Of a stretch of DNA of 64,000 nt, positions 1-64,000 are shown one piece after another. Source of the stretch: an uncultured Opitutales bacterium. Lineage in GTDB: Bacteria > Verrucomicrobiota > Verrucomicrobiia > Opitutales > Intestinicryptomonadaceae. The translations under genes were made by a program, and so were the position numbers. The notes beneath the pieces are model-generated. The model made no database searches. It saw only the letters and a program-made list of their open reading frames with translations, and was not told the DNA's origin. The first letter of the stretch is position 1. Each line of letters opens with the position of its first letter. The stretch is taken from contig CALXLK010000011.1 in the NCBI GenBank assembly GCA_944389175.1, forward strand, positions 1-64,000, given 5' to 3'.

Positions 1-172
1 GTTCTCTATTACTCTTCTGGTATGTTAGACGGCGGTATTTTGGTTTTGTCATAGTGCTTTTCTTGGTCGAAAAACATTTGCTCTACATTACCTTAGCCGC
101 TTGTCTAACTCCTTTAGCTTTTATGCACTGGAGTATTTAATTCGCGATTGCCCATAGCTTTGGCACATATAA

Positions 173-370
173 TATACCTATCAACGAATATATGGGAATC
201 GCGGATTAGAATTAGAGAAACGTGTACAAAATGCACGTCCTGATGTTAGAGATCCTATAAATAAAATAATATATGATTTTAAGTTTGGGAATGCTAATAT
301 GTCTAGTTCTCAATATATGAAATATACGACAATATTTGATGGGTATGAAATTGTTATTGTCCGTCCTTAA
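173..370 (+). pseudogene. C-terminal fragment of a nuclease-like polymorphic toxin
   Basis: An open frame of 65 codons runs from just after an in-frame TAA (170-172) to a TAA at 368-370, with no plausible start codon near its beginning. The peptide contains NRGLELEKRVQNARPDVRDP followed by NKIIYDFKFG and ends EIVIVRP. The pattern of an acidic residue, then R-P-D, then a beta-strand with D-x-K is like the PD-(D/E)xK nuclease tips of Rhs/CDI-type toxins. I read it as an orphan toxin tip separated from its delivery module. The next gene starts six bases after the stop, the usual place for an immunity gene. The fold is inferred from pattern only. Confidence 0.45.
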
Positions 371-375
371 AAGAA

Positions 376-1047
376 ATGAAGAACCCTATGTTAGAGAAAA
401 AAATAGATCTTGATTGGGAAATGGGGCTACAGCCTATTTCGCTTGTGCGTATAAGACCTAAACAATATTATAAAATAGTCGGTCCGTTGATGATTGGTAT
501 TAGATTATATTCTGCGAGAGAATATTATAGACCAGCAGTTTATGCATATCCACTTTGGGTTGAAAAGAAATCTATATTTAAACAACCAATTATAAATGAA
601 CTATCTTTTTATGACGACAAAGGTCTTACAATAGACATCTATTATCAAAAGCATCAATCAAAATTTATCCCAGCCCTAAATATAATAAAAAGTAAAATGG
701 ATTTTTTAAAGTTTGATTCTATATCATATACAAAACTGAAAAATCTTTTATATGAATGCGTCCTAAGAGGAATGCCTGAACAAGCTGATTCATGGGGTGG
801 TTTTGAATATCTTAGAAATATTTTTCATATAGCTGTTGCATTTAATCTTGATGTAGCTGAAGAAATATTATCTCAGTTTGTAAATACAAATTGGAGGATA
901 GATAAATTAGCGTTCTTTAATTATAATGTAGATGAGATGCGATTGTATATGGAACGTCTTCTAAAGGACAAAGATGAATTTATCCAAACAATAAGTAAAA
1001 ACAAGGAAACCTTTCAGAAATTAAGTTGTTCAGAAATTGTATTATAA
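376..1047 (+). CDS. Hypothetical protein, candidate immunity protein
   Basis: Encodes 223 residues, with no signal peptide or membrane segment, so probably cytoplasmic. The protein is rich in aromatic and charged residues and has a helical second half. I do not recognise a family. It starts six bases after the stop of a nuclease-like toxin tip, with the same AT-rich composition, so translational coupling is likely. This arrangement is typical of cognate immunity proteins in polymorphic toxin loci. Function is inferred from context only; the reading frame itself is convincing. Confidence 0.55.
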   Translation: MKNPMLEKKIDLDWEMGLQPISLVRIRPKQYYKIVGPLMIGIRLYSAREYYRPAVYAYPLWVEKKSIFKQPIINELSFYDDKGLTIDIYYQKHQSKFIPALNIIKSKMDFLKFDSISYTKLKNLLYECVLRGMPEQADSWGGFEYLRNIFHIAVAFNLDVAEEILSQFVNTNWRIDKLAFFNYNVDEMRLYMERLLKDKDEFIQTISKNKETFQKLSCSEIVL

Positions 1048-1062
1048 GGAATTTCAATTCTT

Positions 1063-1335
1063 ATGATTTATTATGCCTCAAATGAATATCTAGGGACACA
1101 AAATAATCTTACAGATGGGTTATTATCTAGTGCTGTATTTGGTGGATTTGGACAAGGAGTTTCTTCGATTGTAAAAACTACAGGATATTCAACAATGCTA
1201 CAAGCAACCAAATTTAATGCGGCCCCAAAATCTATTGTTCAATACGGAACTAGTTATAATGGGAGATTATTAACCTCATCCTGGATGACATCTTCCTTTA
1301 TTAGTTCAATTCCAAGTTATAAATTCTCCGTTTAA
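1063..1335 (+). CDS. Short hypothetical protein, possibly a toxin-locus fragment
   Basis: A 90-residue frame that begins 15 bases after the preceding gene. It is rich in Gly, Ser and Thr, with a stretch AVFGGFGQGVSS that resembles the glycine-rich pre-toxin segments of Rhs-like proteins. There is no signal peptide. It may be another displaced piece of a polymorphic toxin rather than an independent gene. No family is recognised and a function cannot be given. Confidence 0.3.
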   Translation: MIYYASNEYLGTQNNLTDGLLSSAVFGGFGQGVSSIVKTTGYSTMLQATKFNAAPKSIVQYGTSYNGRLLTSSWMTSSFISSIPSYKFSV

Positions 1336-1654
1336 AATTTCGCGCAACAAGCCCATTTTCAGCAAGTTCTGAATCTGGGCTTATTTATGAGACAACACCC
1401 CTGTTTGCAACTATTTGATTATTAGGGTTCAACAAAAGCCCGAGCACACCAGACGTGCAACTAAACTGCAACCGCCACTTGGCACTACACCTTGGCGAGG
1501 ATATTGTAATACGAGGAATCTATTAAATTGCCTAAATACAGCAAGAGATTCGGCAGTCCCGGTTCTTCTTGAGAGTGGATTTTTTGAAATGCCCCGCGGA
1601 AAGCGAAACCTTTATTTTATTGAAAAGTTTATTTTTGCATAATACCACTTTGTC
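1336..1654. other. Gene-poor stretch after the toxin fragments
   Basis: Apart from the hairpin at its left end, I see no coding signal in about 320 bases. Small frames on both strands here lack start signals and family resemblance. Confidence 0.5.
1349..1382 (+). terminator. Hairpin after the toxin/immunity ORFs
   Basis: The stem AAGCCCA (1349-1355) pairs with TGGGCTT (1376-1382), and an inner TTCAG/CTGAA helix strengthens it. It lies 14 bases after the preceding stop. The T-tract after it is poor, so rho-independent termination is only a possibility. Confidence 0.35.
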
Positions 1655-2149
1655 ATGAAATTTAAATCTTATCGCGCGCCAGATACGTTGATATTTTGTT
1701 CGTTTGCAATCTCTTCGACTATTATATTGGGATATCAGTTTTTTGTATACTATCTTCCAATTTGGACTAAAAAGGTACCTACTCATTGGAGTGGTGAGGC
1801 TATGGCAAATGATTGGATGTTTGCCCATGAATGGTATTTTTTTATATTGATTATGACTGTCGTTTTTTGTGGGACGGTATTGTCAATAGGCTATGTACTA
1901 AGCAAGTTCTTTTTGATGGGGACAAAGAAATTTAGATATTCACCTTTTACACTATCTTTCCCTCTAGCTTTTACATTTTTTTTCTTTTTTGCAGGTATAA
2001 ATGAATCTGTTTACGCTTCCTACTTAGCCAAGGGAATTATGTCGAATACTTCAATTGGTGTAATTTACTTTGCAATGGCAGGAATAAGTTGCTTTGTAAC
2101 ACTTCTATGCGTATTGGTTGTGTCTATGAGACTGCAGGATGATTCTTAA
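1655..2149 (+). CDS. Small integral membrane protein, DUF1648-like N-terminus
   Basis: A 164-residue protein with about four hydrophobic segments (near residues 10-30, 60-85, 98-118 and 130-155). The loop after the first segment reads LPIWTKKVPTHWSGEAMANDW, which resembles the P-x-H-x-x-x-x-G-x-x-D/N-x-W pattern of DUF1648-type membrane proteins, some of which accompany SdpI-like immunity or regulator systems. It stands alone, downstream of toxin debris. Family assignment is tentative; the membrane nature is clear. Confidence 0.5.
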   Translation: MKFKSYRAPDTLIFCSFAISSTIILGYQFFVYYLPIWTKKVPTHWSGEAMANDWMFAHEWYFFILIMTVVFCGTVLSIGYVLSKFFLMGTKKFRYSPFTLSFPLAFTFFFFFAGINESVYASYLAKGIMSNTSIGVIYFAMAGISCFVTLLCVLVVSMRLQDDS

Positions 2150-2696
2150 TCATTTTTCCAGCTTGCTCTGCTTTTAATACGGTTTACCATCAAAGCCAAT
2201 TCTTGAAAATATCTCGCCTTTCATGAAAGGATGCTTCGAGCTTTCAAAAATTTCACTAATTGTTGCCTGAGGGATAGCCCCGTTTATTCAGGCGTCCTTT
2301 AGATGTCTAATTGAAATCGGGCTGGAATATTTGCCGCGTTTTAAAGTAATCTAAAGTTAAATTTCTGTATGTCCTCTTGCGTATCTTAGCCGCATCCAAA
2401 AGGTGCATCTTCGGGTGGCAGACCTTCCAAAAGGCGCTTTTGGTTCCACGACATGCCGCGCTTTATATCCGAGTTTTTGCCATTTCTCTAAGCGTTAACT
2501 TATTTTTCGCATTTAACCAAGCGCGATATTGCACCATGCATAAAATGCCTCTCCCGGGGCCAGCCTTCTGCTCATTGGCTTTTGCCCAACCATCACGGGC
2601 AAGATTAAATGGCAATGTTATTTTCAAAAGCCCCAAGCTACGGCTGTTATTTATATTAAACTTTATTTGAGGAAAGCATCCCAGGACATTTGCGTA
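2150..2696. other. Non-coding or decayed DNA
   Basis: About 550 bases without a convincing gene. On the minus strand a 53-codon stretch without stops (roughly 2480-2650) has protein-like composition, for example LARDGWAKANEQKAGPGRG, but it is closed by stops and has no start. It may be a relic lying upstream of the recombinase-like fragment. Confidence 0.4.
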
Positions 2697-2963
2697 TTAC
2701 TCCGTCGGATAGATTTTAAGCACACAGTTTCTCTTAATTGATTCTGTGCTGTCGTAGCAAATAATAAGCTTCTTTATACAGGCCTCCACAAGTTTTGACT
2801 TTTCTTCAAAAGTAAGTTCCTCATGTATGCCCTCGTAGTTTCCCAAGGCGGATTCGATCTGCAACCTACCCATGTCGAACTTTTCATGAAGTGCGAAAAA
2901 CTCCTTTTCCACTTCCCTTAACCGCTCTTCGCGCAATTTCAAATCTTCCGCTTTATTCCGCAT
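2697..2963 (-). CDS. C-terminal fragment resembling a serine recombinase
   Basis: An 88-residue frame: a charged coiled-coil segment (LREERLREVEKEFFALHEKF) followed by LTFEEKSKLVEACIKKLII and a short beta-strand tail. This order, a coiled coil, then 'loxfeekxxlvxxxixki', then strand, is what the extreme C-terminus of large serine recombinases looks like. The catalytic and zinc-ribbon domains are absent. It is probably the remnant of a mobile element, which suits its place in an island of broken genes. Low confidence in the family. Confidence 0.35.
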   Translation of the reverse strand: MRNKAEDLKLREERLREVEKEFFALHEKFDMGRLQIESALGNYEGIHEELTFEEKSKLVEACIKKLIICYDSTESIKRNCVLKIYPTE

Positions 2964-3212
2964 AATTCCCTTTGACGAGTTTTTTTATATATCGTCATCT
3001 CCCAATTCCCCAAATTGCTCAAGCGCCCTGTCTATTTCAAGTTTAGATACTTGATACAATACTCCACTTCCTCTTGGGGCGATTAGCTGTTAAATTGCAA
3101 CTTATATCCGCTTAATAGGGAGACGCTAAAACGCAGCTCAATCTGGGAGTCTGTCACAAATTATTATATTTATTAGAATGGGATTTCAATCACACGGAAT
3201 TTGGATGGAACT

Positions 3213-4130
3213 TTAATAAAACGGGGCTTGAAATGTAAATCGAATAAGAGTACCATACTTTTCTATAACCTTTTCTAAGTTTTTACGATAACGCAACGGA
3301 TCTCCGGATATAAAATCTCCGGATATTAATAATAGCAATTCATTAGCTTTTTCTTCGTCTTTTGCAACTCCAAACCCATTATTATAACATTCATAGAGAG
3401 TACGACACACCTTATGTTTGATGTTATTTTTTGTCTCTGCAACTTCCTCCAAAATTGATTCCCAAATTTCTACCGCTTTTGATTTATCTTCAGGCACTCC
3501 CCTGCCGTAAAAATAGCATACCCCCATATCATATTTTGCGGTTAAAGAACCTTTTTTTACAAGTACTTCAATCCACTTAAACGCTTCTTTATAATCGGGT
3601 TCTATTATATCGTCATAACCACCATATAGACGAACAAGGTACTCTTGTGCAGATTTAGTTCCAAGTTCAGCGGTTTTTAACATTAATTCTATGCCCTTTT
3701 TGACATCTTTTTTCACTCCCCTGCCGTAGATGTACATATGAGCTACATTACTTAAAGGAACAGGCATGTTTTTCTCGGCAGCTTTTGAGAACCAGTAAAA
3801 AGCCTTTTCGAGATCATACGACCTACGCTCATCATCAACGTAGTATCTTCCATAACCCCACTGGGCATATGGATTCCCCTCTTTTGCTTTCTTATCCAAA
3901 TATTCCAATGCTTCCGGCTCTGTATAATTCCAATTTGTCGCAGCTTCTGAATAATAAAAAAAAGCCTTTCTTTCGTCCTTCTTCAATACAGTGCCGCGCT
4001 CATACGCTCTTGCTAAATTTAATTTTCGGTAGTATTCAGCTTCTTCTTTAGATTTTTTATAACTATTTTCTCCGGCAATCAATAATGGAAAGCTTAAAAT
4101 TATAGTTAAATAAAAAACAATTCTTTTCAT
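3213..4130 (-). CDS. Exported Sel1-repeat protein
   Basis: A 305-residue protein with a signal peptide (MKRIVFYLTIILSFPLLIAG) followed by several Sel1-like repeats. Repeat signatures such as ARAYERGTVLKKDERKAFFYY, AHMYIYGRGVKKDVKKGIEL and GVCYFYGRGVPEDKSKAVEI are visible between residues 38 and 265. It is predicted to be periplasmic or surface-attached and to bind another protein. It follows the effector-like gene at 4174-4821 on the same strand by 43 bases. Periplasmic Sel1 proteins are known as immunity partners of some secreted effectors, so that role is suggested here, but is not shown. Confidence 0.75.
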   Translation of the reverse strand: MKRIVFYLTIILSFPLLIAGENSYKKSKEEAEYYRKLNLARAYERGTVLKKDERKAFFYYSEAATNWNYTEPEALEYLDKKAKEGNPYAQWGYGRYYVDDERRSYDLEKAFYWFSKAAEKNMPVPLSNVAHMYIYGRGVKKDVKKGIELMLKTAELGTKSAQEYLVRLYGGYDDIIEPDYKEAFKWIEVLVKKGSLTAKYDMGVCYFYGRGVPEDKSKAVEIWESILEEVAETKNNIKHKVCRTLYECYNNGFGVAKDEEKANELLLLISGDFISGDPLRYRKNLEKVIEKYGTLIRFTFQAPFY

Positions 4131-4173
4131 ACTATTACATGTTTATTATCATGAAAAAAGTTTGTCAAATAAA

Positions 4174-4821
4174 TTAGTTGTTATCAATTTCAGATACCAT
4201 TTTTTCTGATAAATTGATTCTGACCGCCCCGCTGTATATCTCTTTCTCTTTAGAATTTTTTGTATAATTCTTTATAACTCCACCATCCGCATTGTCTCTC
4301 GGGGCATAATTCGACTTTTTGTCTGAACTAGCATGTAGTTGGGCATAATATCTGATATCGGTAGATGAAATAGAATCCTTTACAATATTTTTCTTACCGA
4401 AAACCTCCTTAGGACGGCCCTCCACACTCGAAATTTTCATTCTTATATCCAGATTACCATCTGTACCGGCTATTGAATTCCATCCCGGCTCATCTACTTT
4501 GTTAACTATAGATATTCGGTCGATTCTAACGCACCCGTTTTTGTCTGATTTTGCGTCGTATGCAACATCTATGCACTTCTTTTCGTCATTTTCAAATTCC
4601 AAGCGAACAATTACCGTCACATCTGACTCCGGCTTATATCCGCTGTCCGAAAAATCAAATGCAGACCATATGCCACTAACTTTTTGGCCCCCATTTTTCT
4701 TATCATTGTAACTTCCGACTTTAAAAGTATCTTTAAAATCTACGGAATCTCCGGTTGAGTTTCTATCTTCATCAATCTTACCAGATCGGATAGTCTTGCG
4801 GATTGCTACGCTGGTTTCCAC
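4174..4821 (-). CDS. Hypothetical protein sharing a domain with the 6434-7948 effector
   Basis: A 215-residue protein with no signal peptide. Its second half lines up by eye with the C-terminus of the metallopeptidase-like protein at 6434-7948: TVIVRLEF/TIILNLTY, DVAYDAKSDKNG/AFDAIEENG, SSTDIRYY/HASDIKYV, then GGVIKN/GGSVKN. It may be a free-standing effector C-terminal domain, either horizontally scattered or left after truncation of a longer gene. The neighbouring Sel1 gene downstream could be its partner. The function of the shared domain is unknown. Confidence 0.55.
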   Translation of the reverse strand: METSVAIRKTIRSGKIDEDRNSTGDSVDFKDTFKVGSYNDKKNGGQKVSGIWSAFDFSDSGYKPESDVTVIVRLEFENDEKKCIDVAYDAKSDKNGCVRIDRISIVNKVDEPGWNSIAGTDGNLDIRMKISSVEGRPKEVFGKKNIVKDSISSTDIRYYAQLHASSDKKSNYAPRDNADGGVIKNYTKNSKEKEIYSGAVRINLSEKMVSEIDNN

Positions 4822-5096
4822 TTAATTAGCGGTACGCTTTATAGCGGACTTGCATTAACAAAGTTTAACTCCCTTGCCCAGCCTTTCCCGCTTTTTTATA
4901 CCGAGTATTGGGATATGTTATATATCTTTTTCTTCTTCGCGCCTTTCGTAATTTTCTATTTCTTCGCCTTTGATTTTATCTTGCTACATATATTTTTTTA
5001 GTTATTTTGTGTTTGCATATTGTTAAGAACGGTATGATTTGGTTTGAATTTAATGTGAAAATAAATATATTAAATGTGCAAAAATTATAATTATAC

Positions 5097-6341
5097 ATGC
5101 ATTGTATGGTTTTAAGATTATTCCTAATATATATTTTTTTGTATTCAGCTTGTTATGCGGAGAAATCGGTCAAAGAAGTCCAAGCATACAATATGATTGA
5201 AAAAGCAAAAGCTGAGAACGTTATTCAGGCGGGTTTAATCAACGCTATATATTTTCTCAATACCGAATATTTTGTTTTGGAAGGTGAAAATAGGAAGATT
5301 AGAAATCCTTTATATTCTCCAGAACAAGCCCGGGACTACGTTAATCTTCTTATCAGAACTCTCAACTTGTCGCGCGTGGATGTTCTCGCCAAAATGATTG
5401 ATGAAATACATATGGTGGAAATTTGTGTTTCAAAACTTGTTAAAAAATACAAAGAATTGTGGACTCCCTCCAAAGATTTTTACGACAGATTAAAGTTAAT
5501 AAGCAAAGACTTTACTAAAAGATATAATAACATTGTCGCCATGGCCAAAGAGGATAAAACTTTTGATGGTTTTATATATAAAAAGTGTGGTTTTTATGAA
5601 CCCGGGAATACATCTTTACAGCGTTCTTTGTACTACCAGGGATTTAATCCTGAGTTTTGCAAGTCTATGATATATGAGAATAAATATGGAGGAATGGATC
5701 AGCCGCCGTTGAATATGACGCCCTCAGATGAGGATTTAAAGACAGACGTTGTTCCCCGAGATGCCAGAAAAGCCTACCAGTACGCTATATTGAATTCAAC
5801 GTTGTTTGATACAAGCAATTATGCCAACCTATGTCTAAACGGAATAGGCACCGAAAAGAGGCCAGATATTGCAGCGCTTGTATTTTCACGCAGTGTTTTT
5901 TGGAATTGGTCTGCAGAGGATATCGTTAAACAAAAAAAAGAGGCTGCCTTTCGGTGGGATACCCGTGAATATTTTATGCCTCTGTACGCCTATATGCTCT
6001 ACAATGGAATCGAAATAAAGAAAGACAAAGCCAAATGCGACACAATTTTGATGATTCCAATTTATAACGAGTGCTGGAAGAATTTTTATTGCGGTTGGTT
6101 CGCGCCCAAAGATTTTGAATTTGCCGTGTATTGTTTGGAGCTTCTAAATAAGAAGGTCTCCGAGGGAAATCTGGAAGAAATATTGAAGAATATAGAAGAC
6201 AAGCCGTTAAAATTGCCCGCGGAGTACTTGGCTGAGATATACGAGGGGAAATTCAATCCCAAACATAAAGATCCTAAAAAAGCCTCATATTGGAGAGATA
6301 TTGCAGATAAGCAAAAAAATACGCACCTATTGAAACAATAG
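5097..6341 (+). CDS. Exported helical-repeat (Sel1-like) protein
   Basis: A 414-residue protein with an N-terminal signal peptide (LFLIYIFLYSACYA). The start could be ATG 5097 or ATG 5106; neither has a clear ribosome-binding site. The body is helical, with Sel1-like units near residues 240-265 (YANLCLNGIGTEKRPDIAAL) and 300-320. It is convergent with the metallopeptidase-like gene at 6434-7948, less than 100 bases away. This mirrors the Sel1/effector pair at 3213-4821, so an effector-binding role is possible. Its stop codon lies inside the following terminator hairpin. Confidence 0.65.
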   Translation: MHCMVLRLFLIYIFLYSACYAEKSVKEVQAYNMIEKAKAENVIQAGLINAIYFLNTEYFVLEGENRKIRNPLYSPEQARDYVNLLIRTLNLSRVDVLAKMIDEIHMVEICVSKLVKKYKELWTPSKDFYDRLKLISKDFTKRYNNIVAMAKEDKTFDGFIYKKCGFYEPGNTSLQRSLYYQGFNPEFCKSMIYENKYGGMDQPPLNMTPSDEDLKTDVVPRDARKAYQYAILNSTLFDTSNYANLCLNGIGTEKRPDIAALVFSRSVFWNWSAEDIVKQKKEAAFRWDTREYFMPLYAYMLYNGIEIKKDKAKCDTILMIPIYNECWKNFYCGWFAPKDFEFAVYCLELLNKKVSEGNLEEILKNIEDKPLKLPAEYLAEIYEGKFNPKHKDPKKASYWRDIADKQKNTHLLKQ

Positions 6342-6354
6342 GTGCGTATTTTTT
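6314..6354 (+). terminator. Perfect 19-bp terminator containing the stop codon
   Basis: Arms 6314-6332 and 6336-6354 are exact reverse complements around a three-base loop (AAA), with A-runs and T-runs at the outer ends, so it can work in both directions. The TAG of the preceding gene (6339-6341) is within the right arm. It separates two convergent genes. Confidence 0.85.
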
Positions 6355-6433
6355 CTTGTTTGCCAAAGGAATTGGCGTATGGCGCTCAATGAAAATAATA
6401 CAATAAACGCGTATCTTTCCTGTTTAGAAAATA

Positions 6434-7948
6434 TTATTTGTCAACTTGCATTCTATGCCCGTATTTGTCGGCGGCGGTGCGTTCCATCCGATCCGCCTTT
6501 GTATTTATTCCATCAAATTCTATTTTTCTGGAAAAGACCTTCTTTGGATTCTTTCCTTTATTTATTGGGATATTCTTAACGCTTCCTCCTTTATAAGGTC
6601 CTCCATTTGAGTCATTGTAATTGTCATTGCTTCCCGTCACGACATATTTGATATCACTGGCATGTACGACCGCATCATACGCCCAGCCGTTGTCTGTTGT
6701 AGCGCTATTGAAGGATTGAAATGAATCTTTCGCAGGGCCTTCAACTGCATATACATCTATGCTTGTTGTTAAAGTAGTTCCGTAATAATACGGTGTAGAT
6801 CCTCCAATCGGGGTTAATCTCCAAATGCCAATAAGCCCATTTTCTTCAATTGCATCAAAAGCAATAGATTCTTTACTGAAGCTCGTTTCTTCCCCGGTAT
6901 CGCTGTCTTTTTCTTGGTATGTCAGATTAAGAATTATTGTTTGTCTTCCTTGAAACGGAGTTTTGAACAAAGTGTTAAATGACATCCATACTTTTTCTTC
7001 TTCATATTGTACCTCTCCTTTTTGTATATTTGCGTAATCTTCCCTTTTGCCTTCCAATATATCATTGGCAGCCTGCATAAACTCTCTTTTTTCATCGTTA
7101 GAAAGTGATGGGTTATCATCAATATTCTTCCATTTTAATTCATCGCTGGCATCAATCTTAGAATTTGTATTATTGCCGGGGTTAGAAGTATTTTCATTTG
7201 GAGTTTCGCCGGCGTCGGAATTTGAGGTTCCTTCTTTGTCCTTTCCCTTTGAAGATTTGCCATTACCGCCACCCTCTGAAACCCATTGGCCGCCGTCCGA
7301 TTGCCCCTTGGGCGCACGCGGCTGATCGGGGCGGTAAGTCGATTCTTCATCTTTGGAATTTTCGGGAGACTCCTTTTCCCGGTTTATTTCTTCGAGCGAA
7401 AGTTTGCCGCACGCACAAAGGCAGAAGTTTTTTACGGCCTCGGCACTGTTGGGGTTAGCGGTTGTTTCATTTGCATTTGATTCTCCTTCTAAACCTGCAA
7501 GGTGGGACGCCTCGTGTATGATCACTCCGGCTCTATTGTCTTTTATTTCTTTTGTATTAAAGAAGGCGTTATAGATTTTTATTTCGCCTCCCTCCGATAC
7601 ACTTGCTAAGACCGAGGTATCTGCGTTGCCTTCGGAGTCTGAATACGCGCGCTCTTTCTTGCATATTAGCTCTTTATTTTTAAACTTTTCTATCAGATTT
7701 TCCAATATTTGCAAAGGCTCCTTGTCGTCATTAAAAAGATAATTTACTAAACTTTCGTCGATTTCTCCATTTTTTAACTTTGATAAAGATGCGTTTAAAT
7801 AAATGAACGCCTCTTTAATAGATTGGCTTAGAAATGAGCCATCTTGCAAAGGGAAGTTTGTTGAGCGTTCATACCTTATGGGTCCGAATTGGGTTTTTAT
7901 GCGTGTTTCCATGGGACCAAATTTACAATTAAACTGTAAAATCGGCAA
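6434..7948 (-). CDS. Effector-like protein with an M35-type metallopeptidase domain
   Basis: A 504-residue protein (a start at 7912, METRIKT, is an alternative). Residues about 55-185 carry the zinc motif HEASH in GVIIHEASHLAGLEG, followed by NANETTANPNSAEAVKNF, which resembles the aspzincin/lysine-specific metallo-endopeptidase (M35-like) pattern, although the usual G-T-x-x-x-x-D is not clear. Then comes a linker RPDQPRAPKGQSDGGQWVSEG, of a type common in phage-head and polymorphic toxin proteins, a low-complexity Asn/Gly/Ser segment, and a C-terminal domain shared with the ORF at 4174-4821. No signal peptide is seen. Probably a secreted effector; specificity is unknown. Confidence 0.6.
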   Translation of the reverse strand: MPILQFNCKFGPMETRIKTQFGPIRYERSTNFPLQDGSFLSQSIKEAFIYLNASLSKLKNGEIDESLVNYLFNDDKEPLQILENLIEKFKNKELICKKERAYSDSEGNADTSVLASVSEGGEIKIYNAFFNTKEIKDNRAGVIIHEASHLAGLEGESNANETTANPNSAEAVKNFCLCACGKLSLEEINREKESPENSKDEESTYRPDQPRAPKGQSDGGQWVSEGGGNGKSSKGKDKEGTSNSDAGETPNENTSNPGNNTNSKIDASDELKWKNIDDNPSLSNDEKREFMQAANDILEGKREDYANIQKGEVQYEEEKVWMSFNTLFKTPFQGRQTIILNLTYQEKDSDTGEETSFSKESIAFDAIEENGLIGIWRLTPIGGSTPYYYGTTLTTSIDVYAVEGPAKDSFQSFNSATTDNGWAYDAVVHASDIKYVVTGSNDNYNDSNGGPYKGGSVKNIPINKGKNPKKVFSRKIEFDGINTKADRMERTAADKYGHRMQVDK

Positions 7949-8314
7949 ATTTACTTTTTGAAACTTTGAAGAAACAAAAACTTTTGATATTTTTGAGGAG
8001 ACAAAAACTTATCATGAACCATGATTTTTTAACTGCCAAATTTGCCTACGAAAACTCCCAGCGTTGCGTTCGATAAACAATCACCAATTAGGTTTTTCAT
8101 CTTCTCCTTCGATACTTCCAACATCGCGTCCAATATAGGCTGCATGTCTTTCCTGTCGTTTATCTTCTCGTTCATGATTTTTTATATTCCGTTTATATCT
8201 TGACTTCATAATATCGTGACAACGCTTGTTTTCGGCCCCCACGACTTGCGGTAGTCCATCGGCACTTCGCCTCAAATCCGCATTTACTATATCAAATGTC
8301 TTCTCGGCGGCAGG
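7949..8314. other. Intergenic stretch before the HsdR remnant
   Basis: Apart from the direct repeats, no gene is supported. A minus-strand frame at 8081-8335 has no ribosome-binding site or family likeness and overlaps the HsdR remnant, so I leave it out. Confidence 0.45.
7965..8010. repeat. Two imperfect 19-bp direct repeats
   Basis: Positions 7965-7983 and 7992-8010 read TTTGAAGAAACAAAAACTT and TTTGAGGAGACAAAAACTT, differing at two bases and 27 bases apart. They lie just upstream of the minus-strand effector-like gene, so they could be regulatory sites or a replication-slippage product. Confidence 0.6.
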
Positions 8315-9130
8315 GCCTTTCAGCCCTTTTATCAAGCTACCGTTTTGCAGGAGGAAACGGACCCCAATCGCATATATGACCTAAAAAAGTATCTCGATAA
8401 ATCGGCGGTATATGCGCAAGAACAGATAGATAATGTCGCGGACATCTACTTTAAAGGCGGAGTACAGGATAAAAACGCCATCGGCAAAATGCGGTCAATT
8501 CTCGATAGTTCTGTCAAAATCTATTCGGATTTAAAGAAAGAAGATCAGGACAAATTTTTGTCCGCATTGGAATCTTTTGTAAGCTTCTACGGTTTCATAA
8601 CTCAAATATGCAGGATGTACGACAAGGACTTGCTTAAATTTGCCATATTTGCAAAGTTCCTGCTGAAAGTAATTCCGCGAGACAAAAGCGAAAAAGTCCA
8701 CTTGGACGACATGATACTTTTAGAGTACTACAAAAACGAAAAGAAGTATGACGGAAGTATAGCGCTCGATGAGGCCGACGGGAAAATCGCGCCAATGACA
8801 GGTAAAGGTAAAAAATCCGAACCCAAACGAGACAAGCTGTCCGTGATTGTCGACGACATAAACAAGCAATTTGGGACCAACTTTACCGAAATGGATAAGG
8901 TCTTAAAACAGATAGAAAACGACCTTATAAATGCCCCGGAACTTCAAAAATTTGCAAAGAGCGACAGAGAGACTATCCGCATCGTTTACGATAAATTATT
9001 CCCGTCAATACTAGCAAACCGCTACGCCACAAATGAAGACTTCTTCTCGAAAATGTGTAGCGACAAAAAGTTTATGAGCGATGTAATGGCCAGATTATTC
9101 CCCATAGTCTTGCAAAGATTGGCAAAATAG
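8315..9130 (+). pseudogene. hsdR: C-terminal remnant of type I restriction subunit R
   Basis: The frame reads AFQPFYQATVLQEETDPNRIYDLKKYL, then FVSFYGFITQI, LDDMILLEYYKNEK, IALDEADGKI, LSVIVDDINKQFGTNFTEMDK and ends DVMARLFPIVLQRLAK. This series is characteristic of the C-terminal helical part of HsdR, the ATP-dependent translocase/nuclease of type I restriction systems. Only about 270 of the roughly 1,000 residues are present: the nuclease and helicase domains are missing and upstream sequence does not continue the protein. There is no hsdM or hsdS nearby. This is a decayed defence locus. Confidence 0.85.
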
Positions 9131-9655
9131 TCGACTAGTGTGTGGTAGATATTCATAATTCAAATCGCCAATATAAAAACTGAACATTCTCTTGTCTTTC
9201 AAGTTTCGAAATTATTTCCATAATTTTGCCGATGCTGAACCTTTCAGCTATTATAAGCCCTTTTACGCTAGAACATTAATAGAGTTTTAACAAATCTGGC
9301 GATATTTTCTAATTGATAATGCGCTTGTAAATGTTGTGCTCAGGGTTATTTCCAGGCTTTATGGCGTTAACATATCTTTATTGCGGCTATTTGCTAACTC
9401 TTATTTTGTAATATTTTTCTCCTGATTTTCTTTTTTCTATCTTTCTATCTGTCCACTTTCCGCATAAACACACAGCCACGCTCACACTCTCTCACCGTAA
9501 GGATACAGAAACTTAGGGGTTTCTTTATAAGGGCATTAGAGAGCTGGCGCAGAAAATCCGTGCGCACACGGGGCGCGAAAGGCATTTGGGCGTTTAACTT
9601 GACTTATGGGCAGTGTTTATTTACCCTCCAGTCCGTGTTTTGTAGCCTCGCTAAA
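9131..9655. other. Non-coding stretch
   Basis: About 525 bases with no supported gene. It contains pyrimidine-rich tracts (9420-9500) and marks the change from the AT-rich island to more GC-rich DNA. Confidence 0.5.
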
Positions 9656-10888
9656 ATGAAATATCTCTGGGTAAAATATATAAAAATATGTGTCTTTGCG
9701 TCTGTCTTTGCCTGGGCAGATATTTCGTGCGCCGAATCCTATGATTGCAGGGCGGAAATATCGTGGAAAATGCTCTGGGAACACTTCTATTGCCCGAAAA
9801 CTTCGATGTTCTACGACTATGTCAATTCGTGGAGCAGGGGCGAAGAATTTAAATATTTTCCGACCCCAAAAGAAATATCAAAAAATATACCCACTCCAAT
9901 GGGCTATGGCACGGGAATGGAAAATGCGGGCATAAATGCGGACCTTATGATGATTGCAACAATAGCAAAGTATAATGCAACATCTGATCCGTCGCTTGCG
10001 GATTCGGCCAAAAAGATTTTTGACGGCATATGGAATTGCGTAATGGCCCATCAAAATCCTGGTTTTGTCTTGCGGGGCAAGTGCCCGTTCGATGCCTCAA
10101 GCTACTATCCCGTATCTTCGCGCGATCAGGTTACCGAAGTTGTCAATGCGGCCTTTCTGTACCATCAATTCACTCCGTCCAGTGCCGAAAAACTTAGGGC
10201 AGGGCGCCTTCTTCGGGCAATTGCAGACCATCAAATGCGCACGGTAAAAGCCGAAAACGGGTACAATTTTCTCGACGCATACGGCAAACTGCAAAAGTGG
10301 CAAAGGGCTGCCGATCTGTCTAAAATGTGGGAGGTCGCCCCGCATGAGGCGGCAAGATTGCCTATGGTATACATAGCAGCATACGCAGTCTCAAAAGACC
10401 AAAAGTATCTTAAAGAATATACAAAATACTCAAGCGCCGCACTCGAGCAGACGTTGGATTTTTCCAATAAATTGCCCCCGTGGGCTCACTGGCAGATGCA
10501 TCTTTCGATAAGGCTAATATGGGAATTGACCCCGAACGAAGACGAGAGGAATATTTGCGCCAATATACTATCGAGATCGAAATCTTTAGGATTAAAGAGA
10601 ATCTCTCCGGCTCTTAAGCGCTGGTCGAGTTTACCTGACAATACAAAATATATGCTTGCCCCGAATTGGCGCTCCAGCGACAAAGACTTGATGAAGCGCT
10701 GGAGGCAGGTATGGTTTGCATCGGAAGCCCCGGCTTATGCGGCAATGACAGTCGCTTGCGGCACAGAGAAAATGTCCAAAGAAGATGCGAACGTTGTTAG
10801 GGGCCTTCTTGAGCAGGTGCAATATGACAAAATAGCGGGGCAGGCCATGATTTACTATTTGGCTCTCTATTATATTTCTTGCCTATAA
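9656..10888 (+). CDS. Exported helical protein, possibly acting on glycans
   Basis: 410 residues from ATG 9656, chosen because a signal peptide (YIKICVFASVFAWADISCAES) follows directly; an upstream in-frame start would leave an unlikely extension. The body is a succession of helices rich in Trp, Tyr and Asp (WKMLWEHFYCPKTSMFYDYV, GTGMENAGINADLMMIATIA, PPWAHWQMHLSIRLIWEL), as in (alpha/alpha) toroid glycosidases and lyases. I cannot place it in a CAZy family, and no catalytic residue can be assigned. It stands alone between two gaps. Confidence 0.6.
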   Translation: MKYLWVKYIKICVFASVFAWADISCAESYDCRAEISWKMLWEHFYCPKTSMFYDYVNSWSRGEEFKYFPTPKEISKNIPTPMGYGTGMENAGINADLMMIATIAKYNATSDPSLADSAKKIFDGIWNCVMAHQNPGFVLRGKCPFDASSYYPVSSRDQVTEVVNAAFLYHQFTPSSAEKLRAGRLLRAIADHQMRTVKAENGYNFLDAYGKLQKWQRAADLSKMWEVAPHEAARLPMVYIAAYAVSKDQKYLKEYTKYSSAALEQTLDFSNKLPPWAHWQMHLSIRLIWELTPNEDERNICANILSRSKSLGLKRISPALKRWSSLPDNTKYMLAPNWRSSDKDLMKRWRQVWFASEAPAYAAMTVACGTEKMSKEDANVVRGLLEQVQYDKIAGQAMIYYLALYYISCL

Positions 10889-11290
10889 AAAATTCTATTT
10901 TGCTTGAATGGTCATTTTCATCTACGCCTTTGGCATATTAGCCCAAATAGAGTCGTAAACTATCATTTAGGCTTGTCTAATGCGCCACAACAATGGCCAG
11001 TCTGCCGCATTTATTCTTTGCAAGCGTTTCGTTCCACTCTTTTTTTTCTTAGAAATCCCATTGGACGGCTTTTCGGCCTTGTTCAATCATTTATCCTGCC
11101 GCTATGACAACTGGACTTTTCCCAATCAATTTAACACTGAGAAGCAATAGCGCTTGGTTGCGTTGCATGGGGCATGTCGGATTATTTTTGCAACACTAAC
11201 AATAGATGTGTGTTGTAAATTCCCTACTTAGGCAAGGTCCCGAACGTAGATTTTTGTGATTTTCTCGCCGGAGCGTTTAGGCGGGCGCTT
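10889..11290. other. Non-coding stretch
   Basis: About 400 bases between the exported helical protein and the end of the CsgG-like operon. No supported gene and no strong terminator; short GC-rich inverted segments occur near 11268-11290. Confidence 0.45.
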
Positions 11291-11518
11291 TTATTTCTGG
11301 TGTTTGCCGAATGGACTTCTGGCACAGCTTCCAGTGGCCTTAGACCCGCACCATATGCATTTGTCATCTCCGTGCCCGTGCTTGTGCAGTTTTTCAGGGC
11401 CCCTTGCACATGCGCCGTAGGCCCGGCTTCCGCAGTACATGCATTTATCCGCATCGCCATCCGAAAATGCTGTAACGGATGATAAAATTAGAAATATCGG
11501 CAAGATAAATTTAATCAT
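11291..11518 (-). CDS. Small exported protein with two CxxCGS repeats
   Basis: A 75-residue protein, with a signal peptide (residues 1-18) then two copies of one module: KCMYCGSRAYGACARGPEKL and KCIWCGSKATGSCARSPFGK, each followed by a His. Each module has three cysteines and a histidine, a plausible metal (zinc) site or disulfide knot. It is the last gene of the eight-gene operon, four bases after its neighbour. Similar C-x-x-C-G-S ... G-x-C ... S-P modules occur in tiny bacterial proteins, but I know no assigned function. Confidence 0.65.
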   Translation of the reverse strand: MIKFILPIFLILSSVTAFSDGDADKCMYCGSRAYGACARGPEKLHKHGHGDDKCIWCGSKATGSCARSPFGKHQK

Positions 11519-11522
11519 AATG

Positions 11523-11936
11523 TTATATTTTGTTGTATCTATCGTACTCGCTCATTCGCAAGTCGCGCACCAGGGATTTTCTTATGTACTCCATGAAACT
11601 TAGCGGCACATAGGCTTCTCCGCCGCGGGTCGACCCCTTTGAGTCTATGACTACCTTGCCGCTGTAAACGTGTATCTTAAGCTTTGCGTGCTGCATTCCG
11701 TTTAATTGTTCGACTACAATGGGATTGCCGTCGTCCAAAACATTCCATCGCCTTTCGCGCAAAATCTTCATTAAAACCGAGTGTATGTCGGCCTTGCTTG
11801 CTTGAAGGTCCCCTATGACAATTGAGGGCGAGCCCTGTTCTCCGAACATTAGGCTGTTGTCTGTCGTATTTGTCGTGCATCCAAATAGAAGAAGCATTGA
11901 AATCAACACCGCATATATGCTTTTACTTATCTTCAT
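11523..11936 (-). CDS. Predicted lipoprotein of the CsgG-like operon
   Basis: A 137-residue protein with a lipoprotein signal (ISMLLLFGC, lipobox Cys near residue 20). The mature part is small and contains alternating strands and helices (IHSVLMKILRERRWNVL, LKIHVYSGKVVIDSKG, FMEYIRKSLVRDLRMSEYD). Its start overlaps the end of the TPR gene upstream by 14 bases, which implies translational coupling. It is likely anchored in the outer membrane. No known family recognised. Confidence 0.65.
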   Translation of the reverse strand: MKISKSIYAVLISMLLLFGCTTNTTDNSLMFGEQGSPSIVIGDLQASKADIHSVLMKILRERRWNVLDDGNPIVVEQLNGMQHAKLKIHVYSGKVVIDSKGSTRGGEAYVPLSFMEYIRKSLVRDLRMSEYDRYNKI

Positions 11937-13140
11937 CTTTTATTAGGTTTAAAATTTCCTTTGCCCTTTGGACTGTCCATTCCGTACCGGGTTGCCGCTC
12001 CAACGCCCGATTAGCCCAGTAAGCCGCCATATCGTAGTTTTTCAGCTCGTAAAAGCATTTTGCCAAATTTGCCTTTGCGTAGGGCGTGTCTTCGTTTATG
12101 GATACCGCCTGGGCGTAAAATAATATCGCGTGCGACCATTTTTTCTCTTCCTCGTAGGTTCTGCCTATCAGGTTGAACATCGTATCGGATACTGACTCAG
12201 CCAGCGATGTTAGCGCGTATTCCCTGACTTTTTTGAAGTCTGGTTTGGGATTGGAAAACTCGGACAGGGCGTTGTCGGCAGAGTCGTTTTTTTCCGCCGA
12301 ATTTTCAAATGAAATAGACGATTTTTTCTGTGATAGTATTTTTACAAGCGGAATTTCCCCATCTGCGTTTACAGACACATCGATTTTTACAGGCGCCGAT
12401 ACCGGAATCTTTATGCCCGATAACATTGAGGCGCTCAACGGGTATCCCCTCCTTGATATTTCTCCGACCAGCCTTTTGAACGTCTCGTCTATGCCCACAA
12501 ACATTTCGGCGGCGAGGCAGAGTTCGCTATCATTGAACTTTTCTACCGGTATATTCCCCATGTCTTTCGCCAGCCAAGATTCGGGCACCGATTTTAGCGG
12601 CAATCTTTTGCGGCAGCATTGAATTTTGGAGTTTTCAGGGAAAAGTTCGCCTTCCGGATACTTTAGAATTAGGGCAGTCTCAAGTTGCAGCAGTTTGTTG
12701 CGCGCCAATCCCGCTATTAGGCGTTTATGGTCCTTGGTAAAATCTATTACGGGGAAGTTTTCTATGTTCTTTTGGGGGATTTGCAATACGCAGCAGGCCC
12801 GCCCGTCTTTTAATATTACAGTCCTTATGATTTTTGCGTTATTTATGGCTCCCGAAATATGCTCGTAGAATACGCTATATTTTATTTTGCCTGACAGCGG
12901 CGCTAGCTCGTTCGGCAGAATGGCCTTTTCCGAGACGGCGAATTTTGCAAACTCTTCTTGGGCGCTTAATTCGGCCCTCGTCAGGGCATTTTCCTTTGAG
13001 GCGTCGCTCTGGGAGCGAACTTGCGCGTACCCGGTGACGTAATAGAACCCGCCATCGCGGATTATTTCACCGCATAGACGGTTGCAGAGACAGCATAAAC
13101 CTGTCGCTGCAATCACCTCGAATATATTAGAAATCCTCAC
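11923..13140 (-). CDS. Exported protein with LPP20-like N-terminus and TPR C-terminus
   Basis: 405 residues. After a short hydrophobic leader rich in Cys, the N-terminal part reads GFYYVTGYAQVRSQSDASKE followed by ALTRAELSAQEEFAKFAV, the strand-then-'A..A...A' helix layout of LPP20/FlgT-N-like domains. Residues about 310-400 hold TPR units (AILFYAQAVSINEDTPYAKA, NYDMAAYWANRALERQPG). The gene overlaps both neighbours by 14 bases. A scaffold or assembly role in the envelope is likely, inferred from domains and operon. Confidence 0.65.
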   Translation of the reverse strand: MRISNIFEVIAATGLCCLCNRLCGEIIRDGGFYYVTGYAQVRSQSDASKENALTRAELSAQEEFAKFAVSEKAILPNELAPLSGKIKYSVFYEHISGAINNAKIIRTVILKDGRACCVLQIPQKNIENFPVIDFTKDHKRLIAGLARNKLLQLETALILKYPEGELFPENSKIQCCRKRLPLKSVPESWLAKDMGNIPVEKFNDSELCLAAEMFVGIDETFKRLVGEISRRGYPLSASMLSGIKIPVSAPVKIDVSVNADGEIPLVKILSQKKSSISFENSAEKNDSADNALSEFSNPKPDFKKVREYALTSLAESVSDTMFNLIGRTYEEEKKWSHAILFYAQAVSINEDTPYAKANLAKCFYELKNYDMAAYWANRALERQPGTEWTVQRAKEILNLIKDEDK

Positions 13141-14521
13141 TTTCTATGCTTTGAATTTTATATTTTTGCGCTTCGACAGAGCGCCCTTTGCCCGAATCGG
13201 CGTTATTTGCAGAGCGCTGGGCTGCGGAATTGTCGCCCCCTCTTCTGACTGCCGTATTGCCTCCCCTGTTGAGAGTAGCATCGCGCATGCTTTCCCTGCT
13301 TGTATTTGCCGTGTCTGAAGTCTTTATGCTCCACATTCTGACTACCCCGCAAATTATCGAACCCGAACGCGGGTCTGTTATTTCCCAAGAACGTATCGTA
13401 GATATACCGGGAATGCTGAGGGCACCGGCTTCGGTCTCTATCATTTTGCTCATGGTTTCTTCGACAGACTTAGCCGTCATGGCTTCGGTTTCTTTACCGG
13501 TTTCCAGACCATTTTTTGTGCCCGCATATGCTACTGTTTCGCCCGCGAAATTTCTTATGAAGCCGTCGGCTTCGAGTGTGGCCTTTTCATATGCCATGTC
13601 GATTGAAGTGGCGCTTTTACTCCTGGCTTTTGTCTGCCCGTAGGAAATTATTACTATGTTTCCGTCTTCATCGGACGTCATTTGTACTCCAATCGACGGA
13701 TATAGTTGCGAAATCTTTAACTTCTTTATCCAGATTCCCACCGGATCGCCTTTCCTGGGCGTAACTTTTGGCGCATAGCCGGTTCCGTTAATGGCGCCTG
13801 CCAACAACTTGGTATTCTCAGAGTAATAGCAGACAACAGTAATCTTTTTGTCTTGCTCGAAGATTTTGGAAGTAATTAGCGCTCCAACTTGCGTCTTGGC
13901 AAGTGCCTCGACAGAATCAGAAAATACGCTTTCATTCAATACATCTTCAATGATAGGCTTTGCCTTTTTGTCGGTGATATTTACACCGGATTTTTTTAAC
14001 GCGTCATCCAATTTCTTATTGACTAACATCTTGACCTTGTCGAAAATCGTCGGCGGTATGCTGGCTTTGGCTTCGGCTTCCGCCATTATTGCTTTTGCGG
14101 ATTGCGGTTCCAATGCGGCATATTTTGATCTCGTGGATATTTCCTGTGCGAAAAATCTCGTAATCGCGGATTTTGCATTTAGCATTGCCTTTTTGTACGC
14201 GTTGACACGGTATATCTGGAAGTCCTTGTCTGCCGGTGACACCTCTATGGCCGAACTTCCGATTGCCACATATCTGCCGTCTTTGTTTAGGCCTTCTACC
14301 CATCCCTTTTTTATGAGATAATCGTTCGCCGCGCTTTTTGCGTCGCTTACTGCTTCAGCCTGGGCGTCGAGTTCGGATAGAAAACTCAGGCTTCCCGCGG
14401 AATCGGCGGCCGGAGCGCTCTCCTGGGCCGCGGCCTGTGGTTGATTGCCCGCAGCTTGGGCGAATAGGCTCGCGCTTGAAAGTGTTGCGGCAACTATTGT
14501 CGCTATAATTTTTTCTACCAT
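13127..14521 (-). CDS. Exported protein with two LPP20-like modules
   Basis: 464 residues with a signal peptide (IIATIVAATLSSASLFAQAA), then a Gln/Ala-rich linker and two similar modules: VAIGSSAIEVSPADKDFQIY plus AYKKAMLNAKSAITRFFAQE (residues about 85-130), and IISYGQTKARSKSATSIDMA plus AYEKATLEADGFIRNFAGE (about 285-330). A Ser/Arg/Asn-rich tail follows. The general look is of the DUF6844-type proteins seen in Verrucomicrobiota, which I name only as a resemblance. It overlaps the CsgG-like gene by 7 bases and the TPR gene by 14. Confidence 0.6.
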   Translation of the reverse strand: MVEKIIATIVAATLSSASLFAQAAGNQPQAAAQESAPAADSAGSLSFLSELDAQAEAVSDAKSAANDYLIKKGWVEGLNKDGRYVAIGSSAIEVSPADKDFQIYRVNAYKKAMLNAKSAITRFFAQEISTRSKYAALEPQSAKAIMAEAEAKASIPPTIFDKVKMLVNKKLDDALKKSGVNITDKKAKPIIEDVLNESVFSDSVEALAKTQVGALITSKIFEQDKKITVVCYYSENTKLLAGAINGTGYAPKVTPRKGDPVGIWIKKLKISQLYPSIGVQMTSDEDGNIVIISYGQTKARSKSATSIDMAYEKATLEADGFIRNFAGETVAYAGTKNGLETGKETEAMTAKSVEETMSKMIETEAGALSIPGISTIRSWEITDPRSGSIICGVVRMWSIKTSDTANTSRESMRDATLNRGGNTAVRRGGDNSAAQRSANNADSGKGRSVEAQKYKIQSIESEDF

Positions 14522-15735
14522 ACAATATCCTCTTTGTTTGATAATTTTTCCTGTTTTTTAGGAGATTTTTTATCCTTTAAAATTCTGCATACGATTTCTT
14601 TTTGCTTAAATATTTCTTTTATATTTTCGCTGTCATTCAATATGCGAGCGTCGCTTGTTTTGCTTTTAACGCGGATAATCTCAATATCGCCGCATTTTGT
14701 CTCTTTCCTGCCGAGCGATTCGCCGGTGTATGGGTCTTTTATTATTTCCCCCAAGGCAAACATTTCGTACCTGTCGCCTTCGACGACGCTTTCGCCGCCC
14801 TGGTTTAAGATAACCTCGTCCCCTTCAACCGCGACGACTCTCAGCGGATATATATTATCAATTACTTTTTTTACCGCTGTATCGGCGAATTTTTTGAAAA
14901 TATCAATTATCGGGGAATCAATATTGCGGGATAGCGTTACTTTTGTGTTGATAAGGCCTGAAAATTTTATCTGCCTTGTGGCTACATCTATAAATCTCAG
15001 GCTAACCCCGCAGCCGGAATCGTTAAAAGACGTTTTCAACCCCGACATTTCCATGTTAACCGACTTCTGCACAGATGTTAGCGACTCGACGCCCCCGACA
15101 ACTATGTAGTCTGCCCCGAGAACCTGCCCGAATTTGCACATTTCCTCTATCGGTGTGTCGGCGTTTGCAATTGTGGCCTTTTCTTGAAGAATGTCGTCGG
15201 CGTATTCCCTGTCCAAGACGGTAAATTTTCGCGTGGCCACCATTTTGTCGACAAGCGCCTGCGTGGAAATCCTGGATACGTCTTCCTTCGACACATCGGA
15301 GTCTCCGACATTGTATTTATCCTTGAGTGTTTTAAGCGGGAATATGGCAATTCTAAGCCTATTTTGGTTGCCATTGTCGTATTTGGCAATCTTTGCCCTG
15401 ACTTTCGCCTCCTTTATACCGCTTTCGGTTTTGTTTACCGATATAATTTCGTAAGAGGCCACGATGCCCCTGGTCGCCGAAGCGACTCTCTTTTTAAGCT
15501 TTTGGCTGGAATACGACTCGTCGTCGGAAATGCTTTCCACGGCTTCCAGCTGGCTTTTTGTCGATATCGCCAGGCCGTTTACTTGCGATACGCACTCTAC
15601 TATGGCAGACTCCACCGCCGAATTGTCGTCGGCTCCGCGCCCGGTGCCCTCCACATCGACATACTTTATTTTTTGTGCGCCCGCATCCAGCAGCGACGCC
15701 AAAATAACGATGAATGAAATCAGCGCGTTTTTCAC
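14515..15735 (-). CDS. CsgG/HfaB-like outer-membrane assembly protein
   Basis: 406 residues. A signal peptide (residues 1-20, no lipobox Cys) is followed by an LPP20-like segment, then a CsgG domain at about 145-290: LRIAIFPLKTLK, QALVDKMVATRKFTVLDREY, then KFGQVLGADYIVVGGVESL and VSLRFIDVATRQIKFSG. CsgG forms the curli secretion pore; relatives help anchor holdfasts or flagellar rings. The C-terminal part (GDEVILNQGGESVVEGDRYEM, DPYTGESLGRKETKCGDIEI) resembles the FlgT C-terminal domain. The start overlaps the preceding gene by 4 bases (ATGA). It is the only recognisable core of the operon, though loss of the lipid anchor is unusual for CsgG. Confidence 0.75.
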   Translation of the reverse strand: MKNALISFIVILASLLDAGAQKIKYVDVEGTGRGADDNSAVESAIVECVSQVNGLAISTKSQLEAVESISDDESYSSQKLKKRVASATRGIVASYEIISVNKTESGIKEAKVRAKIAKYDNGNQNRLRIAIFPLKTLKDKYNVGDSDVSKEDVSRISTQALVDKMVATRKFTVLDREYADDILQEKATIANADTPIEEMCKFGQVLGADYIVVGGVESLTSVQKSVNMEMSGLKTSFNDSGCGVSLRFIDVATRQIKFSGLINTKVTLSRNIDSPIIDIFKKFADTAVKKVIDNIYPLRVVAVEGDEVILNQGGESVVEGDRYEMFALGEIIKDPYTGESLGRKETKCGDIEIIRVKSKTSDARILNDSENIKEIFKQKEIVCRILKDKKSPKKQEKLSNKEDIVW

Positions 15736-16820
15736 AGCAGTCCTTTGCCCCTTAACTTATCTATTATTTCTTCGGCGGCGCTTTTTGCGCAATTGTCCAG
15801 GGCGTTTTTCTTGGCCAACGACTGGTCGCTTCCAATGCCCCTTACCGTTATGGGCCTGAGCGAAGCCAGTATTTTGGGAAATTTGCCCGAAATATTGTAA
15901 ATTTTGGCGGAGACGGTTGCCGAAACCAGAGGTTTGCCCGTCGCCGCGTGAATTTGTTTTGCGCTTAAATCCACCGTTCCTACCACTATATATTTTATAT
16001 CGTTTTCAGGGTCCTTCAACTCACGCATAATTTTACGCCAAGTAGCGGGTTTTATGCTGGTGCCCTTGCCGTAATCCTCCTGCATGAGCCCTATCGAATC
16101 AAAAAACGACCCGTCGGAAATGTTTTCCATGCCCTTTGAAGAAAATACGTCTGTGAGAAATCCCCCGAATTCGCCCCGGCTTACCTCGTCTATCCTGTAC
16201 TCTTGGACATCGCTTTTGTTTATCGTGGAGCCCCCCGTGGTCACGACGCTCATGCTCTCGGCGGACTCCCTAACGGCATTGGAGCCGTCCGAATTTTCCG
16301 CGCTTATGGCGCCGGATTTTTCGCCTTGGCTCTTCTCAACTTTTGTGACTTTCGCATCGAAAGACGTAGTGGCGGCAACTTCTCTTGCTATGAAGAACAC
16401 CACTATGTTGTTTTTTGCAAGCGTGGCGTCCTTTGAGCCAAACGAGTCGCCAATGTCGTTTTTTATTTTGGCATCGTCTACTATCGCCTCTATTATGACA
16501 GAGTACATTCTGGATTTTTTATCCATTTTATCCTTTGCCACATTGTATCTTATTATGTAGCGGTCGGGATTTGAAAGAAACTGGGCTCTCTTTTGTTCAA
16601 AGAGCTTTCTCGTCGCATCCGGCAGAGTGTCCGCGTAGGCTAGCACCGCGTTTGACTTGGCCTTGTTTAACGCGTGTACGCGCTCGTCTTCGTCGGGAGA
16701 CGACTTGAAAATGCCGTCAGAGTATTGGTAGTCGCCTTTCCCTATGACCATCGTTTCGGCATGCGCAAACACGGGCAATATCAAAAGAATTGCCGCCAGT
16801 ATGTTCCTGATTGTACTCAT
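15732..16820 (-). CDS. Exported LPP20/FlgT-N-like protein
   Basis: 362 residues with a clear signal peptide (ILAAILLILPVFAHA). The segment VIGKGDYQYSDGIFKSSPDE plus HALNKAKSNAVLAYADTL (residues 26-70) has the same strand/helix design as the N-termini of three neighbouring proteins. A Ser/Glu-rich stretch sits mid-protein, and the C-terminal part (YIVVGTVDLSAKQIHAATGK, VSATVSAKIYNISGKFPKIL) recalls the peptidoglycan-associated or CsgG-like 'gadyvv.G' strands. It ends in a 4-base overlap with the CsgG-like gene. It may interact with that protein; no function is known. Confidence 0.65.
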   Translation of the reverse strand: MSTIRNILAAILLILPVFAHAETMVIGKGDYQYSDGIFKSSPDEDERVHALNKAKSNAVLAYADTLPDATRKLFEQKRAQFLSNPDRYIIRYNVAKDKMDKKSRMYSVIIEAIVDDAKIKNDIGDSFGSKDATLAKNNIVVFFIAREVAATTSFDAKVTKVEKSQGEKSGAISAENSDGSNAVRESAESMSVVTTGGSTINKSDVQEYRIDEVSRGEFGGFLTDVFSSKGMENISDGSFFDSIGLMQEDYGKGTSIKPATWRKIMRELKDPENDIKYIVVGTVDLSAKQIHAATGKPLVSATVSAKIYNISGKFPKILASLRPITVRGIGSDQSLAKKNALDNCAKSAAEEIIDKLRGKGLL

Positions 16821-16822
16821 TT

Positions 16823-17959
16823 TTATTTACAGTTTTGAATTATTGGGGGAAATTCGCTGAACTTCTCGTCGTTTTTTAGCCTTTGGCCGGCCGACTGAGT
16901 AAGCATTATCAAGACGTTCATATATTCGGCGTCGAAGGGCCAATTCTTTTCTTCGCCGGCTATGTACACGGAGGAATTGCCTTTGCCTATCGTCCTGTTG
17001 AATACAATTTCATCTTCAATATCCCTCACCGATACGCGGTACGAGGCCCCAAAAAAGTAGGTTCTAATTCCCCGGTTTTCCTCCGCTATCTTTGAGAGCA
17101 ACTTTCTTAGCGATATGTCTATTTTATAGGTTGATCGCGGCGGATGCAATAATAGCTGGTTTGTAAGCTTCTCGGCTTCCACATATCCGTCGGCCATGAC
17201 ATAAAATATTTCAGAGCCTTCGTACGAATACGGAATGACTGGCACTTCAAAATTTTTGTATATATAAGCTCCAAACAAATTGGCTATAAACTCCTGGGCT
17301 TCCTCCTGGCTGAATCCCATCTTTTGGACATTGTCGCTGGCTTCGGGAAGTATGTTAACTTTCGATACCCCTATCGACGAGGCGTGCATCCTCTCCGGAG
17401 TTATCTTCGATATTACCTCTATAAAAAAATCAAAAATATTTAGGTTTTCAGACCCCACCACAAACGCATCTCTGCCGTATATCTTTTCGAAGATTGATTC
17501 TATTTGTTTTTCATCCGGCGGAACGTCGCAGATTTGTGAATACGAAATTATAAAGGGATGCGAGGCCAAAATTGATTTGCTTTTGAAATCGAAGAACATC
17601 GCCTCCGCAACGATGAAAACTTCTAGCTTATATTTATTAAAGCCCGACAGCTTTGATACGTAATTTTTTTCTAAGTCCACCACGAACGCAAGGCTTACAG
17701 CGTCGCCTTTTATGGAGCCGAGATCCTGCGTGAGTACGCTAAAGTTCGAGCCTCTATATTGGGAAAGCCTCTCGGCCAGAACTTTGTTTAAAGAGTTTTT
17801 TTTAGTAAGCTTCCATGAAAAAGGGAAGCGCTTTGCCACGCTGTTTTCTCCCGCCGATTTCCCGGCAAAGACTATGCCCGAATTTACAACCTCCATGCCG
17901 TTCAAAAAGCATGCGGGAAACGCGAGCAAGGCAAGTACAAGCAGCAAAGCGCCCCTCAT
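16823..17959 (-). CDS. Exported protein of unknown family
   Basis: 378 residues with a hydrophobic leader (LLLVLALLAFPACFLNG; Cys17 could be a lipobox). The rest is mixed alpha/beta with no motif I recognise; segments such as NKVLAERLSQYRGSNFSVL and YKLEVFIVAEAMFFDF suggest a CsgG-like 'A-domain' order, but weakly. It starts three bases after the stop of the first operon gene and ends two bases before the next, so it is an operon member. Confidence 0.6.
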   Translation of the reverse strand: MRGALLLVLALLAFPACFLNGMEVVNSGIVFAGKSAGENSVAKRFPFSWKLTKKNSLNKVLAERLSQYRGSNFSVLTQDLGSIKGDAVSLAFVVDLEKNYVSKLSGFNKYKLEVFIVAEAMFFDFKSKSILASHPFIISYSQICDVPPDEKQIESIFEKIYGRDAFVVGSENLNIFDFFIEVISKITPERMHASSIGVSKVNILPEASDNVQKMGFSQEEAQEFIANLFGAYIYKNFEVPVIPYSYEGSEIFYVMADGYVEAEKLTNQLLLHPPRSTYKIDISLRKLLSKIAEENRGIRTYFFGASYRVSVRDIEDEIVFNRTIGKGNSSVYIAGEEKNWPFDAEYMNVLIMLTQSAGQRLKNDEKFSEFPPIIQNCK

Positions 17960-17962
17960 TAA

Positions 17963-18580
17963 TTAGTCCTCAAGATCGGATTGTTTTGCAACCTTGTCGG
18001 CGACGGCGTTGACGTCGTCCATGCTGATGCCGTTTTCCGTGGCATACACGGTGTAGGCGTCAATAGTTACGGCTACATTCTTGAGGTCTGTCCCCATTGC
18101 GTCGGAGAGGCTCGTCAGGAAGCTGAGCTGGCTTGCGGCGCTGCCGAACGGGTTCGAAGCCGCCTCTTGCTGGAGGGCCTTTACGCTTTGAAGAACTTTA
18201 TCCAAAAGAATCTTTTCCTGCGCGACACCGCCGATCAGGTATCCCAGGGACTCTACAAATTCCTTCTTTGCAGATTCCGAAGCAAGCTTGACGGCCTTGT
18301 CCATTTCGGGCATCTTGCTTGCGTCCAGAACCGCTTTCGTATCGCTCAAGTTTTTGGCTCTCTTGAGCTGATCCAGCTGCGCCTGCATTTTGTTGGCCTC
18401 GTCGTTGTTGCCAACGCAATTGGCCGCGTGGATTCTCGCCTGCATGTATTTTGCGCAGATCCCCTTATAGGACTTGAAATCCGCATTGTTAGATACGTCG
18501 GTATCCCCGCCGCCAAGTGTTCCACAGGCAACAAGTGCCAATGACGCCATTACCAATATACTTTGATATATTTTTTTCAT
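17963..18580 (-). CDS. First gene of the CsgG-like operon, helical lipoprotein
   Basis: 205 residues from ATG 18580. I prefer this start because MKKIYQSILVMASLALVAC is a textbook lipoprotein signal with lipobox LVAC; a longer frame to 18631 would bury it. The mature protein is almost all helix with Ala/Lys/Gln-rich heptads (MQAQLDQLKRAKNLSDTKAV, KILLDKVLQSVKALQQEA), perhaps a periplasmic coiled coil. It lies 55 bases from the left arm of the inverted repeat and is probably the first gene expressed from it. Confidence 0.65.
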   Translation of the reverse strand: MKKIYQSILVMASLALVACGTLGGGDTDVSNNADFKSYKGICAKYMQARIHAANCVGNNDEANKMQAQLDQLKRAKNLSDTKAVLDASKMPEMDKAVKLASESAKKEFVESLGYLIGGVAQEKILLDKVLQSVKALQQEAASNPFGSAASQLSFLTSLSDAMGTDLKNVAVTIDAYTVYATENGISMDDVNAVADKVAKQSDLED

Positions 18581-18634
18581 TTTTCTTAATTTAGAGTTGG
18601 TTACTTTGTTAGAATTAAGTATGAACTGCATAGA

Positions 18635-18809
18635 GTATTACGAATACTTATGTTGCGATTTTTATTGGAAGTATATTGTTTACAAGTAGTAAGAAAAATG
18701 ACACGCGTTAAATTTTAATGTAAAGTTTTTCAATGCGTGATAAATACTTTCACTAAACGAATACTATATAGGCAAATAAAAAAAATATTGACATAAGTAT
18801 TCGTAATAC
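18635..18809. repeat. 175-bp segment bounded by perfect 19-bp inverted repeats (candidate inverton)
   Basis: The left arm, 18635-18653, reads GTATTACGAATACTTATGT; the right arm, 18791-18809, is its exact reverse complement. They enclose 137 AT-rich bases and sit between two divergent transcription units. Each arm contains a short palindrome (AGTATT-ACG-AATACT). The motif ACGAATACT recurs a third time at 18757-18765. The right arm ends one base before the recombinase start codon. This is the layout of an invertible promoter switched by an adjacent tyrosine recombinase; paired operators are the main alternative. Confidence 0.75.
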
Positions 18810-18810
18810 C

Positions 18811-19857
18811 ATGACAAATGAAATAGTTTCCGCACGGTTATTGCTTGAAGGTAGCGGTGTAACATTGCTTGAGGCGGCAATATTGGTGCGAAATATCCTC
18901 GATTCATCGCAAAGAATTTCAAAAAATTCTGCTATTGCGTTCTGCTATAAGGTGATTGAAACGGGGAAGAGGCACATCCGTTCAAAGGAGATGGCACTTA
19001 AGGAAGCCTTCCCGTTATACCTGCAATCAAAACAAGATTTGCGTCCAGACTCAATTAGGGATATCCGCTATCTCGGTCGTCGGCTCATAAAAACGGATCC
19101 GAAGCTTGCCGGGAGCAATTTTTCAGACATTAAGCTTGCCGATTGCCAACGTTGGCTGTCTTGCGCCTTTTCTACGCCCAGCCAATTTAACAAGGCCCGC
19201 ACTATGCTTCACGGCCTATTTGAGTTTGCCTTAAGGCACGAGTGGTGCGACCGAAATCCTATAAAGTTGGTAGGCCGAAGAAAGGTTATCGAAAAAGAAA
19301 TTTCGCCTCTGAATCTTTCGCAAATTAAGAATCTGATAAAGACGGCAAAGTTGCCCAAGCATAGGGAATGTCTGCCGGCGCTGGGGCTTTTGATGTTTGC
19401 AGGCATTAGGCCCAGGGAGGTGCATAGATTGACATGGAAGGATATAGATCTCGAAGAAAATTCCATTACAATTCATTCAATCTGCTCAAAGACTGGCGGT
19501 GTTCGTCAGGTTGAAATATGCCCGGCTCTAAAGAGACTGCTGATACCATACGCGAAAAATAAAAGCCAAGAGAAAATCTGCCCTCATGATTGGCAAAAGC
19601 GTTGGCGGGATATCAGAAACGATTCCGGATTTAAAGACGGGTGGGTTCAGGATGTTTTGCGGCATACCTACGCAAGCTACCATGCAAAGCGTTTTAAGGA
19701 TCTGCCGCGCTTGCAGTTAAACATGGGGCATTACGACATTTCGCTTTTGCGTTCCCGCTATGTGAATATGCGAGGAATATCCTATGTGCACGCAAGAACT
19801 TTTTTTAACAGAAATTTTTGCGAAAGTTCAACAGAGCAGATTGTCAAAGGACTCTAA
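18811..19857 (+). CDS. Tyrosine-type site-specific recombinase
   Basis: 348 residues. The N-terminal half (about 60-150) is a SAM-like core-binding domain (FPLYLQSKQDLRPDSIRDIR, ARTMLHGLFEFALRHEWCDR NPIK). The catalytic half has Arg in AGIRPREVHRLTW, Lys in the beta-hairpin SKTGGVRQVEI, VLRHTYASYH with the second Arg and following His, GH in MGHYD, and the nucleophile in SRYVNM. The first His of the usual HxxR is Asp here. No Shine-Dalgarno precedes the ATG, which is one base from the right inverted-repeat arm. A likely agent of inversion of the 18635-18809 segment, or an autoregulated integrase. Confidence 0.85.
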   Translation: MTNEIVSARLLLEGSGVTLLEAAILVRNILDSSQRISKNSAIAFCYKVIETGKRHIRSKEMALKEAFPLYLQSKQDLRPDSIRDIRYLGRRLIKTDPKLAGSNFSDIKLADCQRWLSCAFSTPSQFNKARTMLHGLFEFALRHEWCDRNPIKLVGRRKVIEKEISPLNLSQIKNLIKTAKLPKHRECLPALGLLMFAGIRPREVHRLTWKDIDLEENSITIHSICSKTGGVRQVEICPALKRLLIPYAKNKSQEKICPHDWQKRWRDIRNDSGFKDGWVQDVLRHTYASYHAKRFKDLPRLQLNMGHYDISLLRSRYVNMRGISYVHARTFFNRNFCESSTEQIVKGL

Positions 19858-20174
19858 ATACCAACAAGCTTGACATTATGTAGATACATATCTATCTGCT
19901 AGAATGTAGTTTTGTTCGCCTTTAGTTTATGGCGGGCGGATTTTCTTTGAATGAAACGAGGGGGATGAAAGATGGTAGGTGGATAATATGAGCTTGTTGC
20001 CTTTTACGCGTTCGGGATGGAACGCTGGGGCGCTTTTTTCTTTAGGCGCGGACTCAGGTGGGCAGAATTCGCTTATAAATTTTTTAAGGATCCGCAAGGG
20101 GAACTTCTGACTCCATGGGGCCTTTGTTTGCGGCAATAGAATTCATATATGCAAAAAAACTAATTAGGGCTAAA
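19858..20174. other. Intergenic stretch after the recombinase
   Basis: About 315 bases with no supported gene. A TTGACA at 19870-19875 could be a -35 box, but no well-spaced -10 follows. A small inverted sequence around GTAGATACATATCTAT lies at 19880-19896. Confidence 0.4.
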
Positions 20175-22309
20175 ATGAAAAAAAAATTCTTATCGTACTT
20201 GTTGTGTCATTAAATGCGTTGTTCTCGGGTATGGCGTCGGCTTCCGAGACGATAGGCTTTGATTGTGGCGCTGCGCGCCTTGAATTCTCGCGCGCGGACG
20301 GTCGGGTTATGGGACTTTATCGAGGCGGCACAAATCTTCTCGCCCCGTCGGACAAGGCTTTTGAAATTAGAATGTTGGATGACTCGGGGGAGTATTTGAC
20401 CCTGGACAATTCGGATTTTGGGAAGTTTCACATGCGCGGAAAGACCCTAGTATGGTCAGAATGCGATAAATTTCCCGAATTGAGATTGGAAGTTACCGTT
20501 GGTGCACGGGCGATGAATTTAGGCTTAAATCCGCCGTAAAGGGAATTCCGAATGGAATTATGGTCGATTACGTCTGCGCTCCGAGAATTTGCGCCCCGTT
20601 GAAATCGGAACTTTTTTACCCGTGGAGCGAGGGCGTAATAGTGACTGAAGACGTTAAAAAAAGCAGGAAAGACTCCCACTTAAACTTTCCCGATAGCATA
20701 AGGTTTGGGTAGTATCCCGGCATCGTACAGATGCAGTTTATTGCATCTTATTCACAGAAGGGCGGGGTGTACTTTGCCGCAGACGACATCGGGCGAGCCA
20801 CGAAGGTAATAGATTTTGCAAATGCCGGCAAAGACAAAATATCCCTTAGGATAGAAGCCATGTGCGGCTCGTATCAAAATGGGGCGGAGTGCGTTATCCC
20901 GTTTGATGTCGTGCTAAGGCCTTTTGATGGAAATTGGTACGATGCGTGCCAGATATACAGGAACTGGGTAAAGAAGACGATGTCGGGGGGAGAGCGTTGT
21001 AAAAATTCCGTGGCTTGATGAATCTCCGGTCACCGTAATTTACGTTGTCCGCGGAGCCGGTCCCCTGAACGATAAGACGCTGGACTATTCCCAGACAAAT
21101 GCGCTAATCCCCTACGAGAACGCCTATCCGCACATTATGCGGTTGTCGAAAGAATTCGACAGCAAAGTTATGGCTCTTATCATGCGTTGGGACCACAACG
21201 GCTCATGGCAGCCGCCGTATTATTGGCCGCCTGTCGGGGGCGCCGAGTCTTTTAGAAAATTTGTGGACATGCTTCACAAAAGCGGCAATTACATCGGCGT
21301 CTACGGTTCGGGGACAATGTATTCCAAAAAAAGCAAAGTCAACGATTTCGATTCGTCGGTCAACTACGCCAAAAACAATATAGCAAAAATCACGACGCGC
21401 GGTCCCAAAGGCCAGAGCCGAATGTCCATATGCGAGCAGTTGAGGGATTCCGAGGGACTTTGCATATCGTGCAAAAAGGCCCGCGACATAATGGAAGAGC
21501 AGGCGCTCATCTGCGCGCGTGAGAATGTGGATTTCTTTCAGCTATTCGACCAGAATATGGGATGCACTTGGCTTATATGCTACTCGAAAGAGCACGGGCA
21601 TCCCCGCGTTCCGGGCCAATGGCAGACAGAGGCAATGCGCGGATTTTTAAAGGATTTGAACGCAAAGATTCGCCTATCCGGCAGCTCTATGGTTTTGGGT
21701 ACCGAAGGCGCCGCTGCCGATCCGTATGTCTGCGACCTTCCATTCAACGACTTGCGCGATGCAAGCGCTCTGCGGTTCGGCAAACCCGTGCACGGCTACC
21801 AGTATGTATTTCACGCCTATACCAACAATTTTTACGGCAACCAATGCGAAGTTCCCACCTTCGTGAAGCTAGAAGAGGCTCCCGACAACCTGCTGTTTAG
21901 ATTGGCTTACGCCTTTAACGGGGGCGAAATGCTCTCGGTTGTCATGCGCCAAAACGGCCAAATATGCTGGGGCGCGTCGACGCCTTGGACGATGAAAGCC
22001 CCCGAACAGGCTCCCGTATTCAAACTGGTAAAAAATTTGAACGCAGCCAGAAAAAAATATTCGAATTTTCTCATATACGGCGAAATGATTAAGCCCGAGA
22101 TTGAGGTTTCTTGCCGGACATACGTTATGCCCGGGAAAAGGCACACGCTTTATTATCCGGAAGTGCTCACGAGCGCATGGAGAGATTCCGACGGGAACAA
22201 AATACAGTTTTTCGTCAACTTTAAAACTGAAAAGACGACGTGCAAAATAGGCGGAAAGGATACAGTTCTGCCCCCGTGTTCAGTGTTGGCTATAAATTTA
22301 CCGAGGTAG
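20175..22309 (+). pseudogene. Decayed DUF6259-like glycoside hydrolase
   Basis: Conceptually one exported protein of about 710 residues broken in four places: a lost base in a nine-A run (20178-20186) that separates the start from signal peptide ILIVLVVSLNALFSGMASA; a lost base near 20510; an in-frame TAG at 20710-20712 where Trp is expected (RFG-stop-YPG); and an extra base in the six-G run at 20985-20990. Segments such as ACQIYRNWVKKTM, MALIMRWDHNGSWQP and IGVYGSGTMYSKK resemble DUF6259 proteins, which are thought to act on glycans. The last 390 residues are intact. Confidence 0.8.
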
Positions 22310-22849
22310 AATATTTACATTTGCACAATTGGCGCACATGCGGCGCCTTTTGTTTTGTGTGATATCCATTATTATCAACTAACAAAGGCCGCCGTGCTTT
22401 TGCATCAATTTGTCGAGCCTACATTCCGCCGATATAGTGCAAATATCGCCGCGCGCGCGAATCGGAGCGTGGTTGGAAAGCGAGGCCAAACAAAACAGGG
22501 GATGGGGGCTACAGCTTTCTTGCGAATTATTTCTTAACAAAATATTACAATATGCGGCGTATTTTCGGCTGTTGCAGCTCATGCGGGAAAATGCAATCAG
22601 GTTAAATTATCGTCGTGGCGTTTCGTCGCGGATTTTTCCCAAGGGGGCAAAAGCATTGTTTCTGTCTTTATTTTTTTTCAATTGCCATATCATTTCATGT
22701 CCGCGCGCTTTTTCGCATGGGCGCATTGCTAAAATAAACCAAGGCTGGCAAATATCAAAAGCCATGGCGACAAATGAAGCTGTGCATGCGGCGAATAATT
22801 TTGATGGCTTGTAAATACACTTTGCCAAGTTCTCTTATGTAGGAAATGG
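22310..22849. other. Non-coding stretch
   Basis: 540 bases without a supported gene. Small frames on both strands here overlap one another and lack start signals. Confidence 0.45.
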
Positions 22850-23341
22850 TCATTGGACTATGTTTTTCTTGGGCGTCGCGCCGAATATTTTTTTATATTC
22901 CCTGGAAAATTGGCTCGGGCTTTCATAGCCTACGGCATATGCGGCATTGGCGGCTGTTTCGCCATTTTCAATCATCAGTCTTTTCGCCTCGTAAAGCCTG
23001 AGCCGTTTTTGGTATTGCAACGGGCTCATTCCAGTAATCGCCCTAAATTTCCTGTAAAAGCTAGACTGCGACATGCCCGCAATTTTTGACAATTCTGATA
23101 TGTCCGAGATTTCCTTATAATTATTTCTCAGATGCGACATAACTTCGGCGAGCCTTATGCCCGATCCATCAGGAGTGTTTATCGCGCAAATATATTTGCC
23201 AAGCGGCGACAGCAATAGGCGCAAGTGTATTTCCTTAATTAGAACAGGGGCAATGAAGCGTATTTTTTCGGGCGTTTCACACAGCTCGTAGAGCCTCAAA
23301 AAAGCCGACAATAGCCCGCAGTCTATCCGAGCCTTTCCCAC
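22850..23341 (-). pseudogene. AraC-type regulator, C-terminal part only
   Basis: About 163 residues: the end of an AraC N-terminal ligand domain (LLSAFLRLYELCETPEKIRF, PVLIKEIHLRLLLSPLGKYI) followed by a complete double helix-turn-helix (ISELSKIAGMSQSSFYRKFR, AANAAYAVGYESPSQFSREY). It resembles the YqhC-like subgroup but lacks roughly the first 120-130 residues. The frame opens only at a GTG with no ribosome-binding site, and just upstream lies the beginning of a different gene (SDR), so a deletion has joined the two. Probably not functional. Confidence 0.8.
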
Positions 23342-23351
23342 GCCCCTCTCG

Positions 23352-23483
23352 TCAACGCCGCGCCGCGTCCTTTACGTCTATAAGTATGCTTATTGCCCCG
23401 GATTTTGCAAAGGCCTCGGCGCAGGCCAATCCAATCCCTTGGGCGGCTCCGGTTATAATTACAACTTTGTCTTTCATATCCAT
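23352..23483 (-). pseudogene. N-terminal fragment of a short-chain dehydrogenase
   Basis: 43 residues starting MDMKDKVVIITGAAQGIGLA, the beta-alpha-beta nucleotide-binding start (TGxxxGIG) of an SDR oxidoreductase, followed by CAEAFAKSGAISILIDVKDA and then a TGA at 23352-23354. The catalytic Ser-Tyr-Lys part is absent. It abuts the truncated AraC gene on the same strand, and the two together mark a deletion junction near 23341-23360. Confidence 0.8.
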
Positions 23484-23999
23484 TGCTAAGTTGAGGCCTT
23501 TATTTTATCAGGATAGGCGCCTACGGTAAATACACGATATTGCCGATTTCTTGCACGAAATTCTCACGCTAAAGAATTCTTTTTTTGGGAAAAATTTTAT
23601 GGGTGCGCTGATTTATGCGGCACAGTATTTTGTGGACAAATCAAATATTTGTATGCTATCTTCCAGATCGAGAGTTGTTTGACAATTTATTCCGTTTTTT
23701 GTCCTTCCTGCACGCGCGCATGGCAGGCGCGCTTGCGCAATCTGCGCGTTGGCGCTTATGAGCGCCGCGTGTGCCCATGAGAACCCCTTGGCATTGCGCG
23801 CGGCCAATGGCGGCGCTTGTCGCGGGCGGGTTTTATATCCTGGGACATTTGCGTGCGCATGTCGGCTCGCGGACTTTGCTCAATCGGCAATGTTTGGCGC
23901 TTTTAACCCTGTGGCGGGCTGTGTGGGCGTTTGGAGTATTGTCTGCGCGGGTATGTATGTTTTACTTTACAAATTAAAAATTGAATAGAGGTATTAATT
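23484..23999. other. Intergenic stretch
   Basis: About 515 bases without a supported gene. From 23700 to 23950 it is GC-rich with many CGCG/GCGC words, unlike the AT-rich 23560-23690 part. The last bases (AGAGGT at 23985-23990) form a ribosome-binding site for the next gene. Confidence 0.45.
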
Positions 24000-25637
24000 A
24001 TGGATTCTAAAAAAATCGTCATAATCGGCGGCGTTGCCGCCGGAGCAAGCGCTGCTGCGCGCATGCGGCGCCTGGACGAACGCGCGCAGATAACAGTTTT
24101 TGAGCGCGGCGGGCATGTATCGTATGCAAATTGCGGTCTGCCCTACCACATAGGGGGCGTAATAGAAAAACGCCAGAGCCTGCTGGTGACGACGCCCGAA
24201 AAATTCAAGTCGTGGTACAACATTGACGTTAGGACATCGTCGGCGGTTACGTCGATAGACAGGGCAAACAAGCTCGTGCATGTGATCTCCCAAGGCGGCG
24301 AATACGACTATCCGTACGACTGCCTCGTCATAGCCACCGGCTCCAGCGCATACACGCCAAAAGTCGATGGCGACGACAATCCCAGAGTCGGCCACCTTTG
24401 GACAATCGCCGATATGGACCGCATAACAAAATTTTTGCAGTCGGGCGCAAAAGAGGCCGTGATTGTAGGCGCCGGGTTTATCGCCCTCGAGGCCGCCGAG
24501 AATCTAAGGCGCATAGGCGTTGGCGTTACTCTCGTCCAGCGCAGCAATCGCGTCCTTCCGATAATAGACGATGAAATGTCCATACCCGTCCGCACTCAGT
24601 TGTCGGCTCTCGGCGTTAAACTGAAACTCGGTTGCGAGGTCGTCAGATACGAGGCCGTTTCCGACGGCGTGATCGCCGTCCTGTCCAACGGTGAAGTGTT
24701 GCATTCGGATATCGTCTTGACCGGCACGGGGGTGAGGCCCAATTCGGAGCTTGCTTTAAACGCGGGGTTAAAGTGCTCGGCCGAGGGATATATCGTTGTC
24801 GATGATCACATGCGAACATCAGATCCGTATATATATGCAGCAGGAGACGTCGTGGAAGTAGCCGAGCCGATTTTTGGAGGCCGCACCCATATACCTCTTG
24901 CAGGTCCTGCCAACAAGCAGGGCAGGATAGCCGCCGACAATATTGCAGGCTTTGACAGAAAATATCGCGGGACATTCGGCGCAAGCATCGTAAAAATAGG
25001 AAGCGTTAACGTCGGTAGTGTGGGGTTTACCGAGCGCCGGCTCAAGATAGCGGGCAAGCCGTATAAAAAACTTTATTTGCACCCCTCGTCGTCGGCTGCG
25101 TACTATCCTGCGGCCACGCGCATGGATTTGAAAGTGCTTTTCGGCGACGACGGCACAATCTACGGCGCGCAGATAGTCGGAGAAGGCGGCGTTGACAAGC
25201 GCATAGACACAATCGCTTCCGCAATGCAATCATCTCTGAAGGCCGACGAGCTCGCCGACTTGGAGCTCTCCTATGCCCCGCCGTTTAATTCCGCAAAAGA
25301 TCCCGTGAATTTTGCCGGATTTGTAGCGTCTAATATCCTTGGCGGGATTACCGACCACGTCTACGCCGACGAGATTCCCTCCGATGCGTTCCTCCTCGAC
25401 GTGCGCGAGCCCGGCGAAGTGGCCGCCGGAGGCGTAAGCGGCGCCGTCAATATACCTCTTGGAAGTTTGCGTTCCAGGCTTTCCGAATTGCCCAAAGACA
25501 GGCTCATTGTGGCCATGTGCAGGGTGGGCATGCGCGGATATCTGGCCGAGCGCATACTAAAGCAAAACGGCTTTAAGGCGGCAAACCTATCCGGGGGGTA
25601 TTTGACTTTTCAGGCGTTCAAGAGCCTCTCAAAATAG
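24000..25637 (+). CDS. CoA-disulfide reductase with rhodanese domain
   Basis: 545 residues. Residues 4-35 are the FAD-binding start (KIVIIGGVAAGASAAARMRR); SYANCGLPYHIGG (about 41-53) has the single redox-active Cys of CoA-disulfide/NADH-persulfide reductases; an NAD-binding GAGFIALEAAENL follows at about 157-170, and GDV in YAAGDVVEVAEP binds FAD. The last 100 residues are a rhodanese domain with active-site loop CRVGMRGYL. Such fusions reduce CoA disulfide or persulfides and polysulfide using NAD(P)H, in the cytoplasm. Full length, good ribosome-binding site, stands alone. Confidence 0.9.
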   Translation: MDSKKIVIIGGVAAGASAAARMRRLDERAQITVFERGGHVSYANCGLPYHIGGVIEKRQSLLVTTPEKFKSWYNIDVRTSSAVTSIDRANKLVHVISQGGEYDYPYDCLVIATGSSAYTPKVDGDDNPRVGHLWTIADMDRITKFLQSGAKEAVIVGAGFIALEAAENLRRIGVGVTLVQRSNRVLPIIDDEMSIPVRTQLSALGVKLKLGCEVVRYEAVSDGVIAVLSNGEVLHSDIVLTGTGVRPNSELALNAGLKCSAEGYIVVDDHMRTSDPYIYAAGDVVEVAEPIFGGRTHIPLAGPANKQGRIAADNIAGFDRKYRGTFGASIVKIGSVNVGSVGFTERRLKIAGKPYKKLYLHPSSSAAYYPAATRMDLKVLFGDDGTIYGAQIVGEGGVDKRIDTIASAMQSSLKADELADLELSYAPPFNSAKDPVNFAGFVASNILGGITDHVYADEIPSDAFLLDVREPGEVAAGGVSGAVNIPLGSLRSRLSELPKDRLIVAMCRVGMRGYLAERILKQNGFKAANLSGGYLTFQAFKSLSK

Positions 25638-25811
25638 CCCGCGAGGAAAGGCATAGGAGGCACCCTGAAGCTTCTGCTTGGCCGCTGTGGCGGAAGGAGT
25701 CAAGCGCGGACGGTAATGCGCGCACAAGGCATTTGGGTTGCTGGTGCCGCAGGCTCTGCAGTTGCGCGCGTGCGCTATTTAAAAATTCAAGATTGCGCCA
25801 ACATTTAATTA

Positions 25812-25856
25812 TAGGGCTATAAATTGATATTGCGTGTATTTATAGCCTTATTTTTT
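25812..25856 (+). terminator. Terminator between convergent genes
   Basis: TAGGGCTATAAAT (25812-25824) pairs with ATTTATAGCCTTA (25838-25850) and is followed by a T-run. It lies between the reductase gene and the end of the polyamine operon, 15 bases from the latter's last stop codon, so it can serve both. Confidence 0.65.
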
Positions 25857-25870
25857 ATGTCCGTGTTGTC

Positions 25871-26998
25871 TCAGGAGAGCCTTCCTTTAAAGTCTTCGTA
25901 GGAGAACTCTCTTATAAGGGAACACTCGCCGTTTGAATGCCGAATGGCTATTGCCGGCAGGGGAGTCCCGTTGAAGGTGTTTGTCTTTACCATGGAGTAT
26001 ATGGCCATGTCGGCGAAAGAGAGCCTTTGGCCGGGTTGCAGGGGAGCGTCGAACGAATAGTCGCCGATTACGTCTCCGGCGAGGCATGTGGGGCCTGCCA
26101 GCCTGTATGTGTACTTCTTTTCCCCGGGCATGGCGGAGTTTAGAAGCGGCGGCCTATACGGCATTTCCAAGACGTCTGGCATGTGGCAGGCCGCAGAGGC
26201 GTCGAGTATGGCTATTTCAATCTGGTTTTTTACGATATCCAGCACTTGGGTTTCCAAAAAGCCGGCGTTGAGCGCGACGGCTTCGCCGGGTTCCAGGTAG
26301 ACCTCGAGGCCGTACTTATTTTTCATGCGCATAACGCATTCGCACAGTGTGTCGATATCGTAGTCTTCCCTCGTAATGTGGTGCCCGCCGCCGAAGTTTA
26401 TCCATTTTATCAGCCCGAAGTATTTGCCGAATTTTTCCTCTACGGCATCCAGCGTTATTTTTAGCGCGTCGGAATTTTGCTGGCAGAGCGTGTGAAAGTG
26501 GATGCCGCTTACGCCGTCGAAAAGGCTCGGCTGAAGCTGCTCCGAAGTTATCCCGAGACGCGATCCCGCGGAACACGGGTCGTAAATTGCGTGATCGCAC
26601 TGCGTCGAGCACTGGGGATTTACCCTGATGCCGACTTCGGCGCCGCATTTTAGCGCCCTGTCTTTAAAGCGCCCGAGCTGCGAGACGGAATTGAAGACGA
26701 CGTGGTCGCATATTTGCGCGATTTCATCAAAGTCGCTGTCTTTGTAGGCCGTGCAAAAAACGTGGTTTTGCCCGCGGAAAGCTTCCCTGCCGAGCCGGGC
26801 CTCGTAGAGGCCGCTTGCCGTGGCTCCGTCGAGGTATTCGGATATGAGCCCGTAAAGGGCAAAGGCCGAAAAGGCCTTTTGCGCCAGCAGTATTTTACAT
26901 CCGCAGCGCTCTTTGACCCCCTTTAGAATCTCGAGGTTTCTTATTAGGGATCCCTCGTCTATTACGAAGCACGGGCTCGGCAGTTGGCTAAGTTGCAT
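25871..26998 (-). CDS. nspC: Carboxynorspermidine/carboxyspermidine decarboxylase
   Basis: 375 residues from ATG 26998, chosen because it lies two bases after the upstream stop and gives the usual family N-terminus (LPSPCFVIDEGSLIRNLEIL). It is a fold-III PLP enzyme: Lys in LLAQKAFS (residue 41) should bind the cofactor, GIHFHTLCQQN and NFGGGHH are phosphate-site loops, and LEPGEAV is the usual active-site turn. It decarboxylates carboxyspermidine to spermidine (or the nor-form). Last gene of the six-gene polyamine operon. Confidence 0.92.
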   Translation of the reverse strand: MQLSQLPSPCFVIDEGSLIRNLEILKGVKERCGCKILLAQKAFSAFALYGLISEYLDGATASGLYEARLGREAFRGQNHVFCTAYKDSDFDEIAQICDHVVFNSVSQLGRFKDRALKCGAEVGIRVNPQCSTQCDHAIYDPCSAGSRLGITSEQLQPSLFDGVSGIHFHTLCQQNSDALKITLDAVEEKFGKYFGLIKWINFGGGHHITREDYDIDTLCECVMRMKNKYGLEVYLEPGEAVALNAGFLETQVLDIVKNQIEIAILDASAACHMPDVLEMPYRPPLLNSAMPGEKKYTYRLAGPTCLAGDVIGDYSFDAPLQPGQRLSFADMAIYSMVKTNTFNGTPLPAIAIRHSNGECSLIREFSYEDFKGRLS

Positions 26999-27000
26999 AA

Positions 27001-28203
27001 TTAATCCACAAGCGCCGGGTTGAAACTTTCCTTCCAAGGCAGACCCCATTTGTTGAGGGCCTCCATAAACGGATCGGGGTCGAATTCTTCGATATTGAAT
27101 ACTCCCGGCTTATTCCAAGTCTTTGTCAGAAGCATCATAGCCCCGATCATTGCGGGTACCCCGGTAGTGTAGGCTACCGCTTGGCTGCCGACTTCGGCGT
27201 AGCAGTCTTCATGGGTGCAGACATTGTATACATAATAGCGGCGCTCCTTGCCGTCTTTGACGCCTTGGAATATGCAACCTATGTTTGTCTTGCCCTTTGT
27301 CCTCGGCCCGAGCGTCGAGGGATCGGGAAGGACGGCCTTTAAAAACTGCAGCGGAACAATTTTTTTGCCCTCGAATTCTATCGGCTCGATAGATGTCATT
27401 CCCACGTCTTCAAGGCATTTTAGATGCGTCAGGTAGCTCTGCCCAAAAGTCATGAAGAATCTGATTCTCTTTACCCCTTTTATATTCAAGGCCAGAGATT
27501 CAATCTCTTCGTGGTGGAGCAGGTACATATCCTTGGGACCTATTTCAGGGAAGTCGTAGACCCTCTTTATCTCCATGGGCTTTGTTTCCACCCACTTGCC
27601 GTTTTCCCAATAGCTGCCGTTTGCGGATACTTCCCTTATGTTTATTTCGGGGTTGAAGTTCGTGGCGAAGGGATAGCCGTGGTCGCCGGCGTTGCAGTCG
27701 AGTATGTCTATGTAGTTTATCTGGTCGAAATAGTGCTTTTGGGCGTACGCGCTGAAAACGCTCGTCACTCCGGGGTCGAATCCGCTCCCCAGCAGCGCCG
27801 TTATTCCGGCCTCTTCAAACCTCTTGCGGTAGGCCCACTGCCACTTGTATTCAAACTTTGCGGTGTCGCGGGGTTCGTAGTTTGCCGTATCAAGATAGTT
27901 TGTCTTGGTGGCAAGGCACGCTTCCATTATGGTTAAATCCTGGTAGGGAAGGGCTAAGTTCATCACGAGTTCAGGCTTGAAATCCCGTATGAGGGCAATG
28001 AGCTCGTCGACGTTGTCGGCGTCAACCCGCGCGGTCGATATTTTCGTCCGGGTGGTTTTCTCAAGCTTTGCTTTGAGCGCGTCGCACTTGCTTTTTGTGC
28101 GGCTTGCTATGCATATTTCGTCGAATACGGCGCTGTTTTGGCAGCACTTGTGTATTGCCACCGAGGCTACTGCGCCGCAGCCTATTATTAACGCTTTTGA
28201 CAT
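27001..28203 (-). CDS. Carboxynorspermidine/carboxyspermidine dehydrogenase
   Basis: 400 residues of the saccharopine-dehydrogenase-like fold. The N-terminus ALIIGCGAVASVAIHKCCQN is a Rossmann NAD(P)-binding turn; GSGFDPGVTSVFSAYA and DILDCNAGDHGYPFATNFNP are conserved in carboxy(nor)spermidine dehydrogenases. It condenses aspartate semialdehyde with putrescine (or diaminopropane) and reduces the imine with NADPH. It lies next to nspC, its pathway partner, in the same operon; spacing to the preceding agmatinase is 22 bases. Confidence 0.92.
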   Translation of the reverse strand: MSKALIIGCGAVASVAIHKCCQNSAVFDEICIASRTKSKCDALKAKLEKTTRTKISTARVDADNVDELIALIRDFKPELVMNLALPYQDLTIMEACLATKTNYLDTANYEPRDTAKFEYKWQWAYRKRFEEAGITALLGSGFDPGVTSVFSAYAQKHYFDQINYIDILDCNAGDHGYPFATNFNPEINIREVSANGSYWENGKWVETKPMEIKRVYDFPEIGPKDMYLLHHEEIESLALNIKGVKRIRFFMTFGQSYLTHLKCLEDVGMTSIEPIEFEGKKIVPLQFLKAVLPDPSTLGPRTKGKTNIGCIFQGVKDGKERRYYVYNVCTHEDCYAEVGSQAVAYTTGVPAMIGAMMLLTKTWNKPGVFNIEEFDPDPFMEALNKWGLPWKESFNPALVD

Positions 28204-28225
28204 TGGTGTTTCCTTTTGTTTGGTT

Positions 28226-29074
28226 TTAAAGACTTAGAAGTATCTCCCTGATTATTTTGCAGGCCAGCGCCGTGGAGGCGCCGCTTTGGTCGTACGTCGG
28301 CGAGAGTTCGTTTACGTCGCAGGCCACTACGTTGCCGGTTTCAGCAACCTTTAAAAGCGCTCTCCTCAACTCTTCAAAGCTCACCCCGCCCGCCTCGGGC
28401 GTGCCGGTGCCGGGAAATTCCGACGGGTCGAGCACGTCGAGATCGACCGTCATATATATGGGTGCCCCGGCTATCTTATCTAGCGCATGCTCTATATTGT
28501 TGAGGTTAAATTTATTCATGAAAACATGGCTCTTGGCCCACTCAAACTCGGGCCTGTCCCCGGATCGAATGCCGAATTGAAATATGCGGGCATCTCCGAG
28601 AATGTCGTGGCAGCGGCGCATCACAGTAGCATGCGAGAGCTTTTGCCCGAGGTATTCGTCGCGCAAGTCGGTGTGCGCGTCGAAATGTATGATGTTTAAT
28701 TCCGGGAACTTTTTCGCCGCAGCCCTGACGGCGCCGAGGCTTACCAGATGTTCGCCTCCGACCATAAACGGCTTCTTGTTTAAGCCCAGTATTTCCGCAG
28801 ACGTATCCTCTATGATCTTGAGGACGGCCTCGGGATTGCCAAAGGGAAACTCGAGATCGCCGAGATCGCACACTTTGATGTCGGACAAATCCTTGTCTTG
28901 ATACGGGCTGTAAGTCTCTATCCCGAAAGATTCCCCCCTTATGGCCTTGGGGGCAAAACGCGTCCCGGGGCGGTAGGATACCGTGCCGTCAAACGGGGCC
29001 CCAAAGAGCACTATTTGGGCGCTTTGCAAATCGGAATCGCACGATATGAAGTCTTGTCTGGCTTTATTCAACAT
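28226..29074 (-). CDS. speB: Agmatinase
   Basis: 282 residues of the ureohydrolase family. Manganese-binding motifs are clear: GGEHLVSLGAVRAA, HFDAHTDLRDEYLG and TVDLDVLDPSEFPGTGTPE. It hydrolyses agmatine to putrescine and urea, which links the arginine decarboxylase to both spermidine branches encoded around it. Its start overlaps the end of speE by 11 bases, so the two are probably coupled in translation. Confidence 0.93.
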   Translation of the reverse strand: MLNKARQDFISCDSDLQSAQIVLFGAPFDGTVSYRPGTRFAPKAIRGESFGIETYSPYQDKDLSDIKVCDLGDLEFPFGNPEAVLKIIEDTSAEILGLNKKPFMVGGEHLVSLGAVRAAAKKFPELNIIHFDAHTDLRDEYLGQKLSHATVMRRCHDILGDARIFQFGIRSGDRPEFEWAKSHVFMNKFNLNNIEHALDKIAGAPIYMTVDLDVLDPSEFPGTGTPEAGGVSFEELRRALLKVAETGNVVACDVNELSPTYDQSGASTALACKIIREILLSL

Positions 29075-29915
29075 CTTTGAGCATCTCCTCTACGTAGGTG
29101 GGCAGCGCAAAAGCGCCGCAGTGAAGGTTTGTGTTGTAATATTTTGTCTTTATCTTTAGCGCGTTCCAGCGCTGCGCGTTCAAGTCTTTAACGGGGTGGT
29201 ACTTCTTCGACGCGAATCCGAAAAGCCAATGCCCGGACGGATAGGTGGGTATGTGGCATTGGTAGACTTTGGCTATCGGAAAACGCCTGTATATGTGCTT
29301 GTGGGCGCGCGCCATAGCAAGGGCGTCGTTTTCGTAAAAGGGGCTCTCGTGCTGGTTGATAAGAATGCCGTTCTTGCGCAGAGCCTTGTTGCAGCTGCCG
29401 AAAAATTCTTTGGTAAAGAGCCCCTCGCCGGGCCCGAACGGGTCGGTGGAATCGACTATTATGAGATCGTAGCAGTTGCTCTTGCCCCGCACAAATTTTA
29501 TGCCGTCTTGGAAGAATAGCTCCACCCGCGGATCGTCGAATCCGCAGGCAGTCTGGGGCAGGAATTCCTTCGAGGCCTTGACTACGTCTTCGTCTATTTC
29601 GACGACGTCGATCTTTTTTATGCTCTTGTAGCGCCCCAGCTCCCTGGCGACGCCGCCGTCGCCGGCGCCAATCACGAGCACGTCGTGCACTCGCGGATGC
29701 ACGGCCATCGCCGTGTGGGTTATCATTTCATGGTATATGTACTCGTCCTTTTCGGTGAGCATCATGACGCCGTCGAGGGCGAGGAAACGCCCAAATTCAG
29801 GAGACTCGAATATGTCTATCTGCTGAAAATCGCTTTCTTTCGAGAAGAGCTGGCGGCTGACCTTTATAGAAAAGTTGACGTTCGGCGTGTGTTTTTCCGT
29901 AAACCAGAGTTCCAT
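29064..29915 (-). CDS. speE: Spermidine synthase (aminopropyltransferase)
   Basis: 283 residues from ATG 29915; MELWFTEKHTPNVNFSIKV is the typical N-terminus, and this start is two bases after the upstream stop. Motifs include LDGVMMLTEKDEYIYHEMI, VLVIGAGDGGVARELGRY (S-adenosyl binding) and VDSTDPFGPGEGLFTKEFF. It transfers an aminopropyl group from decarboxylated S-adenosylmethionine to putrescine. Present with its substrate-making partner speD in the same operon. Confidence 0.93.
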   Translation of the reverse strand: MELWFTEKHTPNVNFSIKVSRQLFSKESDFQQIDIFESPEFGRFLALDGVMMLTEKDEYIYHEMITHTAMAVHPRVHDVLVIGAGDGGVARELGRYKSIKKIDVVEIDEDVVKASKEFLPQTACGFDDPRVELFFQDGIKFVRGKSNCYDLIIVDSTDPFGPGEGLFTKEFFGSCNKALRKNGILINQHESPFYENDALAMARAHKHIYRRFPIAKVYQCHIPTYPSGHWLFGFASKKYHPVKDLNAQRWNALKIKTKYYNTNLHCGAFALPTYVEEMLKDVE

Positions 29916-29917
29916 TT

Positions 29918-31372
29918 CTATTTCTCCTTTAGCACGTTTAACTTCGACACGGAAATATCCTCGGTGCCCGTCATAGAGCATCCTTTCGACTTGGCGTATT
30001 TTATGTATTCTATTATCTCCTCAGTGACAACTTCGCCCGCGGCTAAAATCGGAATCCCCGGCGGGTAGCACATTACGACTTCGCAGCAGACGCGCCCCAG
30101 CGCCTTTGAAAGCGGCACTTGCTCCTTTTGCCCGTAGAAGGCCTCCTGCGGCGAAAGGGCGACCTTCGGGCTTATGAATTCTTTGGAAAAGGCCTTCGAC
30201 TTTGAGCGGCGCCTCGACGTGCGAATTTGAGCCAGCGCGCTGACGAGCCTTTCTATGTCGCACTCGCGGTCTCCCACCGACAGGTAGGCCAGTATGTTGG
30301 CCAAGTCGCCGAATTCGATTTGAATGTCGTATTCGTCGCGCAGCATGTCGTAGACTTCTATGCCGGCTATGCCCGCGCCAAGCGTGTATACGGAGAGCTT
30401 TGTGATGTCGAAATCGAAGACGTCCTTGCCGTCGATTAGCTCTCTCGAGTAGGCCCAGTAGTCGCCTATGGAGTTTATTTCAGACCTCGCGTATTCGGCC
30501 AATTGGCAAACCTTGGCAAAAATTTCGGCCCCGTGTATTGAAAGCTCCCTGCGCGACAAATCGAGACTCGACATTAGCAGGTACGAGGCGCTTGTCGTCT
30601 GCGACAAGTTTATTATCTGGCGCATGTAGCCCTTGTTTATGGCTTTTCCCGCGAGTAAAATCGAGCTTTGCGTGAGGCTTCCTCCGGACTTGTGCATGCT
30701 TACCGCGGCCAAGTCTGCGCCCGCTTTCATCGCCGATACGGGCATGTCTTTGCCGAAATAAAAATGGGCGCCGTGGGCTTCGTCCACCAATACGAGCATG
30801 TTTTTTGAATGCGCCATCTTCACTATTTTTTTCAGGTCTGAGCATATGCCGTAGTAGGTGGGGTTGTTTACAAGCACGGCCTTTGCGTCGGGGTTTTGCC
30901 TTATTGCTTTTTTTAAGTCGCCGACAGACATGCCGAGGGCTATGCCGAGCTTGGAATCGACTGCCGGATTCACATAGACGGGCACCGCTCCGCACAAAAC
31001 AAGCGCGTTTATTGCGCTTCTGTGGACGTTGCGCGGCAGTATTATCTTGTCTCCGCGCTTGCACGCGTACAGGACCATGCTCTGGACGGCGCTCGTCGTG
31101 CCGTTTACCATGAAGAATGAGTGCGCGGCGCCGAAGGCCTCGGCCGCCAGCTGCTGGGCCTGCTCTATGACCGACACGGGGTGGCAGAGATTGTCAAGCG
31201 GCTTCATCGAATTGACGTCGATAGACAGGCACTGCTTACCCAGAAATTCGGCCAGTTTCGGGTTCCCGCGCCCGCGCTTGTGGCCGGGGACGTCGAATGG
31301 GACTACGCGCATCTGCCTGAAACGGAGCATCGCCTCGTACAGCGGCGCCCTTGAAAAGTCGGGTCTTTTCAT
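29918..31372 (-). CDS. Arginine (Orn/Lys/Arg-type) decarboxylase
   Basis: 484 residues of the aspartate-aminotransferase-fold decarboxylases (Bacillus SpeA type), not the E. coli SpeA fold. The start has VPFDVPGHKRGRGNP, then LVDEAHGAHFYFG and the PLP lysine in VSMHKSGGSLTQSS; the C-terminal part has YPPGIPILAAGEVVTEEII. With agmatinase in the operon, arginine is the most likely substrate; lysine or ornithine cannot be excluded from sequence. It starts one base after speD's stop and lies two bases before speE. Confidence 0.88.
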   Translation of the reverse strand: MKRPDFSRAPLYEAMLRFRQMRVVPFDVPGHKRGRGNPKLAEFLGKQCLSIDVNSMKPLDNLCHPVSVIEQAQQLAAEAFGAAHSFFMVNGTTSAVQSMVLYACKRGDKIILPRNVHRSAINALVLCGAVPVYVNPAVDSKLGIALGMSVGDLKKAIRQNPDAKAVLVNNPTYYGICSDLKKIVKMAHSKNMLVLVDEAHGAHFYFGKDMPVSAMKAGADLAAVSMHKSGGSLTQSSILLAGKAINKGYMRQIINLSQTTSASYLLMSSLDLSRRELSIHGAEIFAKVCQLAEYARSEINSIGDYWAYSRELIDGKDVFDFDITKLSVYTLGAGIAGIEVYDMLRDEYDIQIEFGDLANILAYLSVGDRECDIERLVSALAQIRTSRRRSKSKAFSKEFISPKVALSPQEAFYGQKEQVPLSKALGRVCCEVVMCYPPGIPILAAGEVVTEEIIEYIKYAKSKGCSMTGTEDISVSKLNVLKEK

Positions 31373-31373
31373 C

Positions 31374-32138
31374 TTAGTATATGTTTTTGCCGCTGTATAT
31401 TTCGAGCATCTCGCGCCTGAGGCTCGAACTTATCTTCGCGCGTTCGTTTTCGGGAAGGTCGTTTGGATCAATCTGGAAGAGGTAGTTCTGCAGGTCAAAA
31501 TCCTTTATGAGCATGCGCGTGTGAAAGATGTTGGCCTGGTAGACGTTAATGTCGACCGCGTCGTAGCGGGCGAGCGTCTTTTTATCGAGATAGTCTTGTA
31601 TCGAGCTTATGCGGTGGTCTATGAAAAGCTTTTTGCCTACTATGTTTCGGGTAAATCCCCTGACGCGGTAGTCCATTGTTATGATGTCCGAACTGAAACT
31701 GGCTATCAGATATTCGAGCGTGGAAAGCGGGGTGATTTCGCCGCAGGTCGCCACGTCTATATCTACCCTGAAAGTGGCTATGCACGTGTCGGGGTGGTAT
31801 TCTGGATAGGTGTGCACGGTTATGTGGCTTTTATCAAGGTGCGCTGCAATATCTTCTCCGCGGCGGCTGGGGCCGGCGGCGTTGTCCGATATCAGGAACG
31901 TCACCGATGCGCCTTGCGGGTCGTAGTCTTGCTTCGACAAGCTTATGACTTTGGCCCCTATCTGCTGGGTCAACTCCGACATGATTCCGGTAATTCTATC
32001 CGAATTGTACTGGCTGTCGACGTATTCGATGTAATTTTTTTGCTCTCTGGGCGTTTTCGCGTAGCATATGTCGTAGAGGTTAAAGCTCAGAGATTTTGTC
32101 AGGTTATTGAAACCGTGAAGCTTTAGTTTTTTTTCCAT
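31374..32138 (-). CDS. speD: S-adenosylmethionine decarboxylase proenzyme
   Basis: 254 residues from ATG 32138; MEKKLKLHGFNNLTKSLSF matches the E. coli-type enzyme, so longer frames are rejected. The self-cleavage site is the Lys-Ser pair in HLDKSHITVHTYPEYHPD, which yields the pyruvoyl group. Other conserved parts are DYDPQGASVTFL, TCGEITPLSTLEYLI and MDYRVRGFTRNIVGKKLFI. It supplies the aminopropyl donor for spermidine synthase. First gene of the operon, downstream of an unusual leader region. Confidence 0.93.
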   Translation of the reverse strand: MEKKLKLHGFNNLTKSLSFNLYDICYAKTPREQKNYIEYVDSQYNSDRITGIMSELTQQIGAKVISLSKQDYDPQGASVTFLISDNAAGPSRRGEDIAAHLDKSHITVHTYPEYHPDTCIATFRVDIDVATCGEITPLSTLEYLIASFSSDIITMDYRVRGFTRNIVGKKLFIDHRISSIQDYLDKKTLARYDAVDINVYQANIFHTRMLIKDFDLQNYLFQIDPNDLPENERAKISSSLRREMLEIYSGKNIY

Positions 32139-32266
32139 TCCCGGAAATGTAAAATATAAAATTGTGTGATTAGACGGACTCCGAATGCGGATATGCCGCG
32201 TCCCGGCCGTTACTGATATTTTACATAAACCGCGCTCGTTGCGGTTTAAGGTGCGGAGGTAAAACA

Positions 32267-32323
32267 ATGCCCGCCAAACTGCGCCCTATCCAAGGCGCCT
32301 TTTATAAGGAATGCGAATTTTAG
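32267..32323 (+). CDS. Possible 18-residue small ORF with strong ribosome-binding site
   Basis: A GGAGGT at 32255-32260 stands six bases before ATG 32267, which opens an 18-codon frame (MPAKLRPIQGAFYKECEF) ending at TAG 32321-32323, just before a structured segment. It is divergent to speD. The ribosome-binding site is better than that of many real genes here, but the frame is tiny and could be chance. Confidence 0.3.
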   Translation: MPAKLRPIQGAFYKECEF

Positions 32324-32448
32324 GCCGTGCGAGGTGTCTACAGACTGCACGGCTCCAGTGTGTACTGGGAAGTCCAATAAACAACATGCGAGGCCGACAT
32401 ATCGGCAAAGACATGCTTTATGCTATTTGGCATAATGACTTCCAGTAC
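32324..32448. ncRNA. Structured non-coding segment upstream of speD
   Basis: Base pairing suggests a hairpin (GCCGTGC 32324-32330 with GCACGGC 32347-32353), then a long closing helix (GTACTGGGAAGTC 32362-32374 with GACTTCCAGTAC 32437-32448, one bulge). The latter encloses a three-way junction: a stem 32383-32388/32412-32417 topped by GCCGA/TCGGC (32393-32397/32402-32406), and a hairpin TTATGC/GCATAA (32418-32423/32430-32435). It matches no riboswitch class I can recall. The strand is unknown: minus would make it part of the polyamine operon leader, plus an independent RNA. Confidence 0.4.
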
Positions 32449-32467
32449 CTTTCTTCCTTGATTGTTA

Positions 32468-32498
32468 AAAAAAATAGAGAGGCAACCTGCCTCTCTCA
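32468..32498 (-). terminator. Minus-strand hairpin with T-run in the polyamine leader
   Basis: AGAGAGGCA (32476-32484) pairs with TGCCTCTCT (32488-32496). Read on the minus strand, it is followed by ATTTTTTTT, so it has terminator form. It lies between a possible promoter (TTGACA on the minus strand at 32542-32537) and speD. This could be an attenuator or the end of an unrelated transcript. Confidence 0.55.
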
Positions 32499-32916
32499 AA
32501 AACATTGTGCCTATAAAGACGACACGCCGGCTTTTCTGTCAAGATAATTTTTGTATTTTTTGTTCCCGTCTTTTTTTAGGACAGTGCCAAGTATGGCATT
32601 GGATAACTGCTTTATTGCTTTTGTTATTTTTGTCCTTTTTCGCGTTAAGCTCCTCTTTTTTTAGCGCCGATTGCCAAACTTTAAACTTACAGGGCAGCAT
32701 ACATTATGTCTCTTTACAGGGCGCCGACAAAATTTTTGCCTTCGGTCTGTCCCATATTACTGCATTTTTCCCTTTTTATCTCTTATTTCTCCTTTTGATT
32801 CCTTTATTGGCGCAATTCATACACGCATAGGTGTTCTAAGCGCATGCCGCCGGCGCGTACATGTCGGCAAATAGCGAACTCTTTCTTCTTTCTTCATCCT
32901 TTCCCCAATCGGGAGA
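32499..32916. other. Gene-free stretch upstream of the polyamine leader
   Basis: About 420 T-rich bases with no supported gene on either strand. On the minus strand a TTGACA (32542-32537) with TCTTTA 17 bases on may be a weak promoter towards speD. Confidence 0.4.
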
Positions 32917-32954
32917 CAAAAAATGGCCGCAGGTATCTTCCGTGCGGCCATTTT
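32917..32954 (-). terminator. Terminator of the GDP-fucose synthase gene
   Basis: Perfect 12-bp arms, AAAATGGCCGCA (32920-32931) and TGCGGCCATTTT (32943-32954), followed on the minus strand by a T-run. It lies 12 bases after the gene's stop codon. Confidence 0.85.
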
Positions 32955-32966
32955 CTTTATCGGTTG

Positions 32967-33920
32967 CTACATTCTAATTGTGCCGTTTGCCATTTCCTCG
33001 AGAAAACATTTGTAGGCGTTTGCCACGCCCGAGACAATGTCGTATTTTGGCTTCCAGCCCGTGGAGCGCAAAAGGGTCGTATCGCAAAGTTTTCGCGGGG
33101 TGCCGTCGGGCTTTGTGGTGTCCTGGACTATTTTGCCCTTGAAGCCTACAGTCTTTGCCACTATTTCGGCAAGCCCCCTGATGCTTATTTCTTCGCCGCT
33201 GCCCAGGTTAACCAAGTCGGGCGGGTTGTCCATTTCCAAGAGGTGAACACACGCATCGGCGAGGTCGTCGACGTGCAGAAATTCGCGCAGCGGTTTTCCC
33301 GTACCCCATAGCACGACTTCGCTTGCGCCGTTTTGCGCCGCTTCGTGGAATCTGCGTATTAGCGCGGGGAGGACGTGCGAGTTCTTCTCGTGGTAGTTGT
33401 CGCCAGGGCCGTAGAGGTTTGTGGGCATGCCGCTGTGGTAGCAAAGCCCGTATTGTTGGCGGTAGTATTGGCACATCTTAAGTCCCGCAATTTTTGCTAT
33501 GGCGTACGCCTCGTTTGTCTTTTCAAGCGGGCTTGTAAGCAGGGCGCTTTCGGGGATTGGCTGGGGCGCCATTCTCGGATATATGCATGTGCTGCCGAGG
33601 TAGAGAAGGCGCTTGACGCCCGCCATGCGCGCCGCGCGTATGGTATTTAGGGCTATGGCGAGGTTTATTTCTATGAACTGCGCCGGATATGTATTGTTGG
33701 CGTATATGCCGCCGACTTTCGCCGCGGCAATCACCGCCACGTCGGGCCTTTGCTCCTGGAAAAATTCCTCCGTCTGAGCCTGGTTTGTCAGGTCGAGCTC
33801 CTTGTGCGTGCGGAGGGCGAAGTTTTCATAGCCGTTTGCCCTTAGAGCCCGCACTATGGCTGAACCCACCATGCCGCAGTGCCCGGCGACGTATATTTTA
33901 TCTTTCTTGTCCATCTTCAA
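32967..33920 (-). CDS. fcl: GDP-L-fucose synthase
   Basis: 317 residues of the extended SDR family. N-terminal [19 protein letters not shown] is the NADP-binding turn (GxxGxxG); SACTIYP-like [18 protein letters not shown] and the YxxxK in [18 protein letters not shown] are the catalytic elements; [20 protein letters not shown] is typical of Fcl. It converts GDP-4-keto-6-deoxymannose to GDP-L-fucose. The dehydratase that makes its substrate (gmd) is not in this window, although ManC, which makes GDP-mannose, is 1.4 kb away on the same strand. Confidence 0.92.
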
Positions 33921-34106
33921 TTGCGTTAATTTTCCAGAGACTAATTTGTTTTTTGGGTATATTTCAATAATTTTTTATTTTCAAAGCGCGCGCCTATTGC
34001 CGTGCCCCGCGCCTACCGGACTGCTCCAAGCGCATCGACACCCGTCAGACGATGTTTCCCATGAGGGGCTTGCTCGTGGTAGCTCATGCGTCTGGCGCCG
34101 TGGGCC

Positions 34107-35246
34107 TTAATACATTTCTCCGTATAGGAATTCCGCCAGCCTCTTTGCGGCGTCGGCGCTAAAATACGTGCGAGAGGCGGCCGTGTTCGAGGCCATCTGC
34201 GGCTGAGTTTCGGGATTCAAGAACTTTTGGACGGCGTCGTCTATTTCTTCGGGGTCGCATATGGCGATGCCTGCGCCGAATTTTTTGCATATCATATGCG
34301 CGTTAGTCCGGTCGGGCCCTATATAGACTATAGGCAGACCGAACGAAGTGTATCCTGAAAACTTGCTCGGCGACACCACTCCGGCGAGCTCTTCGTTGAG
34401 CAAGACTATCCCCCAGTCAAAGCCCTTTTCCTTGTAAAATTTTCCCAGATCTTCGTACTTTTCAATAAATGAGTACGATTTAAACTGCGCATTGGCGGCG
34501 TCTGCTATTTTTTTTAGTCGCGCGGGCGCGTCCTTTGTGCGCCCGCAGTATGAGAGCGTTACTTTTGTTTTCTCTGAAAGGCGGGCGAGCAGCTTTTCTA
34601 GAATATCTGTTTTATGTGATCTGCCGAGAGTGCCCGCGTACAGGAACGATATCTGGTCGACGGAGGCTTTTTTCTTGGCCAGATCCAGCGGTTCGACTTC
34701 GTTGAGAGCGAATGTCGGGCATACGAAAGCCTGCAGGCGCCCCCGGGAGCGCTCTCTGATGAGATCTCCCATGTTTTCGTCGAGGCAGACGGCTTTCGCC
34801 GCCCATGGAAGCAGCGCGGCGTCGAGTTTGTCAAACAGGCTCCATATTTTGTTTTGAAGCGTTCCTTTTTGAGTGGAACGCGCGCCGAAAACCGGATGGT
34901 AGTCCATTATCCACGGATATACCCTCGCCCCAAACAGCTTCCCCCAGAAGAGGTAAGTCATTTGTATAAGCGGCGGCGACGTCCTGACAAATACTATATC
35001 TGGCCTGTACAGAAACAGCTTTATCGGCGCGCTAACATGCATCCAGAGCAGGTTTGCAATGCGGCGCCAAGCGGTGCCACCGTTTATTCTTTTGTGGAAG
35101 AGTCCGCCGGCGATGTCGCAGTGGAAGTCTTTTCCGTTTTTTTGCGCCAGCTTTTTAAGACACTGCCTTGTTTTTCCCCATAAAAAGTCGCCCTTTGCCG
35201 ATACGGGGTCATTGTCGGAATATTCGTATATGTAAAGTAGTTTCAT
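34107..35246 (-). CDS. Glycosyltransferase, family 4-like
   Basis: 379 residues from ATG 35246 (MKLLYIYEYSDNDPVSAKGD); an upstream in-frame extension lacks family features. It has the GT-B fold: an N-terminal part with DIVFVRTSPPLIQMTYLFW, and a C-terminal nucleotide-sugar domain with ISFLYAGTLGRSHKTDILEK, KVTLSYCGRTKDAPARLKKI and VSPSKFSGYTSFGLPIVYIG (the usual E-x-x-P-x-K part is modified). It probably adds a sugar to a surface polysaccharide. Grouped with manC and fcl on the minus strand. Confidence 0.8.
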   Translation of the reverse strand: MKLLYIYEYSDNDPVSAKGDFLWGKTRQCLKKLAQKNGKDFHCDIAGGLFHKRINGGTAWRRIANLLWMHVSAPIKLFLYRPDIVFVRTSPPLIQMTYLFWGKLFGARVYPWIMDYHPVFGARSTQKGTLQNKIWSLFDKLDAALLPWAAKAVCLDENMGDLIRERSRGRLQAFVCPTFALNEVEPLDLAKKKASVDQISFLYAGTLGRSHKTDILEKLLARLSEKTKVTLSYCGRTKDAPARLKKIADAANAQFKSYSFIEKYEDLGKFYKEKGFDWGIVLLNEELAGVVSPSKFSGYTSFGLPIVYIGPDRTNAHMICKKFGAGIAICDPEEIDDAVQKFLNPETQPQMASNTAASRTYFSADAAKRLAEFLYGEMY

Positions 35247-35338
35247 TCGTTTTTTATTCTTGTATGTCCCCCTTATCCTCGCCGCCGCAGGCTTGCTTAA
35301 GGCGGGGTTTTGAAGCGGGGCTTCTGAAAGTTCGCATT

Positions 35339-36688
35339 TCATTGCAACGGATAGCGGACAACGTCGGCCTCGGATATGTCAGAGCCTATTTGAACCTCTA
35401 TTATGCGGAGGTCTTTGACGGCCTTTATGGCGTGCTTCTGGCCGGCCCTGACGGCAACGGTGTCCCCAATTGAAAAATCGGATACTTTTGAGTCTATGAT
35501 TATCTTCCCGTGCCCGCCGGTACAAGTCCATATCTCGTCGCGCAACTTGTGCGATTGGTAGCTAAGCATGGCGCCGTCGGAAAATTTTAGCGACTTGGTG
35601 AGCGTTTTCGTGCCGTCGGGGAGCGTCTGCATTTCCAGCACCGTGTATTCCCCCCAGCGGCGTTCCTCATACATCGGGTATCTTTCGAGCTTTTCGACGC
35701 ACTCTTTTATGGCTGCGCTTTTCGACTTGTCCCCGACGAATATGCCGTCGGGAGAGGCCGCTATGACGGCGTTTTTTACGCCCATGCAAACCACCGGCAC
35801 GGATAGCTCGTTTATTATGTTTGTGTTCTCTGTCGATTTGTCGGCGACCACTTTGCCTATGCAGTTTTGCCCGATTTCCCGGCAGAGGCTTTCCCATGTG
35901 CCCAGATCGCTCCACAGCCCGTCGAACTTTACAACGCGCACAGATTTTGCTTTTTCTACAACTTCGTAGTCGAAGCTGATTTTCGGAAGACTGCCGTATT
36001 GGGCCAATACGTCGTCGTATTGGCCGGCTTTTATGTATTTGCCCGCGACGGCGTCAATGTATCCGAGTTTGAAGGCAAAGACGCCGCCGTTCCAGAGCGC
36101 CCCGCAGCTTATATATTCGGCGGCCTTGTCTTTTGCGGGCTTCTCGGCAAAATTGGCGACCCTTCGCGAGGCGCGGTCGTAGGGGGCGTTTTTGTCGGGA
36201 ATTATGTATCCGAATTTCGTCGATGGGCCGTCGGGCTTTATGCCCATTAAAACAATGTCGGCTTGTGTGTGTTTGAGCTCTTCGACCATGGTTTTTATGG
36301 CGTCGAAGTATTTAGTCTCGGTGTAGGGGTCTATCGGCATGACGACAACCGTCGTGTCGCCCGTACACCCTTTGCAAAGCTTGAGATATTGGCCTGCCAG
36401 GGCTATTGCCGGGAAGGTGTCGCGGCGTTCGGGTTCGGCGATTATCTCCACTCCGCCGCCAAGCTGGTTTATTAGCGGATCCCTCTGCGCCAAACTGGTG
36501 ACAATGGACAGATGAACCGGGAGTTTGGATTCTCTTATCTGGCGGTATATTCTTTGCACCATAGATTCTTTCCCGCCTCCGGGCGCGTCTAGCAGTTTCA
36601 AAAACTGTTTTGATCTGACGCCGTTGGAGAGCGGCCACAGCCGAGTGCCCGAGCCTCCGGATAGCAATACCATCTCAACCTTGTCCAT
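35339..36688 (-). CDS. manC: Mannose-1-phosphate guanylyltransferase / mannose-6-phosphate isomerase
   Basis: 449 residues. The nucleotidyltransferase domain starts EMVLLSGGSGTRLWPLSNGV with SKQFLKLL, and has VVMPIDPYTET and FAEKPAKDKAAEYI; the C-terminal cupin (about 330-449) has YEERRWGEYTVLEMQ, SYQSHKLRDEIWTCTGG and GDTVAVRAGQKHAIKAV. It makes GDP-mannose, the precursor of GDP-fucose. The distance to the downstream glycosyltransferase is 92 bases, so they may share a transcript. Confidence 0.9.
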   Translation of the reverse strand: MDKVEMVLLSGGSGTRLWPLSNGVRSKQFLKLLDAPGGGKESMVQRIYRQIRESKLPVHLSIVTSLAQRDPLINQLGGGVEIIAEPERRDTFPAIALAGQYLKLCKGCTGDTTVVVMPIDPYTETKYFDAIKTMVEELKHTQADIVLMGIKPDGPSTKFGYIIPDKNAPYDRASRRVANFAEKPAKDKAAEYISCGALWNGGVFAFKLGYIDAVAGKYIKAGQYDDVLAQYGSLPKISFDYEVVEKAKSVRVVKFDGLWSDLGTWESLCREIGQNCIGKVVADKSTENTNIINELSVPVVCMGVKNAVIAASPDGIFVGDKSKSAAIKECVEKLERYPMYEERRWGEYTVLEMQTLPDGTKTLTKSLKFSDGAMLSYQSHKLRDEIWTCTGGHGKIIIDSKVSDFSIGDTVAVRAGQKHAIKAVKDLRIIEVQIGSDISEADVVRYPLQ

Positions 36689-37555
36689 AACTTTTTAGCG
36701 AATCTAATTTGCCCCGCATCGGCCTGTCAACGCTATAATTGTGGCGCTCCGTTCTCCAGACTTTTGATATTTAATTTTTTTCTCCCTCAAGAGGCAATGC
36801 TCTTAAAGTTTTTCAAAAAATACAAAAAACGGCTTCGCATGGTTAAGTTCGATGTTTTTAGAGGCAGGGCTAAAAAAGGGGGGGGCGACGCGCCAAAATA
36901 AAGAGTAGTATATGTTGTGGGGATGTAAATTCTACCGCCCCACTACCGCGCTCACCGAAAGCACCAGCCCGACGCCCGTCTGTGCGCGTGCTTACCGTAT
37001 ATTTGCATGCGTGAAATTTAACACAAAGGCATAAGAGGCGGGAGAAAAATCGAGAGTGTAAAAAATAGGGCGAGAGTAAAAACAACCAAAAGTTAGAATC
37101 ATCTAATAAAATTGCTTAACATACCTATCCCGTTCATGTTTATCTGCCTTTCATGTTTGCAAGCCACGGATCCTATATAAAAGAAAATTTTCGCACTCAA
37201 CTGACGAGTGCGTGCACGCTTAAGAATGAATGTCCGCTATGCGATGTATGCTTGAAATTGCTTTCTGATCCGGCCGTATGCGCGTCGAATATATTTAGCT
37301 TACCAATTGGAGTAGCGAAAATTATATTCTCTTATATTTTGCGCCGTTTAGCTTTTTTACAAAATATGTTCTCCATTACCGCAAAACGTTTGCGCTTTTT
37401 TCGAGTAGGGACGAAAGCGCTCTACTTAATCGAGCAGGCGAAGAGTTTCCTCGCAATGGAGCAAAAAATATTTTTTTGGGAGGGATTCGACAAACGAGAA
37501 GCAAGGCTTTTTTATTTTTAAAAAGTTAGAACATACTAACAGTACAGTGCAAAAT
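36689..37555. other. Large intergenic region between manC and the porin
   Basis: About 870 bases without a supported gene. It contains an eight-G run (36879-36886) and several short plus-strand frames without start signals. It must hold the divergent promoters for manC and the porin, but I cannot define them. Confidence 0.45.
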
Positions 37556-38808
37556 ATGAAATCATACAACACTATAATTGGCGCTATGAGCGTACTGACA
37601 ATAACGACACTCGCGGCATTTGCCCACGGGGAACAAACAAGCGAAGAAGGGGCGCTTTGAGCTGGCAGGATGGCGAAAGCATCTTTTTGGACAGAGCTGC
37701 TGCCGATATTTTGCGCCCGAGAGGCTTTAGGCCATCTCTTGGGTGGATAGGGGAGTTTTGGAGTAATGTTTCCGACGGCAGGGATATTTCCTCGATTGCA
37801 GACACGCTCTTTACCCTGGAATTAGAACAGGACCTTTCCGCCCTCATTGGCAAAGGCGGCTGGGGAAAGATAGGCATTAGCGCCTTTTATTATGCGCAAA
37901 CAAACGGCGGCCAGCTCGGTGGGTTCGATTCGTCCCAGGGTTCTTTTAGCAACATTGTAGCCGGCAATATGTGCAGGGTCTTTGAGATATACTACTACAA
38001 TGAATTTGAGACAAGATTCGGCAATGTGGCCTTTAGAGTGGGGCAACTGGCCGCCGACGAGGATTTCATGGGCATGGATTATTCCGACGTGTTTTTAAAC
38101 TCCTCGTTTGGCGCCATGCCAAACGTCGCCCCGGGAAATTTATTTTCGCAGTATAACGTGGCGACTCTCGGGCTCGTCGTTTACTACAGCCTGGAAAATT
38201 TTGACGCCACTTTCGGCTTTTACAACGGAAATATCGGTCCTGACATATCTTCAAACAACGGCTTTGATTATTCGCATACTTTCGATACTGTTGCCTTTTG
38301 GTACCAGTTCGGCTACAACTACAATATAGGAGGGCTCTCCGGGCGCGCAATGTTCGGGGGGAACTACCACAGCGATACAGGCAAGGCCAATTTCGACGCC
38401 TTTGGCGGCGGGGCGTTTTATTCCTTTTTCTTTGGCATAGAGCAGGCTTTACTTAACGACTCGCAGGGCAATGCAAAATTTGGCGTTTACGCACGGGTGG
38501 GCATTGTCCCCGGTAGTGAAGTTTCCGACAACAACTTTTATGCCGACTTTGGCTTTAATTTGTTCTCGCCCATACCGGGGCGCACTTGCGACGTGTTTGC
38601 GGCGGGCTTTTCCGTGATTGAAAACGAGCGCGGCGCCAGAGACTCCGGCTGCGCCCATTACGAGGGTGCCCTTGAGATTACCTACAGGTGCCAATTAACG
38701 CCCGCCATTTCCATTCAGCCCGATTTTCAGCTGTTTGTAAATCCCAATAACCGGAATGAAAGCGGCGCGGCATACATTGTGGGCGTAAGGGCGGAAGTAA
38801 TTTTTTAG
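37556..38808 (+). pseudogene. OprB-type carbohydrate porin, frameshifted after the signal peptide
   Basis: ATG 37556 opens a signal peptide (MSVLTITTLAAFAHG) that stops at TGA 37658. The mature porin continues in another frame from SWQDGESIFLDRAAADILRP to 38808; one extra G in the four-G run at 37649-37652 would join them. The mature part has the OprB pattern: N-terminal SLGWIGEFWSN, many alternating beta-strands with Phe/Tyr, and C-terminal GALEITYRCQLTPAISIQPD followed by QLFVNPNN and VGVRAEVIF ending in Phe. Role: sugar uptake across the outer membrane. Frameshift may be phase variation, mutation or sequence error. Confidence 0.85.
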
Positions 38809-38867
38809 CAGCCCTCTTGGCGCGAAATTATAACTTTACGCACATACTTATTATTTTGCGCACTCCT

Positions 38868-38886
38868 TAAGAGGGTGCGCTTTTTT
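38868..38886 (+). terminator. Terminator after the porin
   Basis: GCGCACTCC and the complementary GAGGGTGCGC form a hairpin with a four-base loop, followed by six Ts. It lies about 60 bases after the porin stop codon. Confidence 0.75.
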
Positions 38887-39004
38887 ATTGACAGATCTTT
38901 GTTATGCGATACGAATGTGCCCGCTGTATCTGACTTGTCGTGCGTGAAGTTAGCTGTTGCGCGGGTCGGGTGTTTTTTTTGAAATTCAAAAATAAAGGAG
39001 GAAT

Positions 39005-40402
39005 ATGACGGTAAAGAATTCTATCTATACATGCTTTTGGGGGCTATGCGCCCTTATATCTGCGGCGGCCTACGCCCAGGTCCCACAGGCGCTAAGAGAC
39101 GTTTGGGAAAATCCCGATTTGCGCGAGAAAATAGATGCGGGCATAAAGGCCAATAGAATGGGAATGTTTACCATAGAGTTCGACAAACCCGTAGAGAACG
39201 TGAAAGTAGACTTGCAGCGCCACGAGTTTCTCTTCGGTTTCTACGCATCGAGGGCGGCCTGCGACGGAGTCGTCTACCAAAAATTTACGCCGGAGCAAAT
39301 CGCCGAGTTTTCGCGCCTGACAAAAAACATATTCAACTACGGAACTTTTGCTTGCGTGTGGAAGCGCGTCAATCCCGAAAAGGGAAAAATGCGCTGGAAT
39401 TACGACAATGACGCCGAAATTGACGTCTCTAAGGATAAAAACCCGACAGTCAACCTTCCCGACATAGCCGTTGACTTTTGCAAGAAGAACGATCTTACCA
39501 TGAAGGCACATTGCCTTTCGTGGATGATAAACAGAGAGCACTTTGTGCCCGAATGGGCCTTTGAGCTGAAAGATCGCAAAGAGGTTGAAATCGAGCTGGA
39601 GCGCAATATAAAGCGCATAGTGGATCGCTATGCGGACCAAGTCCACATCTGGGACGTCGTCAACGAATCCTCCTATGTCTTGCCGAGAGATAAAGTCAAT
39701 ATCGACGACTACATCTTCAAGGCCTTTAAATACGCCCAAACTATATTGCCCCCGAGCCACATTCTTATTATAAACGAGCTGACGACTGTCTGGGGGGACA
39801 CCGCCAAGTATGGGAAACTTTCAAGGTTTTACAAAAACTGCCAGGACATCATAAGCCGCGGGGCGAAAGTCGATGCCATAGGCTTGCAATTTCACATATT
39901 CAGCCGGAAATTGTGGAACGAGATTTTATCCGCGAAACAGTACACGCCTTCGATGCTTGAAAAAGTTCTCGATTGCTACCAGCAGTTGGGCCGCCCCGTG
40001 CATATAACCGAAATTACGGTTCCCTCTGCCTTTGAAGGCGGCGAGGAGGCCCAGGCCTATTACGCGGAAAACCTCTACCAATTATGGTTTAGCCATCCGT
40101 CTGTCGAGGCCATAACATGGTGGAACATGCGCGATGGACAGGCAGCCCCGTCCGAAACGAACCTGCTCGGCGGATTGTTGCGTTCCGACTTTAAGCCGAA
40201 ACCGATATACAAGGCCCTGGAAAACTTGATTGCAAAAAAATGGCACACCACAAAGAGCTTTGAGGGAACCAGAAAAAACGTCACCTTCTCGGCTTTTTAC
40301 GGCAGATATAATGTAACGTACATGCGCGACGGCAAGGAGTATTCAACCTCGATAATGCTCGGCAAAAATACCGACAAACTAAAGAAAATAGAGGTAAAAT
40401 AG
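39005..40402 (+). CDS. Secreted endo-1,4-beta-xylanase, GH10
   Basis: 465 residues with signal peptide (CFWGLCALISAAAYAQ) and a strong AGGAGG site before the ATG. The GH10 barrel is complete: acid/base Glu221 in HIWDVVNESSY, nucleophile Glu336 in VHITEITVPS, plus KAHCLSW and AITWWNMRDG. It cleaves xylan; the N-terminal 60 residues before the barrel are also present in many Verrucomicrobial GH10 proteins. It lies 200 bases after the porin, with which it may form a xylan-use locus. Confidence 0.92.
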   Translation: MTVKNSIYTCFWGLCALISAAAYAQVPQALRDVWENPDLREKIDAGIKANRMGMFTIEFDKPVENVKVDLQRHEFLFGFYASRAACDGVVYQKFTPEQIAEFSRLTKNIFNYGTFACVWKRVNPEKGKMRWNYDNDAEIDVSKDKNPTVNLPDIAVDFCKKNDLTMKAHCLSWMINREHFVPEWAFELKDRKEVEIELERNIKRIVDRYADQVHIWDVVNESSYVLPRDKVNIDDYIFKAFKYAQTILPPSHILIINELTTVWGDTAKYGKLSRFYKNCQDIISRGAKVDAIGLQFHIFSRKLWNEILSAKQYTPSMLEKVLDCYQQLGRPVHITEITVPSAFEGGEEAQAYYAENLYQLWFSHPSVEAITWWNMRDGQAAPSETNLLGGLLRSDFKPKPIYKALENLIAKKWHTTKSFEGTRKNVTFSAFYGRYNVTYMRDGKEYSTSIMLGKNTDKLKKIEVK

Positions 40403-40425
40403 GCGTAAAATTTTCTGCAAAGTTT

Positions 40426-40465
40426 GCGCCCGGTGTCAAAGCGGCATCCGGGCGCTTTTGTTTTT
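40426..40465 (+). terminator. Terminator after the xylanase
   Basis: Perfect 8-bp stem GCGCCCGG (40426-40433) with CCGGGCGC (40448-40455), then a T-rich tract. Confidence 0.85.
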
Positions 40466-40576
40466 GAGTCGGCGCTTTGAAGGGGGGCAATCGGGCTTTT
40501 CTTTCGGGCGCGCGGGCGTTTTTTATTTCAGCCAACGCGCTTAATTAGAAAAAAGACTCACTCGCGTTTTTATGCG

Positions 40577-42460
40577 CTATTTTTTCTGGTTGCGGGCATC
40601 GAGTTGGCTCCAGCGTTCAAACAGGCGCTCGTCCTCAAGTTCAATCTCCCTCGAACGCGCTTGAAGCTGCTCTATCTTGTCGGGATTCTTTATTATGAAG
40701 TCGGCGGATTGAAGCTTTTGGGCAATGTCATGTTGCTCCTCCTCGTGGGCTGCTATCAGCTTCGGTATGTCCTCGAGCTCCTGGCGCTCCTTATTTGTAA
40801 GCTTTGTACGCGGGGCGGTTTTTGGCGCCTGTGCGGATTTCGGCGCTGATGTGGCAGCGGCGGGAGCCTGTTTGGAGGCCAAATAAGCTCTCCATTCGTC
40901 GTACCCGCCAACTATGTCCTTTATGCTCCCGCCATCTTCAAAGCCGAATACGGCGGTTACTATGTTGTTTAGAAAGGCCCTGTCGTGGGAAACCAGCAGT
41001 ATGGTGCCCTTGAACGAAACGAGCGCCGCTTCGAGAATTTCAATCGTCTCCATGTCGAGGTCGTTCGTGGGCTCGTCGAGGACGATGACGTTTGCGGGCG
41101 TGGAAAAAAGCTTGGCAAGCATGAGCCTGTTGCGCTCCCCCCCCGATAATAGCGCTATCTGGCCGCGAATCTGCTCGGGCGTAAATAGAAAACTTTGCAG
41201 ATAGCCCTGTACGTTTTGCCTGCCCGAATTGCAGGATACAAAGTCTGATCCTCCGCCTATAAATTCAAACGGCGTCTGGCTCGGGTCGAGCTCGGCCCTC
41301 AGTTGGTCGAAATACGCAATTTGCAGGTTCGTGCCGTACTTTACGCTCCCGCTGTCGAGCTTTTGGCGCCCCAGAAGCGCGTTTAGAAGCGTCGTCTTCC
41401 CCGCGCCGTTTTTGCCTATTATGCCTATCTTGTCCCCGGCGTATATAACCGTCGAGAAATCCTTAAATACGGTGTGCGAACCAAAGGAGACGCTTATATT
41501 TTCAACGCTCATGACCTTTTGGCCCGAGCGCTCGGCGCCCTGCAGGCTCACGTCTAAGACGCCCGTCTTTTGCCGCCTTTGCGCGCGTATTTGGCGCAGG
41601 CGCATAAGCTCTTTTACGCGCCCCTCGTTTCGGGTTCTCCGCGCCTTTACGCCCTGCCTCAGCCAGGCTTCCTCGCGGGCGAGCTTTTTGTCGAACTCGG
41701 CGTCGCGCCTTTGCCAGGTCTGGTCGAGTTCGTCGCGCCTCCTCCTAAATTCCTTAAACGAGCAGTCGAATGCTATCAGAGTTCCGCGGTCCAAGCCCAC
41801 GACCCTCGTGGCGAGATTTTCCAGAAAAACCCTGTCGTGCGAAACAAAGGCTATTGTCTTGCCGCAGCCTTTTAAGAATTTTTCAAGCCACAGAACCGAG
41901 TCTATGTCGAGGTGGTTTGTAGGCTCGTCGAGCAACAAAACATCGGGGTTCGAGGCCAATTCGCGCGCCAGGAGAACGCGGCGTTTTAGGCCGGCTGATA
42001 TATGCTCGGCCATGCTCGATGGATCCAGCTCGAGCCTGCTTATAATTTCGTTTATTTTTGCCTCGAGGGCAAACCCGCCGTCGCCCATGAAGCGCATGAG
42101 GCTTTCAAACTGCGAATGCTGCCGGGCGTCGAGATCTGCGCCCCTGCGCAGCAGGTCTTCGTATAGAATTATCCTTTTGCCCTCGTCCATCCCCGAGGCC
42201 ACGATGTCGAAAACCTTGCCGGAGAGGCCCACGGGCACCTCCTGCGGAAGGTAGGCGCATTTGAGGCCGTTGACTTTTTCAATTAGCCCGGAATCGGGCT
42301 CTATTAAGCCCGCCATCAGCTTTAAAAGCGACGACTTTCCGCATCCGTTGCGCCCGACAATGGCCATTCTATCCCCGCTTTCGAGGTTCAAGTCGGCGCG
42401 CTCAAGCAGCGCATGGGCGTCGAAACGCAGGCTTACCGAACTAAATGAAATCAAACTCAT
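40577..42460 (-). CDS. ABC-F family ATPase
   Basis: 627 residues with two ABC domains and no membrane segments. Domain 1: Walker A GRNGCGKSSLLKLM, signature ISAGLKRRVLLARELASNPD, Walker B VLLLDEPTNHLDIDSVLWLE. Domain 2: GKNGAGKTTLLNALLG, SGGERNRLMLAKLFS, VIVLDEPTNDLDMETIEILE. An Arg-rich linker between them and a charged coiled C-terminal tail (after about residue 540) match the Uup-like group. ABC-F proteins act on stalled or damaged ribosomes. The first signature lacks the usual LSGG, as is often seen in ABC-F. Confidence 0.93.
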   Translation of the reverse strand: MSLISFSSVSLRFDAHALLERADLNLESGDRMAIVGRNGCGKSSLLKLMAGLIEPDSGLIEKVNGLKCAYLPQEVPVGLSGKVFDIVASGMDEGKRIILYEDLLRRGADLDARQHSQFESLMRFMGDGGFALEAKINEIISRLELDPSSMAEHISAGLKRRVLLARELASNPDVLLLDEPTNHLDIDSVLWLEKFLKGCGKTIAFVSHDRVFLENLATRVVGLDRGTLIAFDCSFKEFRRRRDELDQTWQRRDAEFDKKLAREEAWLRQGVKARRTRNEGRVKELMRLRQIRAQRRQKTGVLDVSLQGAERSGQKVMSVENISVSFGSHTVFKDFSTVIYAGDKIGIIGKNGAGKTTLLNALLGRQKLDSGSVKYGTNLQIAYFDQLRAELDPSQTPFEFIGGGSDFVSCNSGRQNVQGYLQSFLFTPEQIRGQIALLSGGERNRLMLAKLFSTPANVIVLDEPTNDLDMETIEILEAALVSFKGTILLVSHDRAFLNNIVTAVFGFEDGGSIKDIVGGYDEWRAYLASKQAPAAATSAPKSAQAPKTAPRTKLTNKERQELEDIPKLIAAHEEEQHDIAQKLQSADFIIKNPDKIEQLQARSREIELEDERLFERWSQLDARNQKK

Positions 42461-42551
42461 AAGCGCGCAGTATCTGCATTTTTTCCAAAAAGGTAAATAT
42501 TATTTTGCGCCAATTTTTTATAATATCGGCGCGGCATTTGTGCAATTCGTC

Positions 42552-43472
42552 CTATTTCCCGCCAAAGTTTCTAAGCGACTTTCCGCAAAAGCGCTTAAAG
42601 GCCTTTGAAAGCGCCGCGACGCTCGAGTAATTCGTCTTGTCGGCTATCTTTTGGTAGTCTTTGCAACCTGCGGCTATCATTTTTTCGGCGAGCCTCATGC
42701 GCGCCGTGTATACATTCTGTGATATAGTCATGCCAGTGTATTTTACGAACAACTTGTCGGCAATGGCGGGCGCTAAACCGAGGCGGGCGGCCGCGGCGTT
42801 TCTGCTCCAATTCTTTTGAGGCTTTGAGGCTATATTTTCGGCGCAGGCTCTTATTGTCTGCTCTTCGTCTCCGCCTTTTGCGCCGAATTGGCGGCTTAGA
42901 AGCTCGGCCAGCACATCGGCGAGGCTTTCAAGGTAGCTTATTGAACGCCCGTCCCTGTAAACTTCCTCGGTGTAAAGCCTCAAAATTGCAACGGCCCCGT
43001 CAAAAATTTTTGACGTCATGCTCCTGGCTTTTGCGCCGAAGTTCCAGCGGCTTGAATTGTCTATATGCAGCCAAAACACGACGGCCCTGCCGCTTTTTAC
43101 GCTCTCCTGGCACACGCACCCGGAAGGTACGCACAGAATGCGCCCGCAGGTTAAGTCTTCCTTGTGGTCGTCAAACGTTACGGATATTTTCCCCTCCAAA
43201 ATAAAAAGCAGGACGTTGTAGGGGCGTTTGCCCCTGCTGTGAAAGTATCCGGACAAATGCGAGGTTAGCCCAGCGTAAGAGATTCCCCTGCGCCTTAGCG
43301 GATCCGACGGCAGGGGCGCGGGCGCGTTTATGTCGGGGGTAGCGTTTACTAACTCCTTTGGCATGCCGGGGCACGGCACGGAAAGGTAGTGCTGCACGCC
43401 GCCTTTCGTCCAAAACTGGGCGAAATCGTCGTTGTTAATATGCCATAGGTATTCTATTTTTTTGTTCTTCAT
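42552..43472 (-). CDS. AraC-family transcriptional regulator
   Basis: 306 residues: an N-terminal cupin-like sensory domain (PYNVLLFILEGKISVTFDDH, CGRILCVPSGCVCQESVKSG) and a C-terminal double helix-turn-helix (AAAARLGLAPAIADKLFVKY, YQKIADKTNYSSVAALSKAF). It is divergent from the dehydratase/SDR pair 200 bases away and probably controls them in response to a sugar acid or pentose. The intervening 198 bases should carry its binding sites, but none can be singled out. Confidence 0.85.
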   Translation of the reverse strand: MKNKKIEYLWHINNDDFAQFWTKGGVQHYLSVPCPGMPKELVNATPDINAPAPLPSDPLRRRGISYAGLTSHLSGYFHSRGKRPYNVLLFILEGKISVTFDDHKEDLTCGRILCVPSGCVCQESVKSGRAVVFWLHIDNSSRWNFGAKARSMTSKIFDGAVAILRLYTEEVYRDGRSISYLESLADVLAELLSRQFGAKGGDEEQTIRACAENIASKPQKNWSRNAAAARLGLAPAIADKLFVKYTGMTISQNVYTARMRLAEKMIAAGCKDYQKIADKTNYSSVAALSKAFKRFCGKSLRNFGGK

Positions 43473-43670
43473 TTCCCCGGTAAAAGTAAAATTTCACCTG
43501 CGCGCACCCGAGACATTAATGTGGACACAGGGCGGAAAACAAGTTTATTTTTTACAAAAAAGTCCGGATTTTTCATTGTGAAAAAATCGCGGGAGGGGTA
43601 GAATTGCGCGCAAACTGCGGGAGCGCGTCCCGAAAAACCGAAAAATCATAATTGATAAAGGCTGATAAAC

Positions 43671-44837
43671 ATGAAAATAACTAAGATAAAAACTTTTCTA
43701 TGTCATGCCTACCGCACGAATTGGGTGTTTGTAAAGGTAATGACCGACGAGGGGCTCTACGGCGTGGGCGAGGCTACTCTCGAGTACAAGGAGCACGCCG
43801 TTATCGCGGCCATAGGCGAGCTTGAGCGCGCCCTGGTTGGGAAAAATCCGCATTGCATAGAGGCCATATGGCACGACTCCTACCGCGACGCCTATTGGCG
43901 CGGCGGCCCGGTGCTAATGAGCGCGCTTGCGGGCGTGGAGATGGCTTTATGGGACATCAAGGGCAAGGCTCTCGGCGTTCCCGTTTACGAGCTTTTGGGC
44001 GGAAAAATAAGGGACAGTGTCGCCTGCTATGCAAACGGCTGGTTTGCCGGATCTAAGACGCCCGATGATTTTGCAAGGTGCGCCCGCAGGGCGGTAGAGG
44101 CGGGCTTTAGCGGCCTCAAGTGGGATCCCTTTGGAAGCGCGTATATGAACATAGACCCGAAATCTCTTTCGTCGGCGCTCGACTGCGTATCGGCTGTCAA
44201 GGACGCAGTCGGCGACAAGGTCCACATAATAATAGAGGGTCATGGCCGCTTTAACGTTCCGACTGCCGTCAGGATAGGAAAGGCCCTCGAAGAGTTCGGC
44301 GTCTTATGGTTCGAAGAACCCGTTCCCCCCGACGACAAGCAGGCCATGGCGTGGGTTCGTTCGAAAATTTCCGTGCCCGTTTCGGGCGGCGAGCGCCTTT
44401 ACAGCCGTTTTGACTACTTGGACTATCTGCGAATGGAGTGCGCCGACTTTTGGCAGCCCGACGTTTCGCACGCTGGCGGCATAATGGAGGTAAAAAAGAT
44501 AGCCGCAATAGCCGAGGCGCACCATATACCCGTGTGCCCGCACAATCCAAGCGGCCCCGTGGCAAATGCCGCGACCCTTCAACTGGCCGCATGCGTCCAG
44601 AACTTCTATCTGCTGGAGACGATGTTTGGCGACATTCCCTGGAGGGGCGAAATAAGCGACGAGCGCGTGCGCTTTGAAAACAGCCTAATGTATATCCCCG
44701 ATTCTCCCGGGTTGGGCATAGACATAAACGAGGAGGCCATTGCCGCCCATCCGTATCAGCCGCACGATTTGCGCCACTACAAAGGGACTCTGACGGATAT
44801 CCGTCCCGCCGACTCAAAAGGATATTTCCAAAAATAA
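43671..44837 (+). CDS. Sugar-acid dehydratase of the enolase superfamily (galactonate-dehydratase-like)
   Basis: 388 residues. The capping domain is followed by the barrel with metal ligands in IIIEGHGR (Glu, with catalytic His two residues on), WFEEPVPPD and VSGGERLYSR, and the second catalytic His in CPHNPSGPVANAA. These match the DgoD/mandelate-racemase group that dehydrates aldonic acids. The usual Asp at the first ligand is Glu, which may reflect a different substrate. Followed by an SDR gene 38 bases later. Confidence 0.85.
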   Translation: MKITKIKTFLCHAYRTNWVFVKVMTDEGLYGVGEATLEYKEHAVIAAIGELERALVGKNPHCIEAIWHDSYRDAYWRGGPVLMSALAGVEMALWDIKGKALGVPVYELLGGKIRDSVACYANGWFAGSKTPDDFARCARRAVEAGFSGLKWDPFGSAYMNIDPKSLSSALDCVSAVKDAVGDKVHIIIEGHGRFNVPTAVRIGKALEEFGVLWFEEPVPPDDKQAMAWVRSKISVPVSGGERLYSRFDYLDYLRMECADFWQPDVSHAGGIMEVKKIAAIAEAHHIPVCPHNPSGPVANAATLQLAACVQNFYLLETMFGDIPWRGEISDERVRFENSLMYIPDSPGLGIDINEEAIAAHPYQPHDLRHYKGTLTDIRPADSKGYFQK

Positions 44838-44875
44838 ACAGCCTCGAAACATAACCAGATTAAACTCACATTATT

Positions 44876-45655
44876 ATGAAAAGATTTGAAGGAAAAGTTG
44901 CAATAATAACCGGCGCCAGCCGCAATACCGGCGTGGAGATAGCCGACTTGTTCATCAGGGAAGGGGCCAAAGTTTGCACCTGCGGCTCTACGGTTGAGTC
45001 TACGGAAAACGGGGCGCGGATTCTGCGTTCCCGCGGCCTCGACGGCTTTATCTCAAAGGCCTGCGATATCGGCGATTTCGCCCAGGTAAAGGCGCTTTTC
45101 GACGAGGTCTTAAAGACATTCGGGAGCGTCGATATACTCGTAAACAACGCATGCGACCAGGGATTGGGGAAGCCGTTTTTGGAAATGGAGCCCGAGTTTT
45201 TTGAGAAAGTTGTGCGCACGAATCTGGTTGGCGATTTTATGATGTGCCAAACGGCCGCAAAAATCATGCTCAAACAGCCGGGGAAGGGCGTCATAGTCAA
45301 TCTCGGCTCAAACGTGTCCATGAGGGCGATAAAAAACAGGACGGCGTATGTGTCGAGCAAGGGCGGAATAGATGCGCTCACGCGCTCTCTGGCGGTGGAT
45401 TTGGGGCCTCTTGGCATAAGGGTAAACGAGGTCGCCCCGGGATATATCTACACGGAGCGCTGGGAAAAGCTATCTCCGGAAGTTATTGCAAGAAGGCGCG
45501 CCAACGTTCCGCTTAGGCGCGAGGCGACGGGGCAAAATATAGCCGAGGCCGTAGCATTTTTGGCCTCGGACGCCTCCGCCAACATTTGCGGCGAACGCAT
45601 TGTAGTTGACGGCGGGTGCTCGGCGCAGCACATGCCCACCGATATCGACTTATAG
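44876..45655 (+). CDS. SDR-family oxidoreductase
   Basis: 259 residues. TGASRNTGVEIADLF is the NAD(P)-binding turn, NNACDQGLGKPF the NAG-like segment, VNLGSN with Ser and YVSSKGGIDALTRSLAV give the Ser-Tyr-Lys catalytic set, and APGYIYTERWE is the post-catalytic loop. Likely oxidises a sugar or sugar derivative in the pathway of the preceding dehydratase. Exact substrate unknown. Confidence 0.88.
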   Translation: MKRFEGKVAIITGASRNTGVEIADLFIREGAKVCTCGSTVESTENGARILRSRGLDGFISKACDIGDFAQVKALFDEVLKTFGSVDILVNNACDQGLGKPFLEMEPEFFEKVVRTNLVGDFMMCQTAAKIMLKQPGKGVIVNLGSNVSMRAIKNRTAYVSSKGGIDALTRSLAVDLGPLGIRVNEVAPGYIYTERWEKLSPEVIARRRANVPLRREATGQNIAEAVAFLASDASANICGERIVVDGGCSAQHMPTDIDL

Positions 45656-46276
45656 AAGTCTTTGCCGACCCCGGCAATTTCGATTTCTTCTTTTACTTTT
45701 GTCCCGACCCTTATCGCTTTTTGCCCCGACGCCGCCGCTTAGGCGCGCGCGGGGGGGGCACGTGCGTTTTGTATCTTTTTATCCTCTCTCTCCAGGCTCA
45801 ATAATGCGTTTGTTGTCGGAAAGCGGATTGTTTGCCAAAAAGACTATATTTAGAGCGCATAATTTAGAGCGCATAACTTTTTGTTAGTTTTATATTCTAT
45901 TTAGCTGTATCTGTGTTAGAGACGGGCTTACTTAATTTTCATTGAGTTTTTTTGCGCCTCCGTTTTCGCTATTTTTTTGCCCCCGCGCCGCACGCTGTGG
46001 CCTCGGGAAAGAAACAACAAGTGCCCCATGTAAAAAAAATGCGCGCCTTACAACAGAGACGTTTTAACATGTGTATTCATCGGCGCATGGCGTTTTTCTT
46101 TTCCTCGTCGCACAGGGGCAAATGGGCACTGCATGTGCTATTTTATTTTCGGCTTTTTTGCGCGCGCTGATTCGCTCTTTTTGATGCTTTGGGCAATACT
46201 AAAATTTTACGCGCGCGCTGGCGAAAAAAACAAATTTGCTTGAATAAGGCAGTCTTGGGCCCGATATTTTGCCCAT
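45656..46276. other. Intergenic stretch
   Basis: About 620 bases between the SDR gene and the phospholipase gene. Except for the 14-bp tandem repeat and a nine-G run at 45751-45759, nothing is seen; no supported reading frame. Confidence 0.45.
45849..45876. repeat. Tandem 14-bp repeat, two copies
   Basis: TTTAGAGCGCATAA occurs at 45849-45862 and directly again at 45863-45876, in gene-free DNA. Significance unknown; slippage is the simple explanation. Confidence 0.8.
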
Positions 46277-47113
46277 ATGGACAATGCGGCGTTAGTTTTG
46301 GAGGGCGGAGGCATGCGCGGTGTTTTTACCGCGGGCGTCCTCGACGCATTTTTAAGGCACGGGGTTTACTTTAACTATGTGGCGGCTACATCAGCTGGCG
46401 CGTCGAACGGCCTATCGTATGCGTCGCGCCAAATGGGCAGGGCGCATTTTTGCAATATCGAGGCGCTCGGCCTTCACAAATACATAGGCCTTAAATTTCT
46501 ATTCACCCAGCGCTGCATAATGGATTTTAAGTACCTGTTCGAAGAGTTGCCGCTGCGCGTCTATCCCTACGACATGCACTCATATCTAAGCTCTGGGCGC
46601 TTTATTTTGACTGCCACAGATACTCGGACGGGTCTGGCGCATTATTTTGACACCCCTCGGGATATGCGCGGGTTGCTGTTGGCTTGCCGGGCCTCGTGCA
46701 GCATGCCGCTTGTCTGCCCCATGGTAAAAATAGGCGAGAGCGAGTATCTCGACGGGGGTATCGTCGACGCCATACCGTATGCGCGCGCGGCCGCCGACGG
46801 CAGAGAAAGGCGCGTAATCGTGCTGACGAGGCTGTTTGGATACAGAAAAAGACCGGAGTGGAAATATTTATCGTGGATATACGCAAAATATCCGAACTTG
46901 CGCAGGGCGCTCGTCGAGAAAAGCGCCATGTACAACAGGCAAATTAGCGCGGTGGAGCAAATGCAAAAGCGCGGCGAGGTTTTTGTCATAAGGCCCTCCC
47001 ACATAAGCGCATCGCGCCTCAGCGCCGACAGGGCGAGCCTTGAGGAGCTTTACAACCACGGAGTCGAAGTCGGCGAGGCTTCCCTCGACGGGCTCGAGAA
47101 ATTCCTTGCATAG
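46277..47113 (+). CDS. Patatin-like phospholipase
   Basis: 278 residues. GGGMRGVFTAGVLDAFLRH is the oxyanion hole and start of the fold; GASNG in ATSAGASNGLSYASRQ holds the nucleophile Ser (GxSxG); DGGIVDAIPYARA has the catalytic Asp of the dyad. The overall form is that of the YjjU-like bacterial patatins. Cytoplasmic or membrane-surface lipid hydrolase; no signal peptide. Monocistronic. Confidence 0.9.
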   Translation: MDNAALVLEGGGMRGVFTAGVLDAFLRHGVYFNYVAATSAGASNGLSYASRQMGRAHFCNIEALGLHKYIGLKFLFTQRCIMDFKYLFEELPLRVYPYDMHSYLSSGRFILTATDTRTGLAHYFDTPRDMRGLLLACRASCSMPLVCPMVKIGESEYLDGGIVDAIPYARAAADGRERRVIVLTRLFGYRKRPEWKYLSWIYAKYPNLRRALVEKSAMYNRQISAVEQMQKRGEVFVIRPSHISASRLSADRASLEELYNHGVEVGEASLDGLEKFLA

Positions 47114-47258
47114 GACGCGTTTTCGCGGCAGTCCCCGCGCATTTTATTTAAATCGCGGGCTTTTGTATCTTCTTTGCCTTATTTGACGCGCTCGTGTGAA
47201 ATATTTTTGAAGGGTGACTCTATAGATTGCCTCGAAATTAAAAAAAAACAAAAAAGTA

Positions 47259-47286
47259 TTGTAAAAGGCAAAGAGAGTGCTACATT
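47259..47286 (+). promoter_or_regulatory. Possible promoter of the COX24-type gene
   Basis: TTGTAA (47259-47264), 16-base spacer, TACATT (47281-47286), about 90 bases before the small gene. The match is moderate. Confidence 0.35.
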
Positions 47287-47373
47287 GACGCCCTAATAAT
47301 GATTACCAATGCGGGTTTAGGCATTTTAAACTTACATATAAATAATACATTATAAATCTAAAGGACATAAAAC

Positions 47374-47475
47374 ATGGCAAATCTGAAAAAGAAGCGCAGA
47401 TTAAAGATGAACAAGCATAAGCGCTCGAAGCGCTCGAAGGCCAATCGTCATAAGAAGCGCACATGGATGTGCTAA
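47374..47475 (+). CDS. AURKAIP1/COX24-type small basic protein (putative ribosomal protein)
   Basis: 33 residues: [20 protein letters not shown] followed by [13 protein letters not shown]. The block K-M-x-K-H-K-R-x-K-R ... K-A-N-R-H-K-K is the signature of the mS38/COX24 family, which binds the small ribosomal subunit in mitochondria and occurs as tiny proteins in some bacterial phyla (Bacteroidota, PVC group, actinobacterial bS22). A good ribosome-binding site (AAGGA 47361-47365) and a strong terminator frame it. It is too short for ordinary gene finders. Confidence 0.85.
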
Positions 47476-47511
47476 GGCGCACATTAAGTTTAATTTTCGT
47501 TTGATTTTCTC

Positions 47512-47541
47512 AAGTCGGCGCTAATGCGGCCGACTTTTTTT
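47512..47541 (+). terminator. Terminator after the COX24-type gene
   Basis: Perfect 8-bp stem AAGTCGGC (47512-47519) with GCCGACTT (47529-47536), running into a T-tract. Confidence 0.9.
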
Positions 47542-47841
47542 GCGCGCGCATAAATTCTATTAACATCCTCATATTGATCGGGGTGTGCGCTATTTATTCG
47601 CCTCATGTTTATTTGCCATTTGCGTTCTTACCACCTTGGCACGCGCGCAGCACAGCGCTACTTTTTATTACTTTTTCGGGGGGCGCCCTCTGCGATGTTA
47701 TCGGCGCCGATGCCGGCTATAAAAACCATTTTAGTTTACACCGTAGGATTTTTGTCGCGGATTCATCTTTTACTTTTCGGAGATCGAATTTTATTGACGG
47801 GCGCCGAATTATTGGCACAATATCCCGCGATGCCGATACAT

Positions 47842-49020
47842 ATGAAATTAAGCGCAATATTTACCTTCGCTTTTGCCCTCGCGGCCTTAGCACAGGCTCA
47901 AACAGACTTTAAATCTATAAAAATCGACCACGGCCCGTATGTGCAAAGCCTCGGTCCCGATTCTGCGACCATAGTTTGGACAACCGATTCCCCCGCCGTC
48001 TCCTGGGTCGAAATAGCACCCGACGACGGCTCCAGTTTTGAGGAAGTTGATAGGCCCAAGTTCTACGAGGCGCCCACGGGCAAAAAGAACTGCGGCAGTA
48101 TTCACCGAATAAAAGTTTGCGGATTAAAGCCCGCCACAGTATATCATTACAGGGTCTTTTCCAAAAAGGTGCTAAAGGAGAGCGCGGAGGAGACATACTA
48201 CGGCTACACGGCGGCTACCCGAGTATTCAATTGCACCCCGCCTAAGTTTAAGACCCTCGATTGCGGCAAGGAGTCTGTAACTTTTTCAGTCGTAAACGAC
48301 GTCCACGAAAAGGCGGACAGGCTCAAGAGCATGCTTGGGCACGTTCCGAAAAATATCGATTTCCTGCTGCTTAACGGCGACATGGTAAACAATATGAGAA
48401 GCCGCGCCGAATTTTTCCGGTCGTTTTTAGACGTCGTTGCCGATTTTTCAAAGGGCGGCACAGCAGTGTTTTCGGCCAGGGGAAACCACGAGACGCGCGG
48501 CGTCCACAGCTTGGCCTATCTCGATTATTTCCCGACGAGCACGGGTTGTACATATTACTCGTTTAGAATGGGGCCTGCGTATTTCGTCGTAATGGATTCT
48601 GGCGAGGACAAGCCCGACAGCGATGTCGAATACTACGACCGCGCCGACTTCGACGCCTTTCGGGCGCGCCAAGCCGCATGGCTTGATGGTGTCGTGGATT
48701 CCGCGGAATTTAAGAAAGCGCCCGTAAAGATTCTAATATCCCATATTCCCCCGTCATGGGAAAGATCCCACGCTTCCAAAAACCTTCAAAAAAATTTTGC
48801 ACCCATAATAAACAAAGCGGGCTTTTCTCTGATACTAAGCGCCCATCTGCACGCGCACACCTATTTCCCGAAAAACGATGTAATCGAAGTTCCAAATCTC
48901 GCCAATTCAAATACCGAGATGATGAATATAACCGCCGATAAAGATAAAATTGTGGTAAGTTTTGTGGATATGGACGGCAAAAAGACAAGGGCGGATATGG
49001 TATTTGACGTAAAGAAATAG
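47842..49020 (+). CDS. Exported metallophosphatase with N-terminal Fn3-type domain
   Basis: 392 residues from ATG 47842, chosen because signal peptide LSAIFTFAFALAALAQAQ follows; ATG 47830 is the alternative. Residues 25-125 form a purple-acid-phosphatase-type Fn3 domain (GPYVQSLGPDSATIVWTTDS, KVCGLKPATVYHYRVFSKK). The calcineurin-like metal motifs are VVNDVHEKA, LLNGDMVN, ARGNHETRG, ISHIPP and SAHLHAHTY. Periplasmic or secreted phosphoesterase. About 365 bases before the start, apart from the terminator, hold no supported gene. Confidence 0.88.
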   Translation: MKLSAIFTFAFALAALAQAQTDFKSIKIDHGPYVQSLGPDSATIVWTTDSPAVSWVEIAPDDGSSFEEVDRPKFYEAPTGKKNCGSIHRIKVCGLKPATVYHYRVFSKKVLKESAEETYYGYTAATRVFNCTPPKFKTLDCGKESVTFSVVNDVHEKADRLKSMLGHVPKNIDFLLLNGDMVNNMRSRAEFFRSFLDVVADFSKGGTAVFSARGNHETRGVHSLAYLDYFPTSTGCTYYSFRMGPAYFVVMDSGEDKPDSDVEYYDRADFDAFRARQAAWLDGVVDSAEFKKAPVKILISHIPPSWERSHASKNLQKNFAPIINKAGFSLILSAHLHAHTYFPKNDVIEVPNLANSNTEMMNITADKDKIVVSFVDMDGKKTRADMVFDVKK

Positions 49021-49242
49021 CAGTCGCAGGAAAATATTTTAGCTCTGTATTGCATTTGATTCTTGCCCTCAAATTCGAATGATAGTGCGTTGAAGATATA
49101 TTGGCGCTTTTAGTCTTCTTATTGCTTTTTTACGCAGAGCTTATTGATTTTTAGCCGCCTTCCCGACCGCCGAAGAAATTAAAATTGAAATGTTCCCGGG
49201 AGTGGGTTGCCGTCGGCATCTCCAACGGGCGGTGCAACAAGT

Positions 49243-49270
49243 CAAAAAAAAGCCCGCCAAAATGGCGGGC
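49243..49270 (-). terminator. Terminator of the transketolase gene
   Basis: GCCCGCC (49252-49258) pairs with GGCGGGC (49264-49270) and is followed, on the minus strand, by eight Ts. Confidence 0.85.
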
Positions 49271-49285
49271 GGCAAAGTTAATTTT

Positions 49286-51250
49286 TTAGAGGTTTTTCTC
49301 CGAAATGCCGAAAGCCTCGAATAGGTAGGGGGCGTCGGCGGAGAAGCCGAAGTCGTCGGTTGAGACGATGCGGTCGGCGTATTTGTGCCACGGCATGGAA
49401 ATGCCGGCCTCAATTGCCACAGTTTCCGCGCATTTAGGCAAGACTTCGTCCTTGTATGACTGCGGTTGGGCATCGAATATCTCCATGCAGGGCATCGACA
49501 CCACCCTGGTTCCAGGCTGGGTTTCCGCCGCCTTGAGCGCCAACTGCAATTCGGAGCCTGTCGCTATGATTATCTTCCCGAGCGCGGCCGTTTCCTTTCT
49601 GGCTATATAGGCTCCCTTGAGAACCCCGTTGCGGCGGGTGCTCACATCTATCTGCGAAAGATTTGGCACATTCTGGCGGGATAGCACCAGGGCAGTCGGG
49701 CCGTCGTTGCGCGCCAGGGCGCTCGCCCACGCGCCCACGGCCTCTTCGGCGTCCGCCGGCCGTATGACGTTAAGGCGCGGAATGCAGCGCAAAATGGCCG
49801 CCATTTCCACAGGCTGGTGCGTCGGGCCGTCCATGCCCACCCCGACCGAGTCGTGGGTGAATATAAACTGAACCGGCAAGCGGGAAAGGGCAGTTACTCT
49901 CACCGCGCCCAGCATGTATCCGGCGAATGTCAGGAATGTGGCGCACGAGGGCTCAAATATCCCGTAGTAGGCTATACCGTTTGTTATTGCGCCCATCGCG
50001 TGCTCTCGAATGCCGTACCAGATGTTTCTGCCGCCGCGGTTTTGAGCGGAAAAGTCGCCCATGTCCTTTAGGTAATTCTTTGTGGACCCGAAAAGGTCGG
50101 CCGCGCCGGTCACCATGAAGGGAAGCTTCTTTGCAAGCAGGTTCATGACGGCGCCGCTCGAAGAGCGCGTCGGACTGTTGTCGTCGGCGGGAAATTCGTC
50201 AACCATGTCAAGGAGTTTTTCGGCGCTCAGTTGGCTTTTCCTATTCAGACAAAAATCAAGTTCCCCTGCCTTTTGGGGATTCTTTTTCCCCCATTCTTCA
50301 AAGGCCTTTTGCCACGAGGCCGATATCTCGGCGTTGGCTTTGCGCGTTTTGGCGAACATGTCGTAGGTTTGCTTCGACACGTAGAATTGTTCCTGCGGCA
50401 GGCCGAGGGCTTTTCGCGCGGCTGCGGCAAATTTTGCGCCGCCTTCGCCGTGTCCTTTTGCCGAATTTTCGACTTCCGGAATTCCCTTGGCAATGGTCGT
50501 CTTGAATATGACAAGCCTGGGCTTTCCCGATTTTGAGTCTCTGGCGCTATTTAGCGCCCCGCGTATTGCATCGATGTCGTGCCCGTCGGCTTTCAATACC
50601 TCCCACCCGTACGATTCGAACCGCATGGCGGTGTCTTCGGCCATCGTTTTGTCGGCCATGGCGTCGAGCGTTACGCCATTTGAATCGTATATGAGGATGA
50701 GGTTGTCCAGCTTTAGTGTTCCGGCTATCGCGGCGGCTTCGGCGGCCACGCCCTCTTGCATGCAGCCGTCGCCCGCCAGGCACCATACCTTATGGTCGAA
50801 TATTTTAAACTCTTCGTCGTTAAAGCGGGCTTGGGCCATTTTTTCGGAAATAGCCATGCCGACGGCGTTGCCGATGCCTTGCCCGAGGGGCCCGCTGGTG
50901 GCCTCGACTCCGTCTGTGAGGCCAAATTCGGGGTGTCCGGGCGTCTTAGAGCCTTTCATTCTGAAATTTTTTAAGTCTTCTATTGAAAGATTGAAACCGG
51001 AAATGTGCAGCCACGAATACAAGAACATGCTGCCGTGGCCGGCGCTGAGAACAAACCGGTCTCGGTTGAGCCACTTCGGCTGGGCGGGGTCTATGTTTAG
51101 TATTTCTCCAAACAAGACGGCCCCTATCTCGGCGCAGCCCAGCGGCAGGCCCAGGTGTCCCGACGAGCATTTTGCTATGGCGTCTATTGCCAAGCCCCTT
51201 GCCTGGTTCGCCGCTTCTTGGAGAAGTTTATTATCGTGAATCGGTTTCAT
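49286..51250 (-). CDS. tkt: Transketolase
   Basis: 654 residues from ATG 51250 (MKPIHDNKLLQEAANQARGL); a longer frame adds an unlikely Lys-rich tail. Thiamine-diphosphate motif GDGCMQEG ... LDNLILIYDSNGVTLD, SSGHLGLPLGCAEIG, FVLSAGHGSMFLYSWLHISG, and the C-terminal THDSVGVGMDGPTHQPVEM are diagnostic. It exchanges two-carbon units in the pentose phosphate pathway, which fits with pentose (xylan) use nearby. Full length. Confidence 0.95.
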   Translation of the reverse strand: MKPIHDNKLLQEAANQARGLAIDAIAKCSSGHLGLPLGCAEIGAVLFGEILNIDPAQPKWLNRDRFVLSAGHGSMFLYSWLHISGFNLSIEDLKNFRMKGSKTPGHPEFGLTDGVEATSGPLGQGIGNAVGMAISEKMAQARFNDEEFKIFDHKVWCLAGDGCMQEGVAAEAAAIAGTLKLDNLILIYDSNGVTLDAMADKTMAEDTAMRFESYGWEVLKADGHDIDAIRGALNSARDSKSGKPRLVIFKTTIAKGIPEVENSAKGHGEGGAKFAAAARKALGLPQEQFYVSKQTYDMFAKTRKANAEISASWQKAFEEWGKKNPQKAGELDFCLNRKSQLSAEKLLDMVDEFPADDNSPTRSSSGAVMNLLAKKLPFMVTGAADLFGSTKNYLKDMGDFSAQNRGGRNIWYGIREHAMGAITNGIAYYGIFEPSCATFLTFAGYMLGAVRVTALSRLPVQFIFTHDSVGVGMDGPTHQPVEMAAILRCIPRLNVIRPADAEEAVGAWASALARNDGPTALVLSRQNVPNLSQIDVSTRRNGVLKGAYIARKETAALGKIIIATGSELQLALKAAETQPGTRVVSMPCMEIFDAQPQSYKDEVLPKCAETVAIEAGISMPWHKYADRIVSTDDFGFSADAPYLFEAFGISEKNL

Positions 51251-51371
51251 ATAGCTATAAAAAAGTGTCGCCCATATTGTATTTTTTTTGGACAATTTCA
51301 ACAATTTTTGCCATTTGCTTAAAAACAAATATAGGGAAGATAATCTCTCCGGGGCAAAATTAAAACAAATG

Positions 51372-51400
51372 TTGACTTGCCTATATTTTGACTCTATAAG
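51372..51400 (+). promoter_or_regulatory. Promoter of the exopolysaccharide operon
   Basis: TTGACT (51372-51377), a 17-base spacer and TATAAG (51395-51400): near consensus with ideal spacing, 48 bases before the start of the export gene. Confidence 0.65.
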
Positions 51401-51447
51401 AACTGAAAATTTTTACATCGAACCATTAAAAACTCCATTTTTCGACT

Positions 51448-52038
51448 ATGCATTTAATTGACAAGATAATCAAGGCGGTCGCTTTTGCCGCATGCGCCAC
51501 GGTATGTTTGGGCGTATCGGCCGAAAAAACGTCGATATCGTATAGACTGTGTCCGTTGGACGTGCTCAATATTAAGGTCTTTAATGAGCCTGACATGGAT
51601 ACCGTCTACAAGGTGACGGCCTCGGGGTACATAGTTATGCCTTTGATAGGCTCGGTAAAGGTGTCGGGGCTGACTTTGGCGGAGGCCCAGAATAAAATCC
51701 AGGAGCTTTACGAGAAGGACTATCTTACGACGGCCAGCGTGACGATTTTCGTCGAGGAATACGCCCCCAGGCGAGTGTATGTCATAGGCCAGGTTAACCG
51801 TCCAGGCGAAGTTCTTTTCCCCAATGAAGAGGAGCTGACTCTTTCCAGGGCGATAGCCAATGCCGGAGGAACCACGAGAATAGCCAAGGATAGGTCGATC
51901 AACGTCAAGCGCAAGCTTGCCGACGGAACGATCAAGGTCTTTGAGGTCGATTTGCGCTCGATACTAAACGATAAAAACGTAACCGACTTCCCCCTGCGCG
52001 ACGGCGACACTATCGAAGTCCAGGAGTCCGCTTTCTAA
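51448..52038 (+). CDS. Polysaccharide export protein (Wza-like)
   Basis: 196 residues with signal peptide (VAFAACATVCLGVSAEK). Poly-export domain: YRLCPLDVLNIKVFNEPDMD and SGYIVMPLIGSVKVSGLTLA, then one SLBB-like unit (YVIGQVNRPGEVLFPNEEEL, LSRAIANAGGTTRIAKDRSI). It is half the length of E. coli Wza and lacks the C-terminal membrane helix, as in many short 'polysaccharide biosynthesis/export' proteins. It is an outer-membrane partner of the following tyrosine kinase. Confidence 0.9.
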   Translation: MHLIDKIIKAVAFAACATVCLGVSAEKTSISYRLCPLDVLNIKVFNEPDMDTVYKVTASGYIVMPLIGSVKVSGLTLAEAQNKIQELYEKDYLTTASVTIFVEEYAPRRVYVIGQVNRPGEVLFPNEEELTLSRAIANAGGTTRIAKDRSINVKRKLADGTIKVFEVDLRSILNDKNVTDFPLRDGDTIEVQESAF

Positions 52039-52105
52039 ATCTCTATGCAACTTTAGCGGGCTAATTAACGGCAGGCAATCAACATAACACTTACAAGAAT
52101 TTCCA

Positions 52106-54499
52106 ATGTCAGAGCAAGAAAACAACCAAGAGAATTTAGGCAACGTTCAACAGGACGACGCAAAAAAGGCCGTGCGCCGCAAGAAGTCGTCGGCCGGATA
52201 CGGCAATTATGGCGGATATGGCTCGTACGGTGGCTACGGAGCCTACGGCGGCGGATATGGCGCATATGGTGGAGGGTATGGCTCGTACGGCGGCGGGTAT
52301 GGTTATGGCTACGGTTATGGGCAGCCGGGCGCGCAGGTTTCGGCGGCGGCTCCTTTGCCGAACCGCACATTGAAGGACTACCTGCTTATTTTGCGCGAGC
52401 GCATATGGTATATAATAGTCACGTTTGCGGTTGTTTTGGCGGGCGTGTTGCTGTACACAATCAAGGTCACCCCGCAGTATACTTCTTTTTCGTCGATCCA
52501 GGTTTTGCGCGATAGCGACGCTCCGATAGACGTAAACGGAGCCCAGCATTCGCGAAACGATTCAATTCTTTCCATGGAAGACTTCAACACTCAGGTAAAA
52601 CTGATGGAGAGCTTTGAGATTGTTTCCGCGGTGAAGTCGCGCATGAAGGAGGACGAGCTTAAAAAATTTGCCGCGCCCTACCGCGACATGTTTACAATAG
52701 GCGTTCCCAAGAGCGAAGAGGAAATCTTGTATGAGAACCGAAAGATAATCCCCGAGCGAATGACGCTTTTTGTGCGCATAACATATACGCACCCCGACAG
52801 GCACATGGCCGCAAAGATAGCAAACCTTTTTGCCACTGAATATATCAGATTCACCCACCAGGGAAAAATCCAGAAGCTCATTACTTCGATTGACGAACTC
52901 ACCACGAAAGTCGCCCAGCAGGACGCCAAAGTTAGGGAGCTCGACAGGAAGCTCATCGACTACCGCGAAAAGAACAGGGCGGTTTCCCTCGATAGGGATG
53001 ACGACGTCGACCGCATGGAGCTCAGGGATATCAACACTATTTTGGTCAACGACAAGCGCACTCTAGATGCCATATCCACCCAGTGGAGCATGGTTCAAGA
53101 TTACAAGCGCGCCGGCAAGGATCTTTGCGAGCTCTCTTTCATAGCCGATTTGCCCCAGATCCAGAAGCTCGTCACCGACAGGTCGACACAGCGCATTTTT
53201 GTTTCGTCGCTTGAGAAACGCTATAAGGAAAAGCACCCCAAGATGATAGAGGCGCGCAAGACGCTCGACCAAATAGACAAAGAATTGGCTTCCGCCATCG
53301 AGTATGCCTATGAGAAGATACGCACGACTTACGAGAACGCCCTTCAAAATTATGAGGACTCTCAGAAGCGCTTGGTCGAAAAGAAGAACGAGATCATAGA
53401 GCTCGGGAAGAAATCGACGGTGTACAAGGCGCTGGAGCGCGAGAGGCAGGTGGCCGAGGGCATGCACCAGGCGTTGATATCGTCGTTGCAGATTCGCAAT
53501 GCGCAGGTGTCTTTGATAAACGAAGGCGCCAGAATAGTCGACCGCGCCACGCCGTCGCTGAGGCCCTCCAGCCCGAATTACGTTTTCAACATAGTAGGCG
53601 GTATTTTGGCCGGTTTGGTTGCAGGTGTCGGCGTTGCACTGCTGGCTGCATTCCTCGACGACAGAGCCAAGAGCGCCTACGACATAGAGGTGGTAATAGG
53701 CGTGCCGCTGTTGGGCGTCATTCCCCGCGTGCCGCGCATGAGCTCTTCCGACAAGGCCAAAGTTGCCGCGAATAATATGGACAGGGTGACGACCGAGGCG
53801 TTCCGTTCCCTGCATTCGGCGATGAAGGTAAACAGCATGACGAAGAACGCCAAGGTGATACTGTTTACATCGACAACGCCTTCGGAGGGAAAGAGCTTTG
53901 TCGTCACGAATCTCGCCCTGACATGCGCGCTCAACGGCGAAAAGACGATAATTATTGACGCGGATATGCGTTTGCCCGTTTTGGCCAAGACTCTCGGCGT
54001 CAAGTGCCAGAAGGGGCTCATTGCCCACATTGAAGAGGGGGTTCCGCTCGACGAGGCCATAATTTCCGACTATTTCCCGAATCTTGACATATTAGCTTGC
54101 GAAAAGCGCGCGACTAATCCGATGCAGGACTTGAATTCCGAGGACTTCCTCAAGATGCTGCAGACTCTTCGCCAGAAGTACGACAAAGTTTTTGTCGACT
54201 CGCCGCCTGTTGGGGCGGTAAGCGACGCTGTGTCGATTATGCCGGCTGTTGACGGCGTGGTGTATGTCGTCAAGTACAACTCGGCCAAGCGCAAGGTAAT
54301 AAAGAACTACATAAGGCGCATGATGGAGTCGAATATTCCGATTTTTGGAGCCGTTATGAATATGGTAACATCTAGTGCAGCGGCGGTATCGAGCCTCAAT
54401 TATTACGATAAGAGTTACCAAAACTACTACACGACTCCGCCGGCCGAATCCAAGAAAGCGGCGAAAGAGGACGGAAAGTCGAATTCGGCAAAGGGATAA
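52106..54499 (+). CDS. Wzc-like chain-length regulator and BY-type tyrosine kinase
   Basis: 797 residues. An unusual Gly/Tyr repeat (about 31-77) leads a Wzz domain with membrane helices near 105-125 (IIVTFAVVLAGVLLYTIKV) and 495-520 (IVGGILAGLVAGVGVALLAA), with a coiled coil between. The kinase follows: Walker A FTSTTPSEGKSFVVTNLA (about 588), Walker A' IIIDADMR (615), Walker B VFVDSPPVG (695). The C-terminus has a Tyr cluster (NYYDKSYQNYY) that BY-kinases phosphorylate in themselves. It controls polysaccharide polymer length and export with the preceding gene. Confidence 0.92.
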   Translation: MSEQENNQENLGNVQQDDAKKAVRRKKSSAGYGNYGGYGSYGGYGAYGGGYGAYGGGYGSYGGGYGYGYGYGQPGAQVSAAAPLPNRTLKDYLLILRERIWYIIVTFAVVLAGVLLYTIKVTPQYTSFSSIQVLRDSDAPIDVNGAQHSRNDSILSMEDFNTQVKLMESFEIVSAVKSRMKEDELKKFAAPYRDMFTIGVPKSEEEILYENRKIIPERMTLFVRITYTHPDRHMAAKIANLFATEYIRFTHQGKIQKLITSIDELTTKVAQQDAKVRELDRKLIDYREKNRAVSLDRDDDVDRMELRDINTILVNDKRTLDAISTQWSMVQDYKRAGKDLCELSFIADLPQIQKLVTDRSTQRIFVSSLEKRYKEKHPKMIEARKTLDQIDKELASAIEYAYEKIRTTYENALQNYEDSQKRLVEKKNEIIELGKKSTVYKALERERQVAEGMHQALISSLQIRNAQVSLINEGARIVDRATPSLRPSSPNYVFNIVGGILAGLVAGVGVALLAAFLDDRAKSAYDIEVVIGVPLLGVIPRVPRMSSSDKAKVAANNMDRVTTEAFRSLHSAMKVNSMTKNAKVILFTSTTPSEGKSFVVTNLALTCALNGEKTIIIDADMRLPVLAKTLGVKCQKGLIAHIEEGVPLDEAIISDYFPNLDILACEKRATNPMQDLNSEDFLKMLQTLRQKYDKVFVDSPPVGAVSDAVSIMPAVDGVVYVVKYNSAKRKVIKNYIRRMMESNIPIFGAVMNMVTSSAAAVSSLNYYDKSYQNYYTTPPAESKKAAKEDGKSNSAKG
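52190..52326 (+). repeat. Gly-Tyr coding repeat in the kinase gene
   Basis: About 137 bases of near-repeats of GGCGGATATGG/GGCTACGG-like units encoding (G-Y-G-x)n. The codons vary, so the repeat is kept at the protein level, but the DNA could still slip in copy number. Confidence 0.75.
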
Positions 54500-54510
54500 T
54501 GTGCAATTTT

Positions 54511-54547
54511 AAAGCAGAGTGTTGTAAAAAATGTTCTGCTTTTTTTA
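54511..54547 (+). terminator. Terminator after the kinase gene
   Basis: AAAGCAGA (54511-54518) pairs with TCTGCTTT (54535-54542) and is followed by T-rich sequence, ahead of the transhydrogenase operon. Confidence 0.7.
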
Positions 54548-54573
54548 TTTCTTAACACTGACAACTTACTGAA

Positions 54574-55689
54574 ATGAAAACACTGTTTGTGACACTGGAA
54601 AAAGACCAGAGAGAGACGCGAGTTGGCGTAATACCCGCCGACGCGCGCAAGCTCGTAGCTCTGGGCTGGGACGTTAACGTGGAAAGCGGTGCTGGGGCCA
54701 AGGCCGGTTTTTCGGACGCCGACTACCAAGCCGCGGGGGCGAAAATAGTAACGGGAGATTTCGCAAGCCAGGCCGACTTTGTCGTATCTGTGCGCAAGCC
54801 CACTATTGAAGATGCGGGAAAGTTTAAGAAGGGCTCGTTTCACTTGAGCCTGCTCGACCCGTTCAACGAAAAGGGGCTCATAAAGGCTTTTGCCGACGCA
54901 GGAGTGTATGCGGCGAGCTTTGAAATGATACCCCGAAGCACGATAGCCCAGAAAATGGACGTGCTCAGCTCGCAGTCGAATTTGGGCGGCTATAGCGCGG
55001 TGATAAGGGCGGCGTCGCTTATAAACAGGATTTTGCCGATGATGATGACGCCCGCGGGAACGATTTCGCCGCTTAAGTTTTTCATAGTAGGCGTGGGCGT
55101 TGCCGGGTTGCAGGCCATAGCCACGGCCAAGAGGCTCGGCGCGCGCGTCGAGGCCTTCGACACCCGTCCGGTGGTCGAAGAGCAGGTCAAGAGCTTGGGC
55201 GCGAAATTCGTCAAGATAGACTTGGGGCAGACCGGCCAGACGGCGCAGGGATACGCCAAGGAGTTGACGCCCGAGCAGCTGGAAATGCAGCGCAAGGGCA
55301 TGGCCAAAGTCTGCGCGCAGTCCGACGTGATAATAACAACGGCAAAACTTTTCGGGCGAAAAGCTCCGAGGATCATATCGGCGGAAATGGTTGGCGGAAT
55401 GAAGAGGGGCAGTGTGATTATAGACATGGCTGTGGAATCGGGAGGCAACGTGGAGGGATCGCGTCCCGACGAGATAGTCATGACGCCCAACGGCGTAATG
55501 ATAGTAGGCGATACTTGCCTTGAGACCAGGGTTCCCGCCACGGCGAGCCAGATGTTTAGTTCAAACGTCTACAATTATATCAACCACTTTACCGTCGACG
55601 GGCAGTTTAAGCTGAACTTCGACGATGCCATTATGAAGTCGAGCGTGGTGACTGCCGACGGACAAATAACAGATAAACGCTTCATGTAA
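54574..55689 (+). CDS. pntAA: NAD(P) transhydrogenase subunit alpha, part 1
   Basis: 371 residues, the NAD-binding dI component: FVTLEKDQRETRVGVIPADA, SFEMIPRSTIAQKMDVLSSQ, FFIVGVGVAGLQAIATAKRL (Rossmann turn), VVEEQVKSLGAKFVKIDLGQ and GSVIIDMAVESGGNVEGSRP. With the next two genes it forms proton-translocating transhydrogenase, which makes NADPH from NADH across the inner membrane. The split alpha subunit (three genes) is the type known from Rhodospirillum and many other bacteria. Confidence 0.95.
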   Translation: MKTLFVTLEKDQRETRVGVIPADARKLVALGWDVNVESGAGAKAGFSDADYQAAGAKIVTGDFASQADFVVSVRKPTIEDAGKFKKGSFHLSLLDPFNEKGLIKAFADAGVYAASFEMIPRSTIAQKMDVLSSQSNLGGYSAVIRAASLINRILPMMMTPAGTISPLKFFIVGVGVAGLQAIATAKRLGARVEAFDTRPVVEEQVKSLGAKFVKIDLGQTGQTAQGYAKELTPEQLEMQRKGMAKVCAQSDVIITTAKLFGRKAPRIISAEMVGGMKRGSVIIDMAVESGGNVEGSRPDEIVMTPNGVMIVGDTCLETRVPATASQMFSSNVYNYINHFTVDGQFKLNFDDAIMKSSVVTADGQITDKRFM

Positions 55690-55693
55690 CGAT

Positions 55694-55981
55694 ATGGATA
55701 TTATTCTCTTATTATTTATATTTACGCTTGCGGCATTTTTGGGGTTCGAATTGATATCGAAAGTGCCCAGCCAGCTGCACACTCCGCTTATGAGCGGCTC
55801 GAACGCCATCAGCGGCATAACGATTGTCGGCGCCCTAATTGCAACCGCCGGCACTAAAGACTGCACGTTTGCCACCGTGTTGGGCGTGGTAGCCTTGGTT
55901 TTGGCCTGCATAAACGTCGTCGGCGGATATTTCGTCACCGACAGAATGCTTGCCATGTTCAAGAAGAAGGGGGGCAAATAA
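55694..55981 (+). CDS. pntAB: NAD(P) transhydrogenase subunit alpha, part 2
   Basis: 95 residues with three membrane segments (IILLLFIFTLAAFLGFELIS, AISGITIVGALIATAGTK, FATVLGVVALVLACINVVGG), the small dIIa part. Ends FVTDRMLAMFKKKGGK as in the family. It begins four bases after pntAA, and its stop is directly followed by the pntB start codon (TAAATG). Confidence 0.93.
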   Translation: MDIILLLFIFTLAAFLGFELISKVPSQLHTPLMSGSNAISGITIVGALIATAGTKDCTFATVLGVVALVLACINVVGGYFVTDRMLAMFKKKGGK

Positions 55982-57427
55982 ATGAACGCCGATAGCCAGA
56001 CTCTTATGCAGACGGTAAATTTCGTCTACATAATTTCCTCAATCCTATTTGTAATAGGCATAAAAATGCTCGGGAAGGCCGATACGGCCAGAAAGGGCAA
56101 CATAATATCGGCAGTGGGTATGCTCATTGCGGTCGTAGCCACGCTTTTTGACAGGCAGATACTCAAGGCCGCCGAGCCGATGTCGTGGGCGCTGCTCGTC
56201 GGGGCGTTGGCGGTAGGCTCTATTGTCGGATATCTGGTGGCAAAGAAGGTCAAGATGACTTCGATGCCGGAAATGGTGGCCCTGCTAAACGGCTTTGGCG
56301 GCTTGGCGAGCCTTCTCGTGGGTTGGGCCGACTTCTACTACAGGGGAATGACCTCGAGCATTTCCAATATGGTTTCCGGCGGGTTGCCTACTTTTACGTT
56401 GGTGGCGACAATCTTGGCTGTTCTCATAGGCGGCGTTACTTTTACGGGCAGCGTATATGCCTGGGGAAAGCTTTCCGGGAAGATATCGGGCAGGGCCCAG
56501 GTCTTTAAGGGACAGAAGATAGTCAATGCAGTCATAGCACTGGCCTCATTGGCCTTTTCCGTTTCATTCTGTGTTGTGGGCGATCCCCAGACGGCTCATT
56601 TGTGCCTAATTGCCTCCATAATACTGTCTTTTGTGCTCGGCTTTGCGGCGGTTATGCCCATAGGCGGAGGCGACATGCCGGTTGTCATTTCGCTGTTGAA
56701 TTCGCTCTCTGGCTTGGCCGCTTCGGCAGCGGGTTTTGTCATTGAAAACAACGTGCTCATCGTCGCCGGATGCTTGGTCGGGGCAAGCGGAGTAATTCTT
56801 ACGGTCATTATGTGCAAATCGATGAACAGGACGCTTTCCAACGTGTTGTTCTCGGGCTTCGGCGCTGCAGGAGGTGCTAAAGGCGGCAAGGTAGCCGGCG
56901 AGATGAAGCCGATGTCGGTCGACGACGCCTACTATGTGCTTGAGGCCGCGCAGAACGTCGTATTCATCCCGGGATACGGCATGGCGGTCGCACAGGCGCA
57001 GCATGCCGTTAAAGAATTGGCAACGATTCTCGAAAATAACGGCGCTGAGGTTTCCTTTGCAATCCACCCCGTCGCAGGCAGAATGCCCGGGCACATGAAC
57101 GTTCTTTTGGCCGAGGCCGACGTTCCGTACGAACAGCTCAAGGAAATGGACGAGGCAAATAGAATTCTCGAAACTGCCGACGTGGCTGTCGTAATAGGGG
57201 CAAACGACGTAGTCAACCCGGCTGCGGCCGAAGACAAGGGAAGCCCGATTTACGGCATGCCTATTATAGAAGCCTACAAGGCAAAGACTGTCTTGGCCTT
57301 AAAGCGCGGCAAGGGCGCCGGATTTTCCGGGCTTGAAAACGCCTTGTTCTTCCGCCCGAACACGAGAATGGTGTATGGGGACGCCAAGGCCACTCTCAAC
57401 GAATTGGTTTCAAAGTTTAAACAGTAG
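55982..57427 (+). CDS. pntB: NAD(P) transhydrogenase subunit beta
   Basis: 481 residues: an N-terminal membrane part of about nine helices (MPEMVALLNGFGGLASLLVG, VTFTGSVYAWGKLSG, IGGGDMPVVISLLNSLSGLA) followed by the NADP-binding dIII domain with VVFIPGYGMAVAQAQHAVKE, VSFAIHPVAGRMPGHMNVLL, VVIGANDVVNPAA and LALKRGKGAGFSGLENALFF. Complete. It ends the operon in front of a terminator. Confidence 0.95.
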   Translation: MNADSQTLMQTVNFVYIISSILFVIGIKMLGKADTARKGNIISAVGMLIAVVATLFDRQILKAAEPMSWALLVGALAVGSIVGYLVAKKVKMTSMPEMVALLNGFGGLASLLVGWADFYYRGMTSSISNMVSGGLPTFTLVATILAVLIGGVTFTGSVYAWGKLSGKISGRAQVFKGQKIVNAVIALASLAFSVSFCVVGDPQTAHLCLIASIILSFVLGFAAVMPIGGGDMPVVISLLNSLSGLAASAAGFVIENNVLIVAGCLVGASGVILTVIMCKSMNRTLSNVLFSGFGAAGGAKGGKVAGEMKPMSVDDAYYVLEAAQNVVFIPGYGMAVAQAQHAVKELATILENNGAEVSFAIHPVAGRMPGHMNVLLAEADVPYEQLKEMDEANRILETADVAVVIGANDVVNPAAAEDKGSPIYGMPIIEAYKAKTVLALKRGKGAGFSGLENALFFRPNTRMVYGDAKATLNELVSKFKQ

Positions 57428-57443
57428 CGAATTTTGTTGTATT

Positions 57444-57480
57444 GCGGGGTGGGGCATTACTGCTTCGCCCCGCTTTTTTT
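57444..57480 (+). terminator. Terminator after pntB
   Basis: GCGGGG (57444-57449) pairs with CCCCGC (57468-57473), then a T-run. Confidence 0.85.
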
Positions 57481-57610
57481 ACTAAAAGTGCGTGAGGACG
57501 GATAAGGATTGTACAAAAAGGTATTTTGACAAAAAAAGACTTGCCTTCAAGGCTCCGGTAAACATAAAGAGTGTGATAATTGCAAATAAAACTTTTGCAT
57601 TTTGTCCAGT

Positions 57611-57686
57611 GGGAGCGTAGCTCAGTGGATAGAGCAGCGGTTTTCTAAACCGTTGGTCGAGGGTTCGAGTCCCCCCGCTCCTGCCA
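57611..57686 (+). tRNA. tRNA-Arg (anticodon UCU)
   Basis: 76 bases with CCA encoded. Acceptor GGGAGCG/CGCTCCT, D-arm GCTCAGTGGATAGAGC, anticodon stem CGGTT/AACCG with loop TTTCTAA (TCT), T-arm GGGTTCGAGTCCC. Reads AGA/AGG codons. Confidence 0.95.
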
Positions 57687-57729
57687 GTTTCGGGCTATTC
57701 TTAGTTCCGCGGCGCGGGCAATTATAAAT

Positions 57730-57805
57730 GCGGGCGTAGCTCAATTGGCAGAGCGCGACCTTGCCAAGGTTGAGGTTGGCAGTTCGAACCTGCTCGCCCG
57801 CTCCA
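57730..57805 (+). tRNA. tRNA-Gly (anticodon GCC)
   Basis: 76 bases with CCA. Acceptor GCGGGCG/CGCCCGC, D-arm GCTCAATTGGCAGAGC, anticodon loop with GCC, T-arm GGCAGTTCGAACCTGC. Lies 43 bases after tRNA-Arg. Confidence 0.95.
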
Positions 57806-57839
57806 AAAAAACAGGGACAGTTTATCCCTGTTTTTTTTT
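57806..57839 (+). terminator. Terminator after tRNA-Gly
   Basis: AAAAAACAGGGA (57806-57817) with TCCCTGTTTTTT (57825-57836) directly behind the CCA end; ends a likely Arg-Gly tRNA transcript. Confidence 0.9.
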
Positions 57840-58053
57840 GCGCCACACTTGGCGCCGCGGTTTTGGGCGGAACATTCGTCCTATGCCGCGCGGAAAAGAG
57901 CGGTTTGGGCGTCTTCCCCGGTTAAGTAAATTTTAACTATACCAGAATAATTTTTAGCCGATATAAATAAAAAAGATCGCATTTCGGAAAATACTTGACT
58001 GTGTTATTATAATAATATAAATTGCTATTTTATTATAAAAAAAGAGTTAAACA

Positions 58054-58284
58054 ATGGCTAAATATAAGGTTTTAGGCGGAAAAACTGTAGAGGGAGAGAC
58101 TACAGAAGAGATTCTTGAGGCAATTCGCGCTGTATCGTTCAATCCCGAAATAGACTTGCAGACCTTCATAAGGACTTTCGCCAACCATTGCCAATTATAC
58201 ACGGCCATGCGCATAAGGACGGATTCCCTGGATCACGCACTCGAAGATATTATAAAATACCGTTTCATAACACGGATTGACTGA
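58054..58284 (+). CDS. Small conserved-looking protein of unknown function
   Basis: 76 residues, acidic-basic mixed, beginning MAKYKVLGGKTVEGETTEEI and rich in helices; no signal peptide. A usable AAGAG ribosome-binding site lies about 10 bases before the ATG. Sits between tRNA genes, unrelated in function as far as one can see. No family recognised. Confidence 0.6.
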   Translation: MAKYKVLGGKTVEGETTEEILEAIRAVSFNPEIDLQTFIRTFANHCQLYTAMRIRTDSLDHALEDIIKYRFITRID

Positions 58285-58444
58285 TTTTGTCTTAGCGCTC
58301 GTCCATTCCATTTTTTTTCAGAGCCATTGAAGTTCTGTAGGCTCGTTTGATTCTTGAAAAATATTTTGACATTTCCGCTCTTTTTTGAAATACGTGACTA
58401 CAATATACCGTCGATGTTTGCGCAGGGCGGCGGTTGTTTGATTG

Positions 58445-58526
58445 GCTCGAGTGGCGGAATTGGCAGACGCGCTAGACTTAGGATCTAGTTTCGCATGAAG
58501 TGAGGGTTCGAGTCCCTCCTCGAGCA
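58445..58526 (+). tRNA. tRNA-Leu (anticodon UAG)
   Basis: 82 bases; CCA not encoded. Acceptor GCTCGAG/CTCGAGC, anticodon stem CTAGA/TCTAG with loop CTTAGGA (TAG), a class II variable arm (TTCGCATGAAG), T-arm GGGTTCGAGTCCC. Confidence 0.93.
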
Positions 58527-59191
58527 CTTTTTTTGATGGGGCTTTTACGAGACGAATTTGTTTGCAGCGGGTATGGTGCTCAAAGCGGCTCATCGCCTCT
58601 CTCGGTTCACATTTGCCCGTTTTGTATTTTTTTCGCGTTCGCCGTTTACGCGTTTTTTTACATCGCTGCATGGCGCGAAACTTTTATTGGCATGCTTTGC
58701 TTACAATATTTGTTTAATTTCAGAAACTGATATTCGATTCAGGGTTTCTTTTTTGCTGAGGCTATAAAGGGCGATGGCGCAGTGTATTAGCGATATTGAA
58801 GATGCTAACTTCGCCTTCAAAATCGCCTTGTATTGAGCCAATGACCCGGTATTTGCCCCTTCAATTACAAACCTGCAAGGTTCTCGCAGCCGTTCCGCTT
58901 CGCGTGTCCGTTTCAAATATTTGGCGATAATATTCTCTTATAGCCTTTTTCATGGCAACCAAAGATAATATGAAGGCGGCGCGTCCGTCGTTGCGTTTTT
59001 TTTTTACAGATTTACAGTTATGCGTTTTTCGGTTAGGATAAGCACTGCTTTAGTGCCTTTAAAAAGTGGTCTTTTTCTCGCGCGCCGATGAGAGAAGACA
59101 TCTTTTATAATAGGGGGAAAATGAACAAAAAACGGCCGTTAAAATCGACCGTCAGTGGCGCCGCCGGGGCGTATTTTTCGGATTGGTTTGC
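58527..59191. other. Intergenic stretch between tRNA-Leu genes
   Basis: About 665 bases with no supported gene. A minus-strand frame at 58701-58916 (71 codons) has plausible amino acid use but no ribosome-binding site or recognisable family, and is left out. Confidence 0.4.
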
Positions 59192-59192
59192 A

Positions 59193-59225
59193 AAAAAAAA
59201 CGGCGCCAACAAACGCCGTTTTTTT

Positions 59226-59226
<1 letters not shown>
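59193..59226 (-). terminator. Terminator directly after minus-strand tRNA-Leu
   Basis: AAAAAAAACGGCG (59193-59205) pairs with CGCCGTTTTTTTT (59214-59226). On the minus strand it begins in the A-run that follows the tRNA CCA end. Confidence 0.9.
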
Positions 59227-59310
<84 letters not shown>

Positions 59311-59385
59311 ATTTGAATTGAATAATGGTGTAGAAGGTGCGAATTTTTGGGCGTTTTGCAAGAAAAAAATGCGTTTTTTTTATTT

Positions 59386-60573
59386 TTACTCGAGGTCGTT
59401 ATCGAGCATTGAGCCAAACATTATGGAAGAGTCGCCAAAGGCCTCTTTTACGCTAAAGAAAGCATTTTCCCTGCCGACGGCCTTGGTGTCTATTTTGTCA
59501 AATAAATCAGTTTGAAATGGAGAGTCTGGGGCGATAAGATCGCAACACGATATGCCAAGCATTCGTATCGCACCGTCGCGCATGCACGTTAATGCGCACT
59601 TGTACGCGGCTTCCGCCAAGTCCGAGGATAAATTCGTCGGCCATTTTAGCCTTGTCTGGCGATTGACGACGGTGAAGTCGGACATCTTGATTGTTATTTG
59701 AATGCAACGGGCCTGGATATTTTTGCGGTGCATTCGCTGTGAGAGCTTTTGGGCGACGATGGCAAACCCTTTTTTTAGGTCGTCGTATGTGAGAATATCG
59801 CGTTTGAATGTAATGTGGTTGCCGATTGATTTTACCGGGTCATGGCTTCCGTAGTCGGCCACCGGGGAGTCGTCAAGGCCCAGGGCGTACTTTTTCATTA
59901 GGCTGCCGTGCTTACCAAACTTGGCAACTAGCGGCGCTTCGGGGAATGCGGCTATGTCGCCTATGGTGGATATGCCCATCTTGTGGAGTTCGGCTGCGGT
60001 AGAGCGGCCTACGAAAAGCATTGAGGCGGCCGGAAGGTTATAGACTACACTTTCTATGCTGTTGCGGTCGAATACTGTGGTTGCGTCGGGTTTTTTATAA
60101 TCGCTGGCGAGCTTGGCAAAAACCTTGTTAAACGAGACTCCCACCGATACGGTAAGCTTTAGTTCGTCCTTGATACGCGCGCGGATTTTATCGGCTATGG
60201 TTTTGCCGTCGCCGTGCAGGGCGGCGCTCGCGGTGACATCCAGCCACGATTCGTCTATGCCGAAGGGTTCCACCTTGTTTGTATAGCTAAAGTATATCTG
60301 GTTTGCCAGTTTTGAATACTTTGAGTAGAGCCCCTTGCGCGATTGCAGCAGCACCAGTTTCGGGCATTTTCGCTTGGCCTGCCAGATTGTCTCTCCTGTT
60401 GACACGCCGAAGCGTTTGGCGATTTCGTTTTTTGCAAGGATTATGCCTCGGCGGTGGTCGGGGTCCCCCGATACGGCGACGGGCTTGTCAATCAGCTCGG
60501 GGTGGTCGAGCATTTCGACCGACGCGAAGAATCCGTTCATATCGCAATGAAGAATTGTCCGGTCGGTATCCAT
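59386..60573 (-). CDS. dinB: DNA polymerase IV (Y-family)
   Basis: 395 residues. Catalytic carboxylates are in LHCDMNGFFASVE and PFGIDESWLDVT; VSVGVSFNKVFAKLASDYKK and PDATTVF are the palm/finger elements, and the little-finger region (MRDGAIRMLGISC) closes it. It performs translesion DNA synthesis. The C-terminus lacks a clear beta-clamp-binding motif, though LFD in FQTDLFDKIDT may serve. No LexA-type box could be recognised upstream. Confidence 0.92.
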   Translation of the reverse strand: MDTDRTILHCDMNGFFASVEMLDHPELIDKPVAVSGDPDHRRGIILAKNEIAKRFGVSTGETIWQAKRKCPKLVLLQSRKGLYSKYSKLANQIYFSYTNKVEPFGIDESWLDVTASAALHGDGKTIADKIRARIKDELKLTVSVGVSFNKVFAKLASDYKKPDATTVFDRNSIESVVYNLPAASMLFVGRSTAAELHKMGISTIGDIAAFPEAPLVAKFGKHGSLMKKYALGLDDSPVADYGSHDPVKSIGNHITFKRDILTYDDLKKGFAIVAQKLSQRMHRKNIQARCIQITIKMSDFTVVNRQTRLKWPTNLSSDLAEAAYKCALTCMRDGAIRMLGISCCDLIAPDSPFQTDLFDKIDTKAVGRENAFFSVKEAFGDSSIMFGSMLDNDLE

Positions 60574-60713
60574 TGTGTATTGCTCCCTTTGTAAAATTGC
60601 CTTTCCGAATAATACAAACCCGAAGGCAAAAACTTACAAGAAAATATAAAAAAGTCGAAAAAAAGCTTGCCAAAGCCCACCTACAAGTGTTCTAATGGCG
60701 CTTTAACACTAAC

Positions 60714-60790
60714 GGGGGTATAGCTCAGTTGGTTAGAGCACTTGCATGACACGCAAGGGGTCGCAGATTCGAGTTCTGCTACTCCCACCA
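60714..60790 (+). tRNA. tRNA-Val (anticodon GAC)
   Basis: 77 bases with CCA. Acceptor GGGGGTA/TACTCCC, D-arm GCTCAGTTGGTTAGAGC, anticodon stem CTTGC/GCAAG with loop ATGACAC (GAC), T-arm GCAGATTCGAGTTCTGC. Confidence 0.95.
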
Positions 60791-60798
60791 TTTTAAAT

Positions 60799-60831
60799 AG
60801 CCGTAAGTTCAATAACTTGCGGCTTTTTGTT
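60799..60831 (+). terminator. Terminator after tRNA-Val
   Basis: AGCCGTAAGTT (60799-60809) pairs with AACTTGCGGCT (60814-60824) with one wobble, then a T-rich tract. Confidence 0.88.
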
Positions 60832-60993
60832 TCTATAAACGTCCTCTTTCGAACGCTTTTTCTCAATCAGCTTCCTGCGAACTTTTATTGCTTGGCGGAA
60901 GATTTTGAAAAGACGCAGAAGATGCTTGACTTAAACGCGATTGTGGGATCGAATCAAGCCGTTCTCGGCGAGAATTCTTTGAGAAGGGTACAT

Positions 60994-61524
60994 ATGAGAG
61001 TCTCCGTATTAAGTAGGTTGTTGCTTTCACTAATGTTGGTTGCGCTTGCGGCTTCTTCGCTTTTTGGCGGCGTCGATCGGCAGTCTGGGGATTATTCTTT
61101 TAAACTTTCACTTTTACAAGAGGAAGAGGAACCTGATGGAAAAGTTTGCGTTGAGCAGACATACTACTTGGGAATAAAGATGGTGGACGGGCAAGGTGAG
61201 GCTTCCCAGAAAGTACAATTGCGTTCGGGCTCTGATCGGAACCAAGAAGATCCGGCAAACGTGAAAAATTCCCAGGGCAGAGTTCTTTCGGATTCTTCTC
61301 TTTCCGTGAAATTGCGCGCAACAAAAGAGGCGGATTGTTTTGAGACAAAGCTGAATTTTTGCGCTGCGAAATTCGGGGACGGAAAATTTGAAGTGAACAC
61401 ACTCTTAAATCTTTCCTTGGCAAAGGAGGTTGTGGTGGCTGGGCAAGGCGTAGAATTTGTCGAAGGGAACCAGCGGAAAAAAGCAAGGAGGGTTATTAAG
61501 GTCTTGTTGGATTCCCGTAAGTAA
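60994..61524 (+). CDS. Exported protein of unknown function
   Basis: 176 residues from ATG 60994, chosen because GAGAAGGG (60981-60988) is a good ribosome-binding site and a signal peptide follows (LLLSLMLVALAASSLFG); a longer frame runs back through the tRNA-Val and cannot be used. The mature part is beta-rich and charged, with three Cys (VCVEQTYYLGIKMVDGQGEA, EADCFETKLNFCAAKFGDG). Likely periplasmic. No family recognised. Confidence 0.65.
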   Translation: MRVSVLSRLLLSLMLVALAASSLFGGVDRQSGDYSFKLSLLQEEEEPDGKVCVEQTYYLGIKMVDGQGEASQKVQLRSGSDRNQEDPANVKNSQGRVLSDSSLSVKLRATKEADCFETKLNFCAAKFGDGKFEVNTLLNLSLAKEVVVAGQGVEFVEGNQRKKARRVIKVLLDSRK

Positions 61525-61869
61525 TTTTTAGCGCGCTTGCTCATGCCGCCCTTAGGGCTCGCGGAATTTGACTGGTAGATCATCTTCTCCAGGGGCAGGG
61601 GGTGTCAGGCGTTTAGAACTTGATATTTCTTTGTGTCGTTGTGAATGATTTGTGTTTGCGTTACGTTTCCTGCTTCGTTTTCAATTTTGCCATTTTACAA
61701 GAAAGTGCATGTCGTTGGAGAGCCTATTATTCCCTTTTATCATTCTGCCGTGCGCTGAACATCATAAAAATGCAAAATATCGTTTAGTCTTGGAAAGATT
61801 TTTATATTTATACAATGTATATGGATATTTTTGTTGTATATTACTTAAATAATATCTACGACGGCGAAT
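61525..61869. other. Intergenic stretch
   Basis: About 345 AT-rich bases with no supported gene, preceding the interrupted AraC gene. Confidence 0.45.
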
Positions 61870-62730
61870 ATGTTTAAGGAAAATCTTTACCAGCCTTTTG
61901 AAGTTTTAATCCGATAGCGCGATACATTCCCTGTAAAAGAACACCAACATTCATTCTTTGAGGCTACTTACGTAGCCTCCGGCGAAGGAATTCTCGAGGT
62001 TTATCGACCCATGTCGGATCCTTGCAAATTCAAATATGTGGCAGGCAGCCTCTTTTTAATCCCCCCAAATACGACACACTGCTTTAGCGTGTCGAAACGC
62101 AGCAAGTTTATATTTGTGCGCTTTACCGACCGCTATATCGACGAGCAGTTGGCCGACAGGGCAAAGCATTCCCTTTATTTGTCGTACGCAACTGCGCGTA
62201 TATCGTTGAGCGGCATGCAGCTTAAATCAGCGGAGACTCTTTTCGAACTCATCGAATCGGAACTTTCTCTCGGGCAAAACTTTTCGGAAAAAATAATTCA
62301 AAACTCGGCAAATATCGTACTTATGGAGGCGGCGCGCTTTCTCGTAAATTCGGCCGACGCCCAAGTTCAGAACGCAGATGAAACCGCGAGGGAAATGCAT
62401 ATGATACAATATATCCAGACCCACATCCACCAGCCTGGTTTGCTGCGAATAGACAATCTGGTGCGCCTCTTCGGATTGTCGAAAAATTATATAGGGCGCT
62501 ATTTTAAGGACCGTTTTCAGGAGAGCCTGCAACAATACATAGCGCGAAACAGAATCAAAAGAGTCGAATATTTGGCGGCAAATAGCCTTATGTCCATAAA
62601 GGAAATTGCCTACGATATGGGGTTTGCCGATTCATCCCACCTTATAAAATTTTTTAAAAGATATTGCGGCATGTCCCCGATGCAGTATAGGGCAATGTGC
62701 AACTCCCCAAAAAGAAAGCCCGCAACGTAA
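61870..62730 (+). pseudogene. AraC-family regulator interrupted by an amber codon
   Basis: ATG 61870 opens MFKENLYQPFEVLIR, then TAG (61915-61917), after which the same frame continues RDTFPVKEHQHSFFEATYVA to the natural end at 62730. The continued part is a full AraC regulator: cupin sensory domain (HQHSFFEATY, LFLIPPNTTHCF) and double helix-turn-helix (IDNLVRLFGLSKNYIGRYFK, IKEIAYDMGFADSSHLIKFF). An internal start at ATG 62011 would lack the cupin core. It is adjacent to a transporter it might regulate. A single C/G-to-T change explains the stop. Confidence 0.8.
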
Positions 62731-62860
62731 CCGACGCATAAACATCGCCAGCCGCGGTAAAAACATTATCGAGGCCAAAAAAAGTACAATAAATCGCATA
62801 AAAGTACATCGCTTGGGGTTGTATTGTTTTTGCTCTCATGGGGTGATTGTACGTATTTAT

Positions 62861-63778
62861 ATGAACTCGTCAAAGATGGTTGGCCATTGCGCCATGTTTG
62901 GAGCCAACGCCATGTGGGGGCTTATGTCTCCGGTGGCAAAGTATGTTATGTTTTACGGGGCGGTGGGCGCCTTTTCCCTTACTGAGCTTAGAATCATAGG
63001 CGCGGCCGCGCTCTTTTGGATTGCCTCTCTATTCCAAAAAGCCGAGCACGTGGGCGGAAGGGATATGATGAAGCTATTTTTGGCATCTATGCTTGCCATA
63101 GTTTTTAACCAGGGGTGTTTTGTCTTCGGCGTTAAATTGTCATCGCCTGTGGATGCGTCGATTATAACAACGAGCATGCCCCTCATAGCGCTCATTTTAT
63201 CGGCGATTTTTCTGAAAGAGGCCATAAACGGCAGAAAAATCGCAGGCATTGCACTCGGAGGAATAGGCGCGCTGATGCTTGTAATGGGTGCGCCTACATG
63301 CCCTTTGCGGGGCGGGGGCTCGTATATCTGGGGAGACCTTCTTGTTCTGTTTGCCCAGTTTAGCTACGCCCTCTATATTGTGCTATTTAAAAATTTGGCG
63401 GGCAAATATTCGCCGCTTACCATAATGAAGTGGATGTTTACGTATTCTTTCCTGGCGACGGTTCCCTTTTCTTACGGCGAAATAGCGGCGACAAATTGGA
63501 ATATTGGCGCAGGCGTCGTCGCGGCTATTGCATTCGTCGTCGTAGGGGGAACTTTTGGCAGTTATATGTTGCTTGTTGTCGGACAGCGCAGGCTCCGCCC
63601 GACGGTTGCCGGAATGTACAACTATATCCAGCCGATGGTTGCAAGCATAGTCGCAATTTGCTGGGGCATGGATTCATTTAGCATTTCAAAACTTGTAGCT
63701 GCAATATTGATATTTGCGGGGGTTTATATGGTGACGGTAAGCTCGGCGGAAAAGTCGCGCAAGCAGCAATCTCTCTAG
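62861..63778 (+). CDS. EamA-family (drug/metabolite) transporter
   Basis: 305 residues from ATG 62861 (ATG 62876 is possible). Ten hydrophobic helices in two EamA repeats: GHCAMFGANAMWGLMSPVAK ... FNQGCFVFGVKLSSPVDASI, with TTSMPLIALILSAIFLKEAI ending repeat one, and YIWGDLLVLFAQFSYALYIV ... GTFGSYMLLVVGQRRLRPTV, YNYIQPMVASIVAICWGMDS in repeat two. An inner-membrane exporter of metabolites; substrate unknown. Confidence 0.88.
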   Translation: MNSSKMVGHCAMFGANAMWGLMSPVAKYVMFYGAVGAFSLTELRIIGAAALFWIASLFQKAEHVGGRDMMKLFLASMLAIVFNQGCFVFGVKLSSPVDASIITTSMPLIALILSAIFLKEAINGRKIAGIALGGIGALMLVMGAPTCPLRGGGSYIWGDLLVLFAQFSYALYIVLFKNLAGKYSPLTIMKWMFTYSFLATVPFSYGEIAATNWNIGAGVVAAIAFVVVGGTFGSYMLLVVGQRRLRPTVAGMYNYIQPMVASIVAICWGMDSFSISKLVAAILIFAGVYMVTVSSAEKSRKQQSL

Positions 63779-64000
63779 CGGGCAACACTATTTGCATCGA
63801 CTTCATATGTGGTTATGCTCAAAAGGCGCTCTTGCCTGTTGTGCTGCCGAAATGCCGTGGGTGGGCCGTCGTTTGAGACATCATAGGCTCATTGCAGTGC
63901 GCCCGCTTGCAAGAATGTCTTTTCCCTCTCTTTTTCCTTATTTTCCCCTATCTTTTTCCCCGCACATCATACGCACACCGCCACGCACAAAAAATAAACA

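Follow-up and report, generated by a model that had tools for sequence, protein, structure and literature searches.

Exact inverted repeats lie between a minus-strand operon and a plus-strand tyrosine recombinase gene in the window (the whole 64,000-nucleotide stretch analysed here, from an uncultured Opitutales bacterium), raising the question of whether the DNA between them is an invertible switch and what its flipping would change. Both arms are present and exact where the original prediction had placed them, 19 bp each around 137 bases, and, as it had also claimed, a single base (18810, C) separates the right arm from the recombinase ATG at 18811. The whole switch spans 175 bases and comprises the following features.

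18635-18653, plus strand: left arm, exact inverted repeat, GTATTACGAATACTTATGT
18635-18647, plus strand: putative recombination site in the left arm, GTATT-ACG-AATAC, a site found family-wide
18654-18790, no strand: segment predicted to invert, with opposite orientations at related loci
18791-18809, minus strand: right arm, exact inverted repeat, the exact reverse complement of GTATTACGAATACTTATGT
18797-18809: putative recombination site in the right arm, GTATT-CGT-AATAC, its core matched to the left-arm core

The match between the two arms goes well past what chance would produce. Among exact inverted repeats of at least 13 nt with a gap of 60-300 nt, the arms are the only one in the window; the longest chance repeat was 15 in 60 first-order Markov windows and 14 in 4000 simulations of the local 300-bp AT-rich sequence, against 19/19 observed, bearing out the earlier statement that such a match is very unlikely by chance. 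The repeat extends imperfectly to 32 nt at 84%. No second copy of the exact arm was found elsewhere in the genome, and the one match with three mismatches, at C3:22443, is part of another element of the same kind.

The genes on the two sides are as follows.

17963-18580, minus strand: operon gene 1, putative lipoprotein, 205 aa, signal recognized by inspection
16823-17959, minus strand: operon gene 2, putative exported lipoprotein, no Pfam match
15732-16820, minus strand: operon gene 3, putative exported protein
14515-15735, minus strand: operon gene 4, CsgG-domain protein (PF03783, E 4.4e-13)
13127-14521, minus strand: operon gene 5, exported protein with a weak DUF6844 match
11923-13140, minus strand: operon gene 6, exported TPR protein
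11523-11936, minus strand: operon gene 7, putative lipoprotein, 137 aa, by inspection
18811-19857, plus strand: intact tyrosine recombinase, 348 aa (PF00589, E 1.8e-12)

The operon (11523-18580) thus holds seven genes and not the eight first proposed. They are closely spaced, and inspection shows an export signal at the N-terminus of every product; the description as a CsgG-like exported-protein operon agrees with gene 4 and with these signals. For gene 1, the ATG at 18580, which opens a lipoprotein signal by inspection, is a better start than 18631. No homologue of gene 1 was found in the other 18 family genomes, and no copy of the same operon without the switch was found, CsgG relatives being only ~30% identical. 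The recombinase, likewise correctly called from the sequence, conserves R200, K227, R284, H307 and Y317, with D281 apparently in place of the usual first H of HxxR; a sequence scan found no promoter of its own. Elsewhere in the window, the hairpin at 6314-6354, with a perfect 19-bp stem and a loop of 3 nt, is probably a terminator, and 25871-31372 on the minus strand is by inspection an apparent polyamine cluster with decarboxylases and saccharopine-dehydrogenase-like, agmatinase-like and spermidine-synthase-like genes.

Throughout the genus and family, genomes carry multiple homologues of the recombinase; several of these genomes belong to Opitutales of the animal gut and rumen, and more distant relatives are found in Akkermansia. 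In the Opitutales, almost every intact copy is preceded by an inverted repeat whose end lies 1-3 nt from the start codon. We searched 19 family genomes for GTATT-NNN-AATAC, 148-166 nt and a second GTATT-NNN-AATAC, matching cores not being required, and found 37 elements in 13 of the 19, while the reversed control pattern gave no match in the same genomes. The two 3-nt cores were reverse complements in 37/37 elements and represented 16 different cores; by chance this would be expected at 1/64 per independent pair, some of the 37 being related copies. Cores that vary and yet always match their partner are explained if the sites undergo strand exchange, since such sites must match each other. The elements fall into two length groups, 174-180 and 185-192 bp, a difference of roughly one turn of the helix.

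A homologous tyrosine recombinase starts directly beside 28 of these elements; the other nine lack one nearby, and in the fetched flanks of the eight that were checked no homologue was found beyond weak fragments. One recombinase-less element, G000:C3:22268-22455 (L126:6269-6456), lies in the window's own genome, carries the core pair ACG/CGT as in the window, and has an arrangement, TTGACC-16-TATAGT before a 51-aa reading frame, that would be ON. The window recombinase might act on it in trans. The shared ACG/CGT was not adopted as proof of such action, other recombinase-less elements lacking the cores of their genomes' recombinase loci.

Comparison of related loci shows, at the level of sequence, that members of this element family flip. 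In the same genome, L021 and L050 are 87.5% identical in the recombinase region, while pieces of their segments match on opposite strands, L021 being the reversed element with TTGACA-18-TATGAT directed toward the other gene. Similarly, L164 and L170 from Akkermansia are 83% identical and in the same orientation in the recombinase region, while the segment matches on the opposite strand. Both orientations are therefore present among related loci. In recombinase-linked elements the -35 mostly faces the recombinase, the putative OFF state, with L021 reversed and the decayed L060 likewise having its -35 toward the operon. Of the elements that lack a recombinase, L012, L112 and L132 would be ON, whereas L131, L137 and the two L133 elements would be OFF. 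The window locus itself has end inverted repeats with matched cores and a dedicated recombinase with its catalytic residues. The proposal of an inverton therefore stands, on paired matched sites, a linked tyrosine recombinase, a surface-gene target and relatives carrying opposite segment orientations; from these we infer flipping in the window species, promoter activity, the ON/OFF labels and a phenotype.

The promoter elements bear on what flipping would do.

18788-18793, plus strand: TTGACA, putative -35, directed out of the segment across the right arm and, as assembled, facing the recombinase
18628-18633, minus strand: TATGCA, weak candidate -10 of the operon with 3/6 matches, proposed from the family trend

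TTGAC stands at this place, 3 nt inside one arm and pointing outward, in 36/37 elements, the exception, L023, having TTGCA. With TTGAC at the segment end and a spacing of 16-18 nt, the -10 must fall just beyond the arm. Counting as -10-like any hexamer with at least four matches to TATAAT at 16-18 nt spacing, we found one on the operon side in 19/27 loci and on the recombinase side in 0/28; shuffled operon flanks gave a mean of 10.9 loci (p 0.0015). Recombinase-less elements had such a hexamer on one side only in 7/9 cases, leading to a signal-peptide gene in six and to the 51-aa reading frame at C3:22268 in the seventh. In the window, TATGCA comes to lie 18 nt from TTGACA only after inversion of the segment. 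The most likely mechanism is accordingly a split promoter: the segment would supply the -35, the fixed DNA past the far arm the -10, and the arm itself the spacer. This is a simple switch design in which a promoter would be assembled by flipping the -35 half only. Since YRTA is found at the inner arm edge as well, the recombinase site may account for some of the -10 signal. The initial idea of a promoter exchanged by inversion between operon and recombinase gained no support, there being one outward half promoter and no -10-like hexamer on the recombinase side. A literature search found no split promoters in invertons, which does not prove their absence.

We therefore regard the locus as quite probably a recombinase-linked phase-variation inverton, in which the tyrosine recombinase would bind the two GTATT-ACG-AATAC sites and flip the DNA between them, flipping being predicted because the 3-nt cores match only in inverted alignment. 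In the assembled state the -35 (TTGACA) would face the recombinase start codon, and since a -10 is absent on that side the surface operon would be OFF. In the inverted state the -35 would face the operon with the arm as a 16-18 nt spacer, so that the fixed-flank -10 would complete the promoter and turn the operon ON. The cassette, made up of the segment, the recombinase gene and ~30 nt of flank on the operon side, appears to have been copied as a unit before different, mostly exported-protein, genes. A wider form of this proposal, which we advance tentatively and rate somewhat below even, is that the fixed -10, invertible -35 and own recombinase make up a self-contained, copyable Verrucomicrobiota cassette that renders a neighbouring gene phase-variable, its site doubling as spacer and its core barring recombination between unlike cores.

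Other readings of the locus can be weighed against the same observations. An inverton whose promoter lies wholly inside the segment, serving operon and recombinase alternately as first proposed, would be in keeping with an internal promoter-like match directed toward the recombinase (ATGACA-17-TAAAGT, 18698-18726). The shuffled region, however, averages 2.2 such matches, and of the promoter-like elements only the outward TTGAC is nearly invariant, its place at the end of the segment putting the -10 outside; we consider this reading unlikely. Alternatively, the system might be real but now locked or dead in the window species, its arms intact and flipping ceased. The poor candidate -10 in the window and another copy in the same genome (L061), decayed and without its left arm, point this way, whereas the perfect arms, matched cores and intact recombinase with conserved residues argue against it, and we judge such a loss quite improbable.

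The remaining two readings deny inversion altogether. Arms that are operators of an ordinary regulator, perhaps for autoregulation of the recombinase, would account for sites that are short palindromes adjoining a start codon. A regulator would, however, conserve the centre of its site, whereas here the centre varies among loci yet always matches its partner; these variable but matched cores, together with a segment that occurs in both orientations, lead us to reject the operator reading as scarcely credible. Were the arms instead the end of a mobile element, with the recombinase as its integrase and not an invertase, the multiple copies, their frequent decay and the one pair copied as a unit would be accounted for, but the arms are both on one side of the recombinase gene, homology stops at the stop codon with no arm downstream of the gene, and comparison of loci indicates that the segment between the arms flips. 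With no arm at the stop end, we reject the transposon-end reading too as very improbable.

Returning to the phase-variation inverton, copying of the module is illustrated by L045 and L046 in G001, a genome with four elements. Near-identity of these two copies begins 30 nt left of the arm and runs to the recombinase stop codon (187/191 identical across the segment), and beyond these limits they are unrelated. Sharing of the module only was seen in this near-identical Opitutales pair and in one 92% Akkermansia pair. Recombinase dN/dS was 0.10-0.21 in five homologue pairs, a sixth being saturated, indicating that the recombinase is kept by selection. Partner genes encode, among others, an autotransporter, exported proteins of the pentapeptide-repeat and PEP-CTERM kinds and WavE-type LPS synthesis, and some partners are cytoplasmic, including a kinase, a dynamin-like protein and a TIR-like match below cut-off. 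The last, L082:6925-7680, lies behind the putatively ON L021; its product matches CAP12/Pycsar TIR weakly, and it may be a defence gene under phase variation. Similar small P-loop proteins of 142-158 aa are the partners at L069:7320-7793, L076:7343-7768 and L078:1949-2413, with no Pfam match in the one scanned. At L075, the short start of the exported protein resembles the N-terminus of these P-loop proteins, as if one partner gene had taken the place of another behind the same switch.

Among the Akkermansia homologues, 14/28 have upstream exact inverted repeats of at least 13 nt, including CGGATTNNNAATCCG, whereas shuffles gave none, and one genome holds seven such elements, all with matching cores and TTGAC beside one arm (7/7). 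CGGATT..AATCCG elements in Akkermansia are reported to invert and to set capsule ON/OFF, as in the cps1 switch (PMC13343947), and PMC11892184 found the motif again, as inverton group 138, in the vicinity of PEP-CTERM genes. In the part of PMC11892184 available to us, the recombinase links reported for inverton groups concern Clostridia and Bacteroidia, and neither PMC13343947 nor the available part of PMC11892184 names an enzyme for the CGGATT elements; the present analysis offers a candidate recombinase family for them. Like those invertons, the elements described here have short palindromic arms, a variable matched 3-nt core and an outward TTGAC beside the arm, and the CGGATT elements, 154-173 bp in the genome examined, in some cases lie beside homologous recombinases and have surface targets that include PEP-CTERM proteins. 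The arms differ, being GTATT..AATAC here and CGGATT..AATCCG there, so that our elements form a sister group of the Akkermansia inverton group and not a member of it, and most GTATT..AATAC elements carry their own recombinase about one base away. Inversion has been measured for the Akkermansia elements, whereas we infer it for the window element, which would bring phase variation, proven in Akkermansia, to a lineage of bacteria from the animal gut and rumen that has been little studied. Matching 3-nt cores also provide a sequence rule for spotting such switches in read-less assemblies.

With XerA/XerC the window recombinase shares the catalytic domain (NCBIfam XerA, E 6e-16; PDB 5hxy, E 2e-10), but it scores far below the NCBIfam XerA cut-off, at 58.8 versus 220 bits, and its family is multicopy and inverton-coupled, whereas XerA/XerC is a single chromosome-dimer resolvase. 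The combination of a tyrosine recombinase, short inverted repeats and surface genes is familiar from fimS with FimB and FimE and from the Tsr-linked promoters of Bacteroides. In E. coli fimS and in the capsule and Tsr-linked switches of Bacteroides the promoter lies inside the invertible segment, whereas in the window element only the -35 appears to do so.
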